Shown one piece after another: positions 1 to 64,000 of a stretch of 64,000 nt of DNA (position 1 is the first letter of the stretch; each line of letters opens with the position of its first letter). This stretch comes from Streptomyces europaeiscabiei (GTDB taxonomy: Bacteria > Actinomycetota > Actinomycetes > Streptomycetales > Streptomycetaceae): NCBI RefSeq assembly GCF_036346855.1, contig NZ_CP107841.1, positions 2,670,001 through 2,734,000 of the forward strand, read 5' to 3'. The position numbers and the translations under genes were made by a program. The notes under the pieces were generated by a model, which saw only the letters and a program-made list of their open reading frames with translations, did not search any database and had not been told where the DNA came from.

Positions 1-620
1 GGGTCCTTGGCGCCGTCGTCGTTGCCGTCGCGGCCCGCCCACTCCCAGGTGGAGGGGATGAACTGCATCGGGCCGACCGCCCGGTCGTGCGTGGTGTCGT
101 CGTCGTACGCGCCGTTGTCGGTGTCGCTGATGTTGGCGAAGCCGTTGCCGTTGAGCGGGGGGCCGAGGATCTTCTTGCCGATCGTGGTGCCCTCGGCGTC
201 GACACGGCCGCCACTGGCCTGACCGGACTCCACCTTGCCGATGGCTGCGAGGAGTTGCCAGGGCAGGTTGCAGCCGGGCTTGGACTCGCGCAGGGACGCC
301 TCGGCCTTCTTGTAGGCGTCGAGGACGGTCGCGGGTATACCGCGCTCGGAGCCGCCCGTCGTGCCCGAGGTGTCACCCGTACCCGTCGTCGGGTTGGGGC
401 TGTCGAGGGGCGGAAGGTCCGTGTAGTAGCGCGAGTTGCCCGAGGCGGTGTCGTCGGCCAGGGTGCTCATCTCCGGCGACGGCGCGCCCGCGGCCTGTCT
501 GCCCGCACTGTCGGTGGTCACTCCCGGGGCCTGGGAGGCGGCGAGCGCCGCTACCGTGGCCGCGGCCAGGGCGGTCGTGGCCGCCCCCTTGCGGAGCCTC
601 AAACCGAACTGCGCCGCCAT
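1..620 (-). CDS. Secreted lytic transglycosylase, 5' part only (runs off window)
   Basis: The gene reads leftward from ATG at 620 and leaves the window at base 1, so only about 206 residues are visible. They begin with an Ala-rich signal peptide (MAAQFGLRLRK followed by a hydrophobic stretch) and a Ser/Thr/Gly-rich linker. A lytic-transglycosylase (SLT_2 type) core follows: LLAAIGKVESG carries the likely catalytic Glu, and GPMQFIPSTWEW is a family signature. The product probably cleaves peptidoglycan glycan strands outside the membrane. A strong Shine-Dalgarno (GGGAGGGG) lies about 9 nt before the ATG and fixes the start. Family assignment is firm; the exact physiological role is inferred. 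Confidence 0.85.
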   Translation of the reverse strand, partial: MAAQFGLRLRKGAATTALAAATVAALAASQAPGVTTDSAGRQAAGAPSPEMSTLADDTASGNSRYYTDLPPLDSPNPTTGTGDTSGTTGGSERGIPATVLDAYKKAEASLRESKPGCNLPWQLLAAIGKVESGQASGGRVDAEGTTIGKKILGPPLNGNGFANISDTDNGAYDDDTTHDRAVGPMQFIPSTWEWAGRDGNDDGAKD

Positions 621-983
621 TGAGTGAACCCCTCCCGGTGGTCGAACGCCTCGGCGTTCTTCCCGTCTATGGATGCCGCGGGCATTTCTCCGGTTTCCCT
701 GCCCAGGTACACCGACTCCGGAGTTCCGGTCTTGGTTGCCCTGTTCCGGCATTCCATTCCCAGAAATCCGGTGGCCACCACCCCCGACCGGCGCGACGAC
801 CCAGGCGACCCTACGACAACTTCCGTCGCCCGGACACCCGTTCGTGCCCGATATTCACCTATTGGCCATATCGGTTTGCTGTCGCGCGGGCACCTTCGGA
901 GGAGCGGGCACGGGTCGCGCATACTGGCGACCGTTCATCGCCGGGCCGACCCATCCGGCCAAAGTACGTCACAGGGGGACGAC
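621..983. other. Intergenic region between divergent genes
   Basis: This 363-bp gap separates the leftward transglycosylase from the rightward DUF4184 gene, so it should hold both promoters. I looked on the minus strand for a ydaO-type c-di-AMP riboswitch, which is common upstream of actinobacterial wall hydrolases, and did not recognise the conserved core. Open frames through it are continuous but show no recognisable protein. Nothing further can be supported. Confidence 0.5.
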
Positions 984-1835
984 TTGCCCTTCACGCTCAG
1001 CCACGCGGCCGCCGTACTGCCCGCCCTGCGAGGGGACGGGACGGGGCGCGGACTCCTGGTGCCGTCGGTGCTCGTCGCCGGTTCGTTCGCGCCCGACATG
1101 ACCTACTACGTGGCGAGTGTCCTGCCCGAGGCCATGGAGTTCGGCGATGTCACGCACTCCTTCGCCGGAGTCTTCACCGTCGACGTCCTCGTCACCTGGG
1201 CGCTGGTCGGGCTGTGGCTGGTACTCCGCGAACCGCTGGTCGCGCTGCTGCCGAGGCGGCGGCAGGGGCGGGTGGCCGCGCTGGTGCGCTGTGGGGCGGG
1301 AACACGGCGCTTCAGTTACTCGCTGGCCCTGTGGTGGTACGTCTCCGCCGCCCTCGGTTCGCTCACCCATGTCGTCTGGGACGCGTTCACCCATCTCGAC
1401 CGGTGGGGGATGCGGCTGTTCCCCGTCCTCGGCGAGGAGATCGCGGGCTCGCCGCTCTACTGGTACCTCCAGTACGGCGGCTCCGCGGTCGCGGCGGTCG
1501 TGATCGCCGTCTTCGTCGTGCTGGCCCTGCGCCGGCAGCCGGCGGTCGAGCCCGTGGGCGTGCCCGTGCTCTCCTCTGCCGACCGGTGGGTGGCGGGCGC
1601 CGTCATCGGGGGCTGCGCGCTGGTCGCGGCCGTGCAGCGGGTGGCCCGCTGGTGGGCGCACTGGGGGTCGGTCGCCAAGCCGTACGAGGTGATCCCGACC
1701 GTGTGCTTCGGGGCGGGCGCCGGGCTCGTGGCCGGTGTCGTCCTCTACGGCGTCGGCGTCAGGGCGCGGCGCCCGGCTCCCGCCGCTGCGGCGCCCGCAG
1801 TCGACGCGGAGGCGGACAGCTCGGTCCGCCGCTGA
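984..1835 (+). CDS. DUF4184 family integral membrane protein
   Basis: The 283-residue protein starts at a TTG (984) preceded by AGGGGG about 8 nt upstream. Its N-terminus, PFTLSHAAAVLP, is the usual beginning of DUF4184 proteins, which is why the longer upstream open frame is rejected. Several hydrophobic segments (around residues 60-85, 110-130, 160-185, 205-225 and 240-260) indicate a polytopic membrane protein. Conserved family features include SLTHVVWDAFTH and WYLQYGG. The family has His/Asp-rich motifs reminiscent of membrane hydrolases, but I know of no proven function. It is monocistronic here and divergent from the transglycosylase. Confidence 0.75.
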   Translation: MPFTLSHAAAVLPALRGDGTGRGLLVPSVLVAGSFAPDMTYYVASVLPEAMEFGDVTHSFAGVFTVDVLVTWALVGLWLVLREPLVALLPRRRQGRVAALVRCGAGTRRFSYSLALWWYVSAALGSLTHVVWDAFTHLDRWGMRLFPVLGEEIAGSPLYWYLQYGGSAVAAVVIAVFVVLALRRQPAVEPVGVPVLSSADRWVAGAVIGGCALVAAVQRVARWWAHWGSVAKPYEVIPTVCFGAGAGLVAGVVLYGVGVRARRPAPAAAAPAVDAEADSSVRR

Positions 1836-2070
1836 GCGCCGGGCGTCGGGTGGGGGCTCCGCTGGGGAAGCGGGGTCTGGCGGCGCGGGCGGCGTACGGG
1901 GGGACGTGTCCGAGGAGGGCCGCCAGGGGGTGGGTCAGCGGCCAGGGGTAGAGGCTGTGCGGCCGCCGGACGCGTGGGCGGGCCCAGGTGGCCCGGGTGA
2001 GGCGGGTTCGCACCCCTGACAGGCGGGTGGCAGCTGTCGCTGTACGGCGGCGGAGCGTGCGTATGCCCAT
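1759..2070 (-). CDS. Doubtful small basic protein
   Basis: A 103-residue open frame starts at ATG 2070 with a good Shine-Dalgarno (AAGGA, about 8 nt upstream) and begins MGIRTLRRRTA, resembling the start of small hypothetical proteins I recall from streptomycetes. The rest is Arg/Pro-rich without recognisable domains. The 3' end overlaps the convergent DUF4184 gene by 77 bp, which argues against the full frame being real or suggests a decayed stop. It could be a genuine short gene, a degenerate one or chance. Confidence 0.25.
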   Translation of the reverse strand: MGIRTLRRRTATAATRLSGVRTRLTRATWARPRVRRPHSLYPWPLTHPLAALLGHVPPYAARAARPRFPSGAPTRRPALSGGPSCPPPRRLRAPQRREPGAAP

Positions 2071-2502
2071 GCGGGCATCCTTGCGGCTGTGCTCCGCCCG
2101 GGGCGCCTTGGTGAGGGCCAGCCGGGTGACGGGGATCGGGCTGTGGCGCAGCGGGACAAAGGGGGTGACCTGGGGCTGGGCACCGCCTGACAGCGCCGTA
2201 CCGGTTGCTCGCCGGGGCGGTGGATCGTTGCTGAACGGCGCAGGCGGTGGTGCCGACGCGGCGGGTGGGGCCTGGTGCACACGCCGGCCCGGTGGGCGAG
2301 GCCCGGCACGTGCGTCGCCGGGCCCCACCGTCGGTCGACCGGTGCGCCGTCCAGTTGCTGCCGCGGCGCCGCTGGTGTCCTGCGCGGGTAAGTTCCTAGG
2401 TAGTTCCGGCTCAGGCTCGAACGGCCAACGCGCCTGATCGACGTCCGAAACCCCGGTCGCCGAGGCGCGGCAGATCTACCGACGGACTACTGGCGCCGGA
2501 CA
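1836..2502. other. 667-bp gap with no firm gene
   Basis: Between the DUF4184 stop and the polA stop there is only the doubtful leftward small ORF starting at 2070. The remaining sequence is GC-rich, has no clear tandem repeat, and I see no tRNA or convincing rho-independent terminator. Both flanking genes are read toward this gap, so no divergent promoter is expected. Confidence 0.45.
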
Positions 2503-5229
2503 CTAGTGCGCCGCCGACTCCCAGTCCGGGCCGTAGCCCACCGAGACGTCCAGCGGGGCCCTCAGGTGGACGGCGCCCGCCATCTCACGGCGGAGGATCT
2601 GCTCGGTGCGGTCGCGTTCCCCTGGGGCGATCTCCAGGACGATTTCGTCGTGGACCTGGAGGAGCATGCGGGAGGCGAGGCCGGCCTCGTCCATGGCGCG
2701 GCCGACGTTCAGCATGGCGATCTTGACGATGTCGGCGGCGGTGCCCTGGATGGGCGCGTTGAGAGCCATCCGCTCGGCGGCCTCGCGACGCTGACGGTTG
2801 TCGCTGTTGAGGTCGGGGAGATAGCGGCGGCGCCCGAAGATCGTCGCCGTGTACCCCGTCGCCCGTGCCTCGTCCACGGCCCGGCGCAGATAGTCCCGTA
2901 CGCCGCCGAACCGCTCGAAGTACGCGTCCATCAGGGCACGCGCCTCGCCCGCGTCGATGTTCAGCTGCTGGGAGAGGCCGAACGCGGACAGCCCGTAGGC
3001 CAGGCCGTACGACATCGCCTTGATCTTGCGGCGCATCTCCGCGTCCACCGCCGACTGCTCGACCCCGAACACCTGGGCGGCCGCCGTGGTGTGCAGGTCC
3101 TCGCCGGAGGTGAACGCCTCGATGAGGCCCGCGTCCTCGGAGAGGTGGGCCATCACGCGCAGTTCGATCTGACTGTAGTCCGCCGTCATCAGCGACTCGA
3201 AGCCCTCGCCGACGACGAAGCCGCGGCGGATGCCACGGCCCTCGTCGGTGCGGACCGGGATGTTCTGGAGGTTCGGGTCCACCGACGACAGGCGGCCCGT
3301 GGCGGCGACCGTCTGGTTGAACGTGGTGTGGATACGGCCGTCCGCGGCGATCGTCTTGATCAGGCCCTCGACGGTGACGCGGAGCTTCGCCTGCTCACGG
3401 TGGCGGAGCATGATGACCGGCAGTTCGTTGTCCGTCTGGCCTGCGAGCCAGGCGAGGGCGTCCGCGTCCGTGGTGTAGCCCGTCTTCGTGCGCTTGGTCT
3501 TGGGCAGGCCCAGCTCACCGAAGAGGACTTCCTGGAGCTGCTTGGGCGAGCCCAGGTTGAACTCGTGCCCCGCCGCCGCGTGCGCCTCCTTCACCGCCTG
3601 CTGCACGGCGCCCGCGAACATCTGCTCCATGGCCTCCAGATGGGCCCGGTCCGCCGCGATGCCCTGGCGTTCCATGCGGGCCAGGAGCGCGGAGGTGGGC
3701 AGCTCCACGTCCCGGAGGAGGTCGGCCGCGCCCACCTCCTGCAGGCGCTCGCCGAAGGCCTCGCCGAGGTCGAGGATCGCGCGGGCCTGCACCATCAGCG
3801 CGTCGGCCTCGGCGCCCTCGTCCGCCCCGAAGGCCAGCTGACCGTCGGCCGTGGCGGCGGGGGCCAGCTCACGGCCCAGGTACTCCAGGGACAGCGCGTC
3901 CAGGTCGAAGGAGCGGCGGCCCGGCTTGACCAGGTACGCGGCGAGCGCGGTGTCCATGCCGACGCCCTCGATCGTCCAGCCGTGGTCGGCGAAGACCCGC
4001 ATCGCGGCCTTGGCGTTGTGGAACACCTTCGGCCTCGCGGTATCGGCGAGCCAGGCCGCCCACGCGGTTTCGTCCGTCTCGTCCAGCTGCGTCGGGTCGA
4101 ACCAGGCGGCCGCTCCCCCGGCCGCGGCGAGCGCGATCTCGGCGACCGAGCCCGTGCCGAGCGCCCAGGTGTCGACCGTGGCGACACCGAGGACCTCCGT
4201 GCCGTGCTCGGCGAGCCAGGGGGCCACCTCGCCGGAGTCGAGGACCGTGCCGTCCACCTCGACGCCCGGGGCGGCCGGCTGACCTGCGTCGGCCTCCTCG
4301 GCGCCCGGGTCGACGGCCAGCAGACGCTCGCGCAGCGACGGGTTGCGGATCTCCAGGGTGTCCAGGACCATCGCGACGGCCTTGCGGTCGTACGCGGCGC
4401 GCTCCAGGTCGGTGACGCCCTTGGGCAGTTCGACCGTACGCACCATCTCGGTGAGGCGGCGGTTGAGCTTGACGGCCTCCAGGTGGTCGCGGAGGTTCTG
4501 CCCGGCCTTGCCCTTGACCTCCTCGACGCGCTCGACGAGATCCGCGAAGGAACCGAACTGGTTGATCCACTTCGCGGCGGTCTTCTCGCCGACACCGGGG
4601 ATGCCGGGGAGGTTGTCGGACGGGTCGCCTCGCAGGGCCGCGAAGTCCGGGTACTGGGCCGGGGTGAGGCCGTACTTCTCGAACACCTTCTCCGGGGTGA
4701 ACCGGGTCAGCTCCGAGACACCCTTCGTGGGGTAGAGCACGGTGGTGTGTTCGCTGACGAGCTGGAAGGAGTCGCGGTCGCCGGTGACGATGAGGACCTC
4801 GAAGCCCTCCGCCTCGGCCTGGGTGGCGAGGGTGGCGATGATGTCGTCGGCCTCGAAGCCGTCGACCGCGAAGCGGACGGCGTGCATCGCGTCGAGCAGC
4901 TCGCCGAGCAGTTCGACCTGGCCCTTGAACTCGTCCGGGGTCTTCGAGCGGTTCGCCTTGTACTCGGTGAACTCCTCGGAGCGCCAGGTCTTGCGGGAGA
5001 CGTCGAACGCGACCGCGAAGTGGGTGGGGGCCTCGTCGCGCAGCGTGTTCGCCAGCATCGACGCGAAGCCGTAGATCGCGTTGGTCGGCTGGCCCGTCGC
5101 CGTCGTGAAGTTCTCCGCGGGCAGCGCGAAGAACGCGCGGTAGGCCAGCGAGTGCCCGTCCATGAGCATGAGCCGGGGACGGCTGCCGCCGGGGGTGCTG
5201 TCGGTCTTCTTCGATCCTGTCTCTGCCAC
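2503..5229 (-). CDS. polA: DNA polymerase I
   Basis: This 908-residue Pol I fills gaps and removes RNA primers during replication and repair. The N-terminal third is a 5'-3' flap exonuclease (LMLMDGHSLAYRAFF, FEADDIIATLA, GVGEKTAAKW). The central exonuclease-like domain lacks an obvious DEDD proofreading set, as is usual in actinobacteria. The C-terminal polymerase domain shows motif A (DYSQIELR), motif B (RRKIKAMSYGLAYG) and motif C (QVHDEIVLE). I chose GTG 5229 (VAETGSKKTDSTPGGSRP) because residues encoded upstream of it are repeat-derived, Pro/Gly-rich and not Pol I-like, and the length then fits the family. It is convergent with DUF4184. Confidence 0.96.
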   Translation of the reverse strand: MAETGSKKTDSTPGGSRPRLMLMDGHSLAYRAFFALPAENFTTATGQPTNAIYGFASMLANTLRDEAPTHFAVAFDVSRKTWRSEEFTEYKANRSKTPDEFKGQVELLGELLDAMHAVRFAVDGFEADDIIATLATQAEAEGFEVLIVTGDRDSFQLVSEHTTVLYPTKGVSELTRFTPEKVFEKYGLTPAQYPDFAALRGDPSDNLPGIPGVGEKTAAKWINQFGSFADLVERVEEVKGKAGQNLRDHLEAVKLNRRLTEMVRTVELPKGVTDLERAAYDRKAVAMVLDTLEIRNPSLRERLLAVDPGAEEADAGQPAAPGVEVDGTVLDSGEVAPWLAEHGTEVLGVATVDTWALGTGSVAEIALAAAGGAAAWFDPTQLDETDETAWAAWLADTARPKVFHNAKAAMRVFADHGWTIEGVGMDTALAAYLVKPGRRSFDLDALSLEYLGRELAPAATADGQLAFGADEGAEADALMVQARAILDLGEAFGERLQEVGAADLLRDVELPTSALLARMERQGIAADRAHLEAMEQMFAGAVQQAVKEAHAAAGHEFNLGSPKQLQEVLFGELGLPKTKRTKTGYTTDADALAWLAGQTDNELPVIMLRHREQAKLRVTVEGLIKTIAADGRIHTTFNQTVAATGRLSSVDPNLQNIPVRTDEGRGIRRGFVVGEGFESLMTADYSQIELRVMAHLSEDAGLIEAFTSGEDLHTTAAAQVFGVEQSAVDAEMRRKIKAMSYGLAYGLSAFGLSQQLNIDAGEARALMDAYFERFGGVRDYLRRAVDEARATGYTATIFGRRRYLPDLNSDNRQRREAAERMALNAPIQGTAADIVKIAMLNVGRAMDEAGLASRMLLQVHDEIVLEIAPGERDRTEQILRREMAGAVHLRAPLDVSVGYGPDWESAAH

Positions 5230-5501
5230 GAACCCGATCCTGCCACGTGCCACTGACAGCCGGACCCCAGGGACGTGCCGAGTACCGCCCGAGGCCGGGG
5301 CGGCGGCGGGTTTCGGCCGGGAGTCGCCCGGATCCGGGGGCGAAGGCCGCCCCCGGCACCACCGAACGCCGCCCGAAGTCACGGGCGATGCCGACCCGGC
5401 CCCGCCGAACGCCCGCCCGAAGCCGGGGGGAAGCGCCCCGGCACGACCGACCACGCCCGAGCCCGCGGGCAAAGCCCGGCCCGGCACGACCCGACCACCG
5501 T

Positions 5502-5771
5502 CGTCGTCGTGGCGGACCGTCGTCGTCATGGCGGACCGCCGTCATCGTGGCAGACCGCCGTCATCGTGGCAGACCGCCGTCATCGCGACAGACCGCCGTC
5601 TCGGGCGGACCGCCGTCATCGCGACAGACCGCCGTCTCGGGCGGACCGCCGTCATCGTGACAGACCGCCGTCTCGGGCGGACCGCCGTCATCGTGGCAGA
5701 CCACCGTCGTCATGGCAGACCGTCGTGGCAGACCGCCGTCGTCATGGCAGACCGCCGTCGTGGCAGACCGC
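5502..5771. repeat. Tandem array, about 15 units of 15-19 bp
   Basis: Units follow the pattern CGTCATCGTGGCAGACCGC with shorter variants such as CGTCTCGGGCGGACCGC. I count about 15 head-to-tail copies. Within it, a 36-bp compound unit (one 19-mer plus one 17-mer) repeats three times at about 5580-5687. There are no unique spacers, so it is not CRISPR. Confidence 0.85.
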
Positions 5772-6094
5772 CGTCTCAGTCAGAGAGTTCGGAGCGGCTG
5801 AGAAAAGGGGCAGCCACCGACGGCGCGCCGGTCGATCTCAACCGCCGGCCGATCGCAGGCCACCAGCAGCTCTCACCCACCAGCCGACCTCAGTCCCCAG
5901 GCCCCGATCCGGCCATCGCCCGCCCCGTCCGCCGGTCGGTCCCAGCCACCCTCCGGTCTCGAACCGTCGGCCGAGCCCGACCCCCACCGATCTCAGCCGT
6001 CGGCCGACCCCAGTCACCTCGCGCCCCGCCCGCCACCCTCACCCCAACCCACTGCCCTCCACCCCAACCCGCCGCCCGGCCCCCGACCCCCGCG

Positions 6095-6163
6095 GTCTCG
6101 GTCATCGATCCGTCTCGGTCTCGGTCATCGATCCGTCTCGGTCTCGGTCATCGATCCGTCTCG
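6095..6163. repeat. Three perfect 23-bp tandem repeats
   Basis: The unit GTCTCGGTCATCGATCCG (plus TCTCG) occurs three times without change, each copy centred on the palindrome ATCGAT. The array ends about 80 bp before the start codon of the molybdopterin oxidoreductase, so it lies in that gene's upstream region. Confidence 0.85.
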
Positions 6164-6243
6164 TTCGACGCCGGTCACGCGTGCGAGGATCGGAGGAACA
6201 GCCTCACGCCCGAACAGCACGTGCACGCGAATGGGGAGCAGCC

Positions 6244-8547
6244 ATGGCCGGCAAGGCGCCGAAAAGTGATCCGGTTCAGGACGCGCCGCAGGTCGCGGAG
6301 CCCAAGCACGCTGCGGCGGGCCTGCCGGCGATCGGGCACACGTTGCGGATCGCGCAGCAGCAGATGGGCGTGAAGCGGACCGCGCTGACGCTGCTGCGGG
6401 TCAACCAGAAGGACGGCTTCGACTGTCCGGGCTGCGCCTGGCCGGAGCCGGATCACCGGCACGCCGCCGAGTTCTGCGAGAACGGCGCGAAGGCGGTCGC
6501 CGAGGAGGCCACGCTGCGCCGGGTCACCCCGGAGTTCTTCGCCGCCCACACCGTCGCCGACCTGGCGACCCGCAGTGGCTACTGGCTGGGGCAGCAGGGG
6601 CGGCTCACCCACCCCATGTACCTCCCCGAAGGCGCCGACCGCTACGAGCCGGTGTCCTGGGAGCGCGCCTTCGACATCGTCGCCGAGGAACTGAAGGCCC
6701 TCGCTTCCCCCGACGAGGCCCTCTTCTACACCTCCGGCCGGACGAGCAACGAGGCCGCGTTCCTGTACCAGCTGTTCGCCCGTGAGTTCGGCACGAACAA
6801 CCTGCCGGACTGCTCCAACATGTGCCACGAGTCGTCGGGCTCCGCGCTCTCCGAGACGATCGGCATCGGCAAGGGCAGCGTCCTGCTGGAGGACCTCTAC
6901 AAGGCCGATCTGATCATCGTCGCCGGGCAGAACCCGGGGACGAACCATCCTCGGATGCTCTCCGCGCTGGAGAAGGCCAAGGCGAACGGCGCGAAGATCA
7001 TCACCGTCAACCCGCTGCCCGAGGCCGGCCTGGAGCGGTTCAAGAACCCGCAGACCCCGCAGGGCATGTTCAAGGGCGCCGCCCTCACCGACCTGTTCCT
7101 CCAGATCCGCCTCGGCGGCGACCAGGCCCTGTTCCGCCTCCTGAACAAGCTGATCCTGGCTGAACACGACAGCGCCTCCGGCGCGGGGTCCGGCGCGGTC
7201 GACGAGGCGTTCATCAGCGAGCACACCCACGGCTTCGAGGAGTTCGCCGAGGCCGCCCGCGCCGCCGACTGGGACGAGACGCTCACCGCGACCGGCCTCA
7301 CGCGCGAGCGGATCGAGGAGGCCCTGCGCATGGTCCTCGCCTCGAAGCGGACCATCGTCTGCTGGGCGATGGGCCTCACCCAGCACAAGCACTCGGTGCC
7401 GACCATCCGCGAGGTGGTCAACTTCCTTCTGCTGCGCGGCAACATCGGCCGCCCCGGCGCGGGCGTCTGCCCGGTGCGCGGCCACTCGAACGTGCAGGGC
7501 GACCGCACGATGGGCATCTTCGAACGGCCCGCCCCGGCCTTCCTGGACGCCCTGGAGAAGGAGTTCGGCTTCGCCCCGCCCCGGGAGCACGGATACGACG
7601 TCGTACGGGCCATCAGGGCCATGCGCGACGACAGGGCGAAGGTGTTCTTCGCGATGGGCGGCAACTTCGTGTCGGCCTCCCCCGACACCGAGGTCACGGA
7701 GGCGGCCATGCGCCGCGCCAGACTCACCGTGCACGTGTCGACGAAGCTGAACCGCTCGCACGCCGTCACGGGCGCGCGGGCACTGATCCTGCCCACCCTG
7801 GGCCGCACCGAGCGCGACCTCCAGGGCGGCGGCGAGCAGTTCGTGACCGTCGAGGACTCGATGGGCATGGTGCACGCCTCACGCGGGCGTCTGGAGCCCG
7901 CGAGCGGGCAGCTGCTGTCCGAGACCGCCATCGTGTGCCGGCTCGCCCGCCGCGTCCTCGGCGCGGGCAGCCGGACGCCGTGGGAGGAGTTCGAGAAGGA
8001 CTACGCGACCATCCGCGACCGCATCGCGCGCGTGGTGCCCGGTTTCGAGGACTTCAACGCGCGCGTGGCCGACCCCAGCGGCTTCGCGCTCCCGCACGCC
8101 CCGCGCGACGAGCGGCGCTTCCCCACGGCCACCGGCAAGGCCAACTTCACGGCCGCGCCGGTCGAGTACCCGCAGCTGCCGCAGGGCCGTCTCCTGCTGC
8201 AGACGCTGCGCTCGCACGACCAGTACAACACCACGATCTACGGCCTGGACGACCGCTACCGGGGCATCAGGAACGGCCGCCGGGTCGTGCTGGTCAACCC
8301 CGAGGACGCACGGGCGCTGAAGCTCGCCGACGGGTCGTACGTGGACCTGGTGAGCGAGTGGCGGGACGGCGTGGAGCGCCGGGCCGACGGCTTCCGGGTG
8401 GTGCACTATCCGACGGCACGCGGCTGTGCGGCCGCCTACTACCCGGAGACCAACGTCCTGGTGCCGCTGGACGCCACCGCCGACACCAGCAACACCCCGG
8501 CCAGCAAGTCCGTCGTGGTCCGTCTGGAACAATCGTCGACCGACTGA
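6244..8547 (+). CDS. FdhF/YdeP family molybdopterin oxidoreductase
   Basis: The 767-residue protein belongs to the formate-dehydrogenase-like (FdhF/YdeP) branch of molybdopterin oxidoreductases. Recognisable parts are the N-terminal CPGCAWPEPDH segment, the pterin-binding core (TSNEAAFLYQLFAREFGTNNLPDCSNMCHESSG, VAGQNPGTNHPRM, VCPVRGHSNVQGDRTMG) and a C-terminal molydopterin-dinucleotide domain (LRSHDQYNTTIYGLDDRYRG). It is cytoplasmic, with no Tat signal. The start ATG 6244 follows GGGAG and gives the usual family length of about 760; the open frame extends far upstream through the repeat DNA but is not protein-like there. Substrate is unknown; formate is only one possibility. Confidence 0.88.
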   Translation: MAGKAPKSDPVQDAPQVAEPKHAAAGLPAIGHTLRIAQQQMGVKRTALTLLRVNQKDGFDCPGCAWPEPDHRHAAEFCENGAKAVAEEATLRRVTPEFFAAHTVADLATRSGYWLGQQGRLTHPMYLPEGADRYEPVSWERAFDIVAEELKALASPDEALFYTSGRTSNEAAFLYQLFAREFGTNNLPDCSNMCHESSGSALSETIGIGKGSVLLEDLYKADLIIVAGQNPGTNHPRMLSALEKAKANGAKIITVNPLPEAGLERFKNPQTPQGMFKGAALTDLFLQIRLGGDQALFRLLNKLILAEHDSASGAGSGAVDEAFISEHTHGFEEFAEAARAADWDETLTATGLTRERIEEALRMVLASKRTIVCWAMGLTQHKHSVPTIREVVNFLLLRGNIGRPGAGVCPVRGHSNVQGDRTMGIFERPAPAFLDALEKEFGFAPPREHGYDVVRAIRAMRDDRAKVFFAMGGNFVSASPDTEVTEAAMRRARLTVHVSTKLNRSHAVTGARALILPTLGRTERDLQGGGEQFVTVEDSMGMVHASRGRLEPASGQLLSETAIVCRLARRVLGAGSRTPWEEFEKDYATIRDRIARVVPGFEDFNARVADPSGFALPHAPRDERRFPTATGKANFTAAPVEYPQLPQGRLLLQTLRSHDQYNTTIYGLDDRYRGIRNGRRVVLVNPEDARALKLADGSYVDLVSEWRDGVERRADGFRVVHYPTARGCAAAYYPETNVLVPLDATADTSNTPASKSVVVRLEQSSTD

Positions 8548-8611
8548 GCGTTTGCTCAGGAGGGCCGGCGCCCGACCGCCGGCGGCGCACGCGAGCGACG
8601 AACGGAGCCCC

Positions 8612-9100
8612 ATGGGCGAGCAGCACCAAGTGAAGTTCCCGCAAGAGGTCATCGACGAGTACGCGACCCTCGGCATCGACCTGGTCGCGATGTTCTCCGC
8701 CGGGCATCTGGGCACCCGTATGGGCGTGCGGATCGTGGAGGCGTCGGCGGACCGGGTCGTCGGGACGATGCCGGTGGAGGGCAACACCCAGCCGTACGGG
8801 CTGCTCCACGGCGGCGCGTCCGCCGTGCTCGCGGAGACCCTGGGATCGGTCGGCTCCATGCTGCACGCCGGCAGCTCCAAGATCGCCGTGGGTGTCGACC
8901 TGAACTGCACGCACCACCGGGGCGTGCGGTCCGGGCTGGTGACCGGTGTCGCCACACCGCTGCACCGGGGGCGTTCGACGGCGACGTACGAGATCGTCGT
9001 CAGTGACGAGGCCGGCAAGCGGGTGTGCACGGCCCGGCTGACCTGCCTGCTCCGGGACGCTCCGGCGGTCGCGGGTGAGCGGGCGCGGACGTCGCACTGA
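8612..9100 (+). CDS. PaaI-type hotdog thioesterase
   Basis: This 162-residue single hotdog-fold protein carries the family signature QPYGLLHGGASAVLAETLGS and the C-terminal strand pattern GVDLNCTHHRGVRSGLVTG. Such enzymes hydrolyse acyl- or aryl-CoA thioesters in the cytoplasm. The start ATG follows the Shine-Dalgarno-like GGAG by about 6 nt. It lies 64 bp after the oxidoreductase and may be co-transcribed. The true acyl-CoA substrate cannot be told from sequence. Confidence 0.85.
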   Translation: MGEQHQVKFPQEVIDEYATLGIDLVAMFSAGHLGTRMGVRIVEASADRVVGTMPVEGNTQPYGLLHGGASAVLAETLGSVGSMLHAGSSKIAVGVDLNCTHHRGVRSGLVTGVATPLHRGRSTATYEIVVSDEAGKRVCTARLTCLLRDAPAVAGERARTSH

Positions 9101-9181
9101 TGCGCGCGGACGCGGGGCCGGCCGGGGCGAAGGCCGCTTCTCCCCTGGTCTCCCGCGGCGGCCAGGCCCTAGCGTCGGGGC

Positions 9182-9607
9182 ATGACAACGGGAAGAGCCC
9201 TCTGGCCGGGGGCGGTGCTCGGGCTGGCGCTGCTGACCGGTGTCCTGGCCACCGGGTGCGCACAGTCGGGTGCGACGGGCCGGCCTGCGTCCGCGACGGG
9301 CGGACCGACGGCCCCGCGGGGCGGCGGCTCACCGTCGCCGTCGGCCACCCCGCCCGAGGAGCTGTGCGCGAAGCTCGTCGCGTACTGGTCGCGGGAGACG
9401 ATGGACGACGACACCTACGGGGACTATCAGTCCATGGGGCTGTCGAACGGGCAGTACGACATCCTTCGGAAGGTCGTGGACGCGGCACGGGCCGAGAAGA
9501 GGCGCGCGGGTTCCGCCGCCGCGGAGCGGCTGATCGACCGGCGGGCGCGTGCGGACTGCCGGAAGCGGTACCGCTCGGGCGGTCCGGGCGAGGAGCACTG
9601 GCAGTGA
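9182..9607 (+). CDS. Small lipoprotein
   Basis: The 141-residue protein has a signal peptide ending in a lipobox (LATGC, Cys near residue 26), then a Ser/Pro/Gly-rich linker and a helical domain of about 85 residues containing conserved Cys residues (EELCAKLVAYW ... RADCRKRY). It should be anchored to the outer face of the cell membrane. I do not recognise a characterised family. Its stop overlaps the start of the next gene (GTGA), so the two are probably translated together. Confidence 0.75.
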   Translation: MTTGRALWPGAVLGLALLTGVLATGCAQSGATGRPASATGGPTAPRGGGSPSPSATPPEELCAKLVAYWSRETMDDDTYGDYQSMGLSNGQYDILRKVVDAARAEKRRAGSAAAERLIDRRARADCRKRYRSGGPGEEHWQ

Positions 9608-10236
9608 GCGGGGTCGGTCCCGTGGAGCCGGGCGAGGGCACGCGCGCGTGGGACGTACCGGAAGCGGACCTCGCGCCCCCTCCGGAGCCTCCTCACGGGC
9701 GGTTCACGCGGGTGTACGCCCGGCACCGCCGTGCCCTGCTCGCGGCGGCCGTGGCCGTCGTCGTGCTCGCGGGCTGCGGCTACCTGTACGCCACCCGTCC
9801 GAAGCCGGAACCCGAGCCCGAGGCTCCTTACCCGTCCCAGGCGCTCGTCGTGAGCTATCTCGGCCCGGTGACCCGGTCCGCCGGGGCGTCGCGCGCGAGC
9901 TTCGGCTTCGAGGTCGGGCTGAGCGTGCGGTCCGGCCCCCCGGTCACGGTCGAACAGATGACCCAGCCCTACGCGGGGCTCTCCCTGCGGACGGACCCTC
10001 GCACTCCGGTCCGGATCGGGACGGACCGGCCCCGAAAGATCGTCATCACCATGCGCGTCACGGAATGCGGGAAAGTGCCGAAGAACGCCGGACTGCCTTT
10101 CCTCGACGTAACTCTACGTAATACGCGCGCAATAGAAGCACACAGCTTCATCCTGGGTGAGCGCTACGCGCAGGACCTCTCCGACGCCCTTCAAGTCGCC
10201 TGTAGCAACGATTCCTCGTCAGTACCAAAACCCTGA
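9604..10236 (+). CDS. Membrane-anchored protein of unknown function
   Basis: This 210-residue protein starts at GTG 9604, overlapping the lipoprotein stop by 4 nt. An N-terminal cytoplasmic stretch of about 45 residues is followed by one transmembrane segment (RRALLAAAVAVVVLAGCGYLY) and an acidic Pro/Glu linker. An extracytoplasmic beta-rich domain of about 130 residues follows. The longer upstream reading is rejected because it overlaps the lipoprotein. No catalytic motif is visible. Close coupling suggests it works with the lipoprotein at the cell surface. Confidence 0.7.
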   Translation: MSGVGPVEPGEGTRAWDVPEADLAPPPEPPHGRFTRVYARHRRALLAAAVAVVVLAGCGYLYATRPKPEPEPEAPYPSQALVVSYLGPVTRSAGASRASFGFEVGLSVRSGPPVTVEQMTQPYAGLSLRTDPRTPVRIGTDRPRKIVITMRVTECGKVPKNAGLPFLDVTLRNTRAIEAHSFILGERYAQDLSDALQVACSNDSSSVPKP

Positions 10237-10516
10237 ACACTCCTGAACCTACCCGCGCCAACCCTGCACGTTCTCACTATGTGGACAGGGCGAATCGGCC
10301 TGAATTCCGCACATCCACCCACTGAGTACCGCTCTGCATTACCTCGTGTCATAACAAGAGCGTCACAGCCTTGGCCAGACTCTCCTACACATTCCCTACA
10401 CCCGCCTAGAGTCACGGCCAGTCACCGCGCCAACGGAATCGAAGTCACGTCTTCGGCCCAGCGCTCGACTCGGCCGCTTCCAAACAGGAAGGGCCGTGCC
10501 AGGGAAAGGACTGATC

Positions 10517-11746
10517 GTGCGTCAACGTTCGCTCATAGCCATCACCGCCGCGCTGGCGGCGGGAGCACTCACTCTCACCGCCTGCGGTTCGCGCGACGGG
10601 GGCAACGGCGGCTCGGACACCGGCAGTGGCACCACTGTCGTCATCGGCGTCGACGCCCCGCTGACCGGTGACCTGTCCGCGCTGGGTCTCGGCATCAAGA
10701 ACTCCGTGGACCTGGCCGCCAAGACGGCCAACAAGGACAAGTACGTCGAAGGCGTCACCTTCAAGGTCGAAGCCCTCGACGACCAGGCGCAGCCCTCCTC
10801 CGGCCAGCAGAACGCCACGAAACTCGTCGCCGACAAGGACGTCCTCGGTGTCGTCGGCCCGCTGAACTCCTCAGTCGCCGAGTCCATGCAGAAGGTCTTC
10901 GACGACGCCAAGCTCGTCGAGGTCTCCCCGGCCAACACCAACCCGGCCCTCACCCAGGGCCCGGACTGGCAGACCTCGAAGGTCCGCCCGTACAAGTCGT
11001 ACTTCCGCACCGCGACCACGGACGCCATCCAGGGCCCGTTCGCCGCGCAGTACGTCTTCAAGGACGCCAAGAAGAAGAAGGTCTTCGTCATCGACGACAA
11101 GAAGACCTACGGCGCCGGTCTGGCCGCCACCTTCTCGGACGAGTTCAAGAAGCTCGGCGGCAAGATCGTCGGCACCGAGCACATCGACCCCGAGACCAAG
11201 GACTTCTCCGCGGTCGCCACCAAGGTCAAGTCCTCCGGCGCCGACGTCGTCTACTACGGCGGCGAGTACCCCCAGGCCGGTCCCCTCAGCAAGCAGATCA
11301 AGGCCGCGGGCGCCAAGGTCCCCGTCGTCGGCGGTGACGGCATCTACAGCGCCGACTTCATCAAGCTCGCCGGCGCCAGCGGCACCGGCGACCTCGCCAC
11401 CTCCGTCGGCGCCCCGGTCGAGGAACTCGACTCCGCCAAGGAATTCGTCGCCAACTACAAGACCGCCGGCTACAAGGAGGCCTACGAGGCCTACGGCGGC
11501 TACTCCTACGACTCCGCCTGGGCGATCATCGAGGCCGTCAAGAAGGTCGTCGAGGACAACAACGGCAAGCTGCCGGACGACGCCCGCGCCAAGATCACCG
11601 AGGCCGTGCAGAACGTCTCCTTCGACGGTGTGACCGGCAAGGTCTCCTTCGACGAGTACGGTGACGCCACCAACAAGCAGCTCACCGTCTACGCCGTCGA
11701 GGGCGGCGAGTGGAAGGCCGTCAAGTCCGGCACCTTCGCCGGCTGA
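10517..11746 (+). CDS. livJ: Branched-chain amino acid ABC transporter, substrate-binding lipoprotein
   Basis: The 409-residue Leu/Ile/Val-type binding protein (periplasmic-binding fold type I) begins with a lipoprotein signal (RQRSLIAITAALAAGALTLTAC) and Ala/Gly/Ser linker. The GVDAPLTGDLSALGLGIKNSVDLA and VVGPLNSSVAESMQKVF blocks are typical of the family. It captures the amino acid outside the membrane and delivers it to LivHM. GTG 10517, after GGGAAAGGA, is preferred over the longer in-frame start at 10496 because it places the basic signal-peptide N-terminus directly after the start codon. It heads the livJHMGF operon and is separated from livH by a strong hairpin. Confidence 0.93.
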   Translation: MRQRSLIAITAALAAGALTLTACGSRDGGNGGSDTGSGTTVVIGVDAPLTGDLSALGLGIKNSVDLAAKTANKDKYVEGVTFKVEALDDQAQPSSGQQNATKLVADKDVLGVVGPLNSSVAESMQKVFDDAKLVEVSPANTNPALTQGPDWQTSKVRPYKSYFRTATTDAIQGPFAAQYVFKDAKKKKVFVIDDKKTYGAGLAATFSDEFKKLGGKIVGTEHIDPETKDFSAVATKVKSSGADVVYYGGEYPQAGPLSKQIKAAGAKVPVVGGDGIYSADFIKLAGASGTGDLATSVGAPVEELDSAKEFVANYKTAGYKEAYEAYGGYSYDSAWAIIEAVKKVVEDNNGKLPDDARAKITEAVQNVSFDGVTGKVSFDEYGDATNKQLTVYAVEGGEWKAVKSGTFAG

Positions 11747-11770
11747 CCCACACCCACACACATCCCTGAG

Positions 11771-11806
11771 CCGCGCGGGGCGCCGCACCACTGGCGCCCC
11801 GCGCGG
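11771..11806 (+). terminator. livJ-livH intergenic hairpin
   Basis: Perfect 14-bp inverted repeats (11771-11784 and 11793-11806, arm CCGCGCGGGGCGCC) enclose an 8-nt loop, with no following T-run. Placed between the binding-protein gene and the permease genes, it probably protects the livJ message or partly terminates it, so the binding protein is made in excess. Confidence 0.7.
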
Positions 11807-11858
11807 ACTCACATCCGGTCACATCCCTCGATATATCCGAAGTCTCGGAGGACATGCG

Positions 11859-12791
11859 GTGAACGAACTGCCGCAGCAGCTGGTCAACGGCCTGCTACTG
11901 GGATCCATGTACGGGCTGGTCGCCATCGGCTACACGATGGTCTATGGCATCGTCCAGCTCATCAACTTCGCCCACGGTGAAATCTTCATGGTGGGCGGAT
12001 TCGGCGCCCTCACCATGTACCTGTACGTGCTGCCCGACGGCACGTCCATGTGGGTGGCACTGCCCCTCATGCTCATCGGCGGCATCCTCGTCGCCGTACT
12101 CGTGGCGGTCGGCGCGGAACGATTCGCCTACCGCCCCCTGCGCACAGCACCACGCCTCGCGCCCCTCATCACCGCCATCGGCCTCTCCCTCGCCCTCCAA
12201 CAGGCGGTATGGGCCTGGTACCCCAACGCCCGGTCCGCGATCACCTTCCCCCAGATCGAAGGCGGCCCCTTCGAGATCGGCAGCGTCACCATCCAGACCG
12301 GTGACATCTTCCTGCTGCTCGCCGCCCCCATCAGCATGGCGATCCTCGCGTACTTCGTGATGAAGACCCGCACCGGCCGCGGCATGCAGGCCACCGCGCA
12401 GGACCCGGACACCGCCAAACTCATGGGCATCAACACCGACCGCATCATCGTGGTCGCCTTCGCCCTCGGCGCCGCCTTCGCCGCCGTCGGATCCGTCGCC
12501 TACGGCCTCAAGTACGGCGAGGTCCAGTTCCGCATGGGCTTCATCCTCGGCCTCAAGGCCTTCACCGCCGCCGTCCTCGGCGGCATCGGCAACATCTACG
12601 GCGCCATGCTCGGCGGCCTGGTCCTCGGCGTCGCCGAAGCCCTCTCCACCGCCTACATCTCCGACATCCCCGGCATGGACCAGTTCGGCAGCCAGTCCTG
12701 GGCCAACGTCTGGGCGTTCGTACTCCTCATCCTCGTACTCCTCGTCAGGCCACAGGGGCTGCTCGGCGAGCGCGTGTCGGACAGGGCGTGA
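11859..12791 (+). CDS. livH: Branched-chain amino acid ABC transporter permease LivH
   Basis: This 310-residue permease has about eight hydrophobic segments and LivH signatures (GSMYGLVAIGYTMVYGIVQLINFAHGEIFM near the N-terminus, and AFTAAVLGGIGNIYGAMLGG as the cytoplasmic coupling loop). It forms the membrane channel with LivM. GTG 11859 is preceded by GGAGG with 7-nt spacing; the nearby ATG at 11854 is out of frame. Its stop overlaps the livM region. Confidence 0.93.
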   Translation: MNELPQQLVNGLLLGSMYGLVAIGYTMVYGIVQLINFAHGEIFMVGGFGALTMYLYVLPDGTSMWVALPLMLIGGILVAVLVAVGAERFAYRPLRTAPRLAPLITAIGLSLALQQAVWAWYPNARSAITFPQIEGGPFEIGSVTIQTGDIFLLLAAPISMAILAYFVMKTRTGRGMQATAQDPDTAKLMGINTDRIIVVAFALGAAFAAVGSVAYGLKYGEVQFRMGFILGLKAFTAAVLGGIGNIYGAMLGGLVLGVAEALSTAYISDIPGMDQFGSQSWANVWAFVLLILVLLVRPQGLLGERVSDRA

Positions 12792-12796
12792 CACCG

Positions 12797-14623
12797 ATGA
12801 CCACACAGACCACCGCACCCCGGACCACCGGCAAGACCACCGCCGGCGACCCGCACAGCCTCGTGGGCATCCCCCCGCACATCGGCCGCGCCCTCGCCAC
12901 CGGCGGCGGCGCCCTCGCCGTCGTCTCCGCCTTCCTCGCCTGGACCTGGACCTCGGCCTTCCCCGGTGACCTCACCGTCTACGGCTACCCGGGCGGCCTC
13001 CAGGTCCTCGTCCTCATCGGCGGCGCCCTCACCGCACTCCTCGGCCTGTCCTCCTACGGCATCAAGGGCCTGCGCTGGCTGACCCCCGCAGGCGCCGACA
13101 GCGCCCTCAAACTGGCCGCGCTCGGCACCTTCGCCACCGCCTGGTACACGATCATCGCGATCAGCGCCCAGCTCGGCGGCGTCGTCAACCTGGAGCCCGG
13201 CGGCTGGATCGCGGGCATCACGACCCTCGCCGCCCTGCTCGGCGCCCTCTCCCTGCCGTACGCGCTGCCGGAGACCGACCCCGGCGACCCGGACGACACC
13301 GGCTGGGACCAGTTCCGCCACAAGGCACGCACCCAGCGGACCATCGTCAAGGCGGCCTTCGCCTCCGGCACCGCCACCCCCGCGCGCCAGCTCCCCCCAT
13401 ACGCCGAAATCCTGATCATCGTCGGCGCACTCGCCCTCGGCCTCACCGTCTTCACCTACGGCATCGGCACCGAGTACGACGAACTGTTCATCGGCTTCCT
13501 CATCACCGCGGGCTTCGGCTTCGGCGCAGCCGCAAAGGCCGGCCTCGTGGGCCGGATCTCGGCGCTCACCGCCAAGCACCGCAACGTGACGATGATCGGC
13601 GCGTTCACCGCGGCCGCCGCCTTCCCGTTCACCCAGTCCGACGACCAGTACGCGACCATCGGCGTCTACATCCTGATCTTCGCCACCGTCGCCCTCGGCC
13701 TGAACATCGTCGTCGGCCTCGCCGGCCTCCTCGACCTCGGTTACGTCGCCTTCCTCGGCGTCGGCGCCTACACCGCGGCCATGGTCTCCGGCTCCCCCTC
13801 CTCCCCCTTCGACATCCACCTGCCGTTCTGGGCATCCGCCATCCTCGGCGCCGCCGTCGCCATGATCTTCGGCGTCATCATCGGCGCCCCCACCCTGCGC
13901 CTGCGCGGCGACTACCTCGCCATCGTGACGCTCGGCTTCGGTGAGATCTTCCGGATCACCGTCCTCAACATGGACGGCACCTCCGGCCCCGACATCACCA
14001 ACGGCTCCAACGGCATCTCCTCGATCCCGAACCTCAACATCCTCGGCTTCGACTTCGGCCAGGAACACACCTTCCTGGGCTTCACCATCGCCCGCTTCGC
14101 CAACTACTTCCTGCTGATGCTCCTCATCACCCTGGTCGTGGTCATCGTCTTCCGGCGCAGCAGCGACTCCCGCATCGGCCGCGCCTGGATCGCCATCCGC
14201 GAGGACGAGACCGCCGCCCTCGCCATGGGCATCAACGGCTTCCGCGTCAAGCTCATCGCCTTCGCCCTCGGCGCCGCCCTCGCCGGCCTCGCCGGCACGG
14301 TCCAGGCCCACGTCACCTACACGGTGACACCCGAGCAGTACCAGTTCGCCGCAGTCGTCCCGCCCAACTCGGCCTTCCTCCTCGCAGCGGTCGTCCTCGG
14401 CGGCATGGGCACCATCAGCGGCCCGCTCGTCGGCGCCGCACTGCTCTACCTCATCCCGTCCAAGCTCCAGTTCCTGGACGACTACCAGCTCTTCGCCTTC
14501 GGCCTCGCGCTCGTCCTCTTGATGCGCTTCCGCCCGGAGGGCCTCATCCCGAACCGGCGCCGCCAGCTCGAATTCCACGAAGAGGCCGAAGCGCCCGCAG
14601 TCCTCAGCAAGGCAGGGGCCTGA
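12797..14623 (+). CDS. livM: Branched-chain amino acid ABC transporter permease LivM
   Basis: The 608-residue protein is longer than a typical LivM of about 350-420 residues. Roughly the first 270 residues form an additional hydrophobic domain with several membrane segments. The LivM core follows, from about YILIFATVALGLNIVVGLAGLLDLGYVAF to the coupling loop VLGGMGTISGPLVGAALL. Extended LivM proteins of this kind occur in streptomycetes. Start choice lies between GTG 12788 (4-nt overlap with livH) and ATG 12797; AGGG spacing favours 12797, costing three residues. Confidence 0.9.
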   Translation: MTTQTTAPRTTGKTTAGDPHSLVGIPPHIGRALATGGGALAVVSAFLAWTWTSAFPGDLTVYGYPGGLQVLVLIGGALTALLGLSSYGIKGLRWLTPAGADSALKLAALGTFATAWYTIIAISAQLGGVVNLEPGGWIAGITTLAALLGALSLPYALPETDPGDPDDTGWDQFRHKARTQRTIVKAAFASGTATPARQLPPYAEILIIVGALALGLTVFTYGIGTEYDELFIGFLITAGFGFGAAAKAGLVGRISALTAKHRNVTMIGAFTAAAAFPFTQSDDQYATIGVYILIFATVALGLNIVVGLAGLLDLGYVAFLGVGAYTAAMVSGSPSSPFDIHLPFWASAILGAAVAMIFGVIIGAPTLRLRGDYLAIVTLGFGEIFRITVLNMDGTSGPDITNGSNGISSIPNLNILGFDFGQEHTFLGFTIARFANYFLLMLLITLVVVIVFRRSSDSRIGRAWIAIREDETAALAMGINGFRVKLIAFALGAALAGLAGTVQAHVTYTVTPEQYQFAAVVPPNSAFLLAAVVLGGMGTISGPLVGAALLYLIPSKLQFLDDYQLFAFGLALVLLMRFRPEGLIPNRRRQLEFHEEAEAPAVLSKAGA

Positions 14624-14628
14624 CCACG

Positions 14629-15540
14629 ATGACTACCAACACCACCACCAAGGACACCGCCCCCGGCTCCAGCGCCTCCGGCGAGACCGTCCTCGACGCC
14701 CGCGGCGTCACCATGCGCTTCGGCGGCCTCACCGCCGTACGCAACGTCAACCTCACCGTCAACAGCGGCGAGATCGTCGGACTCATCGGCCCCAACGGCG
14801 CCGGCAAGACGACCTTCTTCAACTGCCTCACCGGCCTCTACATCCCCACCGAGGGCGAAGTCCGCTACAAGGGCCAGATCCTGCCGCCCAAGTCCTTCAA
14901 GGTCACCGCGGCCGGCATCGCCCGCACCTTCCAGAACATCCGCCTGTTCGCCAACATGACGGTCCTGGAAAACGTCCTCGTCGGACGCCACACCCGCACC
15001 AAGGAAGGCCTCTGGTCGGCCCTCCTGCGCGGCCCCGGCTTCCACCGGGCCGAGAAGGCCTCCCGCGAACGCGCCATGGAACTCCTCGAGTTCGTGGGCC
15101 TCGCCGACAAGGCCGAACACCTCTCCCGCAACCTGCCCTACGGCGAACAGCGCAAGCTCGAAATCGCACGAGCCCTGGCCAGCGAACCCGGCCTGCTCCT
15201 GCTCGACGAGCCCACCGCAGGCATGAACCCCCAGGAGACGCGAACCACCGAAGAACTGGTCTTCGCCATCCGCGACCAGGGCATCGCCGTCCTCGTCATC
15301 GAGCACGACATGCGGTTCATCTTCAACCTCTGCGACCGCGTCGCCGTCCTCGTCCAGGGCGAGAAGCTCGTCGAGGGCGACAGCGCCACCGTGCAGGGCG
15401 ACGAGCGCGTCGTCGCCGCCTACCTCGGCGAACCCTTCGAAGACGCACCCGGCCAGGACGAGGTCGCCGAAGTCGAGGCCGCCGAAGCACACGCCGCGCC
15501 CACGCAGGACGCCGCGCCCGGCAAGGAGAACGACCGATGA
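14629..15540 (+). CDS. livG: Branched-chain amino acid ABC transporter ATPase LivG
   Basis: This 303-residue ATPase shows Walker A (GPNGAGKT), a LivG-type signature loop (LPYGEQRKLEIARAL in place of LSGGQ), Walker B (LLLLDEP) and the switch His (VIEHDMRF). A roughly 20-residue Thr/Ser-rich N-terminal extension and an acidic Ala/Glu C-terminal tail flank the nucleotide-binding domain. It powers uptake with LivF. It starts 5 nt after livM and overlaps livF by ATGA. Confidence 0.93.
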   Translation: MTTNTTTKDTAPGSSASGETVLDARGVTMRFGGLTAVRNVNLTVNSGEIVGLIGPNGAGKTTFFNCLTGLYIPTEGEVRYKGQILPPKSFKVTAAGIARTFQNIRLFANMTVLENVLVGRHTRTKEGLWSALLRGPGFHRAEKASRERAMELLEFVGLADKAEHLSRNLPYGEQRKLEIARALASEPGLLLLDEPTAGMNPQETRTTEELVFAIRDQGIAVLVIEHDMRFIFNLCDRVAVLVQGEKLVEGDSATVQGDERVVAAYLGEPFEDAPGQDEVAEVEAAEAHAAPTQDAAPGKENDR

Positions 15541-16253
15541 CCACACTGCTCGAAGTAGAGGACCTCCGGGTCGCCTACGGCAAGATCGAAGCCGTGAAGG
15601 GCATCTCCTTCAAGGTCGAGGCCGGCGAGGTCGTCACCCTCATCGGCACCAACGGCGCCGGCAAGACCACCACCCTGCGCACCCTGTCCGGCCTGCTCAA
15701 GCCCGTCAGCGGCCAGATCAAGTTCGACGGCAAATCCCTGAAGAAGGTCCCCGCGCACGACATCGTCGCGCTCGGACTCGCCCACTCCCCCGAGGGGCGG
15801 CACATCTTCCCGCGCATGACCATCGAGGACAACCTCCGCCTCGGCGCCTTCCTGCGCAACGACAAGCCCGGCATCGAGAAGGACATCCAGCGCGCCTACG
15901 ACCTCTTCCCCATCCTGGGCGAACGTCGCAAGCAGGCCGCCGGTACGTTGTCCGGCGGCGAGCAGCAGATGCTGGCCATGGGCCGCGCGCTCATGTCCCA
16001 GCCGAAGCTGCTCATGCTCGACGAGCCCTCCATGGGCCTCTCGCCGATCATGATGCAGAAGATCATGGCGACGATCGCCGAGCTGAAGTCCCAGGGCACG
16101 ACGATCCTGCTCGTCGAACAGAACGCGCAGGCCGCGCTCTCACTCGCCGACCAGGGCCACGTCATGGAGATCGGCAAGGTCGTCCTGTCCGGCACCGGCT
16201 CCGACCTGCTGCACGACGAGTCGGTCCGCAAGGCGTACCTCGGCGAGGACTGA
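15537..16253 (+). CDS. livF: Branched-chain amino acid ABC transporter ATPase LivF
   Basis: The 238-residue ATPase shows Walker A (GTNGAGKTT), signature LSGGEQQMLAMGRALM, Walker B (LLMLDEPSMGLSP) and the conserved Gln/His region (LLVEQNAQAAL). Length and motifs match LivF throughout. The start overlaps the livG stop by 4 nt, so both ATPases should be made in equal amounts. It is the last gene of the liv operon, followed by a strong terminator. Confidence 0.94.
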   Translation: MTTLLEVEDLRVAYGKIEAVKGISFKVEAGEVVTLIGTNGAGKTTTLRTLSGLLKPVSGQIKFDGKSLKKVPAHDIVALGLAHSPEGRHIFPRMTIEDNLRLGAFLRNDKPGIEKDIQRAYDLFPILGERRKQAAGTLSGGEQQMLAMGRALMSQPKLLMLDEPSMGLSPIMMQKIMATIAELKSQGTTILLVEQNAQAALSLADQGHVMEIGKVVLSGTGSDLLHDESVRKAYLGED

Positions 16254-16266
16254 CCTCGCTCGCACA

Positions 16267-16314
16267 CGACGAGGCCCGCGCCCCCTTTCAGGTGGGGGGT
16301 GCGGGCCTCGTCGT
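16267..16314. terminator. Bidirectional terminator between livF and the ANTAR regulator
   Basis: A 14-bp inverted repeat with arm ACGACGAGGCCCGC (left arm 16267-16280, right arm ending at 16314) extends inward through complementary C and G runs. It sits between two convergent genes, which fits a terminator serving both. Confidence 0.8.
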
Positions 16315-16344
16315 ATGTATGTGTACGTGTACGGGGGAGCGGGG

Positions 16345-16995
16345 TCAGCCCTTGGCCGCCTTCTTCTCGTCGGCGTCCTGGATGACGGCCTCCGCCACCT
16401 GCTGCATCGACATCCGACGGTCCATCGACGTCTTCTGGATCCAACGGAACGCGGCCGGCTCCGTCAGCCCGTACTCCGTCTGCAGAATCGACTTCGCACG
16501 GTCGACGAGCTTGCGGGTCTCCAGGCGGAGGGTGAGGTCGGCGACCTCCTTCTCCAGCTCCTTCAGCTCCGTGAACCGGGACACGGCCATCTCGATGGCC
16601 GGCACGACGTCACTCTTGCTGAACGGCTTCACCAGGTACGCCATCGCACCGGCGTCCCGGGCACGCTCGACAAGGTCGCGCTGCGAGAAGGCGGTCAGCA
16701 TCAGAACGGGCGCGATGCCCTCCTCGGCGATCTTCTCGGCGGCGGAGATGCCGTCCATCTTGGGCATCTTCACATCGAGGATCACGAGATCCGGCTGGTG
16801 CTCCCGGGCCAGCTCGATGGCCTGCTCACCGTCACCGGCCTCGCCCACTACGGAGTAGCCCTCCTCCTCGAGCATCTCCTTCAGGTCGAGACGGATCAAC
16901 GCCTCGTCCTCGGCGATGACGACGCGGGTCGTCAGCGGAGGCACGTGTGACTTGTCGTCGTCGGCGACGGGCTGGGGCGACTCGGGGGCGGTCAC
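16345..16995 (-). CDS. pdtaR: ANTAR-domain response regulator (PdtaR-like)
   Basis: The 216-residue protein has a receiver domain (VVIAEDEALIRLDL, phospho-acceptor Asp74 in VILDVKMPKMDG, Lys in LVKPFS), a helical linker and a C-terminal ANTAR RNA-binding domain (residues about 145-205). Family members bind paired-hexaloop RNAs and antiterminate transcription after phosphorylation by a PdtaS-type kinase, which is not in this window. GTG 16995 is preceded by GAGGAG. Confidence 0.88.
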   Translation of the reverse strand: MTAPESPQPVADDDKSHVPPLTTRVVIAEDEALIRLDLKEMLEEEGYSVVGEAGDGEQAIELAREHQPDLVILDVKMPKMDGISAAEKIAEEGIAPVLMLTAFSQRDLVERARDAGAMAYLVKPFSKSDVVPAIEMAVSRFTELKELEKEVADLTLRLETRKLVDRAKSILQTEYGLTEPAAFRWIQKTSMDRRMSMQQVAEAVIQDADEKKAAKG

Positions 16996-17025
16996 TTGGG
17001 CTCCTCGTTCGGGGCAGGGGTACTG

Positions 17026-17056
17026 CTGACAAGAGGGTACCTAGCTGCGGTAAGGT
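17026..17056 (+). promoter_or_regulatory. Candidate tRNA promoter
   Basis: CTGACA (17026-17031) and TAAGGT (17051-17056) are separated by 19 bp and lie about 40 nt before the mature tRNA 5' end. They resemble a housekeeping-sigma promoter with slightly long spacing. Confidence 0.45.
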
Positions 17057-17096
17057 GGGGGCACGGCGAGTGACCGCCAACCTTCGTTTCAAAGGG

Positions 17097-17169
17097 GCCC
17101 CGGTAGCCCAGCGGCAGAGGCAATGGTCTCAAACACCATCCAGCGTCGGTTCGAATCCGACCCGGGGTA
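17097..17169 (+). tRNA. tRNA with CAA anticodon (tRNA-Leu by codon), class-I shape
   Basis: A cloverleaf can be drawn completely. The acceptor stem GCCCCGG pairs with CCGGGGT; the D arm is 17106-17121. The anticodon stem ATGGT/ACCAT has loop CTCAAAC, giving anticodon CAA at 17130-17132. The T arm GTCGG/CCGAC has loop TTCGAAT, and the discriminator is A at 17169. CCA is not encoded. By anticodon it reads UUG leucine codons, yet the variable loop has only 5 nt (CCAGC), whereas tRNA-Leu normally has a long variable arm. Folding is convincing; the amino acid identity is uncertain. Confidence 0.85.
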
Positions 17170-17200
17170 CTTTTCCTTTAGTTCCAAGGTCACGACACGC

Positions 17201-17237
17201 AAGCGGATGTCCACGTTCTCGTGAACATCCGCTTTTT
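17201..17237 (+). terminator. Rho-independent terminator after the tRNA
   Basis: The arms AAGCGGATGT and ACATCCGCTT pair perfectly over 10 bp and are followed by a T-run. This is one of the few classical T-tailed terminators in the window and ends the tRNA transcript. Confidence 0.85.
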
Positions 17238-17275
17238 GCTGCGCGCGGACGCGATCAGTTGCACAGAGTAGTCGC

Positions 17276-18043
17276 ATGTACGACATGAGTACACGCAAGC
17301 GAGCACTCGCACTGGTCTCCCAGGGGCGCAGCCTCAACTCAGTGAGCCGAGAGACTGGCGTCTCACGATCGGCGATCCGGTGTTGGCTGACCCGGATCGA
17401 ACCACTTGAACGCACACCTCCCTGTGTCCGATGCCGGGACACACCAGGAGCACCGGAAGACCCCGCAACGTATGCCTATCTACTGGGTCTCTACCTGGGC
17501 GACGGCTACATCATCTCCAAACCGCGGCAGCGCTATCTGATGGTCACGTGTACGGCGTCCTGGCCCGGTCTGATCGATGCAGCCGAGGACGCCATGCGCA
17601 AGGTGCTGCCCTGGCCCAGCGTCAGCCGACTCCAGCGAGCTGGGTGCGTCGACGTGAAGTCCTTCACCAGGCATTGGACTTGCCTCTTCCCTCAGCACGG
17701 CCCCGGCAAGAAGCACGAGCGCCGAATCGCTCTAGAAGCCTGGCAGCAAGCCATCGTCGACACCCACCCCTGGGACTTCGTCCGAGGCCTCATCCACTCC
17801 GACGGCTGTCGACTGACCAACTGGACGACCCGCCTGGTCGGCGGCGAACGCAAGCGCTACGAGTACCCGCGCTACTTCTTCACCAACAAGTCCGACGACA
17901 TCCGGCAGCTCTACACCGACACCCTCGACAAGCTCGGCATCGAGTGGACGCACTGCACCCGCGACGGCAACCCGTACAACATCTCCGTCGCCAAGAAGGC
18001 CTCCGTCGCCCTCATGGACACCCACGTAGGCCCGAAGTACTGA
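17276..18043 (+). CDS. HTH plus LAGLIDADG-motif protein (free-standing homing-endonuclease-like)
   Basis: The 255-residue protein starts with a homeodomain-like helix-turn-helix (RKRALALVSQGRSLNSVSRETGVSRSAIRCW, residues about 7-37) and then a Cys pair (CVRC, 50-53). Two LAGLIDADG-type motifs follow: YLLGLYLGDGYI (68-79) and FVRGLIHSDGCR (168-179), spaced as in monomeric two-motif endonucleases, each with its acidic residue. It is not inside an intron or intein. The gene directly follows the tRNA terminator. Streptomycetes carry related proteins annotated as transcriptional regulators. Whether it cuts DNA or only binds it is not decided by the sequence. Confidence 0.8.
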   Translation: MYDMSTRKRALALVSQGRSLNSVSRETGVSRSAIRCWLTRIEPLERTPPCVRCRDTPGAPEDPATYAYLLGLYLGDGYIISKPRQRYLMVTCTASWPGLIDAAEDAMRKVLPWPSVSRLQRAGCVDVKSFTRHWTCLFPQHGPGKKHERRIALEAWQQAIVDTHPWDFVRGLIHSDGCRLTNWTTRLVGGERKRYEYPRYFFTNKSDDIRQLYTDTLDKLGIEWTHCTRDGNPYNISVAKKASVALMDTHVGPKY

Positions 18044-18052
18044 CCCCCTACT

Positions 18053-19489
18053 TCACTTCGGGCTGTCGTCCGTCCCGATGTGATGCACCCGCACCATGTT
18101 CGTGAAGCCCGCGACCCCCGGCGGTGAGCCCGCCGTGATCACGACCACGTCCCCCTTCTTGCAGCGGCCGTACTTGAGCAGCAGCTCATCCACCTGGTCG
18201 ACCATCGCGTCCGTCGAGTCGACACTCGGGCCCAGGAAGGTCTCCACCCCCCACGTGAGGCTCAACTGCGAGCGTGTCGCCGGGTCCGGGGTGAAGGCCA
18301 GGAGGGGAATCGGCGACCGGTAGCGGGAGAGGCGGCGGGCCGTGTCGCCGGACTGGCTGAAGGCGACCAGGAACCTGGCGTCGAGGAAGTCGCCGATCTC
18401 GGCGGCCGCGCGGGCCATCGCGCCGCCCTGGGTGCGGGGTTTGTTGTGCTCGGTGAGGGGCGGGAGGCCCTTCACGAGCATGTCCTCCTCCGCCGCCGCC
18501 ACGATCCGGCTCATCGTGCGGACCGCCTCCACCGCGTACTTGCCGACGCTCGTCTCGCCGGAGAGCATCACCGCGTCCGTGCCGTCGAGGACCGCGTTGG
18601 CGACGTCGCTGACCTCGGCGCGTGTCGGCCGGGAGTTGTTGATCATCGAGTCGAGCATCTGCGTGGCGACGATGACCGGCTTGGCGTTGCGCTTCGCGAG
18701 CTTGACCGTGCGCTTCTGGACCAGCGGGACCTGTTCGAGGGGCATCTCGACGCCCAGGTCGCCGCGCGCGACCATGATGCCGTCGAAGGCCGCGACGATC
18801 TCCTCGATGTTGTCGACCGCCTGCGGTTTCTCGATCTTGGCGATGACGGGGAGTCGGCGGCCTGCCTCATCCATGATCTGGTGGACGCGTTCGATGTCCC
18901 GGCCGGAGCGGACGAAGGACAGCGCGATGACGTCGAAGCCCGTGCTGAGCGCCCAGCGGAGGTCTTCCTCGTCCTTGTCCGACAGCGCCGGCACCGATAC
19001 GGCGACTCCCGGCAGGTTCAGTCCCTTGTTGTCCGAGACGACGCCGCCTTCGACGACCCTGGTGTGGACTCGGGGGCCGTCCACGGCCGTGACTTCCAGC
19101 GTGACCTTGCCGTCGTCGACGAGGATGTGGTCGCCGGGGCTGACGTCGGCCGCCAGGCCGCCGTACGTCGTGCCGCAGATCTCGCTGTCCCCTTCCACTC
19201 CCTCCTCGACGCTGATCGTGAAGGTGTCGTCGCGTTCAAGGAGTACGGGGCCTTCGGTGAAGTGGCCGAGGCGGATCTTCGGGCCTTGAAGGTCGGCGAG
19301 GGTGCCGACGCTGCGGCCGGTCTCGTCGGCGGCCTTGCGGACGTGCTGGTAGCGCTCGTCGTGTTCGGCGTGGCCGCCGTGGCTGAGGTTGAAGCGGGCG
19401 ATGTCCATGCCGGCCTCGACCAGGGCCTTGATCTGGTCGTACGAGTCGGAGGCGGGCCCGAGGGTGCAGACGATCTTTGCTCGGCGCAT
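18053..19489 (-). CDS. pyk: Pyruvate kinase
   Basis: This 478-residue glycolytic enzyme converts phosphoenolpyruvate and ADP to pyruvate and ATP. It opens with MRRAKIVCTLGPAS and contains GMDIARFNLSHG, LADLQGPKIRLG, the metal/substrate region VARGDLGVEMP and the helix TDAVMLSGETSVGKYAVEAV. Length and all domains (A, B, C) are complete. It converges with the LAGLIDADG gene with a gap of only 9 bp. Confidence 0.97.
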   Translation of the reverse strand: MRRAKIVCTLGPASDSYDQIKALVEAGMDIARFNLSHGGHAEHDERYQHVRKAADETGRSVGTLADLQGPKIRLGHFTEGPVLLERDDTFTISVEEGVEGDSEICGTTYGGLAADVSPGDHILVDDGKVTLEVTAVDGPRVHTRVVEGGVVSDNKGLNLPGVAVSVPALSDKDEEDLRWALSTGFDVIALSFVRSGRDIERVHQIMDEAGRRLPVIAKIEKPQAVDNIEEIVAAFDGIMVARGDLGVEMPLEQVPLVQKRTVKLAKRNAKPVIVATQMLDSMINNSRPTRAEVSDVANAVLDGTDAVMLSGETSVGKYAVEAVRTMSRIVAAAEEDMLVKGLPPLTEHNKPRTQGGAMARAAAEIGDFLDARFLVAFSQSGDTARRLSRYRSPIPLLAFTPDPATRSQLSLTWGVETFLGPSVDSTDAMVDQVDELLLKYGRCKKGDVVVITAGSPPGVAGFTNMVRVHHIGTDDSPK

Positions 19490-19637
19490 GTTTCGAGCCT
19501 ATGGCTTACCCACCGGTAGTGATTTGGTGGAGCGTGACTACTCAACGGCCTTTGGGTGAAAGGTAATTGACAAGTGGTCACAAGGGTTGAAGGGTGCTCC
19601 GGCCCGAGCGGCCCGGGGCGCTTCTGCGGCAGGCTGG

Positions 19638-20354
19638 TCACAGTTGTGGCGGGAGCATCGTGAAGCGGGCGTTGACCTGTGCGTGGACGTGCTGGCGTTG
19701 GGGTTCCAGGTCGAGGGGGGCGGCGGTGGTGTCCTCGGCTTCGGCGATCATGGATCGCATACGTCCGCCGTGGGCGGCGTGGTGGATGGGCTGGGGGGCC
19801 TCCGCGCCGATGTCGGCGAGTTCGACCAGGGCGGCCAGGGAGGTTCCCAGGGCCTCGGCGTACTCTCTGGCGCGCTGCACGGCTTCCCGTACGGCCTGCT
19901 GTCGGGCTCGTTTGTGGGCGGGTGAGTCGGGGCGGAGGGACCACCAGGGGCCGTCGACGCGTGTGAGGTCGAGGTCGGCGAGGCGTGTGGTGAGTTCGCC
20001 CAGTGCGGTGAAGTCGGTCAGCTCGGCGGTGATGTGGACGCGGCCGTGGTAGGCCTGGATCCTTTCGCCTCTGCCTTTCTCCTTCAGTTCGGGGGTGATG
20101 GAGAGGGCGCCGGTCTCCAGTCGTTCGACTGCTTCGCCGTAGGTCTTGACGAGGTCGAGGACGGTGGTGTTGCGGCGGGTGAGGTCGTCGAGGGCGGCGC
20201 GCCGGTCCTTGCCTCGGGCGAGGACGGTGACTGTGATGCGGGCTGTTTCGGGGTCGACTTCGAGGTGGGCTTCGCCGCGGACGGCGATGCGGGGCGCGTC
20301 GGGGGTGCCGTAGGGGACGGCGGTGGGGTGGGTTTCCTCTGGGCTGGTGGCCAT
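19638..20354 (-). CDS. SIMPL domain protein
   Basis: The 238-residue protein has the SIMPL (DUF541) domain, with the repeated beta-alpha pattern IAVRGEAHLEVDPETARITVTVLARGKDR and later ARQQAVREAVQRAREYAEALG. No signal peptide is visible, unlike many Gram-negative relatives, so a cytoplasmic location is likely here. ATG 20354 is preceded by GTGGGA and is chosen over an in-frame upstream start at 20402. Function of the family is poorly known. Confidence 0.8.
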   Translation of the reverse strand: MATSPEETHPTAVPYGTPDAPRIAVRGEAHLEVDPETARITVTVLARGKDRRAALDDLTRRNTTVLDLVKTYGEAVERLETGALSITPELKEKGRGERIQAYHGRVHITAELTDFTALGELTTRLADLDLTRVDGPWWSLRPDSPAHKRARQQAVREAVQRAREYAEALGTSLAALVELADIGAEAPQPIHHAAHGGRMRSMIAEAEDTTAAPLDLEPQRQHVHAQVNARFTMLPPQL

Positions 20355-20452
20355 ACGTCCCACTCTGTCATCGGCGGTGTGGTCGCCGACCCCGCAGGTC
20401 ACCAGATCGAAACCTGTTGGGTCTGTTGCGGTGGGGGCGGTGCGGGTCAGAA

Positions 20453-20507
20453 TCTACGCGCGTCGTCGCATGTGGTCGTTTGTTCTGTCGGCCATTGTCT
20501 ACGCGCG
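20453..20507 (+). promoter_or_regulatory. Paired TCTACGCGCG motif upstream of the 5'-nucleotidase
   Basis: The 10-mer TCTACGCGCG occurs at 20453-20462 and again at 20498-20507, 45 bp apart on the same strand, in the intergenic space before the nucleotidase. Each contains the palindrome CGCG. The arrangement suggests a regulator-binding or promoter element, but the factor is unknown. Confidence 0.4.
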
Positions 20508-20541
20508 TTGAGATCGTCCGTTCCCCCGAGGAGTACCCGAC

Positions 20542-22350
20542 ATGCCCTTGAACCGCCGGAAGTTCCTGAAGAAGTCGGCCGTGACCGGTGCGGGAGTGGC
20601 CATCGCCGGTTCGGCCATGGCCCCGAGTGCGCAGGCGGCCGAGGTGAAGGGTGGCAGGAAGAAGGACCCGACGCGGTACGGCTTCACCGTGATGGGGACG
20701 ACCGACCTGCACGGCAATGTCTTCAACTGGGACTACTTCACGGACAAGGAGTTCGACGACAAGGCGCACAACGATGTCGGTCTGGCCAAGATCTCCACGC
20801 TGGTGAACCAGATCCGCGAGGAGAAGGGGCGGCGGAACACGCTGCTCATCGACGCCGGTGACACCATCCAGGGCACGCAGCTGTCGTACTACTACGCGAA
20901 GGTGGACCCGATCACCGCCAAGGGTGGTCCGGTGCATCCGATGGCGCAGGCGATGAACGCGATGGACTACGACGCGGCGGCGCTGGGCAACCACGAGTTC
21001 AACTACGGCATTCCGGTGCTGCGGAAGTTCCAGAAGCAGTGTCGTTTCCCGCTGCTGGGTGCGAACGCGCTGGATGCGAAGACTCTGCTCCCGGCCTTCC
21101 CGCCGTACAGCATGCACCGGATGCGTGTGCCGCACGGGCCGGATGTGAAGGTGGCGGTCCTGGGTCTGACGAACCCGGGTATCGCGATCTGGGACAAGGC
21201 CAATGTGCAGGGGAAGATGACGTTCCCGGGGCTGGAGGAGCAGGCGGCGAAGTGGGTGCCGAAGCTTCGGTCGATGGGGGCGGATGTCGTCATCGTGTCG
21301 GCGCACAGCGGGTCTTCGGGCACCTCTTCGTACGGTGATCAGTTGCCGTACATCGAGAACGCGGCCGGGCTGGTGGCCGAGCAGGTGCCGGGGATCGACG
21401 CGATTCTGGTGGGGCACGCGCACACGGAGATCCCGGAGTACTTCGTCACCAACAAGGAGACCGGCAAGCAGGTGGTGCTGTCGGAGCCGCTGAAGTGGGG
21501 GCAGCGGCTGACGCTGTTCGACTTCGAGCTGGTGTGGAGCAAGGGCTCCTGGAAGGTCGAGAAGGTCGGCGCGCAGGTTCTCAACTCCAACACGGTGGAG
21601 GAGGACCCGAAGATCGTGTCGATGCTCGTCGACGAGCACAAGAAGGTCGTCGCGTACGTCAACCAGATCATCGGTACGAACGCGGCCGAGATGACGTCGG
21701 TGGAGGCGCCGTACAAGGATGTGGCGATCATCGATCTGATCAACCACATCCAGGCCGACACGGTGAAGCAGGCTCTTTCCGCTTCCGAGTACGCGTCGCT
21801 GCCGGTGTTGTCGCAGGCGGCGGCGTTCTCGCGGAGTGCGGTGATTCCGGCGGGGAACGTCAGTATTCGGGACGTGGCGGGTCTGTACGTCTTCGAGAAC
21901 ACGCTGGAGGCGCGTCTGATGACGGGTGCGCAGATGAAGGCGTATCTGGAGTACTCGGCGAACTACTTCGTGCAGACGGCGGCGGACGCGGCGGTCGATC
22001 CGGCGAAGCTGACGAACGCGAACGGGACGCCGGACTACAACTACGACGCGGTGAGTGGTCTGTCGTACGAGATCGACATCGCGAAGCCGGCGGGGTCGCG
22101 GATCGTGAATGTGCGGTTCGAGGGTGCGGCGTTGGCGGACGACCAGAAGTTCGTGTTCGCGGTGAACAACTACCGGGCCAACGGCGGTGGCAACTTCCCG
22201 CATGTCGCCGCGGCCCAGCTGTTGTGGTCGAACTCGGACGAGATCCGTAACACGATGATCGCGTGGGTGAAGGCGAAGGGGTCGATCGACCCGGCGGCGT
22301 TCGCGTCGGTGGACTGGAAGCTGACGCGGAACGGTACGCCGGTCTTCTAG
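20542..22350 (+). CDS. Tat-exported 5'-nucleotidase / cyclic phosphodiesterase
   Basis: The 602-residue protein carries a twin-arginine signal (NRRKFLKKSAVTGAGVAIAGSAMAPSAQA). The calcineurin-like metallophosphoesterase domain has dimetal ligands in TTDLHGN, IDAGDTIQG, ALGNHEFNYG, VSAHSG and VGHAHTE. The C-terminal 5'-nucleotidase domain follows (NVSIRDVAGLYVFENTLEARLMTGAQMKAYLEYSANYF, NNYRANGGG). Exported enzymes of this type dephosphorylate nucleotides or 2',3'-cyclic nucleotides to scavenge phosphate and nucleosides. ATG 20542 follows GAGGAG. It converges with the SGNH gene only 16 bp away. Confidence 0.92.
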   Translation: MPLNRRKFLKKSAVTGAGVAIAGSAMAPSAQAAEVKGGRKKDPTRYGFTVMGTTDLHGNVFNWDYFTDKEFDDKAHNDVGLAKISTLVNQIREEKGRRNTLLIDAGDTIQGTQLSYYYAKVDPITAKGGPVHPMAQAMNAMDYDAAALGNHEFNYGIPVLRKFQKQCRFPLLGANALDAKTLLPAFPPYSMHRMRVPHGPDVKVAVLGLTNPGIAIWDKANVQGKMTFPGLEEQAAKWVPKLRSMGADVVIVSAHSGSSGTSSYGDQLPYIENAAGLVAEQVPGIDAILVGHAHTEIPEYFVTNKETGKQVVLSEPLKWGQRLTLFDFELVWSKGSWKVEKVGAQVLNSNTVEEDPKIVSMLVDEHKKVVAYVNQIIGTNAAEMTSVEAPYKDVAIIDLINHIQADTVKQALSASEYASLPVLSQAAAFSRSAVIPAGNVSIRDVAGLYVFENTLEARLMTGAQMKAYLEYSANYFVQTAADAAVDPAKLTNANGTPDYNYDAVSGLSYEIDIAKPAGSRIVNVRFEGAALADDQKFVFAVNNYRANGGGNFPHVAAAQLLWSNSDEIRNTMIAWVKAKGSIDPAAFASVDWKLTRNGTPVF

Positions 22351-22366
22351 AGGTTGTGCCCGTCTT

Positions 22367-23530
22367 CTAGAGGTTCAGGAGTGACAGGTCCACGGCGTCG
22401 GCGATGGCTTTCGCGCCGGCGTCGTTGACGTGGAGGCCGTCGCCGCTGTTGTAGTCGTCGTGGATGCGGGTGGGGTGGTCCGGGTCCGCGACGGCGGCGG
22501 CGATGTCGATGACGGCGTCGAAGGGGTGGGTGTCGCCGAGGAGCCAGGTGTTGACCTCGGCGCGTACGGCTTGGCCTTCGTCGGTGTCGTAGCCGGGGTA
22601 GACGGTGCCGGCGTAGGGGCCGAGGGTGGCACCGATGACGGTGAGGCCGGCGGTGTGGAGGCGGTCGGCGAGGGTGGTCAGTGCGGTGGTGAGGTCGGCG
22701 GCCGTGGGGAGTTTGGCGGGTTCGGGGAAGGCGATGGCGCCGGGCAGGCCGAGGTCGTTGAGGCCGGCGTGGATGATGACGTGGCTGGCGCCGGGTATGT
22801 CGAGGACGTCGTGGTCGACGCGGGAGAGCAGGTGGGCGCCGATCTCGTCGGTGAGGAGGCGGTTGCCGGAGATGCCGGTGGCGACGACCCAGCCGTCTGT
22901 GAGGCGGCGGTCGAGCTGGGCGGGGAAGCTGCTGCCGGTGCCGGGGGTGGTGGCCATGCCCTCGATCCAGGAGTCTCCGAAGGCGACGGCGATGCGGGTG
23001 TTGTCGGTGGCGAGGACGTCGATGCCGGTGACGAAGTGCCCGGTGATGAGTTCGTCGGATTCGTCGAGGGACGCGGCGGTGAGCTGGTCGCCGGGGACGG
23101 CGTGGCCGACGTCGTAGGGGATCGCGGTGTGTGTGGTGAGGCCGGTGTCGCCGGGGAGGTAGAGGCTGAGGGCGAGTTCCTCGCCTGCGGTGACGGGGCC
23201 TTCTACGGGGTCGCTGATGATCTCCTCGCCGGGTGGGACGGTGACGGTTTCGGCGCCGGCGAAGAGGAGGGTGACGTCGGTGGCGGGGTCGATGGCGCTG
23301 CCTTCGGTGCGGCGGGCGAGGTGGGCGCCGCCGATGTCGAGGGGTGTGCGGCCGTAGAGGTTGCTGAGGCGGACGCGTAGGGCCTCGCCGCCGCCTGCCG
23401 GGCGGAGGGTCTGTCGTACGGTCTGGTCGGTGAAGCTTCGGACTTCGAAGAGTTTGAAGGCTTCTTGGGGGTCGATCACGGCGGAGCGGTGGGCGGCGAT
23501 CCAGGTCGTGCCCGTGCGAGTGCTGGTCAT
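22367..23530 (-). CDS. SGNH/GDSL-family hydrolase
   Basis: This 387-residue protein has an N-terminal beta-sandwich-like half (residues about 1-170) and a C-terminal SGNH esterase domain. Catalytic blocks are visible: Ser in FGDSWIEG (block I), Gly in GISGNRLL (II), Asn in HAGLNDLG (III) and Asp/His in DGLHVNDAG (V). No export signal is seen, so it appears cytoplasmic. The two-part architecture resembles other actinobacterial SGNH hydrolases of about 400 residues. The substrate is unknown; carbohydrate esters or lipids are possible. Confidence 0.87.
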   Translation of the reverse strand: MTSTRTGTTWIAAHRSAVIDPQEAFKLFEVRSFTDQTVRQTLRPAGGGEALRVRLSNLYGRTPLDIGGAHLARRTEGSAIDPATDVTLLFAGAETVTVPPGEEIISDPVEGPVTAGEELALSLYLPGDTGLTTHTAIPYDVGHAVPGDQLTAASLDESDELITGHFVTGIDVLATDNTRIAVAFGDSWIEGMATTPGTGSSFPAQLDRRLTDGWVVATGISGNRLLTDEIGAHLLSRVDHDVLDIPGASHVIIHAGLNDLGLPGAIAFPEPAKLPTAADLTTALTTLADRLHTAGLTVIGATLGPYAGTVYPGYDTDEGQAVRAEVNTWLLGDTHPFDAVIDIAAAVADPDHPTRIHDDYNSGDGLHVNDAGAKAIADAVDLSLLNL

Positions 23531-23594
23531 GGCCGCAAGGTAGGCAGATTTTTTGCAGCCGTCACCACTCCTGCCCTACTTCTTTGCTCGTCGA

Positions 23595-25031
23595 TTACCT
23601 CAGGTCGACGAGTGGGGTCAGTGGGGTGAGGGTTTGCTCCTGCCGGGCGGGTGGGATCTGTGGCCGGGGTTCGAGGCCGAACGTGGTGAAGGCGGTGCGG
23701 CCGGGCAGGGGGTAGGGCTCTTTGCCGGTGAGGGTGTTGAGGATGGTGGCGCTGCGCCAGGCGGCGAGGCCGAGGTCGGGGGCGCCGATGCCGTGGGTGT
23801 GCAGTTCGGCGTTCTGGACGTAGACGCGGCAGCCGGTGGCGGTGACGGACGGGTCGAGGATCATCCGGAATCTGTCGTCGACGCGGGGGCGCTCGCGGCT
23901 GTCGCGCCGCATGTACGGGTCGAGGCCGGCGAGCACGCGGTCGAGGGGCCGCTCGTGGTAGCCGGTGGCGAGGACGACGGCGTCGGTGGTGAGGCGGGAG
24001 CGGGCGCCCTGTTCGAGGTGTTCGAGGTGGAGTTCGACTTTGGTGGTGGCGAGCCGGCCGGCCGTGCGGACGTGTACGCCGGGGGTGAGGACGGCGTCGG
24101 GCCAGCCGCCGTCGAGGGTGCGGCGGTACAGCTCGTCGTGGATGGCGGCGATCGTGTCGGCGTCGATGCCCTTGTGGAGCTGCCATTGGGCGGTGACGAG
24201 CCGGTCCCGGGTCGGTTCGGCGAGGGCGTGGAAGTAGCGGGTGTAGTCCGGCGTGAAGTGTTCGAGGCCCAGCTTGGAGTACTCCATGGGCGCGAACGCC
24301 TCCGTGCGGCCGAGCCAGTGCAGTCGTTCCCGGCCGGGGGGCCGGTGGCGCAGCAGGTCGAGGAAGACCTCGGCTCCGGACTGTCCCGCGCCGATGACGG
24401 TGATGTGTCCGGCGGCCAGGAGGCGGTCGCGCTCGTCGAGGTAGTCCGCGGCGTGGATGACGGGCACGCCGGCCGCCTCGACGAGCGGCTTGAGGGGTTC
24501 GGGAACGTACGGTTCGGTGCCGACGCCGAGCACGATGTTCCGTGCGTAGGTACGGCCGAGTGCCGCGGTCTGTCCGTCGCCGTCCAGTTGGGTGTGGTCG
24601 ACCTCGAACAGGTCGCGTTCGGGGTTCCAGCGCACCGAGTCGACCTGGTGGCCGAACCGCAGTCCCGGAAGGTTCTCGGCGACCCAGCGGCAGTAGGCGT
24701 CGTATTCGGCGCGCTGGATGTGGAATCGCTCGGCGAAGTAGAACGGGTAGAGCCGGTCGCGGGTCCTGAGGTAGTTCAGGAACGACCAGGGGCTCTTGGG
24801 GTCGGCGAGCGTCACCAGGTCGGCGAGGAAGGGGACTTGGACGGTGGCGCCTTCGATGAGCAGTCCCGGGTGCCAGTCGAAGGCGGGGCGCTGTTCGTAG
24901 AAGACGGCGTCGAGTTCGGCTAGGGGTTGTGCGAGGGCGGCGAGCGAGAGGTTGGCGGGTCCGATGCCGACGCCGACGAGGTCGCGGGGGGCTTCGGGTT
25001 CCGGCTGGTCGTGCTCTGGGGGCGTGCTCAT
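23595..25031 (-). CDS. Lysine/cadaverine N-hydroxylase-type flavin monooxygenase
   Basis: The 478-residue protein belongs to the IucD/SidA/PvdA (DesB-like) N-hydroxylating monooxygenases. It shows the FAD site GVGIGPANLSLAAL, the NADPH site VIGAGQSGAEVF and the C-terminal ATGYHERP motif. These enzymes hydroxylate the terminal amine of lysine, ornithine or cadaverine to begin hydroxamate siderophore synthesis. ATG 25031 overlaps the stop of the upstream decarboxylase (ATGA), so the pair is one operon. The longer open frame extending to 26282 is antisense-like Arg/Pro-rich sequence and was rejected. Confidence 0.9.
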   Translation of the reverse strand: MSTPPEHDQPEPEAPRDLVGVGIGPANLSLAALAQPLAELDAVFYEQRPAFDWHPGLLIEGATVQVPFLADLVTLADPKSPWSFLNYLRTRDRLYPFYFAERFHIQRAEYDAYCRWVAENLPGLRFGHQVDSVRWNPERDLFEVDHTQLDGDGQTAALGRTYARNIVLGVGTEPYVPEPLKPLVEAAGVPVIHAADYLDERDRLLAAGHITVIGAGQSGAEVFLDLLRHRPPGRERLHWLGRTEAFAPMEYSKLGLEHFTPDYTRYFHALAEPTRDRLVTAQWQLHKGIDADTIAAIHDELYRRTLDGGWPDAVLTPGVHVRTAGRLATTKVELHLEHLEQGARSRLTTDAVVLATGYHERPLDRVLAGLDPYMRRDSRERPRVDDRFRMILDPSVTATGCRVYVQNAELHTHGIGAPDLGLAAWRSATILNTLTGKEPYPLPGRTAFTTFGLEPRPQIPPARQEQTLTPLTPLVDLR

Positions 25032-26536
25032 GCGGGGGCGTGTCCTTCGGGGAGTTCTGCGGGTGCTGCGGGTTCTGTGAGTTCTGTGGGTTCTGTGAGT
25101 TCTGTGGGTTCTGCGAGTTCTGCGAGTTCTGCGAGTTCTGCGGATGCTGCGGGTGCTGTGGATGCTGCGGGTGCTGCGAGTTCTGTGGGTGCTGTGGCTT
25201 CCACGAGCTTCAGCAGGGTGGCGAGGTCGCCCGGCCGGGTGTGGGGGTTGAGCAGGGTGGCCTTGAGCCACAGTCGGCCGTCGAGTTCGGCGCGGCCCAT
25301 GACGGCCCGGCCGTCGTGGAGCAGTTGGCGGCGTACGGCGGCCACGGCGTCGTCGGACGCCCCGGTGGGCCGGAAGAGGACCGTGCTGATGGTGGGCCGG
25401 TCGTGGAGTTCGAAGCCGGGGTGTGCCTCGATGGTGGCGGCGAACTCCTGCGCGAGAGCGCAGACTTGGTCGACGAGGCGGCCGATTCCGGCGCGGCCCA
25501 GGGTCTTGAGGGTGACGGCGATCTTGAGGATGTCGGGCCGTCGGGTGGTCCGCAGGGACCGGCCGAGCAGGTCGGGCAGGCCGGCCTCGGTGTCGTCGTC
25601 CGCGTTGAGGTAGTCCGCCCGGTGGTGGAGTACGGCGAGGTCCGGTGCGTCGCGTACGGCGAGGAGTCCGGCGGCGGCCGGTTGCCAGCCGAGTTTGTGC
25701 AGGTCCAGGGTGACGGTGTGGGCGCGGGCGAGGCCGTGCAGGCGGGCTCGGTGCCGGTCGCTGAGGAGAAGGCCTCCGCCGTAGGCCGCGTCGATGTGGA
25801 GCCGGGCGCCGTGGGTTGCGCAGAGGTCGGCGATGTCGGGCAGCGGGTCGATGAGTCCGGCGTCGGTGGTGCCGGCTGTGGCGGCGACGAGGAGGGGCCC
25901 TCGGAGGTGGGTGAGAGCGTCGTCCAGGGCGGCGGGGTCGAGGGTGCCGGCCGGGGTCGGGATCACGACGGGCTCGGGGAGGCCGAGGAGCCAGGCGGCG
26001 CGGGGGAGGGAGTGGTGGGCGTTGGCCCCGCAGACGAGCTGTACTCCCGCGTGCGCCTCTCTGGCCAGCAGGACGGCGAGGTGGTTGGACTCGGTGCCGC
26101 CGGTGGTGACCAGTGCGTCGGCGGCACCGGTCTCCTGGGCCAGCGCCCGGGTCACCAGTGCTTCGAGCGTGGAGGCCGCCGGGGCCTGGTCCCAGGAGTC
26201 GAGGGACGGGTTCAGCACGGAGGCGGCCAGGTCTGCGGCGGCGGCCACGGCCAGGGGTGGCGTGTGCAGGTGGGCCGCGCACAGGGGGTCGGCCGGGTCG
26301 GCGGTGCCCGCCGCGAGGGCCCGGACCAGCCGGTGGAGGGCGTCCGGCTCGCCTTCGGCGGGCAGGGGCTCACCGAGCGCGTCCCGCACCTGCGCCGCGA
26401 CCGCCTCCGGGCCACCGGCGGGGAGGGGGCCGCCCCGGGCCTCGGCCCCCTCCCGCAACGCGTCGAGCACCGTGTCGAGCAGCGGGCGGAGCGCGCCGGG
26501 ACCTCGGGGTCCCGAGGCGAGGGGCGGAGTGGTCAT
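25028..26536 (-). CDS. PLP-dependent amino acid decarboxylase (group II, DesA-like)
   Basis: The 502-residue protein is a group II (glutamate-decarboxylase-fold) enzyme. VTTGGTESNHLAVLLARE contacts the cofactor phosphate, HIDAAYGGG supplies the Asp to the pyridine nitrogen, and LDLHKLGW holds the Schiff-base Lys. Paired with an N-hydroxylase, it most likely makes cadaverine from lysine, as DesA does; diaminobutyrate or ornithine cannot be excluded. The last 55 or so residues are a low-complexity Ala/Glu/Leu/Thr/Pro tail built from 9-bp repeats. No DmdR/IdeR-type iron box was recognised upstream. Confidence 0.88.
   Translation of the reverse strand: MTTPPLASGPRGPGALRPLLDTVLDALREGAEARGGPLPAGGPEAVAAQVRDALGEPLPAEGEPDALHRLVRALAAGTADPADPLCAAHLHTPPLAVAAAADLAASVLNPSLDSWDQAPAASTLEALVTRALAQETGAADALVTTGGTESNHLAVLLAREAHAGVQLVCGANAHHSLPRAAWLLGLPEPVVIPTPAGTLDPAALDDALTHLRGPLLVAATAGTTDAGLIDPLPDIADLCATHGARLHIDAAYGGGLLLSDRHRARLHGLARAHTVTLDLHKLGWQPAAAGLLAVRDAPDLAVLHHRADYLNADDDTEAGLPDLLGRSLRTTRRPDILKIAVTLKTLGRAGIGRLVDQVCALAQEFAATIEAHPGFELHDRPTISTVLFRPTGASDDAVAAVRRQLLHDGRAVMGRAELDGRLWLKATLLNPHTRPGDLATLLKLVEATAPTELAAPAASTAPAASAELAELAELAEPTELTEPTELTEPAAPAELPEGHAPA
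25047..25200. repeat. 9-bp simple repeats encoding the decarboxylase tail
   Basis: Imperfect 9-bp units such as GAGTTCTGC and GGGTTCTGT are repeated roughly 15 times, coding on the minus strand for AEL, TEP and AAP-type tripeptides. The stretch lies entirely inside the C-terminal tail of the decarboxylase gene, just before its stop. Confidence 0.8.
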
Positions 26537-26658
26537 GGATTCCTCCGGAGCACGGGGAATCCCATTTTGTACGCCGATCGGGTGCCGAGCCCGAAAAGGC
26601 CGTTGATTACAACCGAAAGAGGGTACGGGAACACGCCTTGAACGGCGGCGCTCCCCAA

Positions 26659-26690
26659 AGGGGCCCGGGGAACTGCGCGACCAGCCACGA
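26659..26690 (+). repeat. Dispersed intergenic repeat, copy 1
   Basis: This 32-bp element contains CGGGGAACTGCGCGACCAGC and ends CCACGA. Near-identical sequences occur at 31411-31443 (opposite strand), 61262-61293 (opposite) and 61371-61402 (same strand), always between genes. Confidence 0.75.
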
Positions 26691-26749
26691 ACGGCCTTCA
26701 GCCCGCAGCCCCCGCAGCCTCGACGGCGGAACCCGGAAGGACCCGGCTC

Positions 26750-29254
26750 CTACGCCTCTCGCACTCGCAGCGCACGCGCCAGGTCGTCCAGTTGATCCAC
26801 CAGCTTGCGTCGCAGTGCCGGAATCAGGTCGCCGTGCTGAAGACACCGCTCCCCCAGGTCGAGCGTCTCCGGGTCCACCGCATGCACCGGGAACGCCCAC
26901 CGCCCTGCGGCTTCCGCGATCGCCGGTCCTCGCCTGGCGGCCAGCGAAACCGCGTCGGCCCAGTAGCGCTCGACGTACTCCCGCAGGAGGTCCGCCTGCT
27001 CGGGTTGCCAGAATCCCTGGGCGGTGGCGGTGAACAGGTAGTTGGAGAGGTCGTCGGTGGTGAACATCGCCTCCCAGGCGGCGCGCTTGGCCTCGGGTTC
27101 GGGCAGCGCGGCCCGGCAGCGGGCGGCGCCCTCCTGGCCGCTGGCGCTGGGGTCCCGTTCCAGTTCGTCGGCGATCGCGGCGGCGTCGACCGCGCCGAGG
27201 ACGGCGAGCCGGCCGAGGACGCGCCAGCGCAGTTCGGGGTCGAGTTCGGGGCCGCCGGGGACCGTGCCGTCCGCGAGCCAGGCGGCGATGGTCTCGGGGT
27301 GGGCGGCGACGTCGATGGCGTGGCGTACGGCGGTGAGGCGCAGGCCGGGGTGGTCGCCGTCCTCGGTGCGGCGGATGAGGTCGCGGCACAGGGAGCCGAG
27401 GGTGGACAGGCCGGTGGCGCGCTGCTCGGGGGCGAGGAAGCGGTCGGCGACCTGGGTGGTGGCGAAGGTGAGGACGCCCTGGACGATGGCGAGGTCGCTC
27501 TCGCGCGGGAGGTGGGTGCGGGCGGCTTCCAGGTAGGCGGTGGCGGGGAGTTCGGCGTCGCGTACGGCGTCGCGCAGGGCGTTCCAGACGACGGCGCGGG
27601 TGAGCGGGTCGGGGAGGCCGCAGAGGTGGTCGGTGACGGCGGCGAAGGAGTCGGGGTCGAAGCGGATCTTGGCGTAGGTGAGGTCGCCGTCGTTGAGGAG
27701 GAGGAGTGCGGGTCGTTTGCCGATGGGCTGGTGGGTGGAGTGGGGGAGGTCGAGTTCGACGCGGTTGCGGAGGGTGAGGTGGCCCTGGTCGTTGCCGGGG
27801 TCCCGGTCGTAGATGCCGACGGCGATGTGGTGGGGGCGGTCGCCGGTGCGGTCGACGGTGAGGGTGTGGGTGCCGTCGGCGGCGCGGGTGATCCTGGGGG
27901 TGAGGGTGTCGACGCCGGTGGTGCGGAGCCAGGCGTCGGCCCAGGCGTGGACGTCGCGTTCGGTGGCGCCGGCGAGGTTGTCGATGAAGTCGGCGAGGGT
28001 GGCGTTGCCGAAGCGGTGCCGGGTGAAGTGGGCGTTGATGCCGGCGAGGAAGTCCTTCTCGCCGAGCCAGGCGACGAGCTGGCGGAGGGCGGAGGCGCCC
28101 TTGGCGTAGGAGATGCCGTCGAAGTTGAGGAGGGCGGCGGCGGTGTCGTCGACGTTCTCGGGGGCGACGGGGTGGGTGGAGGGGCGCTGGTCGGCGTCGT
28201 AGCCCCAGGCCTTGCGGGCGATGCCGAAGTCGACCCAGGTGTCGGCGAAGCGGCTGGCTTCGGTGAGGGTCTGGTAGCCCATGTACTCGGCGAAGGACTC
28301 GTTCAGCCAGATGTCGTCCCACCACCTGAGGGTGACGAGGTCGCCGAACCACATGTGGGCCATCTCGTGGGCGATGACCATGGCGCGGGTCTGGCGTTCG
28401 GTGTCGGTGACGGCGGAGCGGTAGACGAACTCGTCGCGGAAGGTGACGAGGCCGGGGTTCTCCATGGCGCCGGCGTTGAATTCGGGGACGAAGGCCTGGT
28501 CGTAGGAGTCGAAGGGGTACGGCTCCTCGAACTTTTCGTGGTACCGGTCGTAGAGGGCGCGGGTGACGTCGAGGATCTCGTCGGCGTCGGTGTCGAGGTG
28601 GGGGGCGAGCGAGCGGCGGCAGTGGATGCCGAAGGGCAGGCCGCGGTGTTCGGTGCGCACGGAGTGCCAGGGGCCGGCGGCGACGGCGACGAGGTAGGTG
28701 GAGATCGGCGGGGTGGTGGCGGCCCGCCAGGTGCCGTCGTCCTGCTGTTCGGTGATGCCGTTGGCGAGGACGGTCCAGGCCTCGGGGGCGGTGACGGTGA
28801 GGTCGAAGACGGCCTTGAGGTCGGGTTGGTCGAAGGCGGCGAAGACTCGTTGGATGTCGTCCAGGAAGAGCTGGGTGTAGACGTAGGTCTCGCCGTCGGT
28901 GGGGTCGGTGAAGCGGTGCATGCCCTCGCCGGTGCGGGAGTAGCGCATGGTGGCGTCGACGCGCAGTTCGTGCTTGCCCGGGTTGAGGCCCTTGAGAGGG
29001 AGGCGGTTCTCGTCGAGGGTCTCGGGGTCGAGGGGTTGTCCGTCGAGGGTGACGGAGCGCAGTTCGGCGGGCTTGAGCTCGACGAAGGTGTCCGCGGCCT
29101 TCTTCTTCCCCCGCACGGTGAAGTGGATGACGGTACGGGAGTCGAAGGTCTCGTCGCCGCGCGTGAGGTCGAGTGCGATCTCGTAGCGGTGGACGTCGAG
29201 GAGCCGAGCACGGGCTTGCGCTTCGTCGCGCGTCAGTACGGACATGAGGGACAT
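26750..29254 (-). CDS. pepN: Aminopeptidase N (M1 family zinc metallopeptidase)
   Basis: The roughly 834-residue cytoplasmic enzyme trims N-terminal residues from peptides. M1 hallmarks are the exopeptidase motif GAMEN (FNAGAMENPGLVTF), the zinc site HEMAHMWFGD with the downstream Glu in NESFAEYMGY, and the ERAP1-like C-terminal helical domain. The length fits the actinobacterial family. Three in-frame starts lie close together (GTG 29275, ATG 29254, ATG 29245); 29254 has AGG a few nt upstream, and MSVLTRDEAQ at 29245 is an equally plausible beginning. Confidence 0.94.
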   Translation of the reverse strand: MSLMSVLTRDEAQARARLLDVHRYEIALDLTRGDETFDSRTVIHFTVRGKKKAADTFVELKPAELRSVTLDGQPLDPETLDENRLPLKGLNPGKHELRVDATMRYSRTGEGMHRFTDPTDGETYVYTQLFLDDIQRVFAAFDQPDLKAVFDLTVTAPEAWTVLANGITEQQDDGTWRAATTPPISTYLVAVAAGPWHSVRTEHRGLPFGIHCRRSLAPHLDTDADEILDVTRALYDRYHEKFEEPYPFDSYDQAFVPEFNAGAMENPGLVTFRDEFVYRSAVTDTERQTRAMVIAHEMAHMWFGDLVTLRWWDDIWLNESFAEYMGYQTLTEASRFADTWVDFGIARKAWGYDADQRPSTHPVAPENVDDTAAALLNFDGISYAKGASALRQLVAWLGEKDFLAGINAHFTRHRFGNATLADFIDNLAGATERDVHAWADAWLRTTGVDTLTPRITRAADGTHTLTVDRTGDRPHHIAVGIYDRDPGNDQGHLTLRNRVELDLPHSTHQPIGKRPALLLLNDGDLTYAKIRFDPDSFAAVTDHLCGLPDPLTRAVVWNALRDAVRDAELPATAYLEAARTHLPRESDLAIVQGVLTFATTQVADRFLAPEQRATGLSTLGSLCRDLIRRTEDGDHPGLRLTAVRHAIDVAAHPETIAAWLADGTVPGGPELDPELRWRVLGRLAVLGAVDAAAIADELERDPSASGQEGAARCRAALPEPEAKRAAWEAMFTTDDLSNYLFTATAQGFWQPEQADLLREYVERYWADAVSLAARRGPAIAEAAGRWAFPVHAVDPETLDLGERCLQHGDLIPALRRKLVDQLDDLARALRVREA

Positions 29255-29344
29255 GCTGCCTGATGCCTTTGGCACAGGACAGGGGCGGGCCTGGTACGCG
29301 ACCTTTGTCCGGTCGCGTGCGCCGTGTGTCCGGCCGTATGCGGC

Positions 29345-29866
29345 CTATGCCCGGTCCTTCGCGCCGTCGTGCTGTGCGGGTACGCGCCCCCGGTCGTGGT
29401 GGTCGTCGTCGGCGCCCTTGAGTTCCTCGTGCTCCTTGAGGCGGGTGCGCAGGTCGCGGACCTCGCGTTCCAGGGCGTGGGAGCGTTCGTGGGCGTCGTA
29501 GAGGTAGCGGACCTTGGTGCGCAGGGCCCAGGGGTCGACGGGTTTCATGACGAGGTCGGCGACGCCGAGGCGGAAGGCGGCTGCGGTGAGTTCGGCGTCG
29601 GGGCCGAAGCCGGTGAGGAGGATGACGGGGATGTGCTGGGTCTGTTCCACGCCGCGCATGTAGTGGACGACGTCGAGGCCGCTGACGCCGGGCATGCGGA
29701 CGTCGAGGAGGAGCAGGCCGACCTGGCCGCGGAGGACTTCCTTGAGTGCCGCGTCGCCGCTGGTGGCGCGCGTCAGGCGGTAGCCCAGCGGGGCCAGGGC
29801 GCTCTCCAGGGCGTACAGCGTGTCCTCATGGTCGTCGACGATGAGGATCCTGGCTTCCGACGGCAT
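29345..29866 (-). CDS. Stand-alone receiver-domain protein
   Basis: The 173-residue protein has one receiver domain: acidic pocket VDDHEDT, phospho-acceptor Asp55 in LLLLDVRMPG, Thr in LLTGFG, Lys in MKPVDPW. A coiled-coil-like helix follows (HERSHALEREVRDLRTRLKEHEELKG), ending in a charged tail. There is no DNA-binding output domain and no kinase next to it. Such proteins relay phosphate or act by protein contact. The start ATG follows GAGAGG. Confidence 0.82.
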   Translation of the reverse strand: MPSEARILIVDDHEDTLYALESALAPLGYRLTRATSGDAALKEVLRGQVGLLLLDVRMPGVSGLDVVHYMRGVEQTQHIPVILLTGFGPDAELTAAAFRLGVADLVMKPVDPWALRTKVRYLYDAHERSHALEREVRDLRTRLKEHEELKGADDDHHDRGRVPAQHDGAKDRA

Positions 29867-29937
29867 GACCTCTCACGGCGTGTAGTCGTTGCCTGACAAG
29901 GAGTGCTCACGCAGGATGCCCGTCGGCGGGCTCGATG

Positions 29938-30333
29938 TCACTCCCCTGCGTCTGGCGCTGTGCCGGTCGTGCCCACTGTGCCGTTGAGCGCGTCGTCCGC
30001 GATGCGTTCGTGGTGCCGGATGACCTCGGCGATGATGAAGTTCAGCAGCTTCTCGGCGAACGCCGGATCCAGCTTGGCACTTTCGGCGAGTCCGCGCAGG
30101 CGGTTGATCTGTTGTGCCTCGCGGCCGGGGTCGGCGGGGGGCAGTTGGTGCGCGGCCTTGAGGTGGCCGACCCGTTGGGTGCATTTGAAGCGTTCGGCGA
30201 GCATGTGGACGACGGCGGCGTCGATGTTGTCGATGCTGTCGCGCAGCCGGGTGAGTTCCGCCCGGACGTCCGGGTCGACCTCGTCGGCCGGCGCGGCCGC
30301 GATGTTCGCGTCGTCGGTGTTGCTGGTGGTCAT
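29938..30333 (-). CDS. Chorismate mutase (AroQ type)
   Basis: This 131-residue helical protein contains an AroQ-type chorismate mutase domain of about 90 residues. ELTRLRDSIDNIDAAVVHMLAERFKCTQRVGHLKAAH carries the conserved Arg/Lys set, and FAEKLLNFIIAEVIRHHE is the last helix. It converts chorismate to prephenate for Phe/Tyr synthesis in the cytoplasm. ATG 30333, after GGGTGA, is preferred to upstream in-frame starts. Confidence 0.86.
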   Translation of the reverse strand: MTTSNTDDANIAAAPADEVDPDVRAELTRLRDSIDNIDAAVVHMLAERFKCTQRVGHLKAAHQLPPADPGREAQQINRLRGLAESAKLDPAFAEKLLNFIIAEVIRHHERIADDALNGTVGTTGTAPDAGE

Positions 30334-30416
30334 GGTCGTCACCCTAGCGACGCTGTGGTTCGGTGCCCGCACCGGCTTAGAGTGGAACGTATCGGGGCGT
30401 CTTTGGGGGTGCGGAC

Positions 30417-31313
30417 GTGGCGAACGGCGGACCTGTCGAGCACGGCTACCCGCATCTGGACACCGTGCGGGCGTCGATCACCGCGCTGTACAAGCGGCTC
30501 TCGTACGACACGATCCAGCTGTTCGCCACCAGTGTGGCACCCGTCGACGTGGCGTTCTGCGACACGGACGATCTCCATCTGGGTGCGCAGCGGGTGGCGC
30601 GGGAGCTGGTGCGGCACTATCGGCTGCCGGAGGCCCGGATGGTCGTCGGTTTCCGGGAGATGACCCATGCGGCGAGCGTCGAGCTGGCGGCGGGGCCCGA
30701 GTACTTCGTCGAGCTGAACGACCGGTTCCGCAGGCACCGGCGGGACATCGGGGCGGCGCTCGCGCACGAGGTCATGCACGTCTATCTGCACCGGCTCGGG
30801 CTGTCCTTCCCCGGCACGCGTGAGAACGAGATTCTCACGGACACGGCGGCGGCATATCTGGGGGCGGGGTGGCTGCTGCTGGACGCGTACCGGGAGGATT
30901 CCGCGTCGTCGCAGAAGCTGGGGTATCTGACGCCGGAGGAGTTCGGGTACGTGCTGGCCAAGCGGGCGCAGGTGTTCGGTGAGGATCCCTCGGTGTGGTT
31001 CACCAGCGCGCAGGCGTATTCCGCGTATGCGCAGGGCCGGGTGCGGGCTCGCCGGGACGAGCGGCAGCCGCCGCTGACGGCGGCGGGGTGGGCGGGGCGG
31101 CGGCGGTACGCGCGGGATCGGCGCCATGCGCAGGACCTGCGGTCGGGCTCGGCGGGGTCGGGGGTGCCGTATGTGTTCACGCCTGAGGGGCGGGGGCCGC
31201 TGCGGGTGTCGTTTCCCTGTCCGACGTGTCATCAGAGGATTCGGGTGCCGGTTCGGGGGCGGGTTCGGGCGCGGTGTGGGTTGTGTCGGACGGTTCTGGA
31301 GTGCGACACGTAG
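30417..31313 (+). CDS. Predicted zinc metallopeptidase with C-terminal zinc ribbon
   Basis: The 298-residue protein has an HExxH motif (ALAHEVMHVYLHRLG, around residues 118-132) with a later ENEILTDTAAAYLGAG segment that can supply a third ligand. The C-terminus is a zinc ribbon (FPCPTCHQRIRVPVRGRVRARCGLC). No signal peptide or membrane segment is seen. GTG 30417 is the start, divergent from chorismate mutase. I do not recognise a named family, so peptidase activity is inferred from the motif only. Confidence 0.7.
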   Translation: MANGGPVEHGYPHLDTVRASITALYKRLSYDTIQLFATSVAPVDVAFCDTDDLHLGAQRVARELVRHYRLPEARMVVGFREMTHAASVELAAGPEYFVELNDRFRRHRRDIGAALAHEVMHVYLHRLGLSFPGTRENEILTDTAAAYLGAGWLLLDAYREDSASSQKLGYLTPEEFGYVLAKRAQVFGEDPSVWFTSAQAYSAYAQGRVRARRDERQPPLTAAGWAGRRRYARDRRHAQDLRSGSAGSGVPYVFTPEGRGPLRVSFPCPTCHQRIRVPVRGRVRARCGLCRTVLECDT

Positions 31314-31410
31314 GTCATTCGGGGCGCGTACGGGGGTGGTTGGTGCGGTGCGCCGGCAGGTGCGGGTGTGTGGGCTGGTGTGGGGCCTGGTGTGTAGGGG
31401 CTGGCGTGTA

Positions 31411-31443
31411 GGGGCTGGTCGCGCAGTTCCCCGCGCCCCTGGG
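31411..31443 (-). repeat. Dispersed intergenic repeat, copy 2
   Basis: Reverse-complement copy of the element at 26659-26690 (GGCTGGTCGCGCAGTTCCCC on the plus strand). It lies between the metallopeptidase and the first SDR, close to the left edge of the steroid-type gene block. Confidence 0.75.
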
Positions 31444-31474
31444 AGTGGCGGGCCCCTGAGAGCGGCGGGCCCGG

Positions 31475-32398
31475 TCATGAGGCGCCGTACACCGGGCGTG
31501 GTTCCTCCGCCTCGGCCAAGAGCTTTCGTACGGTCTCCCCCGCCCCCTCCGGCGTCCAGCGCGCCCCTTTGTCCGCGGTGGGGCCCGGGTGCCAGCCCTC
31601 CATGACGGTGATGCGACCGCCCTCCGTCTCGAAGACCCGGCCGGTGACGCCCTCGCTCGCGGCGGAACCCAGCCACACCACCAGTGGGGAGACGTTCTCC
31701 GGGGCCATCGCGTCGAAGCCGGTGCCGGGGGCGGGGGCGGCCATGGCCTCGGCGAAGGCGCCCTCGGTCATCCTGGTGCGTGCGGCGGGGGCGATGGCGT
31801 TGACCTGGACGCCGTAGCGGGCGAGTTCGGCGGCGGCGACGAGGGTGAGGCCGACGATGCCGGCCTTGGCGGCGCTGTAGTTGCCCTGGCCCAGTGAGCC
31901 CAGCAGGCCCGCGCCACTGCTGGTGTTGACGATCCTCGCGGTGGGTGTGCGGCCGGCCTTGGTCTCGGTGCGCCAGTGTGCGGCGGCGTGCTTCAGGGGG
32001 AGGAAGTGGCCCTTGAGGTGGACGCGGAGGACGGCGTCCCAGTCGTCCTCGTCGAGGTTGACGAGCATGCGGTCGCGGAGGAAGCCGGCGTTGTTGACGA
32101 GGGTGTCGAGTCGGCCGTAGCCGTCCAGGGCGGTGCGGACGAGGGAGGCGGCGCCGTCGGTCGTGGCGATGTCCCCACCGTGCGCGATCGCTTCTCCTCC
32201 TGCCGCATGGATCTCCTCGACGACCCGGGCGGCCGGGCTGTCGGGGTTCGGTGTGCCGTCGAGTCCGACGCCGAGGTCGTTGACGACCACGCGGGCGCCC
32301 TCGGCGGCGTACGCGAGCGCGTGCGCGCGGCCGAGGCCACGCCCCGCCCCGGTCACGACCACGACGCGCCCTTCGCAGAGCCGGTGCGTGCTGTTCAT
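31475..32398 (-). CDS. SDR oxidoreductase, steroid C/D-ring cluster (Rv3548c-like)
   Basis: This 307-residue classical short-chain dehydrogenase has the cofactor motif TGAGRGLGRAHA, NNAG (LVNNAGFLRD), catalytic Ser in NTSSGAG and YxxxK (YSAAKAG). The extended C-terminus of about 50 residues is typical of the actinobacterial lipid/steroid SDR subgroup. Its position downstream of a second SDR and next to echA20-ipdABC-like genes mirrors Rv3548c in M. tuberculosis. The probable role is oxidation of a hydroxyacyl-CoA intermediate. It probably shares the leftward promoter at about 33.69 kb. Confidence 0.82.
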   Translation of the reverse strand: MNSTHRLCEGRVVVVTGAGRGLGRAHALAYAAEGARVVVNDLGVGLDGTPNPDSPAARVVEEIHAAGGEAIAHGGDIATTDGAASLVRTALDGYGRLDTLVNNAGFLRDRMLVNLDEDDWDAVLRVHLKGHFLPLKHAAAHWRTETKAGRTPTARIVNTSSGAGLLGSLGQGNYSAAKAGIVGLTLVAAAELARYGVQVNAIAPAARTRMTEGAFAEAMAAPAPGTGFDAMAPENVSPLVVWLGSAASEGVTGRVFETEGGRITVMEGWHPGPTADKGARWTPEGAGETVRKLLAEAEEPRPVYGAS

Positions 32399-32429
32399 CG
32401 CGGTTCCCCTCTCTCGTGTCCTTGTCGGC

Positions 32430-32516
32430 GGTGGTCTGCGCCGCGAGGTGCGTGGGCTGCACCTCGCCGGGTGAGCCACGCCTCGTGGGCCGTGGTCTGC
32501 GCCGCGAGGTGCGTGG
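32430..32516. repeat. 26-bp direct repeat
   Basis: The sequence beginning GTGGTCTGCGCCGCGAGGTG and continuing CGTGGG occurs at 32430-32455 and again at 32491-32516, between the two leftward SDR genes. It is a local duplication, of unknown meaning. Confidence 0.7.
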
Positions 32517-32639
32517 GCGGCGGCGCGAGGGCTGTGGGCGGCTCCCCGCTGCGGGGCCCCGCCCCACCGGGTGCGAGCCACGCCCCCTGGACGGTGAGCA
32601 GCACCGGAGGGCCATGGCCAGCACCCCACTGCCGGTGGG

Positions 32640-33659
32640 CTACACCCCACCGGATGCGAACCACGCCCCCTGGGTCGTGGCTGTGCCCGGCCTTTCGTGG
32701 CCCGCCGCGCCGGGTGGCTCGTCGGCGCCTGTCGGATCGTCGCCGGTCGCCCTCTTCTTCTCGTCGGCCGGTATCGGATCGTCGTCGACCGCCACCCGTT
32801 CATCGTCGGCCGGTATCGGTTCATCGTCGGCCGCCACCCGCCCCTCGTCGGCCGGTATCGAATGACCACCGGCCGCCACCCGCCCCTCGTCGGCCGGTAT
32901 CGAATGACCACCGGTCACCACCCGCCCCTCGTCGGCCGCCGCCGCGTCCAGGAAGGCCGGGCGTTCGCCGCCGCCGTGGACGAGGAGGGAGGCGCCGGTG
33001 ATGTAGGCGGCCGCGTCGGAGGCGAGGAAGACCGCCGCGTCGCCGATGTCGGAGGGGGTGGCGAGGCGGCCCAGCGGGACCGTGCGGGCCACGGCGGCGA
33101 TGCCGTGGTCGTCGCCGTAGTGGAGGTGGGCGAGTTCCGTGCGGACCATGCCGAGGACGAGGGTGTTGACCCGTATCTCCGGGGCCCACTCGACGGCCAT
33201 GGAGCGCGCCAGGTGCTCCAGGCCGGCCTTGGCCGCGCCGTACGCGGCCGAGCCGGGCGACGGGCGGCTGCCGCTCACACTGCCGATCATCACGATCGCG
33301 CCCCGGGCCCGCCGGAGATGTTCGTGGGCGGCGAGGGAGACGGTCAACGGGGCGGTGAGGTTGAGTTCGACGACGCGGGCGTGGCGGCGTGCGTCGGTCG
33401 CGGTGAGCGGGCGGTAGGGGGTGCCGCCGGCGTTGTTCACGAGGACGTCCACGCGGGGCAGTTCGGCGAAGAAGCGGTGCACGGCTTCGGGATCCCGGAC
33501 GTCCAGCGGCATGAACTCGGCGCCCTTGAGAGGTACTTCGGGTGGGCGGCGGGCGCAGGTCACGACCTCGGCGCCGGCTTCGGCGAAGGCTCGGGCGATG
33601 CCGGCGCCGACGCCGCGCGTGCCGCCGGTGACGACGGCGAGCTTCCCGTTGAGCCGCAT
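32640..33659 (-). CDS. SDR oxidoreductase with repeat-extended C-terminus (Rv3549c-like)
   Basis: Residues 1-240 form a complete SDR: TGGTRGVGAG cofactor loop, NNAGG at 75-79, Ser127 in MIGSVSG, Tyr140/Lys144 in YGAAK, and a normal C-terminal end ITGASLLVHGGG. About 100 further residues follow that no usual SDR has, with a 14-residue unit (ADEGRVAAGGHSIP and variants) repeated about five times at residues 242-311. Position next to the divergent echA20-like gene matches Rv3549c of the KstR2 regulon. ATG 33659 is the first codon of the SDR fold. The tail is probably disordered. Confidence 0.82.
   Translation of the reverse strand: MRLNGKLAVVTGGTRGVGAGIARAFAEAGAEVVTCARRPPEVPLKGAEFMPLDVRDPEAVHRFFAELPRVDVLVNNAGGTPYRPLTATDARRHARVVELNLTAPLTVSLAAHEHLRRARGAIVMIGSVSGSRPSPGSAAYGAAKAGLEHLARSMAVEWAPEIRVNTLVLGMVRTELAHLHYGDDHGIAAVARTVPLGRLATPSDIGDAAVFLASDAAAYITGASLLVHGGGERPAFLDAAAADEGRVVTGGHSIPADEGRVAAGGHSIPADEGRVAADDEPIPADDERVAVDDDPIPADEKKRATGDDPTGADEPPGAAGHERPGTATTQGAWFASGGV
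32727..32936. repeat. 42-bp coding tandem repeat in the SDR gene
   Basis: About five in-frame units of 42 bp encode the 14-residue repeat of the SDR tail. The two units nearest the catalytic domain are almost identical and the others progressively diverge, which suggests recent expansion from the domain-proximal side. Confidence 0.85.
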
Positions 33660-33664
33660 CCGCT

Positions 33665-33715
33665 GCTACCTTCCACCCAAGAGACGTACCTAACAAACGT
33701 TAGGTGGAAGGTAGC
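33665..33715. promoter_or_regulatory. Nested palindromic operator between divergent SDR and echA20-like genes
   Basis: The inner dyad ACCTAACAAACGTTAGGT (33688-33705) is an 18-bp near-perfect palindrome typical of TetR-family operators. It is enclosed by perfect 13-bp inverted arms GCTACCTTCCACC (33665-33677) and GGTGGAAGGTAGC (33703-33715). It occupies almost the whole 66-bp gap between the two start codons, so a bound repressor would block both directions. The KstR2-like protein encoded at 38.7 kb is the obvious candidate. Confidence 0.7.
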
Positions 33716-33725
33716 TGATGCGCCG

Positions 33726-34535
33726 ATGAGTGTCTCCACCTCGTCCCCGGAAAAGGGGATTTCCGTCGTCACGATCGATTTCCCGCCGGTGAACGCGCTG
33801 CCGGTGCGCGGGTGGTTCGAGCTGGCCGACGCCGTGCGCGGTGCGGGCCGTGATCCCGAGGTCCGGTGTGTCGTGCTGGGCGCGGAAGGGCGCGGGTTCA
33901 ACGCCGGCGTGGACATCAAGGAGATCCAGGCGGCGGGCCACACGGCGTTGATCGGCGCCAACCACGGCTGTGCGGAAGCCTTTGCCGCCGTGTACGAGTG
34001 CGAGGTGCCGGTGGTCGCCGCCGTGCAGGGGTTCTGTCTGGGCGGCGGCATCGGGCTGGTGGGCAACGCGGACGCGATCGTGGCGAGCGAGGACGCGACC
34101 TTCGGGCTGCCCGAACTGGACCGGGGCGCGCTGGGCGCGGCGACGCATCTGGCCCGGCTGGTGCCTCGGCATCTGATGCGCGCGCTGTACTACACCTCGC
34201 GTACGGCGACCGCCGCCGAGCTGCGGGCGCACGGCTCGGTGTGGCGGGTGGTACCGCGTCCCGAACTGCCATCCGCCGCACTGGAGTTGGCACGGGAGAT
34301 CGCCGCGAAGGACGGCCGGCTGCTGCGGCTGGCGAAGGCCGCCATCAACGGCATCGACCCGGTCGACGTCCGCCGCAGCTACCGCTTCGAGCAGGGCTTC
34401 ACCTTCGAGGCAAACCTCAGCGGGGTAGCCGACGAGGTCCGCGGCACCTTCGGGAGGGCCGGTACGGCCGGGGCGGCGAAGGCACCGGGGCAGGCCGGGG
34501 GAAGCGCCACGAACGAGAGGGACCTGGGTGAGTGA
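33726..34535 (+). CDS. echA20: Enoyl-CoA hydratase family protein (EchA20-like)
   Basis: This 269-residue crotonase-fold protein has oxyanion-hole segments GRGFNAGVDIKE and GFCLGGGIGLVGNAD and the FGLPELDRGALG stretch. In mycobacteria EchA20 hydrolytically opens the D ring of a steroid C/D-ring CoA intermediate rather than hydrating a double bond. The assignment rests on its placement directly before ipdA- and ipdB-like genes and divergent from two SDRs. The C-terminal 25 residues are Ala/Gly-rich and overlap the ipdA start by 8 nt. Confidence 0.85.
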   Translation: MSVSTSSPEKGISVVTIDFPPVNALPVRGWFELADAVRGAGRDPEVRCVVLGAEGRGFNAGVDIKEIQAAGHTALIGANHGCAEAFAAVYECEVPVVAAVQGFCLGGGIGLVGNADAIVASEDATFGLPELDRGALGAATHLARLVPRHLMRALYYTSRTATAAELRAHGSVWRVVPRPELPSAALELAREIAAKDGRLLRLAKAAINGIDPVDVRRSYRFEQGFTFEANLSGVADEVRGTFGRAGTAGAAKAPGQAGGSATNERDLGE

Positions 34536-35376
34536 CAAGACGATGACCGCCGACGAGGCCGTCTCGCGGCTGGAGAGCGGGATGGCCCTCGGCATCGGCG
34601 GCTGGGGATCACGCCGCAAGCCGATGACCCTGGTGAGAGCACTGCTCCGGTCCGAGATCACCGATCTCACGGTCGTCTCGTACGGCGGCCCGGACGTCGG
34701 CATGCTCGCCGCCGCCGGACGCATCCGGAAACTGGTCGCCGCCTTCGCCACCCTCGACTCCATCCCCCTCGAACCGCACTTCCGCGCGGCGCGCGAGCGG
34801 GGCGCGTTCGAGCTGATGGAGGTCGACGAGGCGATGTTCATGTGGGGGCTGCGGGCCGCCGCGAACCGGCTGCCCTTCCTCCCGGTCCGGGCGGGCATCG
34901 GCTCGGACGTGATGCGGGTCAACCCCGGTCTGCGGACGGTCACCTCCCCCTATGACGACGGGGAGACCTTCGTCGCCATGCCCGCCCTGCGCCTGGACGC
35001 CGCGTTCGTGCACGTCAACCGGGCCGACCGACAGGGCAACGGCCAGTATCTGGGCCCGGACCCGTACTTCGACGACCTCTTCTGCGAGGCCGCCGACACG
35101 GCGTACGTGTCGTGCGAACGGCTCGTGGACACGGCGGAGTTGACGAAGGAGGGCCCGCCCCAGTCGCTGCTGGTCGGTCGTCATGTGGTCACGGGCGTGA
35201 TCGAGGCTCCGAACGGCGCGCACTTCACCTCCTGCGCCCCCGACTACGGCCGGGACGAGGCCTTTCAGAAGACGTATGCGGGCACGGCGTGGGAGGACTT
35301 CGCGGAGCGGTTCCTGACGGGTGACGAGCCCGCGTATCAGTCGGCCGTGCGGGCGTGGCACAAGGAGGACTCATGA
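34528..35376 (+). CDS. ipdA: CoA-transferase-fold subunit alpha (IpdA-like)
   Basis: The 282-residue class I CoA-transferase alpha subunit shows MALGIGGWGSRRKPMTLVRALL and VVSYGGPDVGMLAAAGRIRKL near the N-terminus. Homologous IpdA forms a heterotetramer with IpdB that hydrolytically cleaves the last carbocyclic ring (C ring) of steroids as its CoA thioester. GTG 34528 overlaps the echA20 end, and the stop overlaps ipdB by ATGA, so the two subunits are translationally coupled. Confidence 0.88.
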   Translation: MSDKTMTADEAVSRLESGMALGIGGWGSRRKPMTLVRALLRSEITDLTVVSYGGPDVGMLAAAGRIRKLVAAFATLDSIPLEPHFRAARERGAFELMEVDEAMFMWGLRAAANRLPFLPVRAGIGSDVMRVNPGLRTVTSPYDDGETFVAMPALRLDAAFVHVNRADRQGNGQYLGPDPYFDDLFCEAADTAYVSCERLVDTAELTKEGPPQSLLVGRHVVTGVIEAPNGAHFTSCAPDYGRDEAFQKTYAGTAWEDFAERFLTGDEPAYQSAVRAWHKEDS

Positions 35377-36119
35377 GCACGGCACCCGTGCACACTGCGA
35401 CCCGCGCCGAGTACTGCGTGATCGCCTGTGCCGAGGCCTGGCGTGGGGCCGGGGAGATCCTCGCCAGTCCCATGGGCCTCATTCCGTCCCTGGGCGCGCG
35501 CCTCGCCAAGCGGACGTTCTCGCCGGATCTGCTGCTGACCGACGGTGAGGCGCTGCTCGTCGGCCTCGACGGCACCGTCGAGGGCTGGCTGCCCTACCGG
35601 CGGCACCTGGCCCTGGTCACCGGCGGCCGACGGCACGTGATGATGGGCGCGAGCCAGATCGACCGGTACGGCAACCAGAACATCTCGTGCGTCGGCGACT
35701 GGGCGAAGCCGAGGCGACAGCTCCTCGGTGTGCGGGGCGCGCCGGTCAACACCCTGAACAACCCGACCAGTTACTGGGTCCCCAGGCACTCCCGGCGGGT
35801 CTTCGTCGAGAAGGTCGACATGGTGTGCGGGGTCGGCCACGACCGCGTGGCCGAGCATCCGGCCGCCGCCCGCTTCCACCACCTCCCGCGTGTCGTGTCC
35901 GACCTCGGGGTGTTCGACTTCGCGACCCCCGACCACGCGATGCGGCTGGCCTCGCTGCACCCGGGTGTCACGGTCGAGCAGGTCAAGGAGGCGACCGGCT
36001 TCACGCTCGCCGTCCCGGACGAGGTGCCGTACACGCGTGAACCGACCGATGCCGAGCTGAGGCTGATCCGCGAGGTGATCGACCCGGAGGACACGCGCGT
36101 ACGCGAGGTCGGAGGCTGA
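35373..36119 (+). CDS. ipdB: CoA-transferase-fold subunit beta (IpdB-like)
   Basis: The 248-residue beta subunit pairs with the preceding gene. Recognisable blocks are RAEYCVIACAEAWRGAGEILASPMG, GASQIDRYGNQNISCVGDW and FVEKVDMVCGVGHDRVAEHP. True class I CoA-transferases use a catalytic Glu in this subunit, whereas IpdAB acts as a ring hydrolase; I cannot settle catalytic chemistry from sequence alone. ATG 35373 follows AAGGAGG. The 18-nt longer upstream reading is rejected because of this ribosome site. Confidence 0.88.
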   Translation: MSTAPVHTATRAEYCVIACAEAWRGAGEILASPMGLIPSLGARLAKRTFSPDLLLTDGEALLVGLDGTVEGWLPYRRHLALVTGGRRHVMMGASQIDRYGNQNISCVGDWAKPRRQLLGVRGAPVNTLNNPTSYWVPRHSRRVFVEKVDMVCGVGHDRVAEHPAAARFHHLPRVVSDLGVFDFATPDHAMRLASLHPGVTVEQVKEATGFTLAVPDEVPYTREPTDAELRLIREVIDPEDTRVREVGG

Positions 36120-36154
36120 CGGAAGAGCGAGCGGCCGACAGAGGAGAGTGACTG

Positions 36155-37216
36155 ATGGAAACGGCACTGACCCGGCTCGTCGGCATCCGCCTTCCGATCG
36201 TGCAGACCGGTATGGGCTGGGTGGCCGGCCCCCGTCTGGTCTCCGCGACGGCGAACGCGGGGGCGCTCGGCATCCTGGCCTCCGCGACGATGACGCCCGC
36301 GCAACTCCGGGACGCCGTACGGGAGGTGAAGTCCCGTACGGACGGCGCGCCCTTCGGGGTGAACCTGCGGGCCGACGCGGGGGACGCGCGGGAGCGGGTC
36401 CGGATCATCGTCGAGGAGGGCGTCCGGGTGGCGTCGTTCGCGCTCGCCCCGTCCAGGGAGCTGATCGCCGAGCTCAAGGACGCGGGCGTGGTCGTCATCC
36501 CGTCCGTCGGCGCGCGGCGGCACGCCGAGAAGGTGGCCGCGTGGGGTGTGGACGCGGTGGTCGTGCAGGGCGGCGAGGGCGGCGGGCACACCGGGGAGGT
36601 GGCGACGACCGTACTGCTGCCGCAGGTCGTGGACGCCGTCGACATCCCCGTCGTCGCCGCCGGCGGATTCCACGACGGGCGCGGGCTGGTGGCCGCGCTG
36701 GCGTTCGGGGCGGCCGGGGTGGCGATGGGCACCCGGTTCCTGCTCACCTCGGACTCGACGGTGCCCGACGCGGTGAAGGCCCGCTATCTGGCCGCCACGG
36801 TCAGGGACGTGACCGTCACCAGGGCCGTGGACGGGCTGCCGCACCGCATGCTCCGCACGGAGTTCGTGAGCGCGCTGGAGGCGTCCGGCCGGGCGCGCGC
36901 CCTGGCGCGCGCCGTGCGCCACGCGGCCGGCTTCCGGCGGCTCTCCGGGCTCACCTGGCGCCGTATGGTCCGCGACGGCCTCGCCCTGCGGCACGGCAAG
37001 GACCTCACCTGGAGTCAGGTTCTGCTCGCCGCCAACACGCCCATGCTGCTCAGGTCCGCGATGGTGGACGGCCGTACGGACCTGGGGGTGATGGCGGCCG
37101 GGCAGGTCGCCGGGGTGATCGACGACCTGCCGTCGTGCGCGGAGCTGGTGGAACGGATCATGAAGGAGGCGGAGGAGGCGCTGACGTCCTTGGGGCGACT
37201 CGGCACCGCCCCGTGA
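36155..37216 (+). CDS. ipdC: FMN-dependent oxidoreductase of the nitronate monooxygenase fold (IpdC-like)
   Basis: The 353-residue TIM-barrel flavoprotein has GAGAL-type N-terminal (VQTGMGWVAGPRLVSATANAGALGILA), phosphate-binding GGEGGGHTGE and VVAAGGFHDGRGLVAALAFGAAGVAMGTRFL blocks of the 2-nitropropane dioxygenase family. Next to ipdAB the expected role is the flavin-dependent redox step on the hydroxylated indanone-carboxyl-CoA intermediate. It is 35 bp after ipdB with AGGAGAG as ribosome site and ends the rightward four-gene unit. Confidence 0.87.
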   Translation: METALTRLVGIRLPIVQTGMGWVAGPRLVSATANAGALGILASATMTPAQLRDAVREVKSRTDGAPFGVNLRADAGDARERVRIIVEEGVRVASFALAPSRELIAELKDAGVVVIPSVGARRHAEKVAAWGVDAVVVQGGEGGGHTGEVATTVLLPQVVDAVDIPVVAAGGFHDGRGLVAALAFGAAGVAMGTRFLLTSDSTVPDAVKARYLAATVRDVTVTRAVDGLPHRMLRTEFVSALEASGRARALARAVRHAAGFRRLSGLTWRRMVRDGLALRHGKDLTWSQVLLAANTPMLLRSAMVDGRTDLGVMAAGQVAGVIDDLPSCAELVERIMKEAEEALTSLGRLGTAP

Positions 37217-37312
37217 CCGTCCCCGCCATTCACTGACCGTCGCACCCACCGCTCGGTGACCGTCGCACCCTCGCTCGCTGACCGTCGCACCCTCGCTCAG
37301 TGACCGTCACCC
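37213..37312. repeat. Short tandem repeats between ipdC and fadA6
   Basis: Four to five units of about 22-23 bp carrying GTGACCGTCGCACC run on directly from the ipdC stop. A related stretch (CAGTGACCGTCAC) recurs at about 37486-37498 across the fadA6 stop, so the repeat may have arisen from convergent gene ends. Not CRISPR-like; no unique spacers. Confidence 0.7.
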
Positions 37313-37451
37313 TCCCAGCGCCAGGACACCGTCGTGCTCGGTTGACCATCCGGGTGTAGCAGCCCGTGGCGCCGCGCTGCACGGCGCAGGTGTATTCGCG
37401 CCCGTCGGAGTTGCGGTGGACGGTCACGAACGGGACGAGCATGACGGCCAA
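37230..37451 (-). CDS. Doubtful small ORF downstream of fadA6
   Basis: A 73-residue frame begins MAVMLVPFVTVHRNSDGREYTCAVQRGATGCYTRMVNRARR, which looks protein-like for about 42 residues. It then runs into translated tandem repeats and stops. It may be a real short gene with a repeat-disrupted end, or a remnant. No family recognised. Confidence 0.3.
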   Translation of the reverse strand: MAVMLVPFVTVHRNSDGREYTCAVQRGATGCYTRMVNRARRCPGAGRVTVTERGCDGQRARVRRSPSGGCDGQ

Positions 37452-37493
37452 GGGTTCGGACAGGGGGTGCTCGGCAGCCTCACTCAGTGACCG

Positions 37494-38651
37494 TCACAGC
37501 CGCTCGATGATCGTCACGTTCGCCTGCCCGCCCCCCTCGCACATCGTCTGGAGCCCGTACCGGCCGCCCGTGCGCTCCAGTTCGTGCAGAAGGGTCGTCA
37601 TGAGCTTGGCGCCGGTCGCGCCCAGGGGGTGGCCGAGGGCGATGGCACCACCGTTGACGTTGACCTTCTCCGGGTCGGCGCCCGTCTCCTTCAGCCAGGC
37701 CAGGACGACCGGCGCGAAGGCCTCGTTGATCTCGACGAGGTCGATGGCGTCGAGGGTGAGGCCGCTCTTCTTCAGGGCGTACGCGGTCGCCGGTATCGGC
37801 GCGGTGAGCATGCGGATGGGGTCCTCGCCACGTACGGAGAGGTGGTGCACGCGGGCGCGCGGGGTCAGCCCGTGCTCCTGGACGGCTCGTTCGGAGGCGA
37901 GGAGGAGCGCGGCGGCGCCGTCGGAGACCTGGGAGGAGCAGGCGGCGGTGACGGTGCCGCCGTCGATGACCGGCTTCAGCGCGGCCATCTTCTCCAGGGA
38001 GGTGTCCCTGCGGGGTCCCTCGTCGACGGTGACGTCCCCGTACGGCACGGTCTCGCGCGTGAAGCGGCCCTCGTCGACGGCCCGTACCGCCCGCCGGTGG
38101 GAGCGCAGCGCGTACTCCTCCTGGTCGCGGCGGCTGATGCCCCACTTCGCGGCGATCATCTCCGCGCCGGCGAACTGGTTCACCGGCCGGTCCCCATACC
38201 GTGCGCGCCACCCCTCGCTGCCCGCGAAGGGCCCGTCCGTGAGCCCGAGGGGCACGGCGGCCTGGCGGGAGGCGAAGGCGATGGGGATCATCGTCATGTT
38301 CTGGACGCCGCCCGCGACCACCAGGTCCTGGGTGCCGGAGAGCACGGCCTGGGCGGCGAAGTGCACGGCCTGCTGCGAGGAGCCGCACTGCCGGTCGACG
38401 GTCGTACCCGGCACTTCTTCGGGCAGCCCGGCCGCCAGCCAGCTGGTCCGGGCGATGTCCCCGGCCTGCGGTCCGACGGTGTCCAGGCAGCCGAAGACGA
38501 CGTCCTCCACGGCGGCCGGGTCCACGCCCGCGCGTGCGACGAGCGCTTTGAGGGCGTGCGCGCCGAGGTCGGCCGGATGGACCTGGCCGAGCCCTCCCCC
38601 GCGCCGCCCGACGGGCGTCCGGACCGCTTCGACGATATAGGCCTCGGCCAT
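37494..38651 (-). CDS. fadA6: Acetyl-CoA acetyltransferase / thiolase (FadA6-like)
   Basis: This 385-residue thiolase has the acyl-accepting Cys89 in TVDRQCGSSQQAV, the NVNGGAIALGHPLGATGAK block with its His, and a second Cys in CEGGGQANVTIIERL. It is complete. FadA6 in the KstR2 regulon performs the thiolytic step after steroid ring opening. It is transcribed leftward after kstR2-like and ipdF-like genes and probably shares their promoter near 40.15 kb. Confidence 0.9.
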   Translation of the reverse strand: MAEAYIVEAVRTPVGRRGGGLGQVHPADLGAHALKALVARAGVDPAAVEDVVFGCLDTVGPQAGDIARTSWLAAGLPEEVPGTTVDRQCGSSQQAVHFAAQAVLSGTQDLVVAGGVQNMTMIPIAFASRQAAVPLGLTDGPFAGSEGWRARYGDRPVNQFAGAEMIAAKWGISRRDQEEYALRSHRRAVRAVDEGRFTRETVPYGDVTVDEGPRRDTSLEKMAALKPVIDGGTVTAACSSQVSDGAAALLLASERAVQEHGLTPRARVHHLSVRGEDPIRMLTAPIPATAYALKKSGLTLDAIDLVEINEAFAPVVLAWLKETGADPEKVNVNGGAIALGHPLGATGAKLMTTLLHELERTGGRYGLQTMCEGGGQANVTIIERL

Positions 38652-38692
38652 GGCAACTCCCCTGACGTCAACGGTTGTTCACATACGGCTCT

Positions 38693-39331
38693 TCACGTAC
38701 CGCTTTCAGTAGCGCTGCCACGTACGGCGATCCCGTCCAGGACCATCGACAGGTACTGTCGGGCGATCTCCTCCGGGCTGTACTTTCCGCCTGGCCGGTA
38801 CCAGGACGCGGCGACCCAGACCGTGTCGCGCACGAAGCGGTAGGTGACCCTCGTGTCGAGGTCGGCCCGGAGCTCTCCCAGGGCGACCCCGCGCTCCAGC
38901 GTGGACAGCCATGCCTTCTCGAACTTGGTCTGCGACTGCTCCAGGAAGAAGAACCGCCGCTCCTGGGCGATCAGTTGCTTCGCCTCGTTCTGGTAGATCC
39001 GGACGGCGGCACAGTGCCGGTCGATCGCCCGGAAGGACTCGGTGACCAGGGATTCGAAGGTGTCCCGGGGACCCGTTCCGGCATCCAGGACGGCGTCGTA
39101 CCGCTCCCAGAGTTCGTCGAGGAAGGTCCGCAGGATCTCCTCCAGCATCGCGTCCTTGGACTCGAAGTAGTAGTAGAGGCTGCCCGCGAGCATGCCCGCG
39201 TCGTCCGCGATCCTGCGTACGGTGGTCGCGTTGTACCCCAGGTCGGCGAAGACGTTCGCGGCCCTGTCGAGGAGTTCACCGCGGCGGGCGGGCGCGGCGG
39301 CGGTCGCCCGGGGCTTCTTCTTGGTCGGCAC
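38693..39331 (-). CDS. kstR2: TetR-family repressor, KstR2-like
   Basis: The 212-residue regulator has a basic N-terminal tail, a TetR helix-turn-helix (RRGELLDRAANVFADLGYNATTVRRIADDAGMLAGSLYYYFESKDAML) and a ligand-binding domain of KstR2 type. KstR2 represses C/D-ring genes until the CoA thioester of the indanedione propionate intermediate binds it. The surrounding gene set supports the assignment. It lies 14 bp after the ipdF-like gene on the same strand, so it is probably autoregulated through the site at 40148. Confidence 0.82.
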   Translation of the reverse strand: MPTKKKPRATAAAPARRGELLDRAANVFADLGYNATTVRRIADDAGMLAGSLYYYFESKDAMLEEILRTFLDELWERYDAVLDAGTGPRDTFESLVTESFRAIDRHCAAVRIYQNEAKQLIAQERRFFFLEQSQTKFEKAWLSTLERGVALGELRADLDTRVTYRFVRDTVWVAASWYRPGGKYSPEEIARQYLSMVLDGIAVRGSATESGT

Positions 39332-39345
39332 GCTGTTCGTTGTCC

Positions 39346-40134
39346 TTACGGGTGCTGGTTGCTGACGGAGACGATCTCACCCGTCATGTACGAGGAGTAG
39401 CCGGACGCGAGGAACACGATCACGTTGGCGACCTCCCAGGGTTCGGCGTACCGCCCGAAGGCCTCGCGCGCGGTCAGTTCGGCCAGCAGTTCGGGGGTCG
39501 TGACCTTCGCGAGGTGCGGGTGCATGGCGAGGCTCGGTGACACGGCGTTGACCCGGACCCCGTACCGGGCCGCCTCGAGGGCCGCGCACCTGGTCAGTGC
39601 CATCACGCCTGCCTTCGCGGCAGCGTAGTGCGCCTGCCCGGCCTGGGCGCGCCAGCCGACGACGGAGGCGTTGTTGACGATCACGCCGTCACCGCTCTGC
39701 CGCATCAGTCTCAGCGCCTCCCGGGTGCAGCGGAACGTGCCGTTCAGTGTCACGTCCAGCACCTTGGACCACTGCTCGTCGGTCATGTCGACGAGGTCCG
39801 AGGTGCCGCCGAGGCCGGCGTTGTTGACGACGATGTCGAGCCGTCCGTGCAGCCGGACGGCCGCCTCGAACAGCGCCCGCACCTGATCCTCGTCGGTCAC
39901 GTCGCACGGCACCGCTCGGACGGACTCCGCTCCGAACTCGGCGGCCAGCTCGCCCTTGTACTCCTTGAGTCTGCGTGTGTGGGCGTCGCTGATCAGCACG
40001 CGGGCGCCCTCCTCCAGGAAGCGTCGCGCGGTCGCTCCGCCGATGCCCGCACCGGCCGCCGCGGTGATCACGGCGGTGCGTCCGGCGAGCAGGCCGTGGC
40101 CGGGGAGATACGCCGGAGGCTCGACGGTGGTCAT
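39346..40134 (-). CDS. ipdF: SDR oxidoreductase (IpdF-like)
   Basis: This 262-residue dehydrogenase begins MTTVEPPAYLPGHGLLAGRTAVITAAAGAGIGGATARRF, an N-terminus characteristic of the Rv3559c/IpdF group. NNAG (VVNNAGLG), Ser in NNASVVGW and YxxxK (YAAAKAG) complete the active site. Its expected role is interconversion of a ring hydroxyl and keto group of the C/D-ring propionate. It is the first gene of the leftward unit ipdF-kstR2-fadA6 and is divergent from fadE30. Confidence 0.87.
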   Translation of the reverse strand: MTTVEPPAYLPGHGLLAGRTAVITAAAGAGIGGATARRFLEEGARVLISDAHTRRLKEYKGELAAEFGAESVRAVPCDVTDEDQVRALFEAAVRLHGRLDIVVNNAGLGGTSDLVDMTDEQWSKVLDVTLNGTFRCTREALRLMRQSGDGVIVNNASVVGWRAQAGQAHYAAAKAGVMALTRCAALEAARYGVRVNAVSPSLAMHPHLAKVTTPELLAELTAREAFGRYAEPWEVANVIVFLASGYSSYMTGEIVSVSNQHP

Positions 40135-40147
40135 GCGGGCACGCTAA

Positions 40148-40167
40148 CCTACCAAACACTTGTTAGG
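40148..40167. promoter_or_regulatory. KstR2-type operator between ipdF and fadE30
   Basis: CCTACCAAACACTTGTTAGG is an imperfect 20-bp palindrome. Its centre ACCAAACACTTGTT fits the mycobacterial KstR2 box as I remember it (AnCAAGnnCTTGnT) at all but one fixed position. It lies 14 bp upstream of the ipdF start and 93 bp before fadE30, able to control both directions. Confidence 0.7.
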
Positions 40168-40220
40168 GAAGACCGAACGCCACCTGGTCGACCGAACGTT
40201 GCTCGGCCGGCCTTGCCGGA

Positions 40221-40240
40221 CCGGTCAAGCGTTTGTCAGG
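40221..40240. promoter_or_regulatory. Second, weaker KstR2-type site near fadE30
   Basis: Read on the minus strand this is CCTGACAAACGCTTGACCGG, sharing the core CAAACGCTTG with the site at 40148-40167 (CAAACACTTG) but with poorer outer arms. It ends 20 bp before the chosen fadE30 start. Confidence 0.45.
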
Positions 40241-40259
40241 CAAAGAAGGGGTGTGCCCC

Positions 40260-41399
40260 ATGGACCTCGCCCGTTCGCCCGCAGACGAGTCCTTCCGCGC
40301 CGAGGCCCGCGCATGGCTGCGCACCCATGTCCCGCCCGAGCCGCTCCCCTCCCTGGAGACGGCGGAGGGCTTCGCCGCCCACCGTGTCTGGGAGTCCGAG
40401 CTGGCCGCCGACCGCTGGTCGGTGGTGGACTGGCCGACCGAGTACGGCGGCCGGGCCGCGGGCCTGCTGCGCCGACTGGTCTTCGAGGAGGAGTACTACG
40501 CGGCGGGCGCCCCGGGCCGCGTCGGCCAGAACGGCATCAGCCTCCTCGCTCCCACCCTCTTCGACCACGGCACGCGGGAGCAGCGGGCCCGTGTGCTGCC
40601 CCCGATGGCCTCCGGCGAGGTGGTGTGGGCCCAGGCCTGGTCGGAGCCCGAGGCCGGGTCCGACCTTGCCTCGCTCACCTCCAGGGCGGTACGCACGGAC
40701 GGCGGTTGGCTGCTGACCGGCCAGAAGACCTGGTCGTCGCGCGCCGCCTTCGCGGACCGGGCGTTCGGCCTGTTCCGCAGCGAGCCGGGCACCCCGAAGC
40801 CCCACCAGGGCCTGACGTATCTGATGTTCGACCTGCGCGCGCCGGGCGTGACGGTCCGCCCGATCGGCCGTCTCGACGGCAGGCCCGCCTTCGCCGAACT
40901 CTTCCTCGACGAGGTGTTCGTACCGGACCAGGACGTCATCGGCGAGCCCGGCCAGGGCTGGCGCATCGCCATGTCCACCGCAGGCAACGAACGCGGCCTG
41001 ACGCTCCGCCCCCCGGGCCGCTTCCTGGCCTCCGCGGACCGGCTGTTCGACCTCTGGCAGGCCCAGGGAAGCCCGGCGTCCGCACACGACCGCGTGGCCG
41101 ACGCGTTGATAGGTGCCCGCGCCTACCAGCTCTTCACCTACGCGGCCGCCTCCCGCTTCCTGGAGGGCACGCCGGTCGGCCCCGAGTCCAGTCTGAACAA
41201 GGTCTTCTGGTCCGAGTACGACATCGCCCTGCACGAGACGGCACTCGAACTGCTCGGGGAGGAAGGCGAGTCGACGGACACCGACTGGTCCGAGGGCTAT
41301 GTCTTCTCCCTCGCCGGCCCGATCTACGCCGGCACCAACGAGATCCAGCGCGACATCATCGCCGAGCGCCTCCTCGGCCTGCCGAAAGGCCGCCGCTGA
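40260..41399 (+). CDS. fadE30: Acyl-CoA dehydrogenase (FadE30-like)
   Basis: This 379-residue flavin acyl-CoA dehydrogenase is full length. It has AQAWSEPEAGSDLASL for FAD and substrate contact, the GQKTWSSRAAFADRAFGLFRS strand region and the C-terminal GPIYAGTNEIQRDIIAERLLGLPK signature. FadE30 dehydrogenates the propionyl side chain of the C/D-ring CoA thioester. ATG 40260 follows AAGGGG by 8 nt; the in-frame TTG at 40233 lies inside the weak operator and is unlikely. It leads a short rightward operon with the next dehydrogenase. Confidence 0.87.
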   Translation: MDLARSPADESFRAEARAWLRTHVPPEPLPSLETAEGFAAHRVWESELAADRWSVVDWPTEYGGRAAGLLRRLVFEEEYYAAGAPGRVGQNGISLLAPTLFDHGTREQRARVLPPMASGEVVWAQAWSEPEAGSDLASLTSRAVRTDGGWLLTGQKTWSSRAAFADRAFGLFRSEPGTPKPHQGLTYLMFDLRAPGVTVRPIGRLDGRPAFAELFLDEVFVPDQDVIGEPGQGWRIAMSTAGNERGLTLRPPGRFLASADRLFDLWQAQGSPASAHDRVADALIGARAYQLFTYAAASRFLEGTPVGPESSLNKVFWSEYDIALHETALELLGEEGESTDTDWSEGYVFSLAGPIYAGTNEIQRDIIAERLLGLPKGRR

Positions 41400-41433
41400 T
41401 GCGTGACCTCATCCTGAAGGGCCGCCGCTGATG
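41400..41433 (+). repeat. Short tandem duplication making a 10-codon mini-frame
   Basis: GGCCGCCGCTGATGCG, which spans the fadE30 stop, recurs about 30 bp later over the start of the next gene. The gap encodes only MRDLILKGRR, beginning in the TGATG at the fadE30 stop and ending in the TGATG that starts the next gene. It may carry translational coupling between the two dehydrogenases. Confidence 0.6.
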
Positions 41434-42408
41434 CGCTTCCTCCTCGACACCGAGCAGCGGGCGTTCGCCGAGTCGCTGGACGCCATGCTGACGGCCGCCG
41501 ACACACCGGCCGTCGTACGGGCCTGGGGGCGCGGGGAGCATGGGGCGGGGCGCGCGCTGTGGTCCCGTATCGCGGAAGCCGGAGTGTTCGCGCTGGCGGC
41601 ACCGGAGGCGTACGAGGGGGTCGGCCCCCTGCCCGTCGAGCTGGCCGTCGCCTTCGTGGAGCTGGGGCGGCACGCGGTGCCGGGCCCGCTCGTGGAGACG
41701 GCCACGGCGGCGGTCCTCCTGGCCGGTCTGCAGGACCCGGGCCCGGCCGAGCGCCTGCTCCCGGCGCTGGTGTCGGGGGAGGCCATGGCCACGGTGGCAC
41801 CGTCGCCGGAGTCGTACGCCCTGGACGGGGACGCGGCGACGACCCGTCTGTCGTACGACTCGGGCACCGGTGAACTGCGGCTCTCCCCCGGCCACGGCCC
41901 GGTCCGCCCCTCTCTGGACCCGGCCCGCCGCCCGACCCCGCTCTCCCCCGGCGGCGAACTCCTCGCCACGAACCCGCCCTCCCTCGCCGCGGCCCTGACC
42001 TGGGCCCGTCTCGCGGTGGCCGCCCAGGCCCTCGGCGTCGGGCTGGCTCTCCTGGACAGGACGGTGGCGTACGTCGGGCAGCGCACCCAGTTCGGTGTGC
42101 GCATAGGCTCGTTCCAGGCGGTGAAGCACCGGCTGGCGGACGCGAAGGTGGCCCTGGAGTTCGCGCGTCCGCTGGTCCTCGGGGCGGCGGTCACGCTGGA
42201 CCCCGCGGATGTGGCGGCGGCGAAGGTGACGGCGTGCGAGGCGGCGTACACGACGGCGCGCACGGCGCTCCAGCTGCACGGCGCGATCGGTTACACGGCG
42301 GAGTGCGACCTGTCGCTCTGGCTGACCAAGGCCCGAGCGCTGCGGACCGCGTGGGGCGGCCCGGCCGAGTGCCGCGGTACCGTGCTCAGCGCCGGTCGCC
42401 GCCGGTGA
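41431..42408 (+). CDS. fadE33: Acyl-CoA dehydrogenase-like partner (FadE33/FadE32-like)
   Basis: The 325-residue protein is a shorter, more divergent acyl-CoA dehydrogenase (MRFLLDTEQRAFAESLDAMLTAADTP; GQRTQFGVRIGSFQAVKHRLADAKVALE; LQLHGAIGYTAECDLSLWLTKA). Such genes are commonly adjacent to a second acyl-CoA dehydrogenase in steroid clusters, where two different subunits form a heterotetramer. It is expected to work with the upstream FadE30-like protein. The numbering (33 versus 31 or 32) is uncertain. It is the right-hand end of the steroid-type block. Confidence 0.8.
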   Translation: MRFLLDTEQRAFAESLDAMLTAADTPAVVRAWGRGEHGAGRALWSRIAEAGVFALAAPEAYEGVGPLPVELAVAFVELGRHAVPGPLVETATAAVLLAGLQDPGPAERLLPALVSGEAMATVAPSPESYALDGDAATTRLSYDSGTGELRLSPGHGPVRPSLDPARRPTPLSPGGELLATNPPSLAAALTWARLAVAAQALGVGLALLDRTVAYVGQRTQFGVRIGSFQAVKHRLADAKVALEFARPLVLGAAVTLDPADVAAAKVTACEAAYTTARTALQLHGAIGYTAECDLSLWLTKARALRTAWGGPAECRGTVLSAGRRR

Positions 42409-42423
42409 TCTCCCCGGTCGGCC

Positions 42424-42930
42424 TCAGCCCACCGCCTTCTTCACCAGGGCGCTGATGAGCTGTTCGTCGGCCGCGGTCAGCTCCTTCAGGGCGTAGGCGG
42501 TCGGCCACATCGCGCCCTCGTCGAGTGCCGCCTGGTCGCTGAAGCCGAGTGTGGCGTACCGGGACTTGAACTTCTCCGCGCTCTGGAAGTGGCAGACGAT
42601 CTTGCCGTCCCTGGCGTACGCGGGCATCCCGTACCAGAGCTTGGGCGCGAGGTCGGGAGCGGCGGTCTTGACGATCTCGTGGATCCGCTCGGCGAGAACC
42701 CGGTCCGCTTCCGACATCTCGGCGATCTTCGCGAGCACGTCCTGCTCCGCTGCCGCCTCTTTCTCCGCCCGGGACGCACCACGCCGTGCCGCCGTCTTCT
42801 TCTGATCGCGTGCGTGCTCCTTCATCGCGGCCCGTTCCTCGGCGGTGAAGCCGTCGTACTTCTCGGCGGGCGTGCCAGGGTTCTCGGCGGGCATGCCGGA
42901 GTTCCCGGCGGGCGACTTCGTGGACGGCAT
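42424..42930 (-). CDS. DUF1801 / YdhG-type protein
   Basis: This 168-residue protein has a charged N-terminal half (Ala/Glu/Lys-rich, coiled-coil-like, residues about 25-85) and a C-terminal DUF1801 domain (KLWYGMPAYARDGKIVCHFQSAEKFKSRYATLGFSDQAAL). Some relatives are annotated as iron chaperones, but evidence for that role is thin. The extreme N-terminus contains short PAEN/PAGN/PAEK repeats. It converges with the FadE33-like gene 15 bp away. Confidence 0.75.
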   Translation of the reverse strand: MPSTKSPAGNSGMPAENPGTPAEKYDGFTAEERAAMKEHARDQKKTAARRGASRAEKEAAAEQDVLAKIAEMSEADRVLAERIHEIVKTAAPDLAPKLWYGMPAYARDGKIVCHFQSAEKFKSRYATLGFSDQAALDEGAMWPTAYALKELTAADEQLISALVKKAVG

Positions 42931-42988
42931 GGCAGGTGTCCTCTCGGAGAAGGTGAGACGTGGCGGTGCGGAGGTACGGGATCGGAGG

Positions 42989-43648
42989 TCAGGACGGTGT
43001 GGGAGCGGGCGGCGCGGCGGCCTCCCAGACGAAGCCGTCCGGGTCGGTGAGGGCGTCGGCGGTGCTGCCGAGGACGATGCGGTGCGAGCCGGTGCCGTCG
43101 TTGGGGACGCCGAGATCCTTGGCCAGCGCGCGGCGCTTGTAGAGCGCCAGCTTGACGGGGCTGGACCGACCGGGGGCGAACTCGGCGTACTTGCCGCCGA
43201 AGCTCTTGGCCACGGTCAGGCCCCGGCCCACGTAGAACTGCTTGGTGGCCTTCACGTCCTCGACGCCGAGCAGCAGGACGATCTCGTCGATCTCGCGGGT
43301 GGCGGGGCCGGTGTCCTTCTTCGCCGAGGTCGCGATCTTCCAGACTGTCCCGTCCGGGGCCTGGACGACGCCGCCGTAGCCCCACATCGACTTCGTGGCG
43401 GGCTTCAGGACCGCGGCACCGGCTTCCACGGCGGCGGCGACGAAGCCGTCCACGGTCGCCGGCCCGGACACCGTGAGCGCCAGGGTGAAGCCGCGAAATC
43501 CGGTCGAGTGCGCCTCGGACGCCCGCAGGCGTAGGTACGTGTCCACGCCGAAGGCTCTGTAGAAGCGGCGGGCGGCCTCGGGGTCGGCCACTTCGAGGGT
43601 GACGGACGCGAGGGTCATGCGGGCTGCGGTGGAAGTGGTGGTTGCCAT
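42989..43648 (-). CDS. VOC (glyoxalase/bleomycin-resistance) family protein, two-domain
   Basis: The 219-residue protein contains two vicinal-oxygen-chelate half domains (MTLASVTLEVADPEAARRFYRAFGVDTYL and EIDEIVLLLGVEDVKATKQFYVGRGLTVAKSFGGKYAEF). ATG 43648 is preceded by GAGGGAC. It is the third gene of a leftward unit VOC-AraC-VOC, with only 5 bp to the AraC stop, so an AraC-controlled detoxification or metabolite-modifying role is plausible but unproven. Confidence 0.82.
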   Translation of the reverse strand: MATTTSTAARMTLASVTLEVADPEAARRFYRAFGVDTYLRLRASEAHSTGFRGFTLALTVSGPATVDGFVAAAVEAGAAVLKPATKSMWGYGGVVQAPDGTVWKIATSAKKDTGPATREIDEIVLLLGVEDVKATKQFYVGRGLTVAKSFGGKYAEFAPGRSSPVKLALYKRRALAKDLGVPNDGTGSHRIVLGSTADALTDPDGFVWEAAAPPAPTPS

Positions 43649-43653
43649 GTCCC

Positions 43654-44175
<522 letters not shown>

Positions 44176-44189
44176 GGGAACCCTCCTCC

Positions 44190-44600
44190 TCAGCGCAGCT
44201 CCTGGATGCGGACCAGGTTGCCCGCGGGGTCGCGGAAGGCGCAGTCCCGGATGCCGTACGGCTGCTCGGTCGGCTCCTGGACGACCTCCGTGTCACCGGC
44301 CTGTACTTTCTCGAACGTGGCGTCGAGGTCCGGGGTGGCCAGCAGGATCCAGCCGTAGGTGCCCTTGGCCATCATCTCGGTGATGGTGCGGCGCTCATCC
44401 TCCGTGATGCCGGGATCGGCGGCGGGTGGGGCCAGAAGGATCGACGTGCCGGGCTGGCCGGCCGGACCGACCGTGATCCAGCGCATCCTGCCCTGCCCGG
44501 CATCGCTGCGGACCTCGAAGCCGAGGACGTCGCGGTAGAAGGCGAGCGACGCGTCCGGGTCGTCGTGCGGCAGAGCGGTCGTGTGAATGGTGATGTCCAT
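44190..44600 (-). CDS. VOC family protein, single-domain
   Basis: The 136-residue protein shows one complete glyoxalase-fold unit (TTALPHDDPDASLAFYRDVLGFEVRSDAGQGRMRWITV ... YGIRDCAFRDPAGNLVRIQEL). The conserved Glu/His metal-ligand positions are only partly visible. It is first in the leftward VOC-AraC-VOC unit. Confidence 0.84.
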   Translation of the reverse strand: MDITIHTTALPHDDPDASLAFYRDVLGFEVRSDAGQGRMRWITVGPAGQPGTSILLAPPAADPGITEDERRTITEMMAKGTYGWILLATPDLDATFEKVQAGDTEVVQEPTEQPYGIRDCAFRDPAGNLVRIQELR

Positions 44601-44652
44601 GACGAGCAGGCTAGACGCGACTCCGTGCGCTGCGCTTCTCGATTCCTGCTCG

Positions 44653-44875
44653 GTCCGGGGTCGACACCGCGAGCGGCGCGAAGGCGTCCCGCCCGAAGCT
44701 CGGCCTCGCCATGCAGCCGCTGCGCAAGGGCGACACGTTGAAGGTCACCCGCTCGACCGTCTCTCCCGCTCGGCCGTTTCTCCCGTTTCCGTCCTCCACC
44801 TGGTGCCCCTCGGTGCCGAACCGTGCGAGCGAGGCATCGGCCTGCACGTCATCGAGCAGGGCATCACACCTCCAG
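44653..44875 (+). pseudogene. Frameshifted fragment of a serine recombinase
   Basis: Translation of one frame gives VDTASGAKASRPKLGLAMQP followed by LRKGDTLKVTR. One base is then missing, and the next frame continues DRLSRSAVSPVSVLHLVPLG and AEPCERGIGLHVIEQGI. Together these match the catalytic-domain interior of resolvase/invertase-type serine recombinases (RxGDTLxVxRLDRLSRS...LxERGIGLHVIEQGID). The beginning, the rest of the domain and the DNA-binding part are absent. It fills most of the gap between the VOC and rhomboid genes. Confidence 0.75.
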
Positions 44876-44986
44876 AACCCGAAGCCAAGGCACTCCCCCT
44901 GCCCACGACGCCCCGATCGTTCGCTATTTTGTTCGCCGCCGTCCTCACCGGCTCGTCATCAGCCCCGCACCCTCAAGGAGCCGGCC

Positions 44987-45916
44987 GTGGAACCCGAGTC
45001 CCCGTCATCGTCCGAGCCCGCCGTCACCACCTGCTACCGCCACCCGAAAGTGGAGTCGTACGTCCGCTGCACGCGCTGCGAGCGGTTCATCTGCCCGGAC
45101 TGCATGCGCGACGCGGCCGTGGGCCACCAGTGCCCGGAGTGCGTGAAGGAGGGCTCGAGAACGGTCCGCCAGGCCCGCACGGCCTTCGGCGGCCGGATCT
45201 CCACGGTCCCGCTGGTGACGTACGTCCTGATCGGTCTGAACGTCGTGGCCTACGTCGCCGAAGTGCTCCGCCCGGCGATCGTGGACGACTTCGCGATGCT
45301 GGGCCGGGGCCTGCTCGGCTCGGACGGCCTCCACTACGTCTGGCAGAGCGCCTACCCGGACGACTTCCACCTCGAAGGCGTGATCGACGGGGAGTGGTAC
45401 CGCCTCCTCACCGGCGCCTTCCTCCACCTCCCGCCCACCGAGGGCACGTTCGGCATCCTGCACATCGTGATGAACATGGTCACCCTGTGGAACGTCGGCA
45501 GGATCGTCGAGTCCCAGCTCGGCCGCGCCCGCTACCTCGCCCTGTACCTGCTCTCGGCCCTCGGCGGCTCCGTCCTCGTCCTCCTCCTCGCCCCCGACAC
45601 CAACACGGTCGGCGCCTCCGGCGCCATCTTCGGCGTCTGCACCGCGTACTACGTCCTGGCCCGCCGCCTGGGCGCCGACCCGGCGGGCATCAACCGCTTC
45701 ATGGCGGGCCTGCTGGTGTGGCTGGTCATCTCGGCGGTCGTGACGTCCTGGCAGGGCCACCTCGGCGGCCTGCTGACCGGCGGCCTGATCGCCCTCGCGT
45801 TCGCCTACGCGCCCCGGGACCGGCGGCGGGTACTCGTGCAGGCGGGGGCGTGTGCGGCGGTGCTGACGCTGTTGGTGGTGCTGGCGCTCGCCAGGGTCGC
45901 GGGGATGACGGCATGA
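44987..45916 (+). CDS. Rhomboid-family intramembrane protease with B-box zinc finger
   Basis: The 309-residue protein begins with a zinc-binding module (CYRHPKVESYVRCTRCERFICPDCMRDAAVGHQCPEC) and then a six-segment rhomboid core. LHIVMNMVTLW is the HxxxN motif, GASGAIFG holds the catalytic Ser and WQGHLGGLLTGG the catalytic His. It should cleave transmembrane substrates in the cell membrane. GTG 44987 with AAGGAG upstream is preferred; the longer frame reads through the recombinase relic. Confidence 0.88.
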   Translation: MEPESPSSSEPAVTTCYRHPKVESYVRCTRCERFICPDCMRDAAVGHQCPECVKEGSRTVRQARTAFGGRISTVPLVTYVLIGLNVVAYVAEVLRPAIVDDFAMLGRGLLGSDGLHYVWQSAYPDDFHLEGVIDGEWYRLLTGAFLHLPPTEGTFGILHIVMNMVTLWNVGRIVESQLGRARYLALYLLSALGGSVLVLLLAPDTNTVGASGAIFGVCTAYYVLARRLGADPAGINRFMAGLLVWLVISAVVTSWQGHLGGLLTGGLIALAFAYAPRDRRRVLVQAGACAAVLTLLVVLALARVAGMTA

Positions 45917-45972
45917 GCGAGAGGTGACCGCCGGGCAGCGGGCCTTGCGCTCCCGGCGGTCACCGGACATGC

Positions 45973-46022
45973 GACGGCGCCTGCCCAGTCGTCCGGTCGG
46001 GGACTGGCGGGCAGGCGCCGTC
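45973..46022. terminator. Bidirectional terminator between rhomboid and gltD
   Basis: Perfect 14-bp arms GACGGCGCCTGCCC (45973-45986) and GGGCAGGCGCCGTC (46009-46022) flank a 22-nt loop. It sits between two convergent genes. Confidence 0.75.
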
Positions 46023-46092
46023 TGTGTTCCGTACGCCGTTGTACGGGACGTATGTGGGGTGACCCGTCAGGTCACCGTCCTGTGTGGGGCCC

Positions 46093-47553
46093 TCAGACCA
46101 TCAGCGAGCGGTCCGTCGGCCGGATCGGCGCCGGCAGTTCGCTCGCCCCCGTGAGGAAGCGGTCGCAGCCCTGGGCCGCGGACCGGCCCTCCGCGATCGC
46201 CCACACGATCAGCGACTGACCGCGACCCGCGTCACCGGCCACGAACACGCCCGGCACGTTGGTCTGGAAGTCGGCGTCGCGGGCGATGTTGCCACGCTCG
46301 TCGAGGTCCAGGCCGAACTGGTCCACCAGACCGTTGTCACGGTCGGTGCCCGTGAAGCCCATGGCGAGGGTGACCAGCTGGGCGGGGATCTTGCGCTCCG
46401 TGCCCGGCTTCGGGGTCAGCCTGCCGTCGATGAACTCGACCTCGGTGAGGTGCAGGAACTGGACGTTGCCGTCCTCGTCGCCCTCGAAGTGGGTGGTGGA
46501 GACGGAGTAGACCCGCTCACCGCCCTCCTCGTGCGCGGAGGTGACCTTGTAGAGCATGGGGAAGGTCGGCCACGGCTGGTTCGCGGCGCGGTCCTCGCCC
46601 GGCTGCGGCATGATCTCCAGCTGTGTCACGGAGGCCGCGCCCTGACGGTGGGCCGTGCCCACGCAGTCCGCGCCCGTGTCGCCGCCGCCGATGACCACGA
46701 CGTGCTTGCCCTCGGCCGTGATGGGGGGCGCCACGAAGTCGCCCTCCTGGACCTTGTTGGCCAGCGGCAGGTACTCCATGGCCTGGTGGATGCCGGCCAG
46801 CTCGCGGCCGGGGACCGGGAGGTCACGGGCGGTGGTGGCACCCGCGGCGATGACGACGGCGTCGTACCGCTTCTTCAGGTCCGTCGCCTTGAGGTCGCGG
46901 CCGATCTCGATGCCCGTACGGAACCGGGTGCCCTCCGCGCGCATCTGCTCGATGCGGCGGTTGATGTGCCGCTTCTCCATCTTGAACTCGGGGATGCCGT
47001 AGCGGAGCAGACCGCCGATGCGGTCCGCGCGCTCGTACACCGCGACCGTGTGGCCGGCCCGCGTCAGCTGCTGGGCGGCGGCCAGTCCCGCCGGGCCCGA
47101 GCCGATGACGGCGACCGTCTTGCCGGACAGGCGCTCCGGGGCCTGGGCCGCGACGTCGCCGCTGTCCCACGCCTTGTCGATGATGGAGACCTCGACGTTC
47201 TTGATGGTGACGGCCGGCTGGTTGATGCCGAGGACGCAGGCCGACTCGCAGGGGGCGGGGCAGAGCCGCCCGGTGAACTCCGGGAAGTTGTTCGTCGCGT
47301 GCAGTCGCTCCGACGCCGCCGCCCAGTCCTCACGGTAGGCGTAGTCGTTCCACTCGGGGATGAGGTTCCCGAGCGGACAGCCGTTGTGACAGAACGGGAT
47401 GCCGCAGTCCATGCAGCGGGACGCCTGCTTCGAGATGATCGGAAGCAGCGAACCCGGGACGTAGACCTCGTTCCAGTCCTTCAGTCGTACGTCGACGGGG
47501 CGGGACTTGGCGACCTCGCGCCCGTGGTTCAGAAAGCCCTTCGGGTCAGCCAT
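46093..47553 (-). CDS. gltD: Glutamate synthase, small subunit
   Basis: The 486-residue NADPH-GOGAT beta subunit feeds electrons to GltB. Cys clusters for iron-sulphur binding lie near the N-terminus ([34 protein letters not shown]). The FAD site is [17 protein letters not shown], the NADPH site [17 protein letters not shown], and the end [18 protein letters not shown] is typical. ATG 47553 overlaps the gltB stop by 8 nt, so the two subunits are co-translated. Confidence 0.96.
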
Positions 47554-50500
47554 TGATCGCCGCCTCCATCATCTTCTCGGTGATCTCGGTCTCGGAGAGA
47601 CCGGCCTGCTCGGCGGCGGCCTTGGCGGCGAGCACTGCCTTGTACGTGCTGGGGATGATCTTGCTGAAGCGCTCCACGGCGACGGGCCACTCGGCGAGCA
47701 GCTTCTCTGCGACCGTCGAGCCGGTCTCCTCGGCGTGGCGGCGCACCACGTCGTGCAGCCACTGCTTGTCGGTGTCGTCGAGGGCCTCGATCGCGCCCAC
47801 GTTGCCGACGTTGACGTTGTCGCGGTCAAGGTCGATGACGTACGCGATGCCGCCGGACATGCCGGCCGCGAAGTTGCGGCCCGTCTCGCCGAGGACGACC
47901 GCGTGGCCGCCGGTCATGTACTCGCAACCGTGGTCGCCCACGCCCTCGGAGACGACCGTCGCGCCGGAGTTGCGGACACAGAACCGCTCGCCCGTACGAC
48001 CGCGGAGGAACAGTTCGCCGCCGGTCGCGCCGTAGGCGATGGTGTTGCCCGCGATCGTCGAGAACTCGGCGAGGTGGTCGGCGCCCCGGTCGGGGCGGAC
48101 GATCACACGGCCGCCGGAGAGGCCCTTGCCGACGTAGTCGTTGGCGTCGCCCTCCAGGCGCAGCGTGACACCGCGCGGCAGGAAGGCACCGAAGGACTGG
48201 CCCGCCGAGCCCGTGAAGGTGATGTCGATGGTGTCGTCGGGCAGACCGGCCCCGCCGAACTTCTTCGTCACCTCGTGGCCGAGCATCGTGCCGACCGTGC
48301 GGTTGATGTTGCGGACCTTTATCTGGGCGCGGACCGGCTGGGCGTCGGTGGCGTCCGAGGCGGCGAGGGCGTCGGCGGCGAGCTTGATCAGCTCGTTGTC
48401 GAGTGCCTTCTCCAGGCCGTGGTCCTGCTCGATCACCTGGTGGCGGACGGCGCCCTCGGGCAGCTCGGGCACGTGGAACAGGGGCTCCAGGTTCAGGCCC
48501 TGCGCCTTCCAGTGGTTCACCGCGCGGGTCACGTCGAGCGTCTCGGCGTGGCCGACGGCCTCCTCGATGGTGCGGAAGCCCAGCTCGGCGAGGATCTCGC
48601 GGACCTCCTCGGCGATGAACTCGAAGAAGTTCACGACGTACTCGGCCTTGCCGGAGAACCGGTCGCGCAGCGTCGGGTTCTGCGTGGCGATGCCGACCGG
48701 GCAGGTGTCCAGGTGGCAGACGCGCATCATGACGCAGCCGGAGACGACCAGCGGCGCGGTGGCGAAGCCGAACTCCTCGGCGCCGAGGAGCGCGGCGATG
48801 ACCACGTCACGGCCGGTCTTCAGCTGGCCGTCGGTCTGTACGACGATGCGGTCGCGCAGGCCGTTGAGGAGCAGGGTCTGCTGGGTCTCGGCGAGGCCGA
48901 GCTCCCAGGGACCGCCGGCGTGCTTCAGCGAGGTGAGCGGCGAGGCGCCCGTGCCGCCGTCGTGGCCGGAGATGAGGACGACGTCCGCGTGCGCCTTGGA
49001 GACACCCGCGGCGACCGTGCCGACGCCGACCTCGGAGACCAGCTTGACGTGGATCCGCGCCTGCGGATTCGCGTTCTTCAGGTCGTGGATCAGCTGGGCC
49101 AGGTCCTCGATGGAGTAGATGTCGTGGTGCGGCGGCGGGGAGATGAGGCCCACGCCCGGCGTCGAGTGACGCGTCTTCGCGACCCACGGGTACACCTTGT
49201 GACCGGGCAGCTGACCGCCCTCACCGGGCTTGGCGCCCTGGGCCATCTTGATCTGGATGTCGTCCGCGTTGACCAGGTACTCGGAGGTCACACCGAAGCG
49301 GCCGGAGGCGACCTGCTTGATCGACGAACGGCGCGCCGGGTCGTACAGGCGGTCCGGGTCCTCGCCGCCCTCACCGGTGTTGGACTTGCCGCCCAGCTGG
49401 TTCATGGCGATGGCGAGGGTCTCGTGCGCCTCGCGGGAGATCGAGCCGTACGACATGGCGCCGGTCGAGAACCGCTTGACGATCTCGGAGGCCGGCTCGA
49501 CCTCGTCGATGGAGATCGGCGGGCGCTCCCCGGTCTTGAAGCCGAACAGGCCGCGCAGCGTCATCAGGCGCTCGGACTGCTCGTTCACGCGGTCCGTGTA
49601 CTTCTTGAAGATGTCGTAGCGGCGCGTCCGGGTCGAGTGCTGGAGGCGGAAGACCGTCTCCGGGTCGAACAGATGCGGCTCGCCCTCGCGGCGCCACTGG
49701 TACTCGCCGCCTATCTCCAGGGCACGGTGGGCCGGCGCGATGCCGCTGGCCGGGTACGCCTTGGCGTGGCGGGCGGCGACCTCCTTGGCGATGACGTCGA
49801 TGCCGACGCCGCCGATCTTGGTGGCCGTGCCGTTGAAGTACTTCTCGACGAATTCGTCCGCGAGACCGACGGCCTCGAAGACCTGGGCGCCGCGGTAGGA
49901 GGCGACCGTGGAGATGCCCATCTTCGACATGACCTTCAGGACGCCCTTGCCGAGGGCGTAGATCAGGTTGCGAATGGCCTGCTCGGCCTCGATGTCGGAG
50001 AGGAACGTTCCGGCGCGGACGAGGTCCTCGACGGTCTCCATCGCCAGGTACGGGTTGACGGCCGCGGCGCCGAACCCGATGAGCAGGGCGACGTGGTGGA
50101 CCTCGCGGACGTCACCGGCCTCGACCAGGAGGCCCACGTGGGTGCGCTCCTTGGTACGGATGAGGTGGTGGTGGACGGCCGCGGTGAGCAGCAGCGACGG
50201 GATCGGCGCGTGCTCGGCGTCCGAGTGGCGGTCGGAGAGGACGATCAGCCGGGCACCGTTGTCGATGGCGGCGTCGGCCTCGGCGCAGATCTCCTCGAGG
50301 CGCGCGGCGAGGGCGTCACCGCCGCCGGAGACCCGGTAGAGGCCGGAGAGCGTGGCGGCCTTCATGCCGGGCATGTCGCCGTCGGCGTTGATGTGGATGA
50401 GCTTGGCCAGCTCGTCGTTGTCGATCACCGGGAAGGGCAGGGTGACGCTGCGGCACGACGCGGCGGTCGGCTCCAGGAGGTTGCCCTGCGGGCCCAGCGA

Positions 50501-52153
50501 GGACCGCAGACTCGTGACCAGCTCTTCACGGATCGCGTCCAGCGGCGGGTTGGTGACCTGCGCGAACAGCTGGGTGAAGTAGTCGAAGAGCAGCCGCGGA
50601 CGCGCGGACAGCGCGGCGATCGGCGAGTCCGTGCCCATCGAACCGAGCGGCTCGCCACCGGTCTTGGCCATCGGCGCGAGGATGATGCGCAGCTCCTCCT
50701 CGGTGTAGCCGAAGGTCTGCTGGCGGCGGGTGACCGAGGCGTGGGTGTGCACGATGTGCTCGCGCTCGGGCAGGTCGGAGAGCTCGATCTCCCCGGCCTC
50801 CAGCCACTCGGCGTAGGGCTGCTCGGCGGCGAGGCCGGCCTTGATCTCGTCGTCCTCGATGATGCGGTGCTCGACGGTGTCGACGAGGAACATCCTGCCG
50901 GGCTGCAGACGGCCCTTGCGGACGACCTTGGCGGGGTCGATGTCGAGGACGCCGACCTCGGAGCCGAGGACGACGAGGCCGTCGTCGGTGACCCAGTAGC
51001 GGCCGGGACGCAGACCGTTGCGGTCGAGGACCGCGCCGACCTGCTTGCCGTCGGTGAAGGTGACGCAGGCCGGGCCGTCCCAGGGCTCCATCATTGTGGC
51101 GTGGAACTGGTAGAAGGCGCGGCGGGCCGACTCCATGGAGTCGTGGTTCTCCCACGCCTCCGGGATCATCATCAGCACGGAGTGCGGCAGGGAGCGGCCG
51201 CCGAGGTGGAGCAGCTCCAGGACCTCGTCGAACGAAGCGGAGTCCGAGGCGTCCGGCGTACAGATCGGGAAGATCCGGTCCAGCGTCTCCTGCCCACCGA
51301 ACAGGTCGGAGGCCAGCTGGGACTCGCGCGCGGTCATCCAGTTGCGGTTGCCCTTGACCGTGTTGATCTCGCCGTTGTGCGCGACGAAGCGGTACGGGTG
51401 GGCGAGCGGCCACGACGGGAAGGTGTTCGTGGAGAACCGGGAGTGCACGAGCGCGATCGCGGAGGCGAAGCGGCGGTCGGACAGGTCCGGGAAGAAGGGC
51501 TCCAGCTGGCCGGTGGTCAGCATGCCCTTGTAGACGATCGTCCGCGCGGACAGCGAGGGGAAGTAGACGTCGACCTCGCGCTCGGCGCGCTTGCGCAGCA
51601 CGAAGCTCTTGCGGTCGAGGTCGATGCCCGTGGCGGGCACGGCCGCCGCGTCGGCGACGAAGACCTGACGGAAGGAGGGCATCGTCGAGCGGGCGGTGGC
51701 GCCGAGCAGCTCGGGGGCGACGGGCACCTCGCGCCAGCCGAGGACGGTCAGGCTCTCCTCGGCCGCGATGGCCTCGATACGGGCCGCGGCCTCGTCGGCG
51801 CCGTCCTCGGGCAGGAAGGCGATACCCACGGCGTACGAGTCGGCCGCGGGCAGCTCGAATCCGGCCACCTCACGGAAGAACGCGTCGGGAACCTGCGAAA
51901 GAATGCCGGCGCCGTCGCCGGAGTCGGGCTCGGAGCCGGTGGCACCGCGGTGCTCCAGGTTGCGAAGAACCGTGAGCGCCTGCTCGACCAGCGCATGGCT
52001 CGCCTCGCCGGTGAGGGTGGCCACGAAGCCGACGCCACAGGCGTCGTGCTCGTTGCGGGGGTCGTACATACCCTGCGCAGCAGGGCGAGCATCCATGAAG
52101 GACCACTTCTGGCCATTCGCGGAGTGCTGGGACGGCTGGCGCGGCGTACGCAT
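47546..52153 (-). CDS. gltB: Glutamate synthase, large subunit
   Basis: The 1,535-residue enzyme makes two glutamates from glutamine and 2-oxoglutarate. The glutaminase nucleophile is Cys39 ([10 protein letters not shown]), exposed after removal of a 38-residue propeptide, the usual length. The central and FMN domains ([52 protein letters not shown]), a Cys cluster ([13 protein letters not shown]) and the C-terminal beta-helix ([17 protein letters not shown]) are intact. ATG 52153 has GGGAGA directly upstream; an in-frame ATG at 52174 is poorer. It forms an operon with gltD. Confidence 0.96.
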
Positions 52154-52556
52154 CGGCTCTCCCGTCGTCGTCATTTGGCTGGGGGTACCTCCCAGGCCCT
52201 GAAGGCTCTGGGGGAGCGATTGCCGAGGGACGACGCTGGCCCTCTGCGCAAAGTGCAAAATTTCGTGCAGGTTACATGATGGAGCGATTCTCGGGAACTG
52301 GATACTTCGTCCCAACATGCGGACGCCACGGGCGCGGAGGGGGTGCCGCGCACGGTTGCGTAAATCAGGGGGAGCCGACCGGACAGATCAATGTCGGCCG
52401 ACCGGGGGCACAGAAGGCGGCGTCGCCCACTGCATCAGGGTGCTTGCAGGCGTCTTTGCCCGCGGCGCTTACGGCTCATGCCCAGCGGTTAAGCATTCGA
52501 AACCGCCTGGTAACGACTACTTATGCGGCCCCGCGCATACGTAGCCATCCGATCCA
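52154..52556. other. gltB 5' region and gap to the VIT gene
   Basis: This stretch contains the gltB leader (read leftward), with an imperfect hairpin at about 52189-52216 (CTCCCAGGCC against GGCTCTGGGGGAG), a motif frequent in streptomycete intergenic DNA. A GlnR-like site is listed separately. The part from 52320 to 52556 lies downstream of the leftward VIT gene, and I see no gene or clear terminator in it. Confidence 0.5.
52260..52275 (-). promoter_or_regulatory. GlnR-like box upstream of gltB
   Basis: On the gltB coding strand the sequence reads GTAAC-CTGCAC-GAAAT. This fits the actinobacterial GlnR half-box gTnAC-n6-GaAAc at all but one conserved base. It lies about 107 bp before the gltB start, a reasonable operator position for a nitrogen-assimilation gene. 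The second tandem half-box is not evident. Confidence 0.45.
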
Positions 52557-53285
52557 TCATACGGCCGCTCCGATCAGGCTGCCCAGGGCGTACGTCACAC
52601 CCGCCGCGGCGCCACCGAGGGCGAGCTGCCGCAGCCCGCTGAACCACCAGCTCCTGGCCGTCACCCTGGCCACCACCGCCCCGCACCCGAAGAGCCCCGC
52701 GAGCGCCACCAGCACGGCGGGCCACAGCGTGCCCGCGCCGAGCAGGTAGGGCAGTACGGGCAGCAGGGCGCCCAGCGCGAAGGAGCCGAAGCTCGACACG
52801 GCGGCGACGACGGGCGAGGGAAGGTCGCCGGGATCGATGCCCAGTTCCTCGCGGGCGTGGATCTCCAGGGCCTGCTCCGGGTCGTGCGACAGCTGCCGCG
52901 CGACCTCCCGGGCGAGCCCCGCCTCGACCCCACGGGTCTCGTAGAGCGCGGCCAGCTCCTTCTCCTCGTCCTTGGGGTGCTTGCGCAACTCCCGCCGCTC
53001 GACGTCGAGTTCGGCCTCGACGAGTTCTCGCTGCGAGGCCACGGAGGTGTATTCGCCGGCGGCCATGGAGAAGGCTCCGGCCGCGAGACCTGCGAGCCCG
53101 GCGACGACGACCGCATCCCGGCCGGCCGACCCGCCCGCGACACCGGTCATCAGCGCCAGGTTGGACACGAGTCCGTCCATCGCCCCGAACACGGCAGGCC
53201 GCAGCCAGCCGCCGTTCACGTCCCGGTGGGTGTGGTTGTCGCGGTGCGCCTCGTGCAGCGCGGCTTCGGTGTCGATGATCGCCAC
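52557..53285 (-). CDS. VIT1/CCC1-type transporter
   Basis: This 242-residue protein has the VIT1/CCC1 layout: a short soluble N-terminus (HRDNHTHRDVNGGWLRPAVFGAMDGLVSNLALMTGVAGG) and two membrane segments. A hydrophilic Glu-rich cytoplasmic insert follows (residues about 75-145, including EYTSVASQRELVEAELDVERREL), then three C-terminal membrane segments. Homologues export or store Fe2+/Mn2+. GTG 53285 follows AAAGGGG. Confidence 0.88.
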   Translation of the reverse strand: MAIIDTEAALHEAHRDNHTHRDVNGGWLRPAVFGAMDGLVSNLALMTGVAGGSAGRDAVVVAGLAGLAAGAFSMAAGEYTSVASQRELVEAELDVERRELRKHPKDEEKELAALYETRGVEAGLAREVARQLSHDPEQALEIHAREELGIDPGDLPSPVVAAVSSFGSFALGALLPVLPYLLGAGTLWPAVLVALAGLFGCGAVVARVTARSWWFSGLRQLALGGAAAGVTYALGSLIGAAV

Positions 53286-53570
53286 GGTCAAGCCCCTTTC
53301 CTCGCATCGAACGTACGCTCGGAAAATTGCTTCTGCCAGCAAGGAAGGCCGTACTTACCAGGGGCCGCAACTGTTCGAGAAACCGTTGCCGCTCATTCGT
53401 ACACGGCTCTGCACAGATGTCGACCGGGTGATACAGCGGCGTTCCGGGGGCCGTCGGGGCACCCGATGTGGCAGAGATCTTCACAGCGAAATCTTCGACG
53501 TCGCGAAATCTTCGGAGCGGATCAACTGCCCGTAGGGCCAGACCTGCCCACCGGGCCAGAGAGGCGCCAT

Positions 53571-54677
53571 ATGCCTTCCATCGCCTGCATTCCTTCGGTC
53601 CCGGCGCCCGGGGACGCCGCCGCTCTCCGCGAGCGGGCGCGGGGGGCCATGCTCGGGCTCGCCGTCGGGGACGCGCTGGGGGCGCCCGCCGAGAACATGA
53701 AACCCTCCGAGATCCGCGCACGCTGGGGGCGCATCACGGGGTACGTGGCCGAACACCCCTCGGGCACGGACGACACCGAGTACGCCATCTTCTCCGGGCT
53801 GCTGCTGGCCCGGCACGGCTCGGCGCTCACCGTCACGCATGTGGAGACGGCCTGGCACCAGTGGATCGCGGACCGGGACGAGGGCCCGTTCCGGGGCGCC
53901 GGCTTCAGCGAACGCGGCACCCTGGAGAACCTCCGCCGGGGCCTGGCCGCGCCGATCTCCGCGCAGCACCGGCACGCCTGGAGCGACGGCCTGGCCATGC
54001 GCGCGGCCCCCTTCGGCGTCTTCGCCGCGGGCCGCCCGGCGGAGGCCGCCCGTCTGGTCGCCATCGACGGCTCGGTCAGCCACGAAGGCGAGGGCATCTA
54101 CGGCGGCCAGGCGGTCGCGGCGGGAGTGGCGGCGGCGATGGGGGGCGCCCCCACGATCGCCGTGGTCGCCTCCGCCCTCGCCGTGGTCCCCGACGACTCC
54201 TGGACGGCCCGCTCCCTGCGCCGGGCGGTGGCGATCGCCCACCGCGGCGAACGCGCGGTCCGTTCCGCGGTCGTCATCGGCGGCTACCCCTGGACCGACC
54301 TCGCCCCCGAAGCCGTCGCCCTCGCCTTCGGCGCCTACGCGGCGGCCGACGGCGACTTCACCGAGTCGGTGCTGACGGCGGTGAACATGGGCCGCGACGC
54401 CGACACGACCGCCGCCGTCGCCGGCGCCCTGGCCGGCGCGACCCGGGGCGCGTCCTCGATCCCGCCCGAGTGGGCCACCGCCATCGGCCCGGCGAGGGGC
54501 AGCTGCCTCCCCTCCATGGCAGGCCACCACGTCCTCGACGTGGCCGAGCTCCTGGTCCCCGGCGAGGGCGGCAAATGGGGCACCACCACGACCCCCCTCC
54601 ACCGCGAGGAGCGGCCCTGCCCACCTCCGACCGCCTTCACCCTGGCCCCACCCACCAAGACGGAGACCCCCTCATGA
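53571..54677 (+). CDS. ADP-ribosylglycohydrolase family protein 1 (site intact)
   Basis: The 368-residue protein belongs to the ARH/DraG fold, whose members remove ADP-ribose from proteins or small molecules using two Mg2+ ions. All metal-site motifs are present: GLAVGDALGAPAE (29-41), TDDT (66-69) and GRDADT (residues 274-279). It starts at ATG 53571 after AGAGG. It leads a six-gene run in which the stop of this gene overlaps the next start (ATGA). The C-terminal 30 residues are Thr/Pro-rich and dispensable-looking. Confidence 0.88.
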   Translation: MPSIACIPSVPAPGDAAALRERARGAMLGLAVGDALGAPAENMKPSEIRARWGRITGYVAEHPSGTDDTEYAIFSGLLLARHGSALTVTHVETAWHQWIADRDEGPFRGAGFSERGTLENLRRGLAAPISAQHRHAWSDGLAMRAAPFGVFAAGRPAEAARLVAIDGSVSHEGEGIYGGQAVAAGVAAAMGGAPTIAVVASALAVVPDDSWTARSLRRAVAIAHRGERAVRSAVVIGGYPWTDLAPEAVALAFGAYAAADGDFTESVLTAVNMGRDADTTAAVAGALAGATRGASSIPPEWATAIGPARGSCLPSMAGHHVLDVAELLVPGEGGKWGTTTTPLHREERPCPPPTAFTLAPPTKTETPS

Positions 54678-56425
54678 CCCCACCACCACCGTGGGACGAA
54701 ACCACACCCGCCGGGCCATCGAAGCCGGGCGACGGGGCTTCGCATTCGGCAGCACCCGGGCCGTACGACGGGACGACCCGTACGGCAACACCGGCACCGT
54801 GTGGCGAGACAGCGCGCGCGGCGACACCCGGACCGGTCGACGACACCACGCCCACCTCGTGGACGGTGGCGAACACATCCGGCGGGAACGGACTCGCTGT
54901 CACGGCGAAGCCGGTCGAAGCCGTGCACCTGGTCGCGGCGAACCCGGTCGAAGCCGAACTCACGGACACGGCCAACCCCATCGAAGCCACGCACACAGTC
55001 GCGGCCAACCCGATCGAAGCCGAACTCACGGACACGGCCAACCCCATCGAAGCCACGCACACAGTCGCGGCGAAGCCGATCGACCTCGACCCCGGGGTCG
55101 TGGCGAAGCCGTCCGGAACCGCACCCACGGTCGTGACGAGGCCGATCACCCCCGCACCCGCACCCGCAGTCGCCGACGCCGACGCCGACGACGACGGCCC
55201 ACCGGGGCCACCCGCACCCGACGACGAAAGCCGCACGGGCGGTGCGGGTGGGAACAAGCCGGCCGAAGGCGAAGCCGAGGCGGGCCGGGCGGCGTACCCC
55301 CCGGAGGGCCACCGCATCGAGGGCCTCCTGCTGGGCCTGGCCGCGGGCGACGCCGCCGGCTGGCCCGCAGCCCGCCACCGAGCCGCCCGCATGCCGGAGT
55401 GGACCCGCCGCCTGACCCGCGAACTGGACACCTTCGCCGAGCAGAACGCCACCACCACACTCCCGGTCCCCATCGCCCTCAACCAACCACCCGAACCCCT
55501 CCGCCTCGGCCCCTCCGACGACGCGGAATGGGCCGCGTTCGCCGCCGAGGCCCTCCTCCGTGCCGGTGACGCTGCCGCCTTGGGCGACCTCAGCCTGGAA
55601 CGCCGCACCCGCGCCTCGATCGACCTCTCCTGGAACGCCGTGGCCAGCGAGATCGCCGCCGCCGCCGAACGCGCCCCCGAGGTCGAGTCCGCCGTACTCC
55701 CCCTGCGCGCCCGCATCTCCGTACGCGCCGGACTCGGCAACCTCGCCACCGGCCTGCGCCCACCCGCCACCGGCCACGACAACCCCCACTACTTCGACGA
55801 CGCGGCCTGCGTACGCGCCTGCGTGCTCGCCGTGGCCCACCCGGGCGACCCTCGCCGCGCCGCCGATCTCGCCGAGTTCGACGCCCGCTACACCCAGGAC
55901 GGCGACGGCGTGCACGGCGCCCGCGCGATGGCCGCCGCGCTCGCCCTCGCGCTCGTCGGCGCGAACGTCGACGACTGCACGGCAGCCGCCCTCGCCGAAC
56001 TTCCCGCCGAGACGGAGATCGGCCGCAACGCCCGCCACGCCCTGGATCTCGCCCACCGCCACAAAAAAGAAGGAACATTCGCTCTGGTCCCGCTCCTGGA
56101 GCACCAGATCGTCGACCACGTCTACAGCTACGGCATCGCCGCCGCCGAGACCGTCCCCGTGGCGCTCGCCCTGGCCACCGCCGCCGAGGGCCGGATCGCC
56201 GAGGCCGTCCCCGCCGCCGCCTGCCTCTCCCGCGTCGCCGACTCCGCCCCGGCCCTCGCCGGCGCCCTCACCGGCGCGCTCAGCGGCGCCGCCGCCATCC
56301 CCGACACCTGGCGGGAAGCCTGCCGCACCCTCTCCGGCTGCGCACTCCCCCGCCTCACCGGCACCGATCTCGTACACCTCGCCGAACTTCTCGCAGCCAC
56401 GGAACTCGGCACTCCAGGAGGATGA
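54674..56425 (+). CDS. ADP-ribosylglycohydrolase family protein 2 (degenerate site, repeat-bearing N-terminus)
   Basis: The 583-residue protein has about 210 low-complexity N-terminal residues, rich in Thr, Pro, Ala and Glu. These include two near-identical 22-residue units (AANPIEAELTDTANPIEATH plus TV, residues 88-131). An ARH-like domain follows (EGLLLGLAAGDAAGW, about 216-230). Expected metal motifs are altered: SDDA (281-284) in place of TDDT and SRVADS in place of GRDADT, losing one Asp. It is probably non-catalytic or modified in chemistry, perhaps a partner of the other paralogues. Confidence 0.8.
   Translation: MTPPPPWDETTPAGPSKPGDGASHSAAPGPYDGTTRTATPAPCGETARAATPGPVDDTTPTSWTVANTSGGNGLAVTAKPVEAVHLVAANPVEAELTDTANPIEATHTVAANPIEAELTDTANPIEATHTVAAKPIDLDPGVVAKPSGTAPTVVTRPITPAPAPAVADADADDDGPPGPPAPDDESRTGGAGGNKPAEGEAEAGRAAYPPEGHRIEGLLLGLAAGDAAGWPAARHRAARMPEWTRRLTRELDTFAEQNATTTLPVPIALNQPPEPLRLGPSDDAEWAAFAAEALLRAGDAAALGDLSLERRTRASIDLSWNAVASEIAAAAERAPEVESAVLPLRARISVRAGLGNLATGLRPPATGHDNPHYFDDAACVRACVLAVAHPGDPRRAADLAEFDARYTQDGDGVHGARAMAAALALALVGANVDDCTAAALAELPAETEIGRNARHALDLAHRHKKEGTFALVPLLEHQIVDHVYSYGIAAAETVPVALALATAAEGRIAEAVPAAACLSRVADSAPALAGALTGALSGAAAIPDTWREACRTLSGCALPRLTGTDLVHLAELLAATELGTPGG
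54935..55066. repeat. Two near-perfect 66-bp tandem coding repeats
   Basis: Two head-to-tail 66-bp units encode the duplicated 22-residue segment of ADP-ribosylglycohydrolase-like protein 2. Related shorter motifs (AKPVEAVHLVA before, AKPIDLDPGVVAKP after) extend the pattern in degenerate form. Confidence 0.85.
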
Positions 56426-56432
56426 TTCGGGC

Positions 56433-57641
56433 ATGACGTCCCCAATGGATCCCAACCCGCACGCAATGCCCCATGCCGGAGCAGGCGTTGCGGCGAACGC
56501 CGCGGCAAGCCTCGAAGAGCGCATCACCGGCGCCCTGGTCGGCGCCGCCGTAGGCGACGCCCTCGGCGGCCCGGTCGAGGGCTACACCCCGGAGCAGATC
56601 CTCGAACGCCACGGCGGCCGCGTCCACGGCATCGTCGGCCCCTGGAACGGCGACGGCTGGCGCACCGCCCGCCCCATCGCGCCGTACCACAAGGGCGACG
56701 GCCACGTCACCGACGACACCTTGATGACCCACGCGCTCGTGCGGGTGTACGACCGCGTACGCGACCACCTTGACGCGTACGCCATCGCCGAGCACCTGGT
56801 GCCGGACATGATGACGACCCCGCGCTGGATCCCCGAGCTGGAGGCGGAGGCCCTCCCCCTCCAACGGGTCTTCCTCGCCGAGAAGTGGCTCGTGGCCCGC
56901 ATCCACTACGGCCACATCGACCCCCGAGAGGCCGGCACCGGCAACATCGTCAACTGCGGCGCCGCGATGTACATGGCCCCCGTCGGCCTGGTCAACGCGG
57001 CCGACCCGCCCGGTGCGTACGCCGAGGCCCTCGACATCGCGGGGGCCCACCAGTCGTCCTACGGCAGGGAGGCGGCGGGCGTGTTCGCGGCGGGGGTCGC
57101 GGCGGCGTGCACGCCGGGCGCGACCGCGGAGTCGGTGATCGAGACGTGCCTCGCCGTGGCCAAGGACGGCACCCGCGCGGCGATCGAGGCCGTGTGTGAA
57201 GTGGCCCGCCGCCACACGGACTTCGAGTCGGCGCTACGGCCGCTCCGCGAGGCGGTGACACCGTTCGACACGGTCGGCCCCGACTACCGCGCTCCCTCCC
57301 TCAACGCCCGCCGCCCCTCCCGCCTCCACGCGATCGAGGAACTCCCCATCGCCCTGGGCATGTTGCTCGTGGCGCGCGGCGACTACCGTCACGCGGTCCT
57401 GGGTTCGGTGAACTACGGCCGCGACTGCGACTCGATCGCCACGATGTCGGGAGCGCTGGCAGGGGCACTGGGCTCGCAGGTCCCGTCCGACTGGGCCAAG
57501 ACGGTCGCGGAGGCCAGCCGCCTGGACCTGCACGCCCCCGCCACGGCCCTGACGGCGGTCACCCTCCAGATCCACGCCCAGGACCTGCACCGCCGCCGCG
57601 CCCACGAGGCCGCCCTCGCCACCCTGGCCCCCCTCCGGTGA
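56433..57641 (+). CDS. ADP-ribosylglycohydrolase family protein 3 (site intact)
   Basis: The 402-residue protein has a full ARH site: GALVGAAVGDALGGPVEG (33-50), TDDT (93-96) and GRDCDS (329-334). A conserved central helix region is visible (NIVNCGAAMYMAPVGLVNAADP). ATG 56433 lies 7 bp after the previous stop; GGAGG is about 13 nt upstream. The end overlaps the next gene by GTGA. It is the second of the two paralogues that look fully catalytic. Confidence 0.88.
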   Translation: MTSPMDPNPHAMPHAGAGVAANAAASLEERITGALVGAAVGDALGGPVEGYTPEQILERHGGRVHGIVGPWNGDGWRTARPIAPYHKGDGHVTDDTLMTHALVRVYDRVRDHLDAYAIAEHLVPDMMTTPRWIPELEAEALPLQRVFLAEKWLVARIHYGHIDPREAGTGNIVNCGAAMYMAPVGLVNAADPPGAYAEALDIAGAHQSSYGREAAGVFAAGVAAACTPGATAESVIETCLAVAKDGTRAAIEAVCEVARRHTDFESALRPLREAVTPFDTVGPDYRAPSLNARRPSRLHAIEELPIALGMLLVARGDYRHAVLGSVNYGRDCDSIATMSGALAGALGSQVPSDWAKTVAEASRLDLHAPATALTAVTLQIHAQDLHRRRAHEAALATLAPLR

Positions 57642-59140
57642 CCCCCCTCCGACTCACCTGGGTCCAACCGGAAGACCTCCTGGGCCACGAACTCCACCAG
57701 GCGGTCCAGGACGGTCGCGAGCCGTCGGCCATCGCCGCCCGCTGGCGAGGAGCGGGCGGCCCCCCGGCCCCGCCCCGCGCCGGCGCATCCCCGCATCGGA
57801 CGTCCCGCTACTTGCGCCAACTCGCCGAGGACCTGCTGGACGAACTGGCAGACCTACCCAGCAGCTTGGCGGAACACGAGCCGACCGAGCTGAGCAGGAT
57901 CAAGGCGTTGTGCCCGGACTGGCCGATGCGTCCGGCCGAGCCCACCGGTCCTGCTGGGCCGCCCCGTCCCGGCCACTCCACCCACCCCGCTCAGCCTGCG
58001 GGCAGTCGTGCCGCCGGGGCGGCACGGGTGGGCGCAGGCGGCACCCTGCAGGCGCAGGCCCGCGACACCCTCCCCACCCCGGCCACGTACACGCGGCGAC
58101 TGGAGGCGGCCTGGCTCGGCCGCGCCGTCGGCTGCCTCCTCGGCAAACCCGTCGAGAAACTCCCCCTCCCCGCGATCCGCCAACTCGCCCGGGCCACCGG
58201 CAACTGGCCCCTCACCACCTGGTTCACCGCCCGTGGCGTCCCCCCGGAACTCCTCGCCGCCCACCCCTGGAACCGCCGTTCGGCCCCCACCTCCCTCGCC
58301 GAGAACATCGACGGCATGCCCGAGGACGACGATCTCAACTACCCCCTCCTCAACCTCCTCCTGCTCGCCCGCCACGGCCGCGACTTCACCACCACGGACG
58401 TGGCACGGCTCTGGCTCGACGAACTCCCCGCAGGCCGCACCTTCACCGCCGAACGCATCGCCTACCGCAACCTCCTCACCGGCATCGACCCCCCGCACAC
58501 AGCCCGCCACCGCAACCCGTTCCGCGAATGGATCGGCGCCCTGATCCGCGCCGACGTCCATGGCTGGACCAACCCCGGCGACCCGGCCACCGCGGCCGAA
58601 CAGGCCCACCGCGACGCCGCCCTCACCCACACCGCGAACGGCGTCTACGCGGCGATGTTCGTCGCGGCCACCATCGCGGAGGCGGCCACCGGCACCCACG
58701 ACGTCCACCACTGCCTGCGCACCGGCCTCAAGGTCGTCCCCCCGGACTCCCGTCTGGCGAAGGCGATCGACCACGCCCTCCGACTCGCCACGGGCGAGCG
58801 CGACTTCGACACGGTCGTCGACGAACTCCACTCCACCTACGCCGACCACCACTGGGTGCACGCCCTCCCCAACACGGCCCTGCTCACCGCCGCACTCACC
58901 CATGCGGACGGCGACTTCACGGCCTCCGTCTGCCGCGCGGTGTCGGGCGGTTGGGACACCGACTCCAACGGCGCGACGGCGGGCAGCATCGCCGGCCTCC
59001 TGACCGGCTCCCCGGACGCCCTCCCCGACCGCTGGACGGCCCCCCTCAAGAACCGCCTGGCCACCTCGGTCGCCGACTTCAACGGCGTCGGCTTCGACAC
59101 CCTGGCCCACCTCACCCTCCGGGAGACCCCCCACCCATGA
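57638..59140 (+). CDS. ADP-ribosylglycohydrolase family protein 4 (altered first motif)
   Basis: The 500-residue protein starts at GTG 57638, overlapping the previous stop by 4 nt. An N-terminal region of about 150 residues has a helical part (HELHQAVQDGREPSAIAARW) and a Pro/Gly linker. The ARH domain follows: GRAVGCLLGKPVEKLPL (161-177, Cys in place of the usual Asp), EDDD (229-232) and WDTDS (439-443). The Asp-rich C-terminal motif is intact, so metal binding is likely but the first motif is changed. Confidence 0.85.
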   Translation: MTPLRLTWVQPEDLLGHELHQAVQDGREPSAIAARWRGAGGPPAPPRAGASPHRTSRYLRQLAEDLLDELADLPSSLAEHEPTELSRIKALCPDWPMRPAEPTGPAGPPRPGHSTHPAQPAGSRAAGAARVGAGGTLQAQARDTLPTPATYTRRLEAAWLGRAVGCLLGKPVEKLPLPAIRQLARATGNWPLTTWFTARGVPPELLAAHPWNRRSAPTSLAENIDGMPEDDDLNYPLLNLLLLARHGRDFTTTDVARLWLDELPAGRTFTAERIAYRNLLTGIDPPHTARHRNPFREWIGALIRADVHGWTNPGDPATAAEQAHRDAALTHTANGVYAAMFVAATIAEAATGTHDVHHCLRTGLKVVPPDSRLAKAIDHALRLATGERDFDTVVDELHSTYADHHWVHALPNTALLTAALTHADGDFTASVCRAVSGGWDTDSNGATAGSIAGLLTGSPDALPDRWTAPLKNRLATSVADFNGVGFDTLAHLTLRETPHP

Positions 59141-60336
59141 CCCAGGCGTACGACCCCCCGCTCTCCCACCTCCGCGTGCTCGACCTCGCCACTCTCTTCG
59201 CCGGCCCCCTCGCCGCCACGATGCTCGGCGACTTCGGCGCGGAGGTCATCAAGATCGAACACCCCACGAAGCCGGACCCGTCCCGTGGCCACGGCCCGTC
59301 GAAGAACGGCGTGGGCCTGTGGTGGAAACTGCTGGGCCGCAACAAGCGCACCCTGACGCTGAACCTCTCCACCCCCGGCGGCCGGGACACGCTCCTGCGC
59401 CTCGCCGCCACCGCCGACGTGATCATCGAGAACTTCCGCCCCGGCACCCTGGAGAAATGGGGCCTGGGCTGGAAGGAACTCTCCGCCGCGAACCCCCGTC
59501 TGGTCCTCGCCCGCGTCACCGGCTTCGGCCAGTTCGGCCCGTACGCGCACCGCCCCGGCTTCGGCACGCTGGCCGAGGCGATGAGCGGCTTCGCCGCGAT
59601 CACCGGCGAGCCGGACGCCCCTCCTGTCCTGCCCCCCTTCGGCCTGGCCGACTCGATCGCGGGCCTGGCGACGGCATACGCGGTGATGACCGCACTCGCC
59701 GCGCGTGACCGGACGGGCGAAGGGCAGACGGTCGACATGGCGATCATCGAGCCGATCCTCACCGTCCTCGGTCCCCAACCCCTCTGGTACGACCAGCTCG
59801 GCCACGTCCAGCCCCGTACCGGCAACCGCTCCGCCAACAACGCGCCCCGCAACACCTATCGCACGGCGGACGGTACATGGGTGGCCGTCTCCACCTCGGC
59901 CCAGTCGATCGCGGAGCGGGTGATGCGCCTGGTCGGCCGCCCCGAGCTGATCGACGAGCCCTGGTTCGGCTCAGGCGCGGAACGGGCCCGTCACGCCGAC
60001 GTCCTGGACGAGGCCGTCGGCGCGTGGATCGCCCGCCACACCCGCGAGGAGGTCATCGAGGTGTTCGAGAAGGCGGAGGCGGCGGTGGCCCCCATCCAGG
60101 ACGTACGGGAGGTGATGACCGACCCCCAGTACCGGGCCCTGGACACGATCACGACCGTCGACGACCCCGACCTCGGCCCCCTGCGTATGCAGAACGTCCT
60201 CTTCCGCCTCTCCGCCACCCCCGGCGCGATCCGCTGGGCGGGCCGCGCACACGGCGCCGACACGGACTCGGTCCTCACCGAACTGGGCCTGTCGGAACCG
60301 GACATCGATGCCCTCCGCCAGGAGGGCGCCCTGTGA
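59137..60336 (+). CDS. CaiB/BaiF (class III) CoA-transferase
   Basis: This 399-residue enzyme has the CaiB/BaiF signature LDLATLFAGPLAATMLGDFGAEVIKIEHP. The segment holding the expected catalytic Asp is GEGQTVDMAIIEPIL, and the C-terminal half is DPQYRALDTITTVDDPDLGPLRMQNVLFRLS. It moves CoA between carboxylic acids. ATG 59137 overlaps the stop of ARH-like protein 4 (ATGA) and its own stop overlaps the lyase start, placing it firmly in the same operon. The acid substrates are unknown. Confidence 0.9.
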   Translation: MTQAYDPPLSHLRVLDLATLFAGPLAATMLGDFGAEVIKIEHPTKPDPSRGHGPSKNGVGLWWKLLGRNKRTLTLNLSTPGGRDTLLRLAATADVIIENFRPGTLEKWGLGWKELSAANPRLVLARVTGFGQFGPYAHRPGFGTLAEAMSGFAAITGEPDAPPVLPPFGLADSIAGLATAYAVMTALAARDRTGEGQTVDMAIIEPILTVLGPQPLWYDQLGHVQPRTGNRSANNAPRNTYRTADGTWVAVSTSAQSIAERVMRLVGRPELIDEPWFGSGAERARHADVLDEAVGAWIARHTREEVIEVFEKAEAAVAPIQDVREVMTDPQYRALDTITTVDDPDLGPLRMQNVLFRLSATPGAIRWAGRAHGADTDSVLTELGLSEPDIDALRQEGAL

Positions 60337-61187
60337 CCCCCGGTTCGACGACCCCCTTCCCCCTGACCTGGCTGTACGTCCCCGGCGACCGCCCGGAGGT
60401 GGTCACCAAGGCCCTGGCCTCCGGCGCGGACGTGGTGATCGTGGACCTGGAGGACGCGGTGGCGCCGAACCGCAAGGCCTACGCCCGCGCGGCGACCGCC
60501 GAACTCCTCTCGAGCCCGTCCACCGTCGCGGTTCACGTACGCGTGAACGCCCTGGGCACCCCGGAGGCCGAACAGGACCTCAAGACCCTCTCCTCTCTCC
60601 CCGGGCTGGCGGCCCTCCGCCTGCCGAAGATCACGTCCCCCGCCGACGTCGCCGGCGTAGCGGAAAGAACCGCCCCCGCGGAAGGAGGAGCGATCCCCCT
60701 GTACGCGCTCCTCGAATCGGCCCTGGGTGTGGAACGCGCCTACGACATCGCCACCGCCCATCCCGCCCTCCGCGGCATCGCGCTCGGCGAGGCTGACCTC
60801 CGCGCCGACCTGGCCGTCCGGCACGACTCGGCCCTCGACTGGCCCCGCTCCCGGGTGATCCTCGCCGCGCGCGCCGCGGGCCTCCCCTCACCGGCCCAGT
60901 CGATCTACCCGGACACGAAGGACCTCGAAGGGCTGGCCGCCTCCTGCGCCCACGGCCGCGCCCTCGGCTTCCTGGGCCGCGCCGCCATCCACCCTCGGCA
61001 GCTCCCGGTGATCGAACGCGCCTACGCCCCCACCCCGCGGGAAGTGGAATCGGCCGAGGAGACCCTCAAGGCCGCGACCACCGCGCCCGGCGCCCAGGCC
61101 CTCCCCGACGGCCGCTTCATCGACCCGGCCGTGGTGGCAGCCGCCCGCAGAACCCTCACCCTGGCCAACCGCCCCACCAGACGCTGA
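60333..61187 (+). CDS. CitE-like (HpcH/HpaI) CoA-ester lyase
   Basis: The 284-residue TIM-barrel lyase has LYVPGDRPEVVTKALASGADVVIVDLEDAV, PLYALLESALGVERAYDIA, IALGEADLRADLAV and QSIYPDTKDLEGLAASC, all CitE/malyl-CoA-lyase family markers. The acidic metal ligands (Glu and Asp) are retained. With the CoA-transferase it suggests activation of a hydroxy- or dicarboxylic acid followed by C-C cleavage, as for malyl- or citramalyl-CoA. GTG 60333 overlaps the upstream stop (GTGA). It is the last gene of the six-gene run. Confidence 0.9.
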   Translation: MTPGSTTPFPLTWLYVPGDRPEVVTKALASGADVVIVDLEDAVAPNRKAYARAATAELLSSPSTVAVHVRVNALGTPEAEQDLKTLSSLPGLAALRLPKITSPADVAGVAERTAPAEGGAIPLYALLESALGVERAYDIATAHPALRGIALGEADLRADLAVRHDSALDWPRSRVILAARAAGLPSPAQSIYPDTKDLEGLAASCAHGRALGFLGRAAIHPRQLPVIERAYAPTPREVESAEETLKAATTAPGAQALPDGRFIDPAVVAAARRTLTLANRPTRR

Positions 61188-61261
61188 TCCGCCCCCGCCG
61201 CCCCTACCCATTCCCATCCCCAGGGGCTGCGCCCCTTCGACCCCCCTCTGCGGGCCCGGTG

Positions 61262-61293
61262 GGGGCTGGTCGCGCAGTTCCCCGCGCCCCTGA
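61262..61293 (-). repeat. Dispersed intergenic repeat, copy 3
   Basis: Reverse-strand copy (GGCTGGTCGCGCAGTTCCCC on the plus strand) of the element at 26659-26690. Confidence 0.75.
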
Positions 61294-61370
61294 AAAAGCA
61301 GGGGCTGCGCCCCGTGCTTTTCCAGGGGAGCAAGGCCGTGGTCTTTCAGGCCCGCAGGGCCTGATCTTTC

Positions 61371-61402
61371 AGGGGCGCGGGGAACTGCGCGAGCAACCAC
61401 GA
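61371..61402 (+). repeat. Dispersed intergenic repeat, copy 4
   Basis: Plus-strand copy (CGCGGGGAACTGCGCGAGCA) paired head-to-head with copy 3 about 80 bp away. Confidence 0.75.
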
Positions 61403-61552
61403 ACCCCCCGCAGCCGCCCCACCGCCTCAGTCACCCCACCCCGCCCATCTCCCCGCCCACCCCGCAACCCAAAGACCCACCCGCCCGGAAGGGGCGGATG
61501 GGTGGGGAACATCCCTCGCGGCGCGGCGGATCACCGCAACCTAAGCGCCACG

Positions 61553-62548
61553 TCAGCTCTTCTCGGCGGACTCGGCCTTCTTCTCGACCACGGAGTCGGA
61601 GGCGGCATCCGCGTCCTTCTCCTTCTTCGCATCGGCCTCGCCCGAGGGCTCCGCGGACTCCGCGGACTCCGAGTCCTCGTCGTCCTTCTGCTCGCCCTTC
61701 TCCACGTCCGCAGCGGCAGGGTCCCCGTCGGAGACACCCGGCTCGACGACCTCTTCCCGCCCGGGCCGCTTCCGGGCCGACAGGACGATGTAGATCACGG
61801 CGAGGATGAAGACGAACAGCGCGGTCCAGTTGTTGAGGCGCAGCCCGAAGATGTGATGGGCCTCGTCGACCCGCATGTACTCGATCCAGAACCGCCCCAC
61901 GCAGTACGAGGCGACGTACAGCGCGAACGCCCGCCCGTGCCCGAGGTTGAAGCGACGGTCCGCCCAGATGACGAGGAGCGCGACACCGATGCACCACAGC
62001 GACTCGTAGAGGAAGGTCGGGTGGTACGTGCCCGGCAGCCGCCCGTCCGTGGAGGACGTGATCTCCACGGCCCACGGCACGTTCGTCTTCCTGCCGTACA
62101 GCTCCTGGTTGAACCAGTTGCCCCACCGCCCGATCGCCTGCGCGAGGGCGATGCCGGGCGCGACGGCGTCGGCCCAGGCGGGCAGCGGGATGCCACGCCG
62201 ACGGCAGCCGATCCACGCACCCACCGCGCCGAGGGCGATCGCGCCCCAGATGCCGAGCCCGCCCTCCCAGACCTTGAAGGCGTCGACCCAGTCACGGCCC
62301 TCGCTGAAGTACAGCTCGTAGTCCGTGATCACGTGGTAGAGCCGTCCGCCGACCAGGCCGAAGGGCACGGCCCAGACCGAGATGTCGGCGACCGTACCGG
62401 CCCGTCCGCCCCGCGCGACCCAGCGTTTGTTGCCGAGCCAGACGGCTACGAAGACACCGATGATGATGCAGAAGGCGTAGCCGCGCAGCGGGACGGGACC
62501 GAGGTACAGCACCCCGCGCGACGGGCTGGGAATGTAGGCAAGTTCCAT
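61553..62548 (-). CDS. lgt: Prolipoprotein diacylglyceryl transferase
   Basis: The 331-residue membrane enzyme attaches diacylglycerol to the lipobox Cys of prelipoproteins. About seven hydrophobic segments are visible, with the Lgt signature GRWGNWFNQELYG, the conserved HPTFLYES segment and a late YMRVDEAHHIFG stretch. The last roughly 65 residues form a highly charged Glu/Asp/Ala/Lys tail found in actinobacterial Lgt. ATG 62548 starts MELAYIPSPSRGVLYLGP; the longer upstream frame is rejected. Confidence 0.95.
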   Translation of the reverse strand: MELAYIPSPSRGVLYLGPVPLRGYAFCIIIGVFVAVWLGNKRWVARGGRAGTVADISVWAVPFGLVGGRLYHVITDYELYFSEGRDWVDAFKVWEGGLGIWGAIALGAVGAWIGCRRRGIPLPAWADAVAPGIALAQAIGRWGNWFNQELYGRKTNVPWAVEITSSTDGRLPGTYHPTFLYESLWCIGVALLVIWADRRFNLGHGRAFALYVASYCVGRFWIEYMRVDEAHHIFGLRLNNWTALFVFILAVIYIVLSARKRPGREEVVEPGVSDGDPAAADVEKGEQKDDEDSESAESAEPSGEADAKKEKDADAASDSVVEKKAESAEKS

Positions 62549-62674
62549 GGCAGGGTCGACGCTACCCTGCCGGGCCCGGCCGACGGCAGGCGGCCCGGCA
62601 ACGGGTCCATAACGCCGTACCACAACTGCCTTGACTCCTCAGGGCCCCCCGCAGCCCCTCGGCTCACACGCGAC

Positions 62675-63451
62675 TCACCCCTGGGCGTTCGCCTCCACCA
62701 TCTGCTTCAGCTTGGCGGGGGTCATGGACTGGTCCGCGTAGATGTTGGTGCCGTTGAGGAAGACGCTCGGGGTGCCGGAGAAGCCGCCCTTCTGGAACGC
62801 CTCGTTCGACTTCGCGACCCAGCTGTTGTGCCTGCCGTCCTCGACGCACGTGCGGAAGGCCGCGGTGTCCAGCCCGTCCACCTTCTTCGCCAGGTCGAAG
62901 AGCTTGGTCTCGCTGGCGAAGTCGTCGCTCGTCTCGGCGGGCTGGTTCTGGTACAGCACGTCGTGGTACGCGGGGAACTTCCCCTCGTTCTGTGCGCACG
63001 CGGCGGCGTTTGCGGCCTTGCGGGAGCCGCTGCCGCCCATGTTCCCGTCGATCAGGGTGGCGAGGTGGTACTCGACCTTCAGCTTCCCGGCCTCGGTCAG
63101 CTCGTGGATCGTCGAGCGGTAGGCGTCCTCGAAGGACTTGCAGGCCGGGCAGCGGAAGTCCTCCCACACCGAGAGGGTCGACTTCGCGCCGGCGTCCCCG
63201 ACGGGGATCGCGAGGCTGTCCTCGCCGTTGGCCCCCGAGGGCGCCACGACCGGGCCCGCGGTGTCGGCGTCGTCGTCCTTGCCCGCGTTCGCCGCCACGA
63301 CGCCGATCACGGCGGCCAGGCCCAGCACGCACAGCACCGAGGCGCCCACGATCAGCACCCGACGGCGCTTCTCGCTGGCCTTCTGCTTCTCGCGCTCCTC
63401 CGCCAGTCGTTCACGGGCGGTGCGCTTTCCCTCACGGTTCTTCTCGCTCAC
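62675..63451 (-). CDS. Membrane-anchored DsbA-like thioredoxin-fold protein
   Basis: The 258-residue protein has a basic cytoplasmic N-terminus, one transmembrane segment (RRVLIVGASVLCVLGLAAVIGVVAA) and an extracytoplasmic DsbA-type thioredoxin domain. The active site is CPAC (VWEDFRCPACKSFED) and the cis-Pro loop GGFSGTPSVFLNG. It probably oxidises or isomerises disulphides in exported proteins. GTG 63451 (VSEKNREGKRTARERLAEE) is chosen as the family-like start. It lies between trpA and lgt on the same strand. Confidence 0.88.
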   Translation of the reverse strand: MSEKNREGKRTARERLAEEREKQKASEKRRRVLIVGASVLCVLGLAAVIGVVAANAGKDDDADTAGPVVAPSGANGEDSLAIPVGDAGAKSTLSVWEDFRCPACKSFEDAYRSTIHELTEAGKLKVEYHLATLIDGNMGGSGSRKAANAAACAQNEGKFPAYHDVLYQNQPAETSDDFASETKLFDLAKKVDGLDTAAFRTCVEDGRHNSWVAKSNEAFQKGGFSGTPSVFLNGTNIYADQSMTPAKLKQMVEANAQG

Positions 63452-63604
63452 ATCCCGCAGAACGAACCGGGGAGGCGCACCGCGCCTCCCCGATCCCACT
63501 TCCACCCGTTCGGGTGAGCGTATGGCCCGTTACGTTCAGCGATCCCCGTACGACAAACGGGTGAACGTCACGAGCCCCCTGGGCGCGCCGGATCGCACGC
63601 CCGA

Positions 63605-64000
63605 TCACGCGCCCCGGCGTACGCCCTTCGCGAGGTCGCCCGCGAGTTCCCGTACGGCGTTCAGACCGGCCGCCTCGTCGGGGGCGTCCAGCATCCGCTT
63701 CACGAACGCGGAGCCGACGATCACACCGTCGGCGAACCCGGCGACCTCGGCGGCCTGCCCGGCGTCGGAGACGCCGAGGCCGACGCAGACCGGCAGGCCG
63801 GAACCCGTGGCCCGGGTGCGCTCCACCAGGTCCTGGGCCTGCGCGCCCACCGACTCGCGGGTGCCCGTGACCCCCATCAGCGAGGCGGCGTAGACGAAGC
63901 CGCTGCCCGCCGCGGTGATCTCGGCGAGGCGGGCGTCCTTGCTGCTGGGCGCGACCACGAAGACGGTGCCGAGACCGTGCTTGTCCGCGTGCTCCCTCCA
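63605..64000 (-). CDS. trpA: Tryptophan synthase alpha chain, C-terminal part (runs off window)
   Basis: The visible 131 residues are the C-terminal half of TrpA (FVVAPSSKDARLAEITAAGSGFVYAASLMGVTGTRESV, then PVCVGLGVSDAGQAAEVAGFADGVIVGSAFVKRM). The alpha subunit releases indole from indole-3-glycerol phosphate for TrpB. The gene enters from beyond base 64000, reads leftward and stops at 63605. Upstream trp genes are presumably just outside the window. Confidence 0.95.
   Translation of the reverse strand, partial: WREHADKHGLGTVFVVAPSSKDARLAEITAAGSGFVYAASLMGVTGTRESVGAQAQDLVERTRATGSGLPVCVGLGVSDAGQAAEVAGFADGVIVGSAFVKRMLDAPDEAAGLNAVRELAGDLAKGVRRGA

Follow-up and report, generated by a model that had tools for sequence, protein, structure and literature searches.

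A conserved bacterial gene set with four ADP-ribosylglycohydrolase-family proteins and a probable role in the uptake and digestion of a ribose-containing compound

The gene set described here is conserved in bacteria and seems suited to the uptake and digestion of a ribose-containing compound; we consider it probable that the operon serves the catabolism of a ribosyl conjugate. Six genes lie in a row on the forward strand (53571-61187) of a 64,000-nucleotide stretch of Streptomyces europaeiscabiei DNA, referred to as the window. They encode four divergent ADP_ribosyl_GH proteins (ARH1 to ARH4), a family III (CaiB-type) CoA-transferase and a CitE-type lyase. The full operon found in other genera comprises lacI, two sugar-ABC permease genes, a gene for a sugar-binding lipoprotein, ARH1-4, ribokinase, the CoA-transferase and the lyase. 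The window cluster, among whose genes a regulator, an importer and a kinase are all absent, is a reduced version of it. The ribokinase and the gene content of the full operon therefore point to a catabolic route, whose substrate would be a small molecule in which the anomeric carbon of ribose is bonded to a carboxylic acid or to the precursor of one.

The first-pass annotation had described a coupled layout of four divergent ARH genes with CaiB- and CitE-type genes; Pfam matches agree with these assignments, and the coordinates bear out the four 4-nt overlaps and the single 7-bp gap. ARH1 (53571-54677) overlaps ARH2 (54674-56425) at ATGA, and the 7-bp gap (56426-56432) precedes ARH3 (56433-57641). 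The remaining junctions are overlaps: GTGA between ARH3 and ARH4 (57638-59140, GTG start), ATGA between ARH4 and CaiB (59137-60336), and GTGA between CaiB and CitE (60333-61187, GTG start). Recurrence of these junctions in Streptomyces was counted permissively, with any in-frame start codon accepted and paralogue cross-hits in cut contigs included. By this count, 77 of 79 loci allow an overlap at CaiB/CitE, 37 of the 39 that lack ribokinase allow one at ARH4/CaiB, and 63 of 78 allow one at ARH1/ARH2. An overlap is possible at ARH2/ARH3 in 43 of 79 loci, with a start within -30 to +40 in 32 more, and at ARH3/ARH4 in only 7 of 79, with such a start in 72 more. The upstream intergenic region delimited by ORF calls (53343..53570, forward strand) is the presumed promoter region, and a scan of it gave no sigma-70-type match. 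On its far side, a divergent ORF on the reverse strand (52557-53342, starting at 53342) encodes a membrane protein that we take from its sequence to be VIT-like. Downstream, a weak inverted repeat (61475..61503), terminator-like on the reverse strand only, lies between the operon and a convergent reverse-strand ORF (61553-62623) that is presumably lgt-like.

Conservation of the six-gene set across actinobacteria, a check proposed in that annotation, was assessed in a sample of 197 Actinomycetes genomes, with co-location judged from match coordinates at a distance of about 10 kb. An ARH3 orthologue was found in 34 of the 197, and in 32 of these 34, over five families, CaiB and CitE orthologues lie within about 10 kb of it. 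The routine separation of CoA genes from ARH genes that the annotation had named as evidence against its proposal is thus not seen, and chance adjacency was rejected on the same linkage. With ribokinase disregarded, the complete order of gltB and the VIT-like gene (reverse strand), ARH1-4, CaiB and CitE (forward) and lgt (reverse) occurs in 66 of 80 fetched Streptomyces loci; thirteen of the other 14 come from truncated contigs, and the last (L017) gave no VIT match. The Streptomyces site of the set is between gltB and lgt; it is located elsewhere in all 11 loci of a second genus (g124) and in the sole locus of a third (g134), and one locus (L145, family f79) carries a reordered form. One genome (G400, family f62) has ARH1-4 and the ABC genes, with no ribokinase, CaiB or CitE match in the 1.85 kb between ARH4 and the contig end. 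It could be argued that the ARHs and the two CoA genes belong to separate, unconnected pathways that share an operon in Streptomyces for economy, given that related CaiB genes occur without ARH3, most with an adjoining CitE in seven loci read, and that the window genome holds seven further ARH matches outside the cluster. Linkage over five families, the differing genomic neighbourhoods and the reordered set in L145 make this highly improbable.

Of 79 related Streptomyces loci, 40 have a ribokinase gene inserted after ARH4 and before CaiB, a site that corresponds in the window, which lacks the gene, to the ARH4/CaiB overlap (59137..59140, forward strand). Outside Streptomyces it has this position in 11 of 11 g124 loci, 8 of 8 loci of family f64, 2 of 4 of f62 and the f60 locus; tblastn gave no ribokinase match in the L145 locus. 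One such ribokinase (L050) passes the NCBIfam equivalog TIGR02152 (315.6 against 299.65 bits) and is below PRK11142 (269.3 of 341), while a kinase-like gene standing apart, upstream of lacI, in L102 reaches neither model (231.1 and 188, respectively). Genes for LacI, two permeases and the sugar-binding protein adjoin the ARH genes in 25 fetched loci (12 g124/g134, 8 f64, 4 f62 and 1 f79), as judged by tblastn and, in L111 and L102, by Pfam; in other genera the regulator and importer genes share the strand of the ARH genes. In 22 fetched non-Streptomyces loci, including L102 with its separately placed kinase-like gene, tblastn matches to LacI, both permeases, the binding protein, the ARHs and ribokinase occur together, as in a catabolic sugar operon. 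The LacI protein of L111 has RbsR as its best NCBIfam model (200.1 of 382 bits), and the binding protein is of the SBP_bac_1 type, with oligosaccharide- and maltose-type proteins as its best solved relatives. The ribokinase in Streptomyces and the LacI/sugar ABC importer in other genera support the catabolic route that the first-pass annotation had offered as one of two options. Importer and repressor are absent from the Streptomyces loci read, and a search of the window genome for proteins closely similar to the importer's binding protein found none (the best-scoring relative has only 27% identity), so function may have shifted there. No close ribokinase was found in the window genome either (best 45%).

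Every reaction of the catabolic route, including ribosyl bond cleavage and CoA ester formation, is predicted from sequence. In the complete form, the ABC importer with its sugar-binding lipoprotein would take up the conjugate, with the RbsR-like LacI repressor in control. The ARH proteins would hydrolyse the ribosyl bond, ARH1, ARH3 and probably ARH4 being catalytic and ARH2 acting as a putative non-catalytic partner of ARH1. Ribokinase would convert the ribose to ribose-5-phosphate, the CaiB-type enzyme would transfer CoA to the freed acid, and the CitE-type enzyme would cleave a 3-hydroxyacyl-CoA to an acyl-CoA and a 2-oxo acid, for which acetyl-CoA and either glyoxylate or pyruvate are default guesses. 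Streptomyces would retain hydrolysis, CoA transfer and cleavage, with importer and repressor not in the cluster; its ribokinase would have been lost several times, a general ribokinase presumably being used instead. We infer that the direction of change in Streptomyces was loss.

All four ARH proteins belong to PF03747 (197.9, 124.2, 163.0 and 181.6 bits for ARH1 to ARH4; cut-off 26.2), and each forms a separate supported clade in a tree, the outcome of a phylogeny that had been proposed for the four paralogues. DraG/ARH proteins are marked by acidic metal-binding motifs towards both the N-terminal and the C-terminal end of the domain, and ARH1, ARH3 and ARH4 possess these. As had been claimed, ARH1 (GTDDTE and GRDADT) and ARH3 (VTDDTL and GRDCDS) have complete metal motifs, which are kept in alignments of 12 and 13 rows, respectively, the Thr of the ARH1 TDDT being Ser in L145. 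By gene-order count, ARH1 to ARH4 are S. coelicolor SCO2028, SCO2029, SCO2030 and SCO2031, which published accounts treat as uncharacterised DraG/ARH homologues counted among the organism's ADP-ribosyl hydrolases. The literature's reading, that the four ARHs strip ADP-ribose from proteins, nucleic acids or an antibiotic, with the CoA genes as metabolic neighbours or product consumers, fits the DraG/ARH3 metal motifs kept by ARH1 and ARH3 and the presence of at least one ADP-ribosyltransferase in S. coelicolor (PMC5087735). We consider it unlikely, in view of the linkage, seen in several families, to ribokinase, LacI, a sugar ABC importer, CaiB and CitE, and of scores that leave the DraG (best 82.1 of 337.05 bits) and Tri1 (best 47.8 of 490) equivalog cut-offs unreached by the window ARHs. 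If ADP-ribose were the product, a Nudix-type gene would be expected as well, and none was noticed in passing among the loci read. Purified SCO2028 and SCO2030 were moreover inactive on U-alpha-ADPr, a uracil-linked ADP-ribose (PMC13036486), a result that excludes only one ADP-ribosyl substrate.

ARH2 carries a long extension at its N-terminus. The loss of an Asp from ARH2 noted earlier is confirmed: PSDDAE is followed by a last motif, RVADSA, without its first Asp, and the first-motif Glu, beyond what had been recorded, is lost as well (WPAARH). That Glu is absent in 11 of 11 aligned rows and that Asp in all 10 rows covering the last motif, so the metal motifs are incomplete; the DD of the second motif is kept in 10 of 11. 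Sister clusters without ARH3 (one, L132 of genome G411, also without CaiB/CitE; the other, L154) contain an adjacent ARH1-like/ARH2-like pair. Because its motifs are lost in every aligned sequence and it adjoins ARH1 even in a sister cluster, ARH2 is probably a non-catalytic partner of ARH1; the retained part of its motifs means that it might bind or act on something else. A predicted ARH2 structure (pLDDT 62.7, pTM 0.70) retrieved ARH3 and DraG structures at the top of a Foldseek search (best E 2e-4, rmsd near 10), and this model supports the fold only. The ARH4 prediction (mean pLDDT 50.9, pTM 0.39) was too weak and was set aside. The altered first motif reported for ARH4 is present, with PEDDD in place of TDDT and an intact GWDTDS. 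Since the change is conserved, with DDD and DTDS invariant in 11 of 11 aligned rows, it more plausibly marks a variant active site than a lost one, and the status of ARH4 as a dead paralogue was rejected.

The annotation's other option, a hydrolase with non-catalytic partners, gains partial support from ARH2, through its motif loss and its adjacency to ARH1 without CaiB/CitE; it is compatible with the catabolic option. Its stronger version, a single multi-subunit ARH hydrolase with ARH2 and perhaps ARH4 non-catalytic, acting on a nucleoside-like or oligosaccharide substrate with CaiB/CitE as a side branch, draws on the four ARHs being kept together, the degenerate ARH2 and the pairs in L132 and L154. 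It overlaps the first half of the catabolic explanation and seems quite unlikely, given that CaiB and CitE accompany the set even where it is relocated or reordered.

The CoA half of the catabolic route is represented by a CaiB-type protein matching CoA_transf_3 (PF02515, 412.6 bits) and a CitE-type protein matching HpcH_HpaI (PF03328, 128.9 bits). D200 of the former, whose role we assume from formyl-CoA transferase, is invariant in 10 of 10 aligned rows, as are R61, E119 and D146 of the latter, which we take to be metal/CoA site residues. In profile searches, the window CaiB protein fell below the cut-offs of all the specific equivalogs scored, and the lyase reached neither its best NCBIfam model, RipC (149.9 bits, cut-off 375), nor the citE equivalog. 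Among the seven loci read in which a related CaiB lacks ARH3 beside it, one (L152) has no tandem CitE. A DctM (TRAP) permease gene follows the pair in three of the seven (L157, Pfam-checked; L153 and L155, by resemblance), fitting action on a free organic acid. Neighbours of these relatives differ (DctM and RraA; MmgE/PrpD and LIV-type ABC; an isochorismatase, PEP-mutase and racemase-like group) and suggest di- or tricarboxylate chemistry. Because the neighbours vary in kind and a tandem CitE is missing from L152, no particular acid can be named, and malate, citramalate and itaconate-type acids are all kept as candidates; ribosylated nicotinate and methanopterin-like compounds were considered and dropped for want of evidence. 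An acid may not be integral to the system's core, because the L132 sister cluster lacks ARH3 and CaiB/CitE.

A bolder proposal, which we regard as doubtful, is that ARH-fold proteins founded a hitherto unrecognised class of ribosidases for small molecules, in which four proteins, one of them a non-catalytic partner, work as a set to degrade a ribosylated hydroxy-dicarboxylic acid. In Streptomyces, because the hydrolases and CoA genes are kept and the importer is not in the cluster, the conjugate would have to arise intracellularly, implying a ribosyl-conjugation cycle, and about half of the supposed ADP-ribosylation erasers would be unrelated to ADP-ribosylation. The catabolic reading may itself explain the apparent surplus of ADP-ribose 'erasers' over 'writers' in Streptomyces. 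S. coelicolor is credited with one (PMC5087735) to three (PMC9411070) ADP-ribosyltransferases and with seven or eight homologues of DraG/ARH, numbers that have been interpreted as indicating lively ADP-ribosylation. If SCO2028-SCO2031, four of the eight, are catabolic, half of this excess disappears, and ADP-ribosyl probes should give null results. The known uses of the ARH fold would then include nutrition on ribosyl compounds besides the removal of marks, and CoA-ester metabolism would gain a new point of entry. The complete operon offers substrate-revealing reagents in its sugar-binding protein and LacI repressor, whose ligands can be screened.

Among the matches listed from titles and abstract openings of the open-access literature, none described an operon joining ARH with ribokinase/PfkB, CoA-transferase, CitE, LacI or ABC genes. 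The rbs ribose utilisation operon encodes RbsK, RbsR and RbsB; the L050 ribokinase, above its TIGR02152 cut-off, and the RbsR-like LacI protein of L111 resemble it, whereas the SBP_bac_1 binding protein is not RbsB-type and four ARH proteins are present. Itaconate degradation genes (rip/ict) comprise a CoA-transferase, a hydratase and the RipC/Ccl citramalyl-CoA lyase. The succession of CoA-transferase and CitE-type lyase, with RipC as best model, is similar, but the lyase is below the cut-off, no hydratase is found among the six window genes, and ARH genes and, elsewhere, ribokinase are present. With the DraG/ARH1/ARH3 hydrolases the set shares family and metal motifs, and the ARH1 profile aligns with the MJ1187, DraG and ARH3 structures; it differs in scores far under the DraG and Tri1 cut-offs, in its catabolic gene context, in the degenerate ARH2, and in an ARH4 with a variant motif and a weak sequence match to solved ARHs. 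E. coli yegTUV likewise places an ARH protein (YegU) with an importer (a nucleoside symporter) and a sugar kinase (YegV) under one repressor (GgaR); its three genes have no clear function and are linked to glycogen accumulation (PMC10819704). It differs in having a single ARH, an MFS symporter rather than an ABC importer and a GntR-type repressor, without a CoA-transferase or lyase.

Re-reading of the coordinates bore out the operon as described in the first-pass annotation, namely six genes (53571-61187, + strand) whose five junctions are 4-nt overlaps in four cases and a 7-bp gap in the fifth. Pfam assigns the products to four ADP_ribosyl_GH proteins (PF03747; ARH1 to ARH4), one CoA_transf_3 protein (CaiB, a family III CoA-transferase) and one HpcH_HpaI protein (CitE, a CitE/RipC-type C-C lyase). 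The operon holds four of the 11 PF03747 matches in this 10.95-Mb genome, and its ARH4 shares 98% identity with the S. europaeiscabiei protein. No sigma-70-type promoter-like site was found, and terminator-like sites, as weak evidence, lie near 61.3-61.5 kb.

A scan with ARH4 confirmed 575 places, and conservation within Streptomyces was assessed in the best 80 of these, all of them Streptomyces loci. The complete order of gltB (-), the membrane protein gene VIT (-), ARH1-4 (+), CaiB (+), CitE (+) and lgt (-) was observed in 66 of these 80 loci; 13 others are cut contigs, and one (L017) has no VIT match. Tight gene junctions recur across the loci by a permissive count. Two Streptomyces genomes, G255 and G293, contain only partial matches to ARH3/ARH4 or ARH4 (L119:9415-10174 and L118:9200-9460), which may reflect decay of the operon.

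Beyond Streptomyces, ARH3 was found in 40 of 150 Streptomycetaceae genomes, representing 3 of 17 genera. All 12 loci from the other two genera were fetched, and 20 kb of each was read. ARH1-4, CaiB and CitE are together in every one, preceded on the same strand by genes for LacI, two permeases and a sugar-binding protein; no gltB or lgt match was seen within the 20 kb read. Pfam matches for two of these loci, L111 and L102, are SBP_bac_1, BPD_transp_1 (twice) and LacI. A ribokinase gene is in place in 11 of the 12, the exception being L102, with a more distant ribokinase-like gene upstream of LacI.

Twenty further Actinomycetes regions were hand-picked from the listed PF03747 matches in 197 genomes. 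The gene set is present in 12, and 10 of these 12 have the whole eleven-gene form (lacI, permeases P1 and P2, the sugar-binding lipoprotein SBP, ARH1-4, ribokinase, CaiB and CitE). At L141 the set is cut by a contig end, while L145 carries it in the order CaiB-CitE-LacI-P1-P2-SBP-ARH3-ARH4-ARH1-ARH2, with no ribokinase match. Since this choice of regions is biased, a separate count was made over 197 Actinomycetes genomes. An ARH3 orthologue (bar, 1e-40) was found in 34, with one match each at E 1e-193 or better. The first-pass annotation had treated the six genes as one set, and CaiB and CitE orthologues indeed lie within ~10 kb of ARH3, as read from printed match coordinates, in 32 of the 34 (Streptomyces, 14/14; family f64, 14/14; f62, 2/4; f60, 1/1; f79, 1/1). 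In both genomes without this linkage ARH3 sits on a short contig, which stops inside ARH4 in G409; in G400 no ribokinase, CaiB or CitE match occurs in the 1.85 kb between ARH4 and the contig end. A phylum-wide sample yielded ARH3 in 7 of 198 genomes, all Streptomyces. The gene set is genuine and is held together across at least five families.

In four f64 loci, an extra protein of ~640-690 aa is encoded between ribokinase and CaiB. The two copies tested for domains (L131:2708-4624, - strand; L136:15030-17033, + strand) both have a C-terminal FGE-sulfatase domain, with no domain assigned to their N-terminal part, and similar ORFs are present in L129 and L133.

The ribokinase gene is variable within Streptomyces. 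Of the 79 loci that extend to CaiB (the remaining one, L078, stops before it), 40 have a ~0.9-kb gene between ARH4 and CaiB. The kinase encoded in one of them, L050, scores above the cut-off of TIGR02152, an NCBIfam ribokinase model, but below that of PRK11142. No close ribokinase copy was found in the window genome, where the best match has 45% identity. Mapped onto a quickly built 75-row gltB tree, the trait requires 10 changes, at least 3 of them by well-supported branches. Because ribokinase is present in the other genera, several losses in Streptomyces are likelier than several gains.

The relationship of the four paralogues was assessed with a 54-row domain tree, in which 45 rows belong to the four groups and nine are other ARHs. 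Each paralogue forms its own supported clade (ARH1, 99/92; ARH2, 100/100; ARH3, 100/99; ARH4, 100/100), and all six labels combined require 5 changes, the minimum possible; several outside rows are long branches, and the branching order of the clades was left aside. The motif differences first noted in the window recur in the aligned rows. ARH1 and ARH3, described as retaining all metal motifs, keep them in every aligned row save for a single Thr-to-Ser change in ARH1 of L145. ARH4, with its altered first motif, is a conserved variant, showing K-P-V-E, three Asp and D-T-D-S in 11/11 rows. The Asp reported as lost from ARH2 is the first of the last motif, missing in all 10 rows covering that site; the first-motif Glu is missing in 11/11 rows, and the second-motif DD pair is present in 10/11, being lost in L145 (this alignment leaves out L138, a split match). 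The N-terminal extension of ARH2 (window 54866-55160) contains imperfect direct repeats, seen by eye and NPIEATHTVAANPIEAELTDTA-like, and this stretch is possibly a linker.

A sister cluster in genome G411 (L132:1263-11528) comprises LacI, an ARH4-like protein, a probable binding protein, two permeases, a ribokinase-like protein and a divergent ARH1-like/ARH2-like pair, with no ARH3, CaiB or CitE matches. In L154 (83-6439) such a pair adjoins LacI-like and permease-like genes. Since the pair is kept in both, ARH2 accompanies ARH1 as a partner subunit would. The L154 pair lies ~8 kb from a CaiB-CitE pair (L153:10097-12195) on one G326 contig, and no ARH3 was found with these two pairs. More distant Actinomycetes ARH proteins are encoded near ribokinase-like and ABC permease matches (L137:3913-9983; L147:9323-15233), and catabolic ARHs may therefore be common.

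CaiB scores run from 700 to 792 bits for the 32 genes linked to ARH3 and from 579 to 706 bits for the next 14 relatives, with slight overlap (unlinked G355, 705.6, vs linked G306, 700.2). None of the 14 has ARH3 adjacent, and two sit in the ARH3-bearing genomes G400 and G409. Thirteen of these places were fetched (G321 was left out), and gene neighbours were examined in seven. A DctM-type permease gene follows the CaiB-CitE pair in three loci (L153, L155 and L157), the type being Pfam-confirmed for L157 and the second such gene of L153, and assigned by resemblance for the others. L153 also has an RraA-type protein, and L150 has MmgE/PrpD and racemase genes, as does L151 by resemblance only; L152 has no tandem CitE. 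Judged by these DctM, RraA, MmgE/PrpD and racemase neighbours, the CaiB-CitE enzymes look like those of organic-acid catabolism. The nearest models are RipC and citE for the window lyase, and succinate-glutarate and formyl-CoA transferase for the CoA-transferase, all below cut-off. At L149:14707-19489, a CaiB-CitE pair lies ~3.5 kb from FAD monooxygenase, isochorismatase, PEP-mutase and arylmalonate decarboxylase/racemase-type proteins, a group that looks like a cluster for degrading an aromatic compound.

The best reading of the operon, and a probable one, is that it serves the catabolism of a ribosyl conjugate, with a chemistry that we infer throughout. S. coelicolor counterparts can be placed by gene order. 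From gltB to the trpX place, the window and the following stretch contain eleven recognised genes: VIT, ARH1-4, CaiB, CitE, lgt, a DsbA-like gene, trpA and trpB (the VIT, lgt, DsbA and trp names are presumptive, being given by sequence). Eleven tags likewise separate SCO2026, given as gltB in an excerpt of PMC9282665, from SCO2038, given as trpX in an excerpt of PMC5036795, so the order suggests that ARH1-4 are SCO2028-SCO2031 and that the whole six-gene operon would be SCO2028-SCO2033. The ARH1-4 tags are four consecutive ones among eight uncharacterised DraG/ARH homologues in an excerpt of PMC9411070, and three of them are among the seven homologues in an excerpt of PMC5087735. Purified SCO2028 and SCO2030, which by order would be ARH1 and ARH3, the two paralogues with complete motifs, were inactive on U-alpha-ADPr according to an excerpt of PMC13036486. 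That the ARH proteins reverse ADP-ribosylation is the weaker reading and appears unlikely; the inactivity fits ribosyl-conjugate catabolism, as neither proof nor disproof. Judging from an excerpt of PMC10819704, the nearest described arrangement to this operon is E. coli yegTUV.
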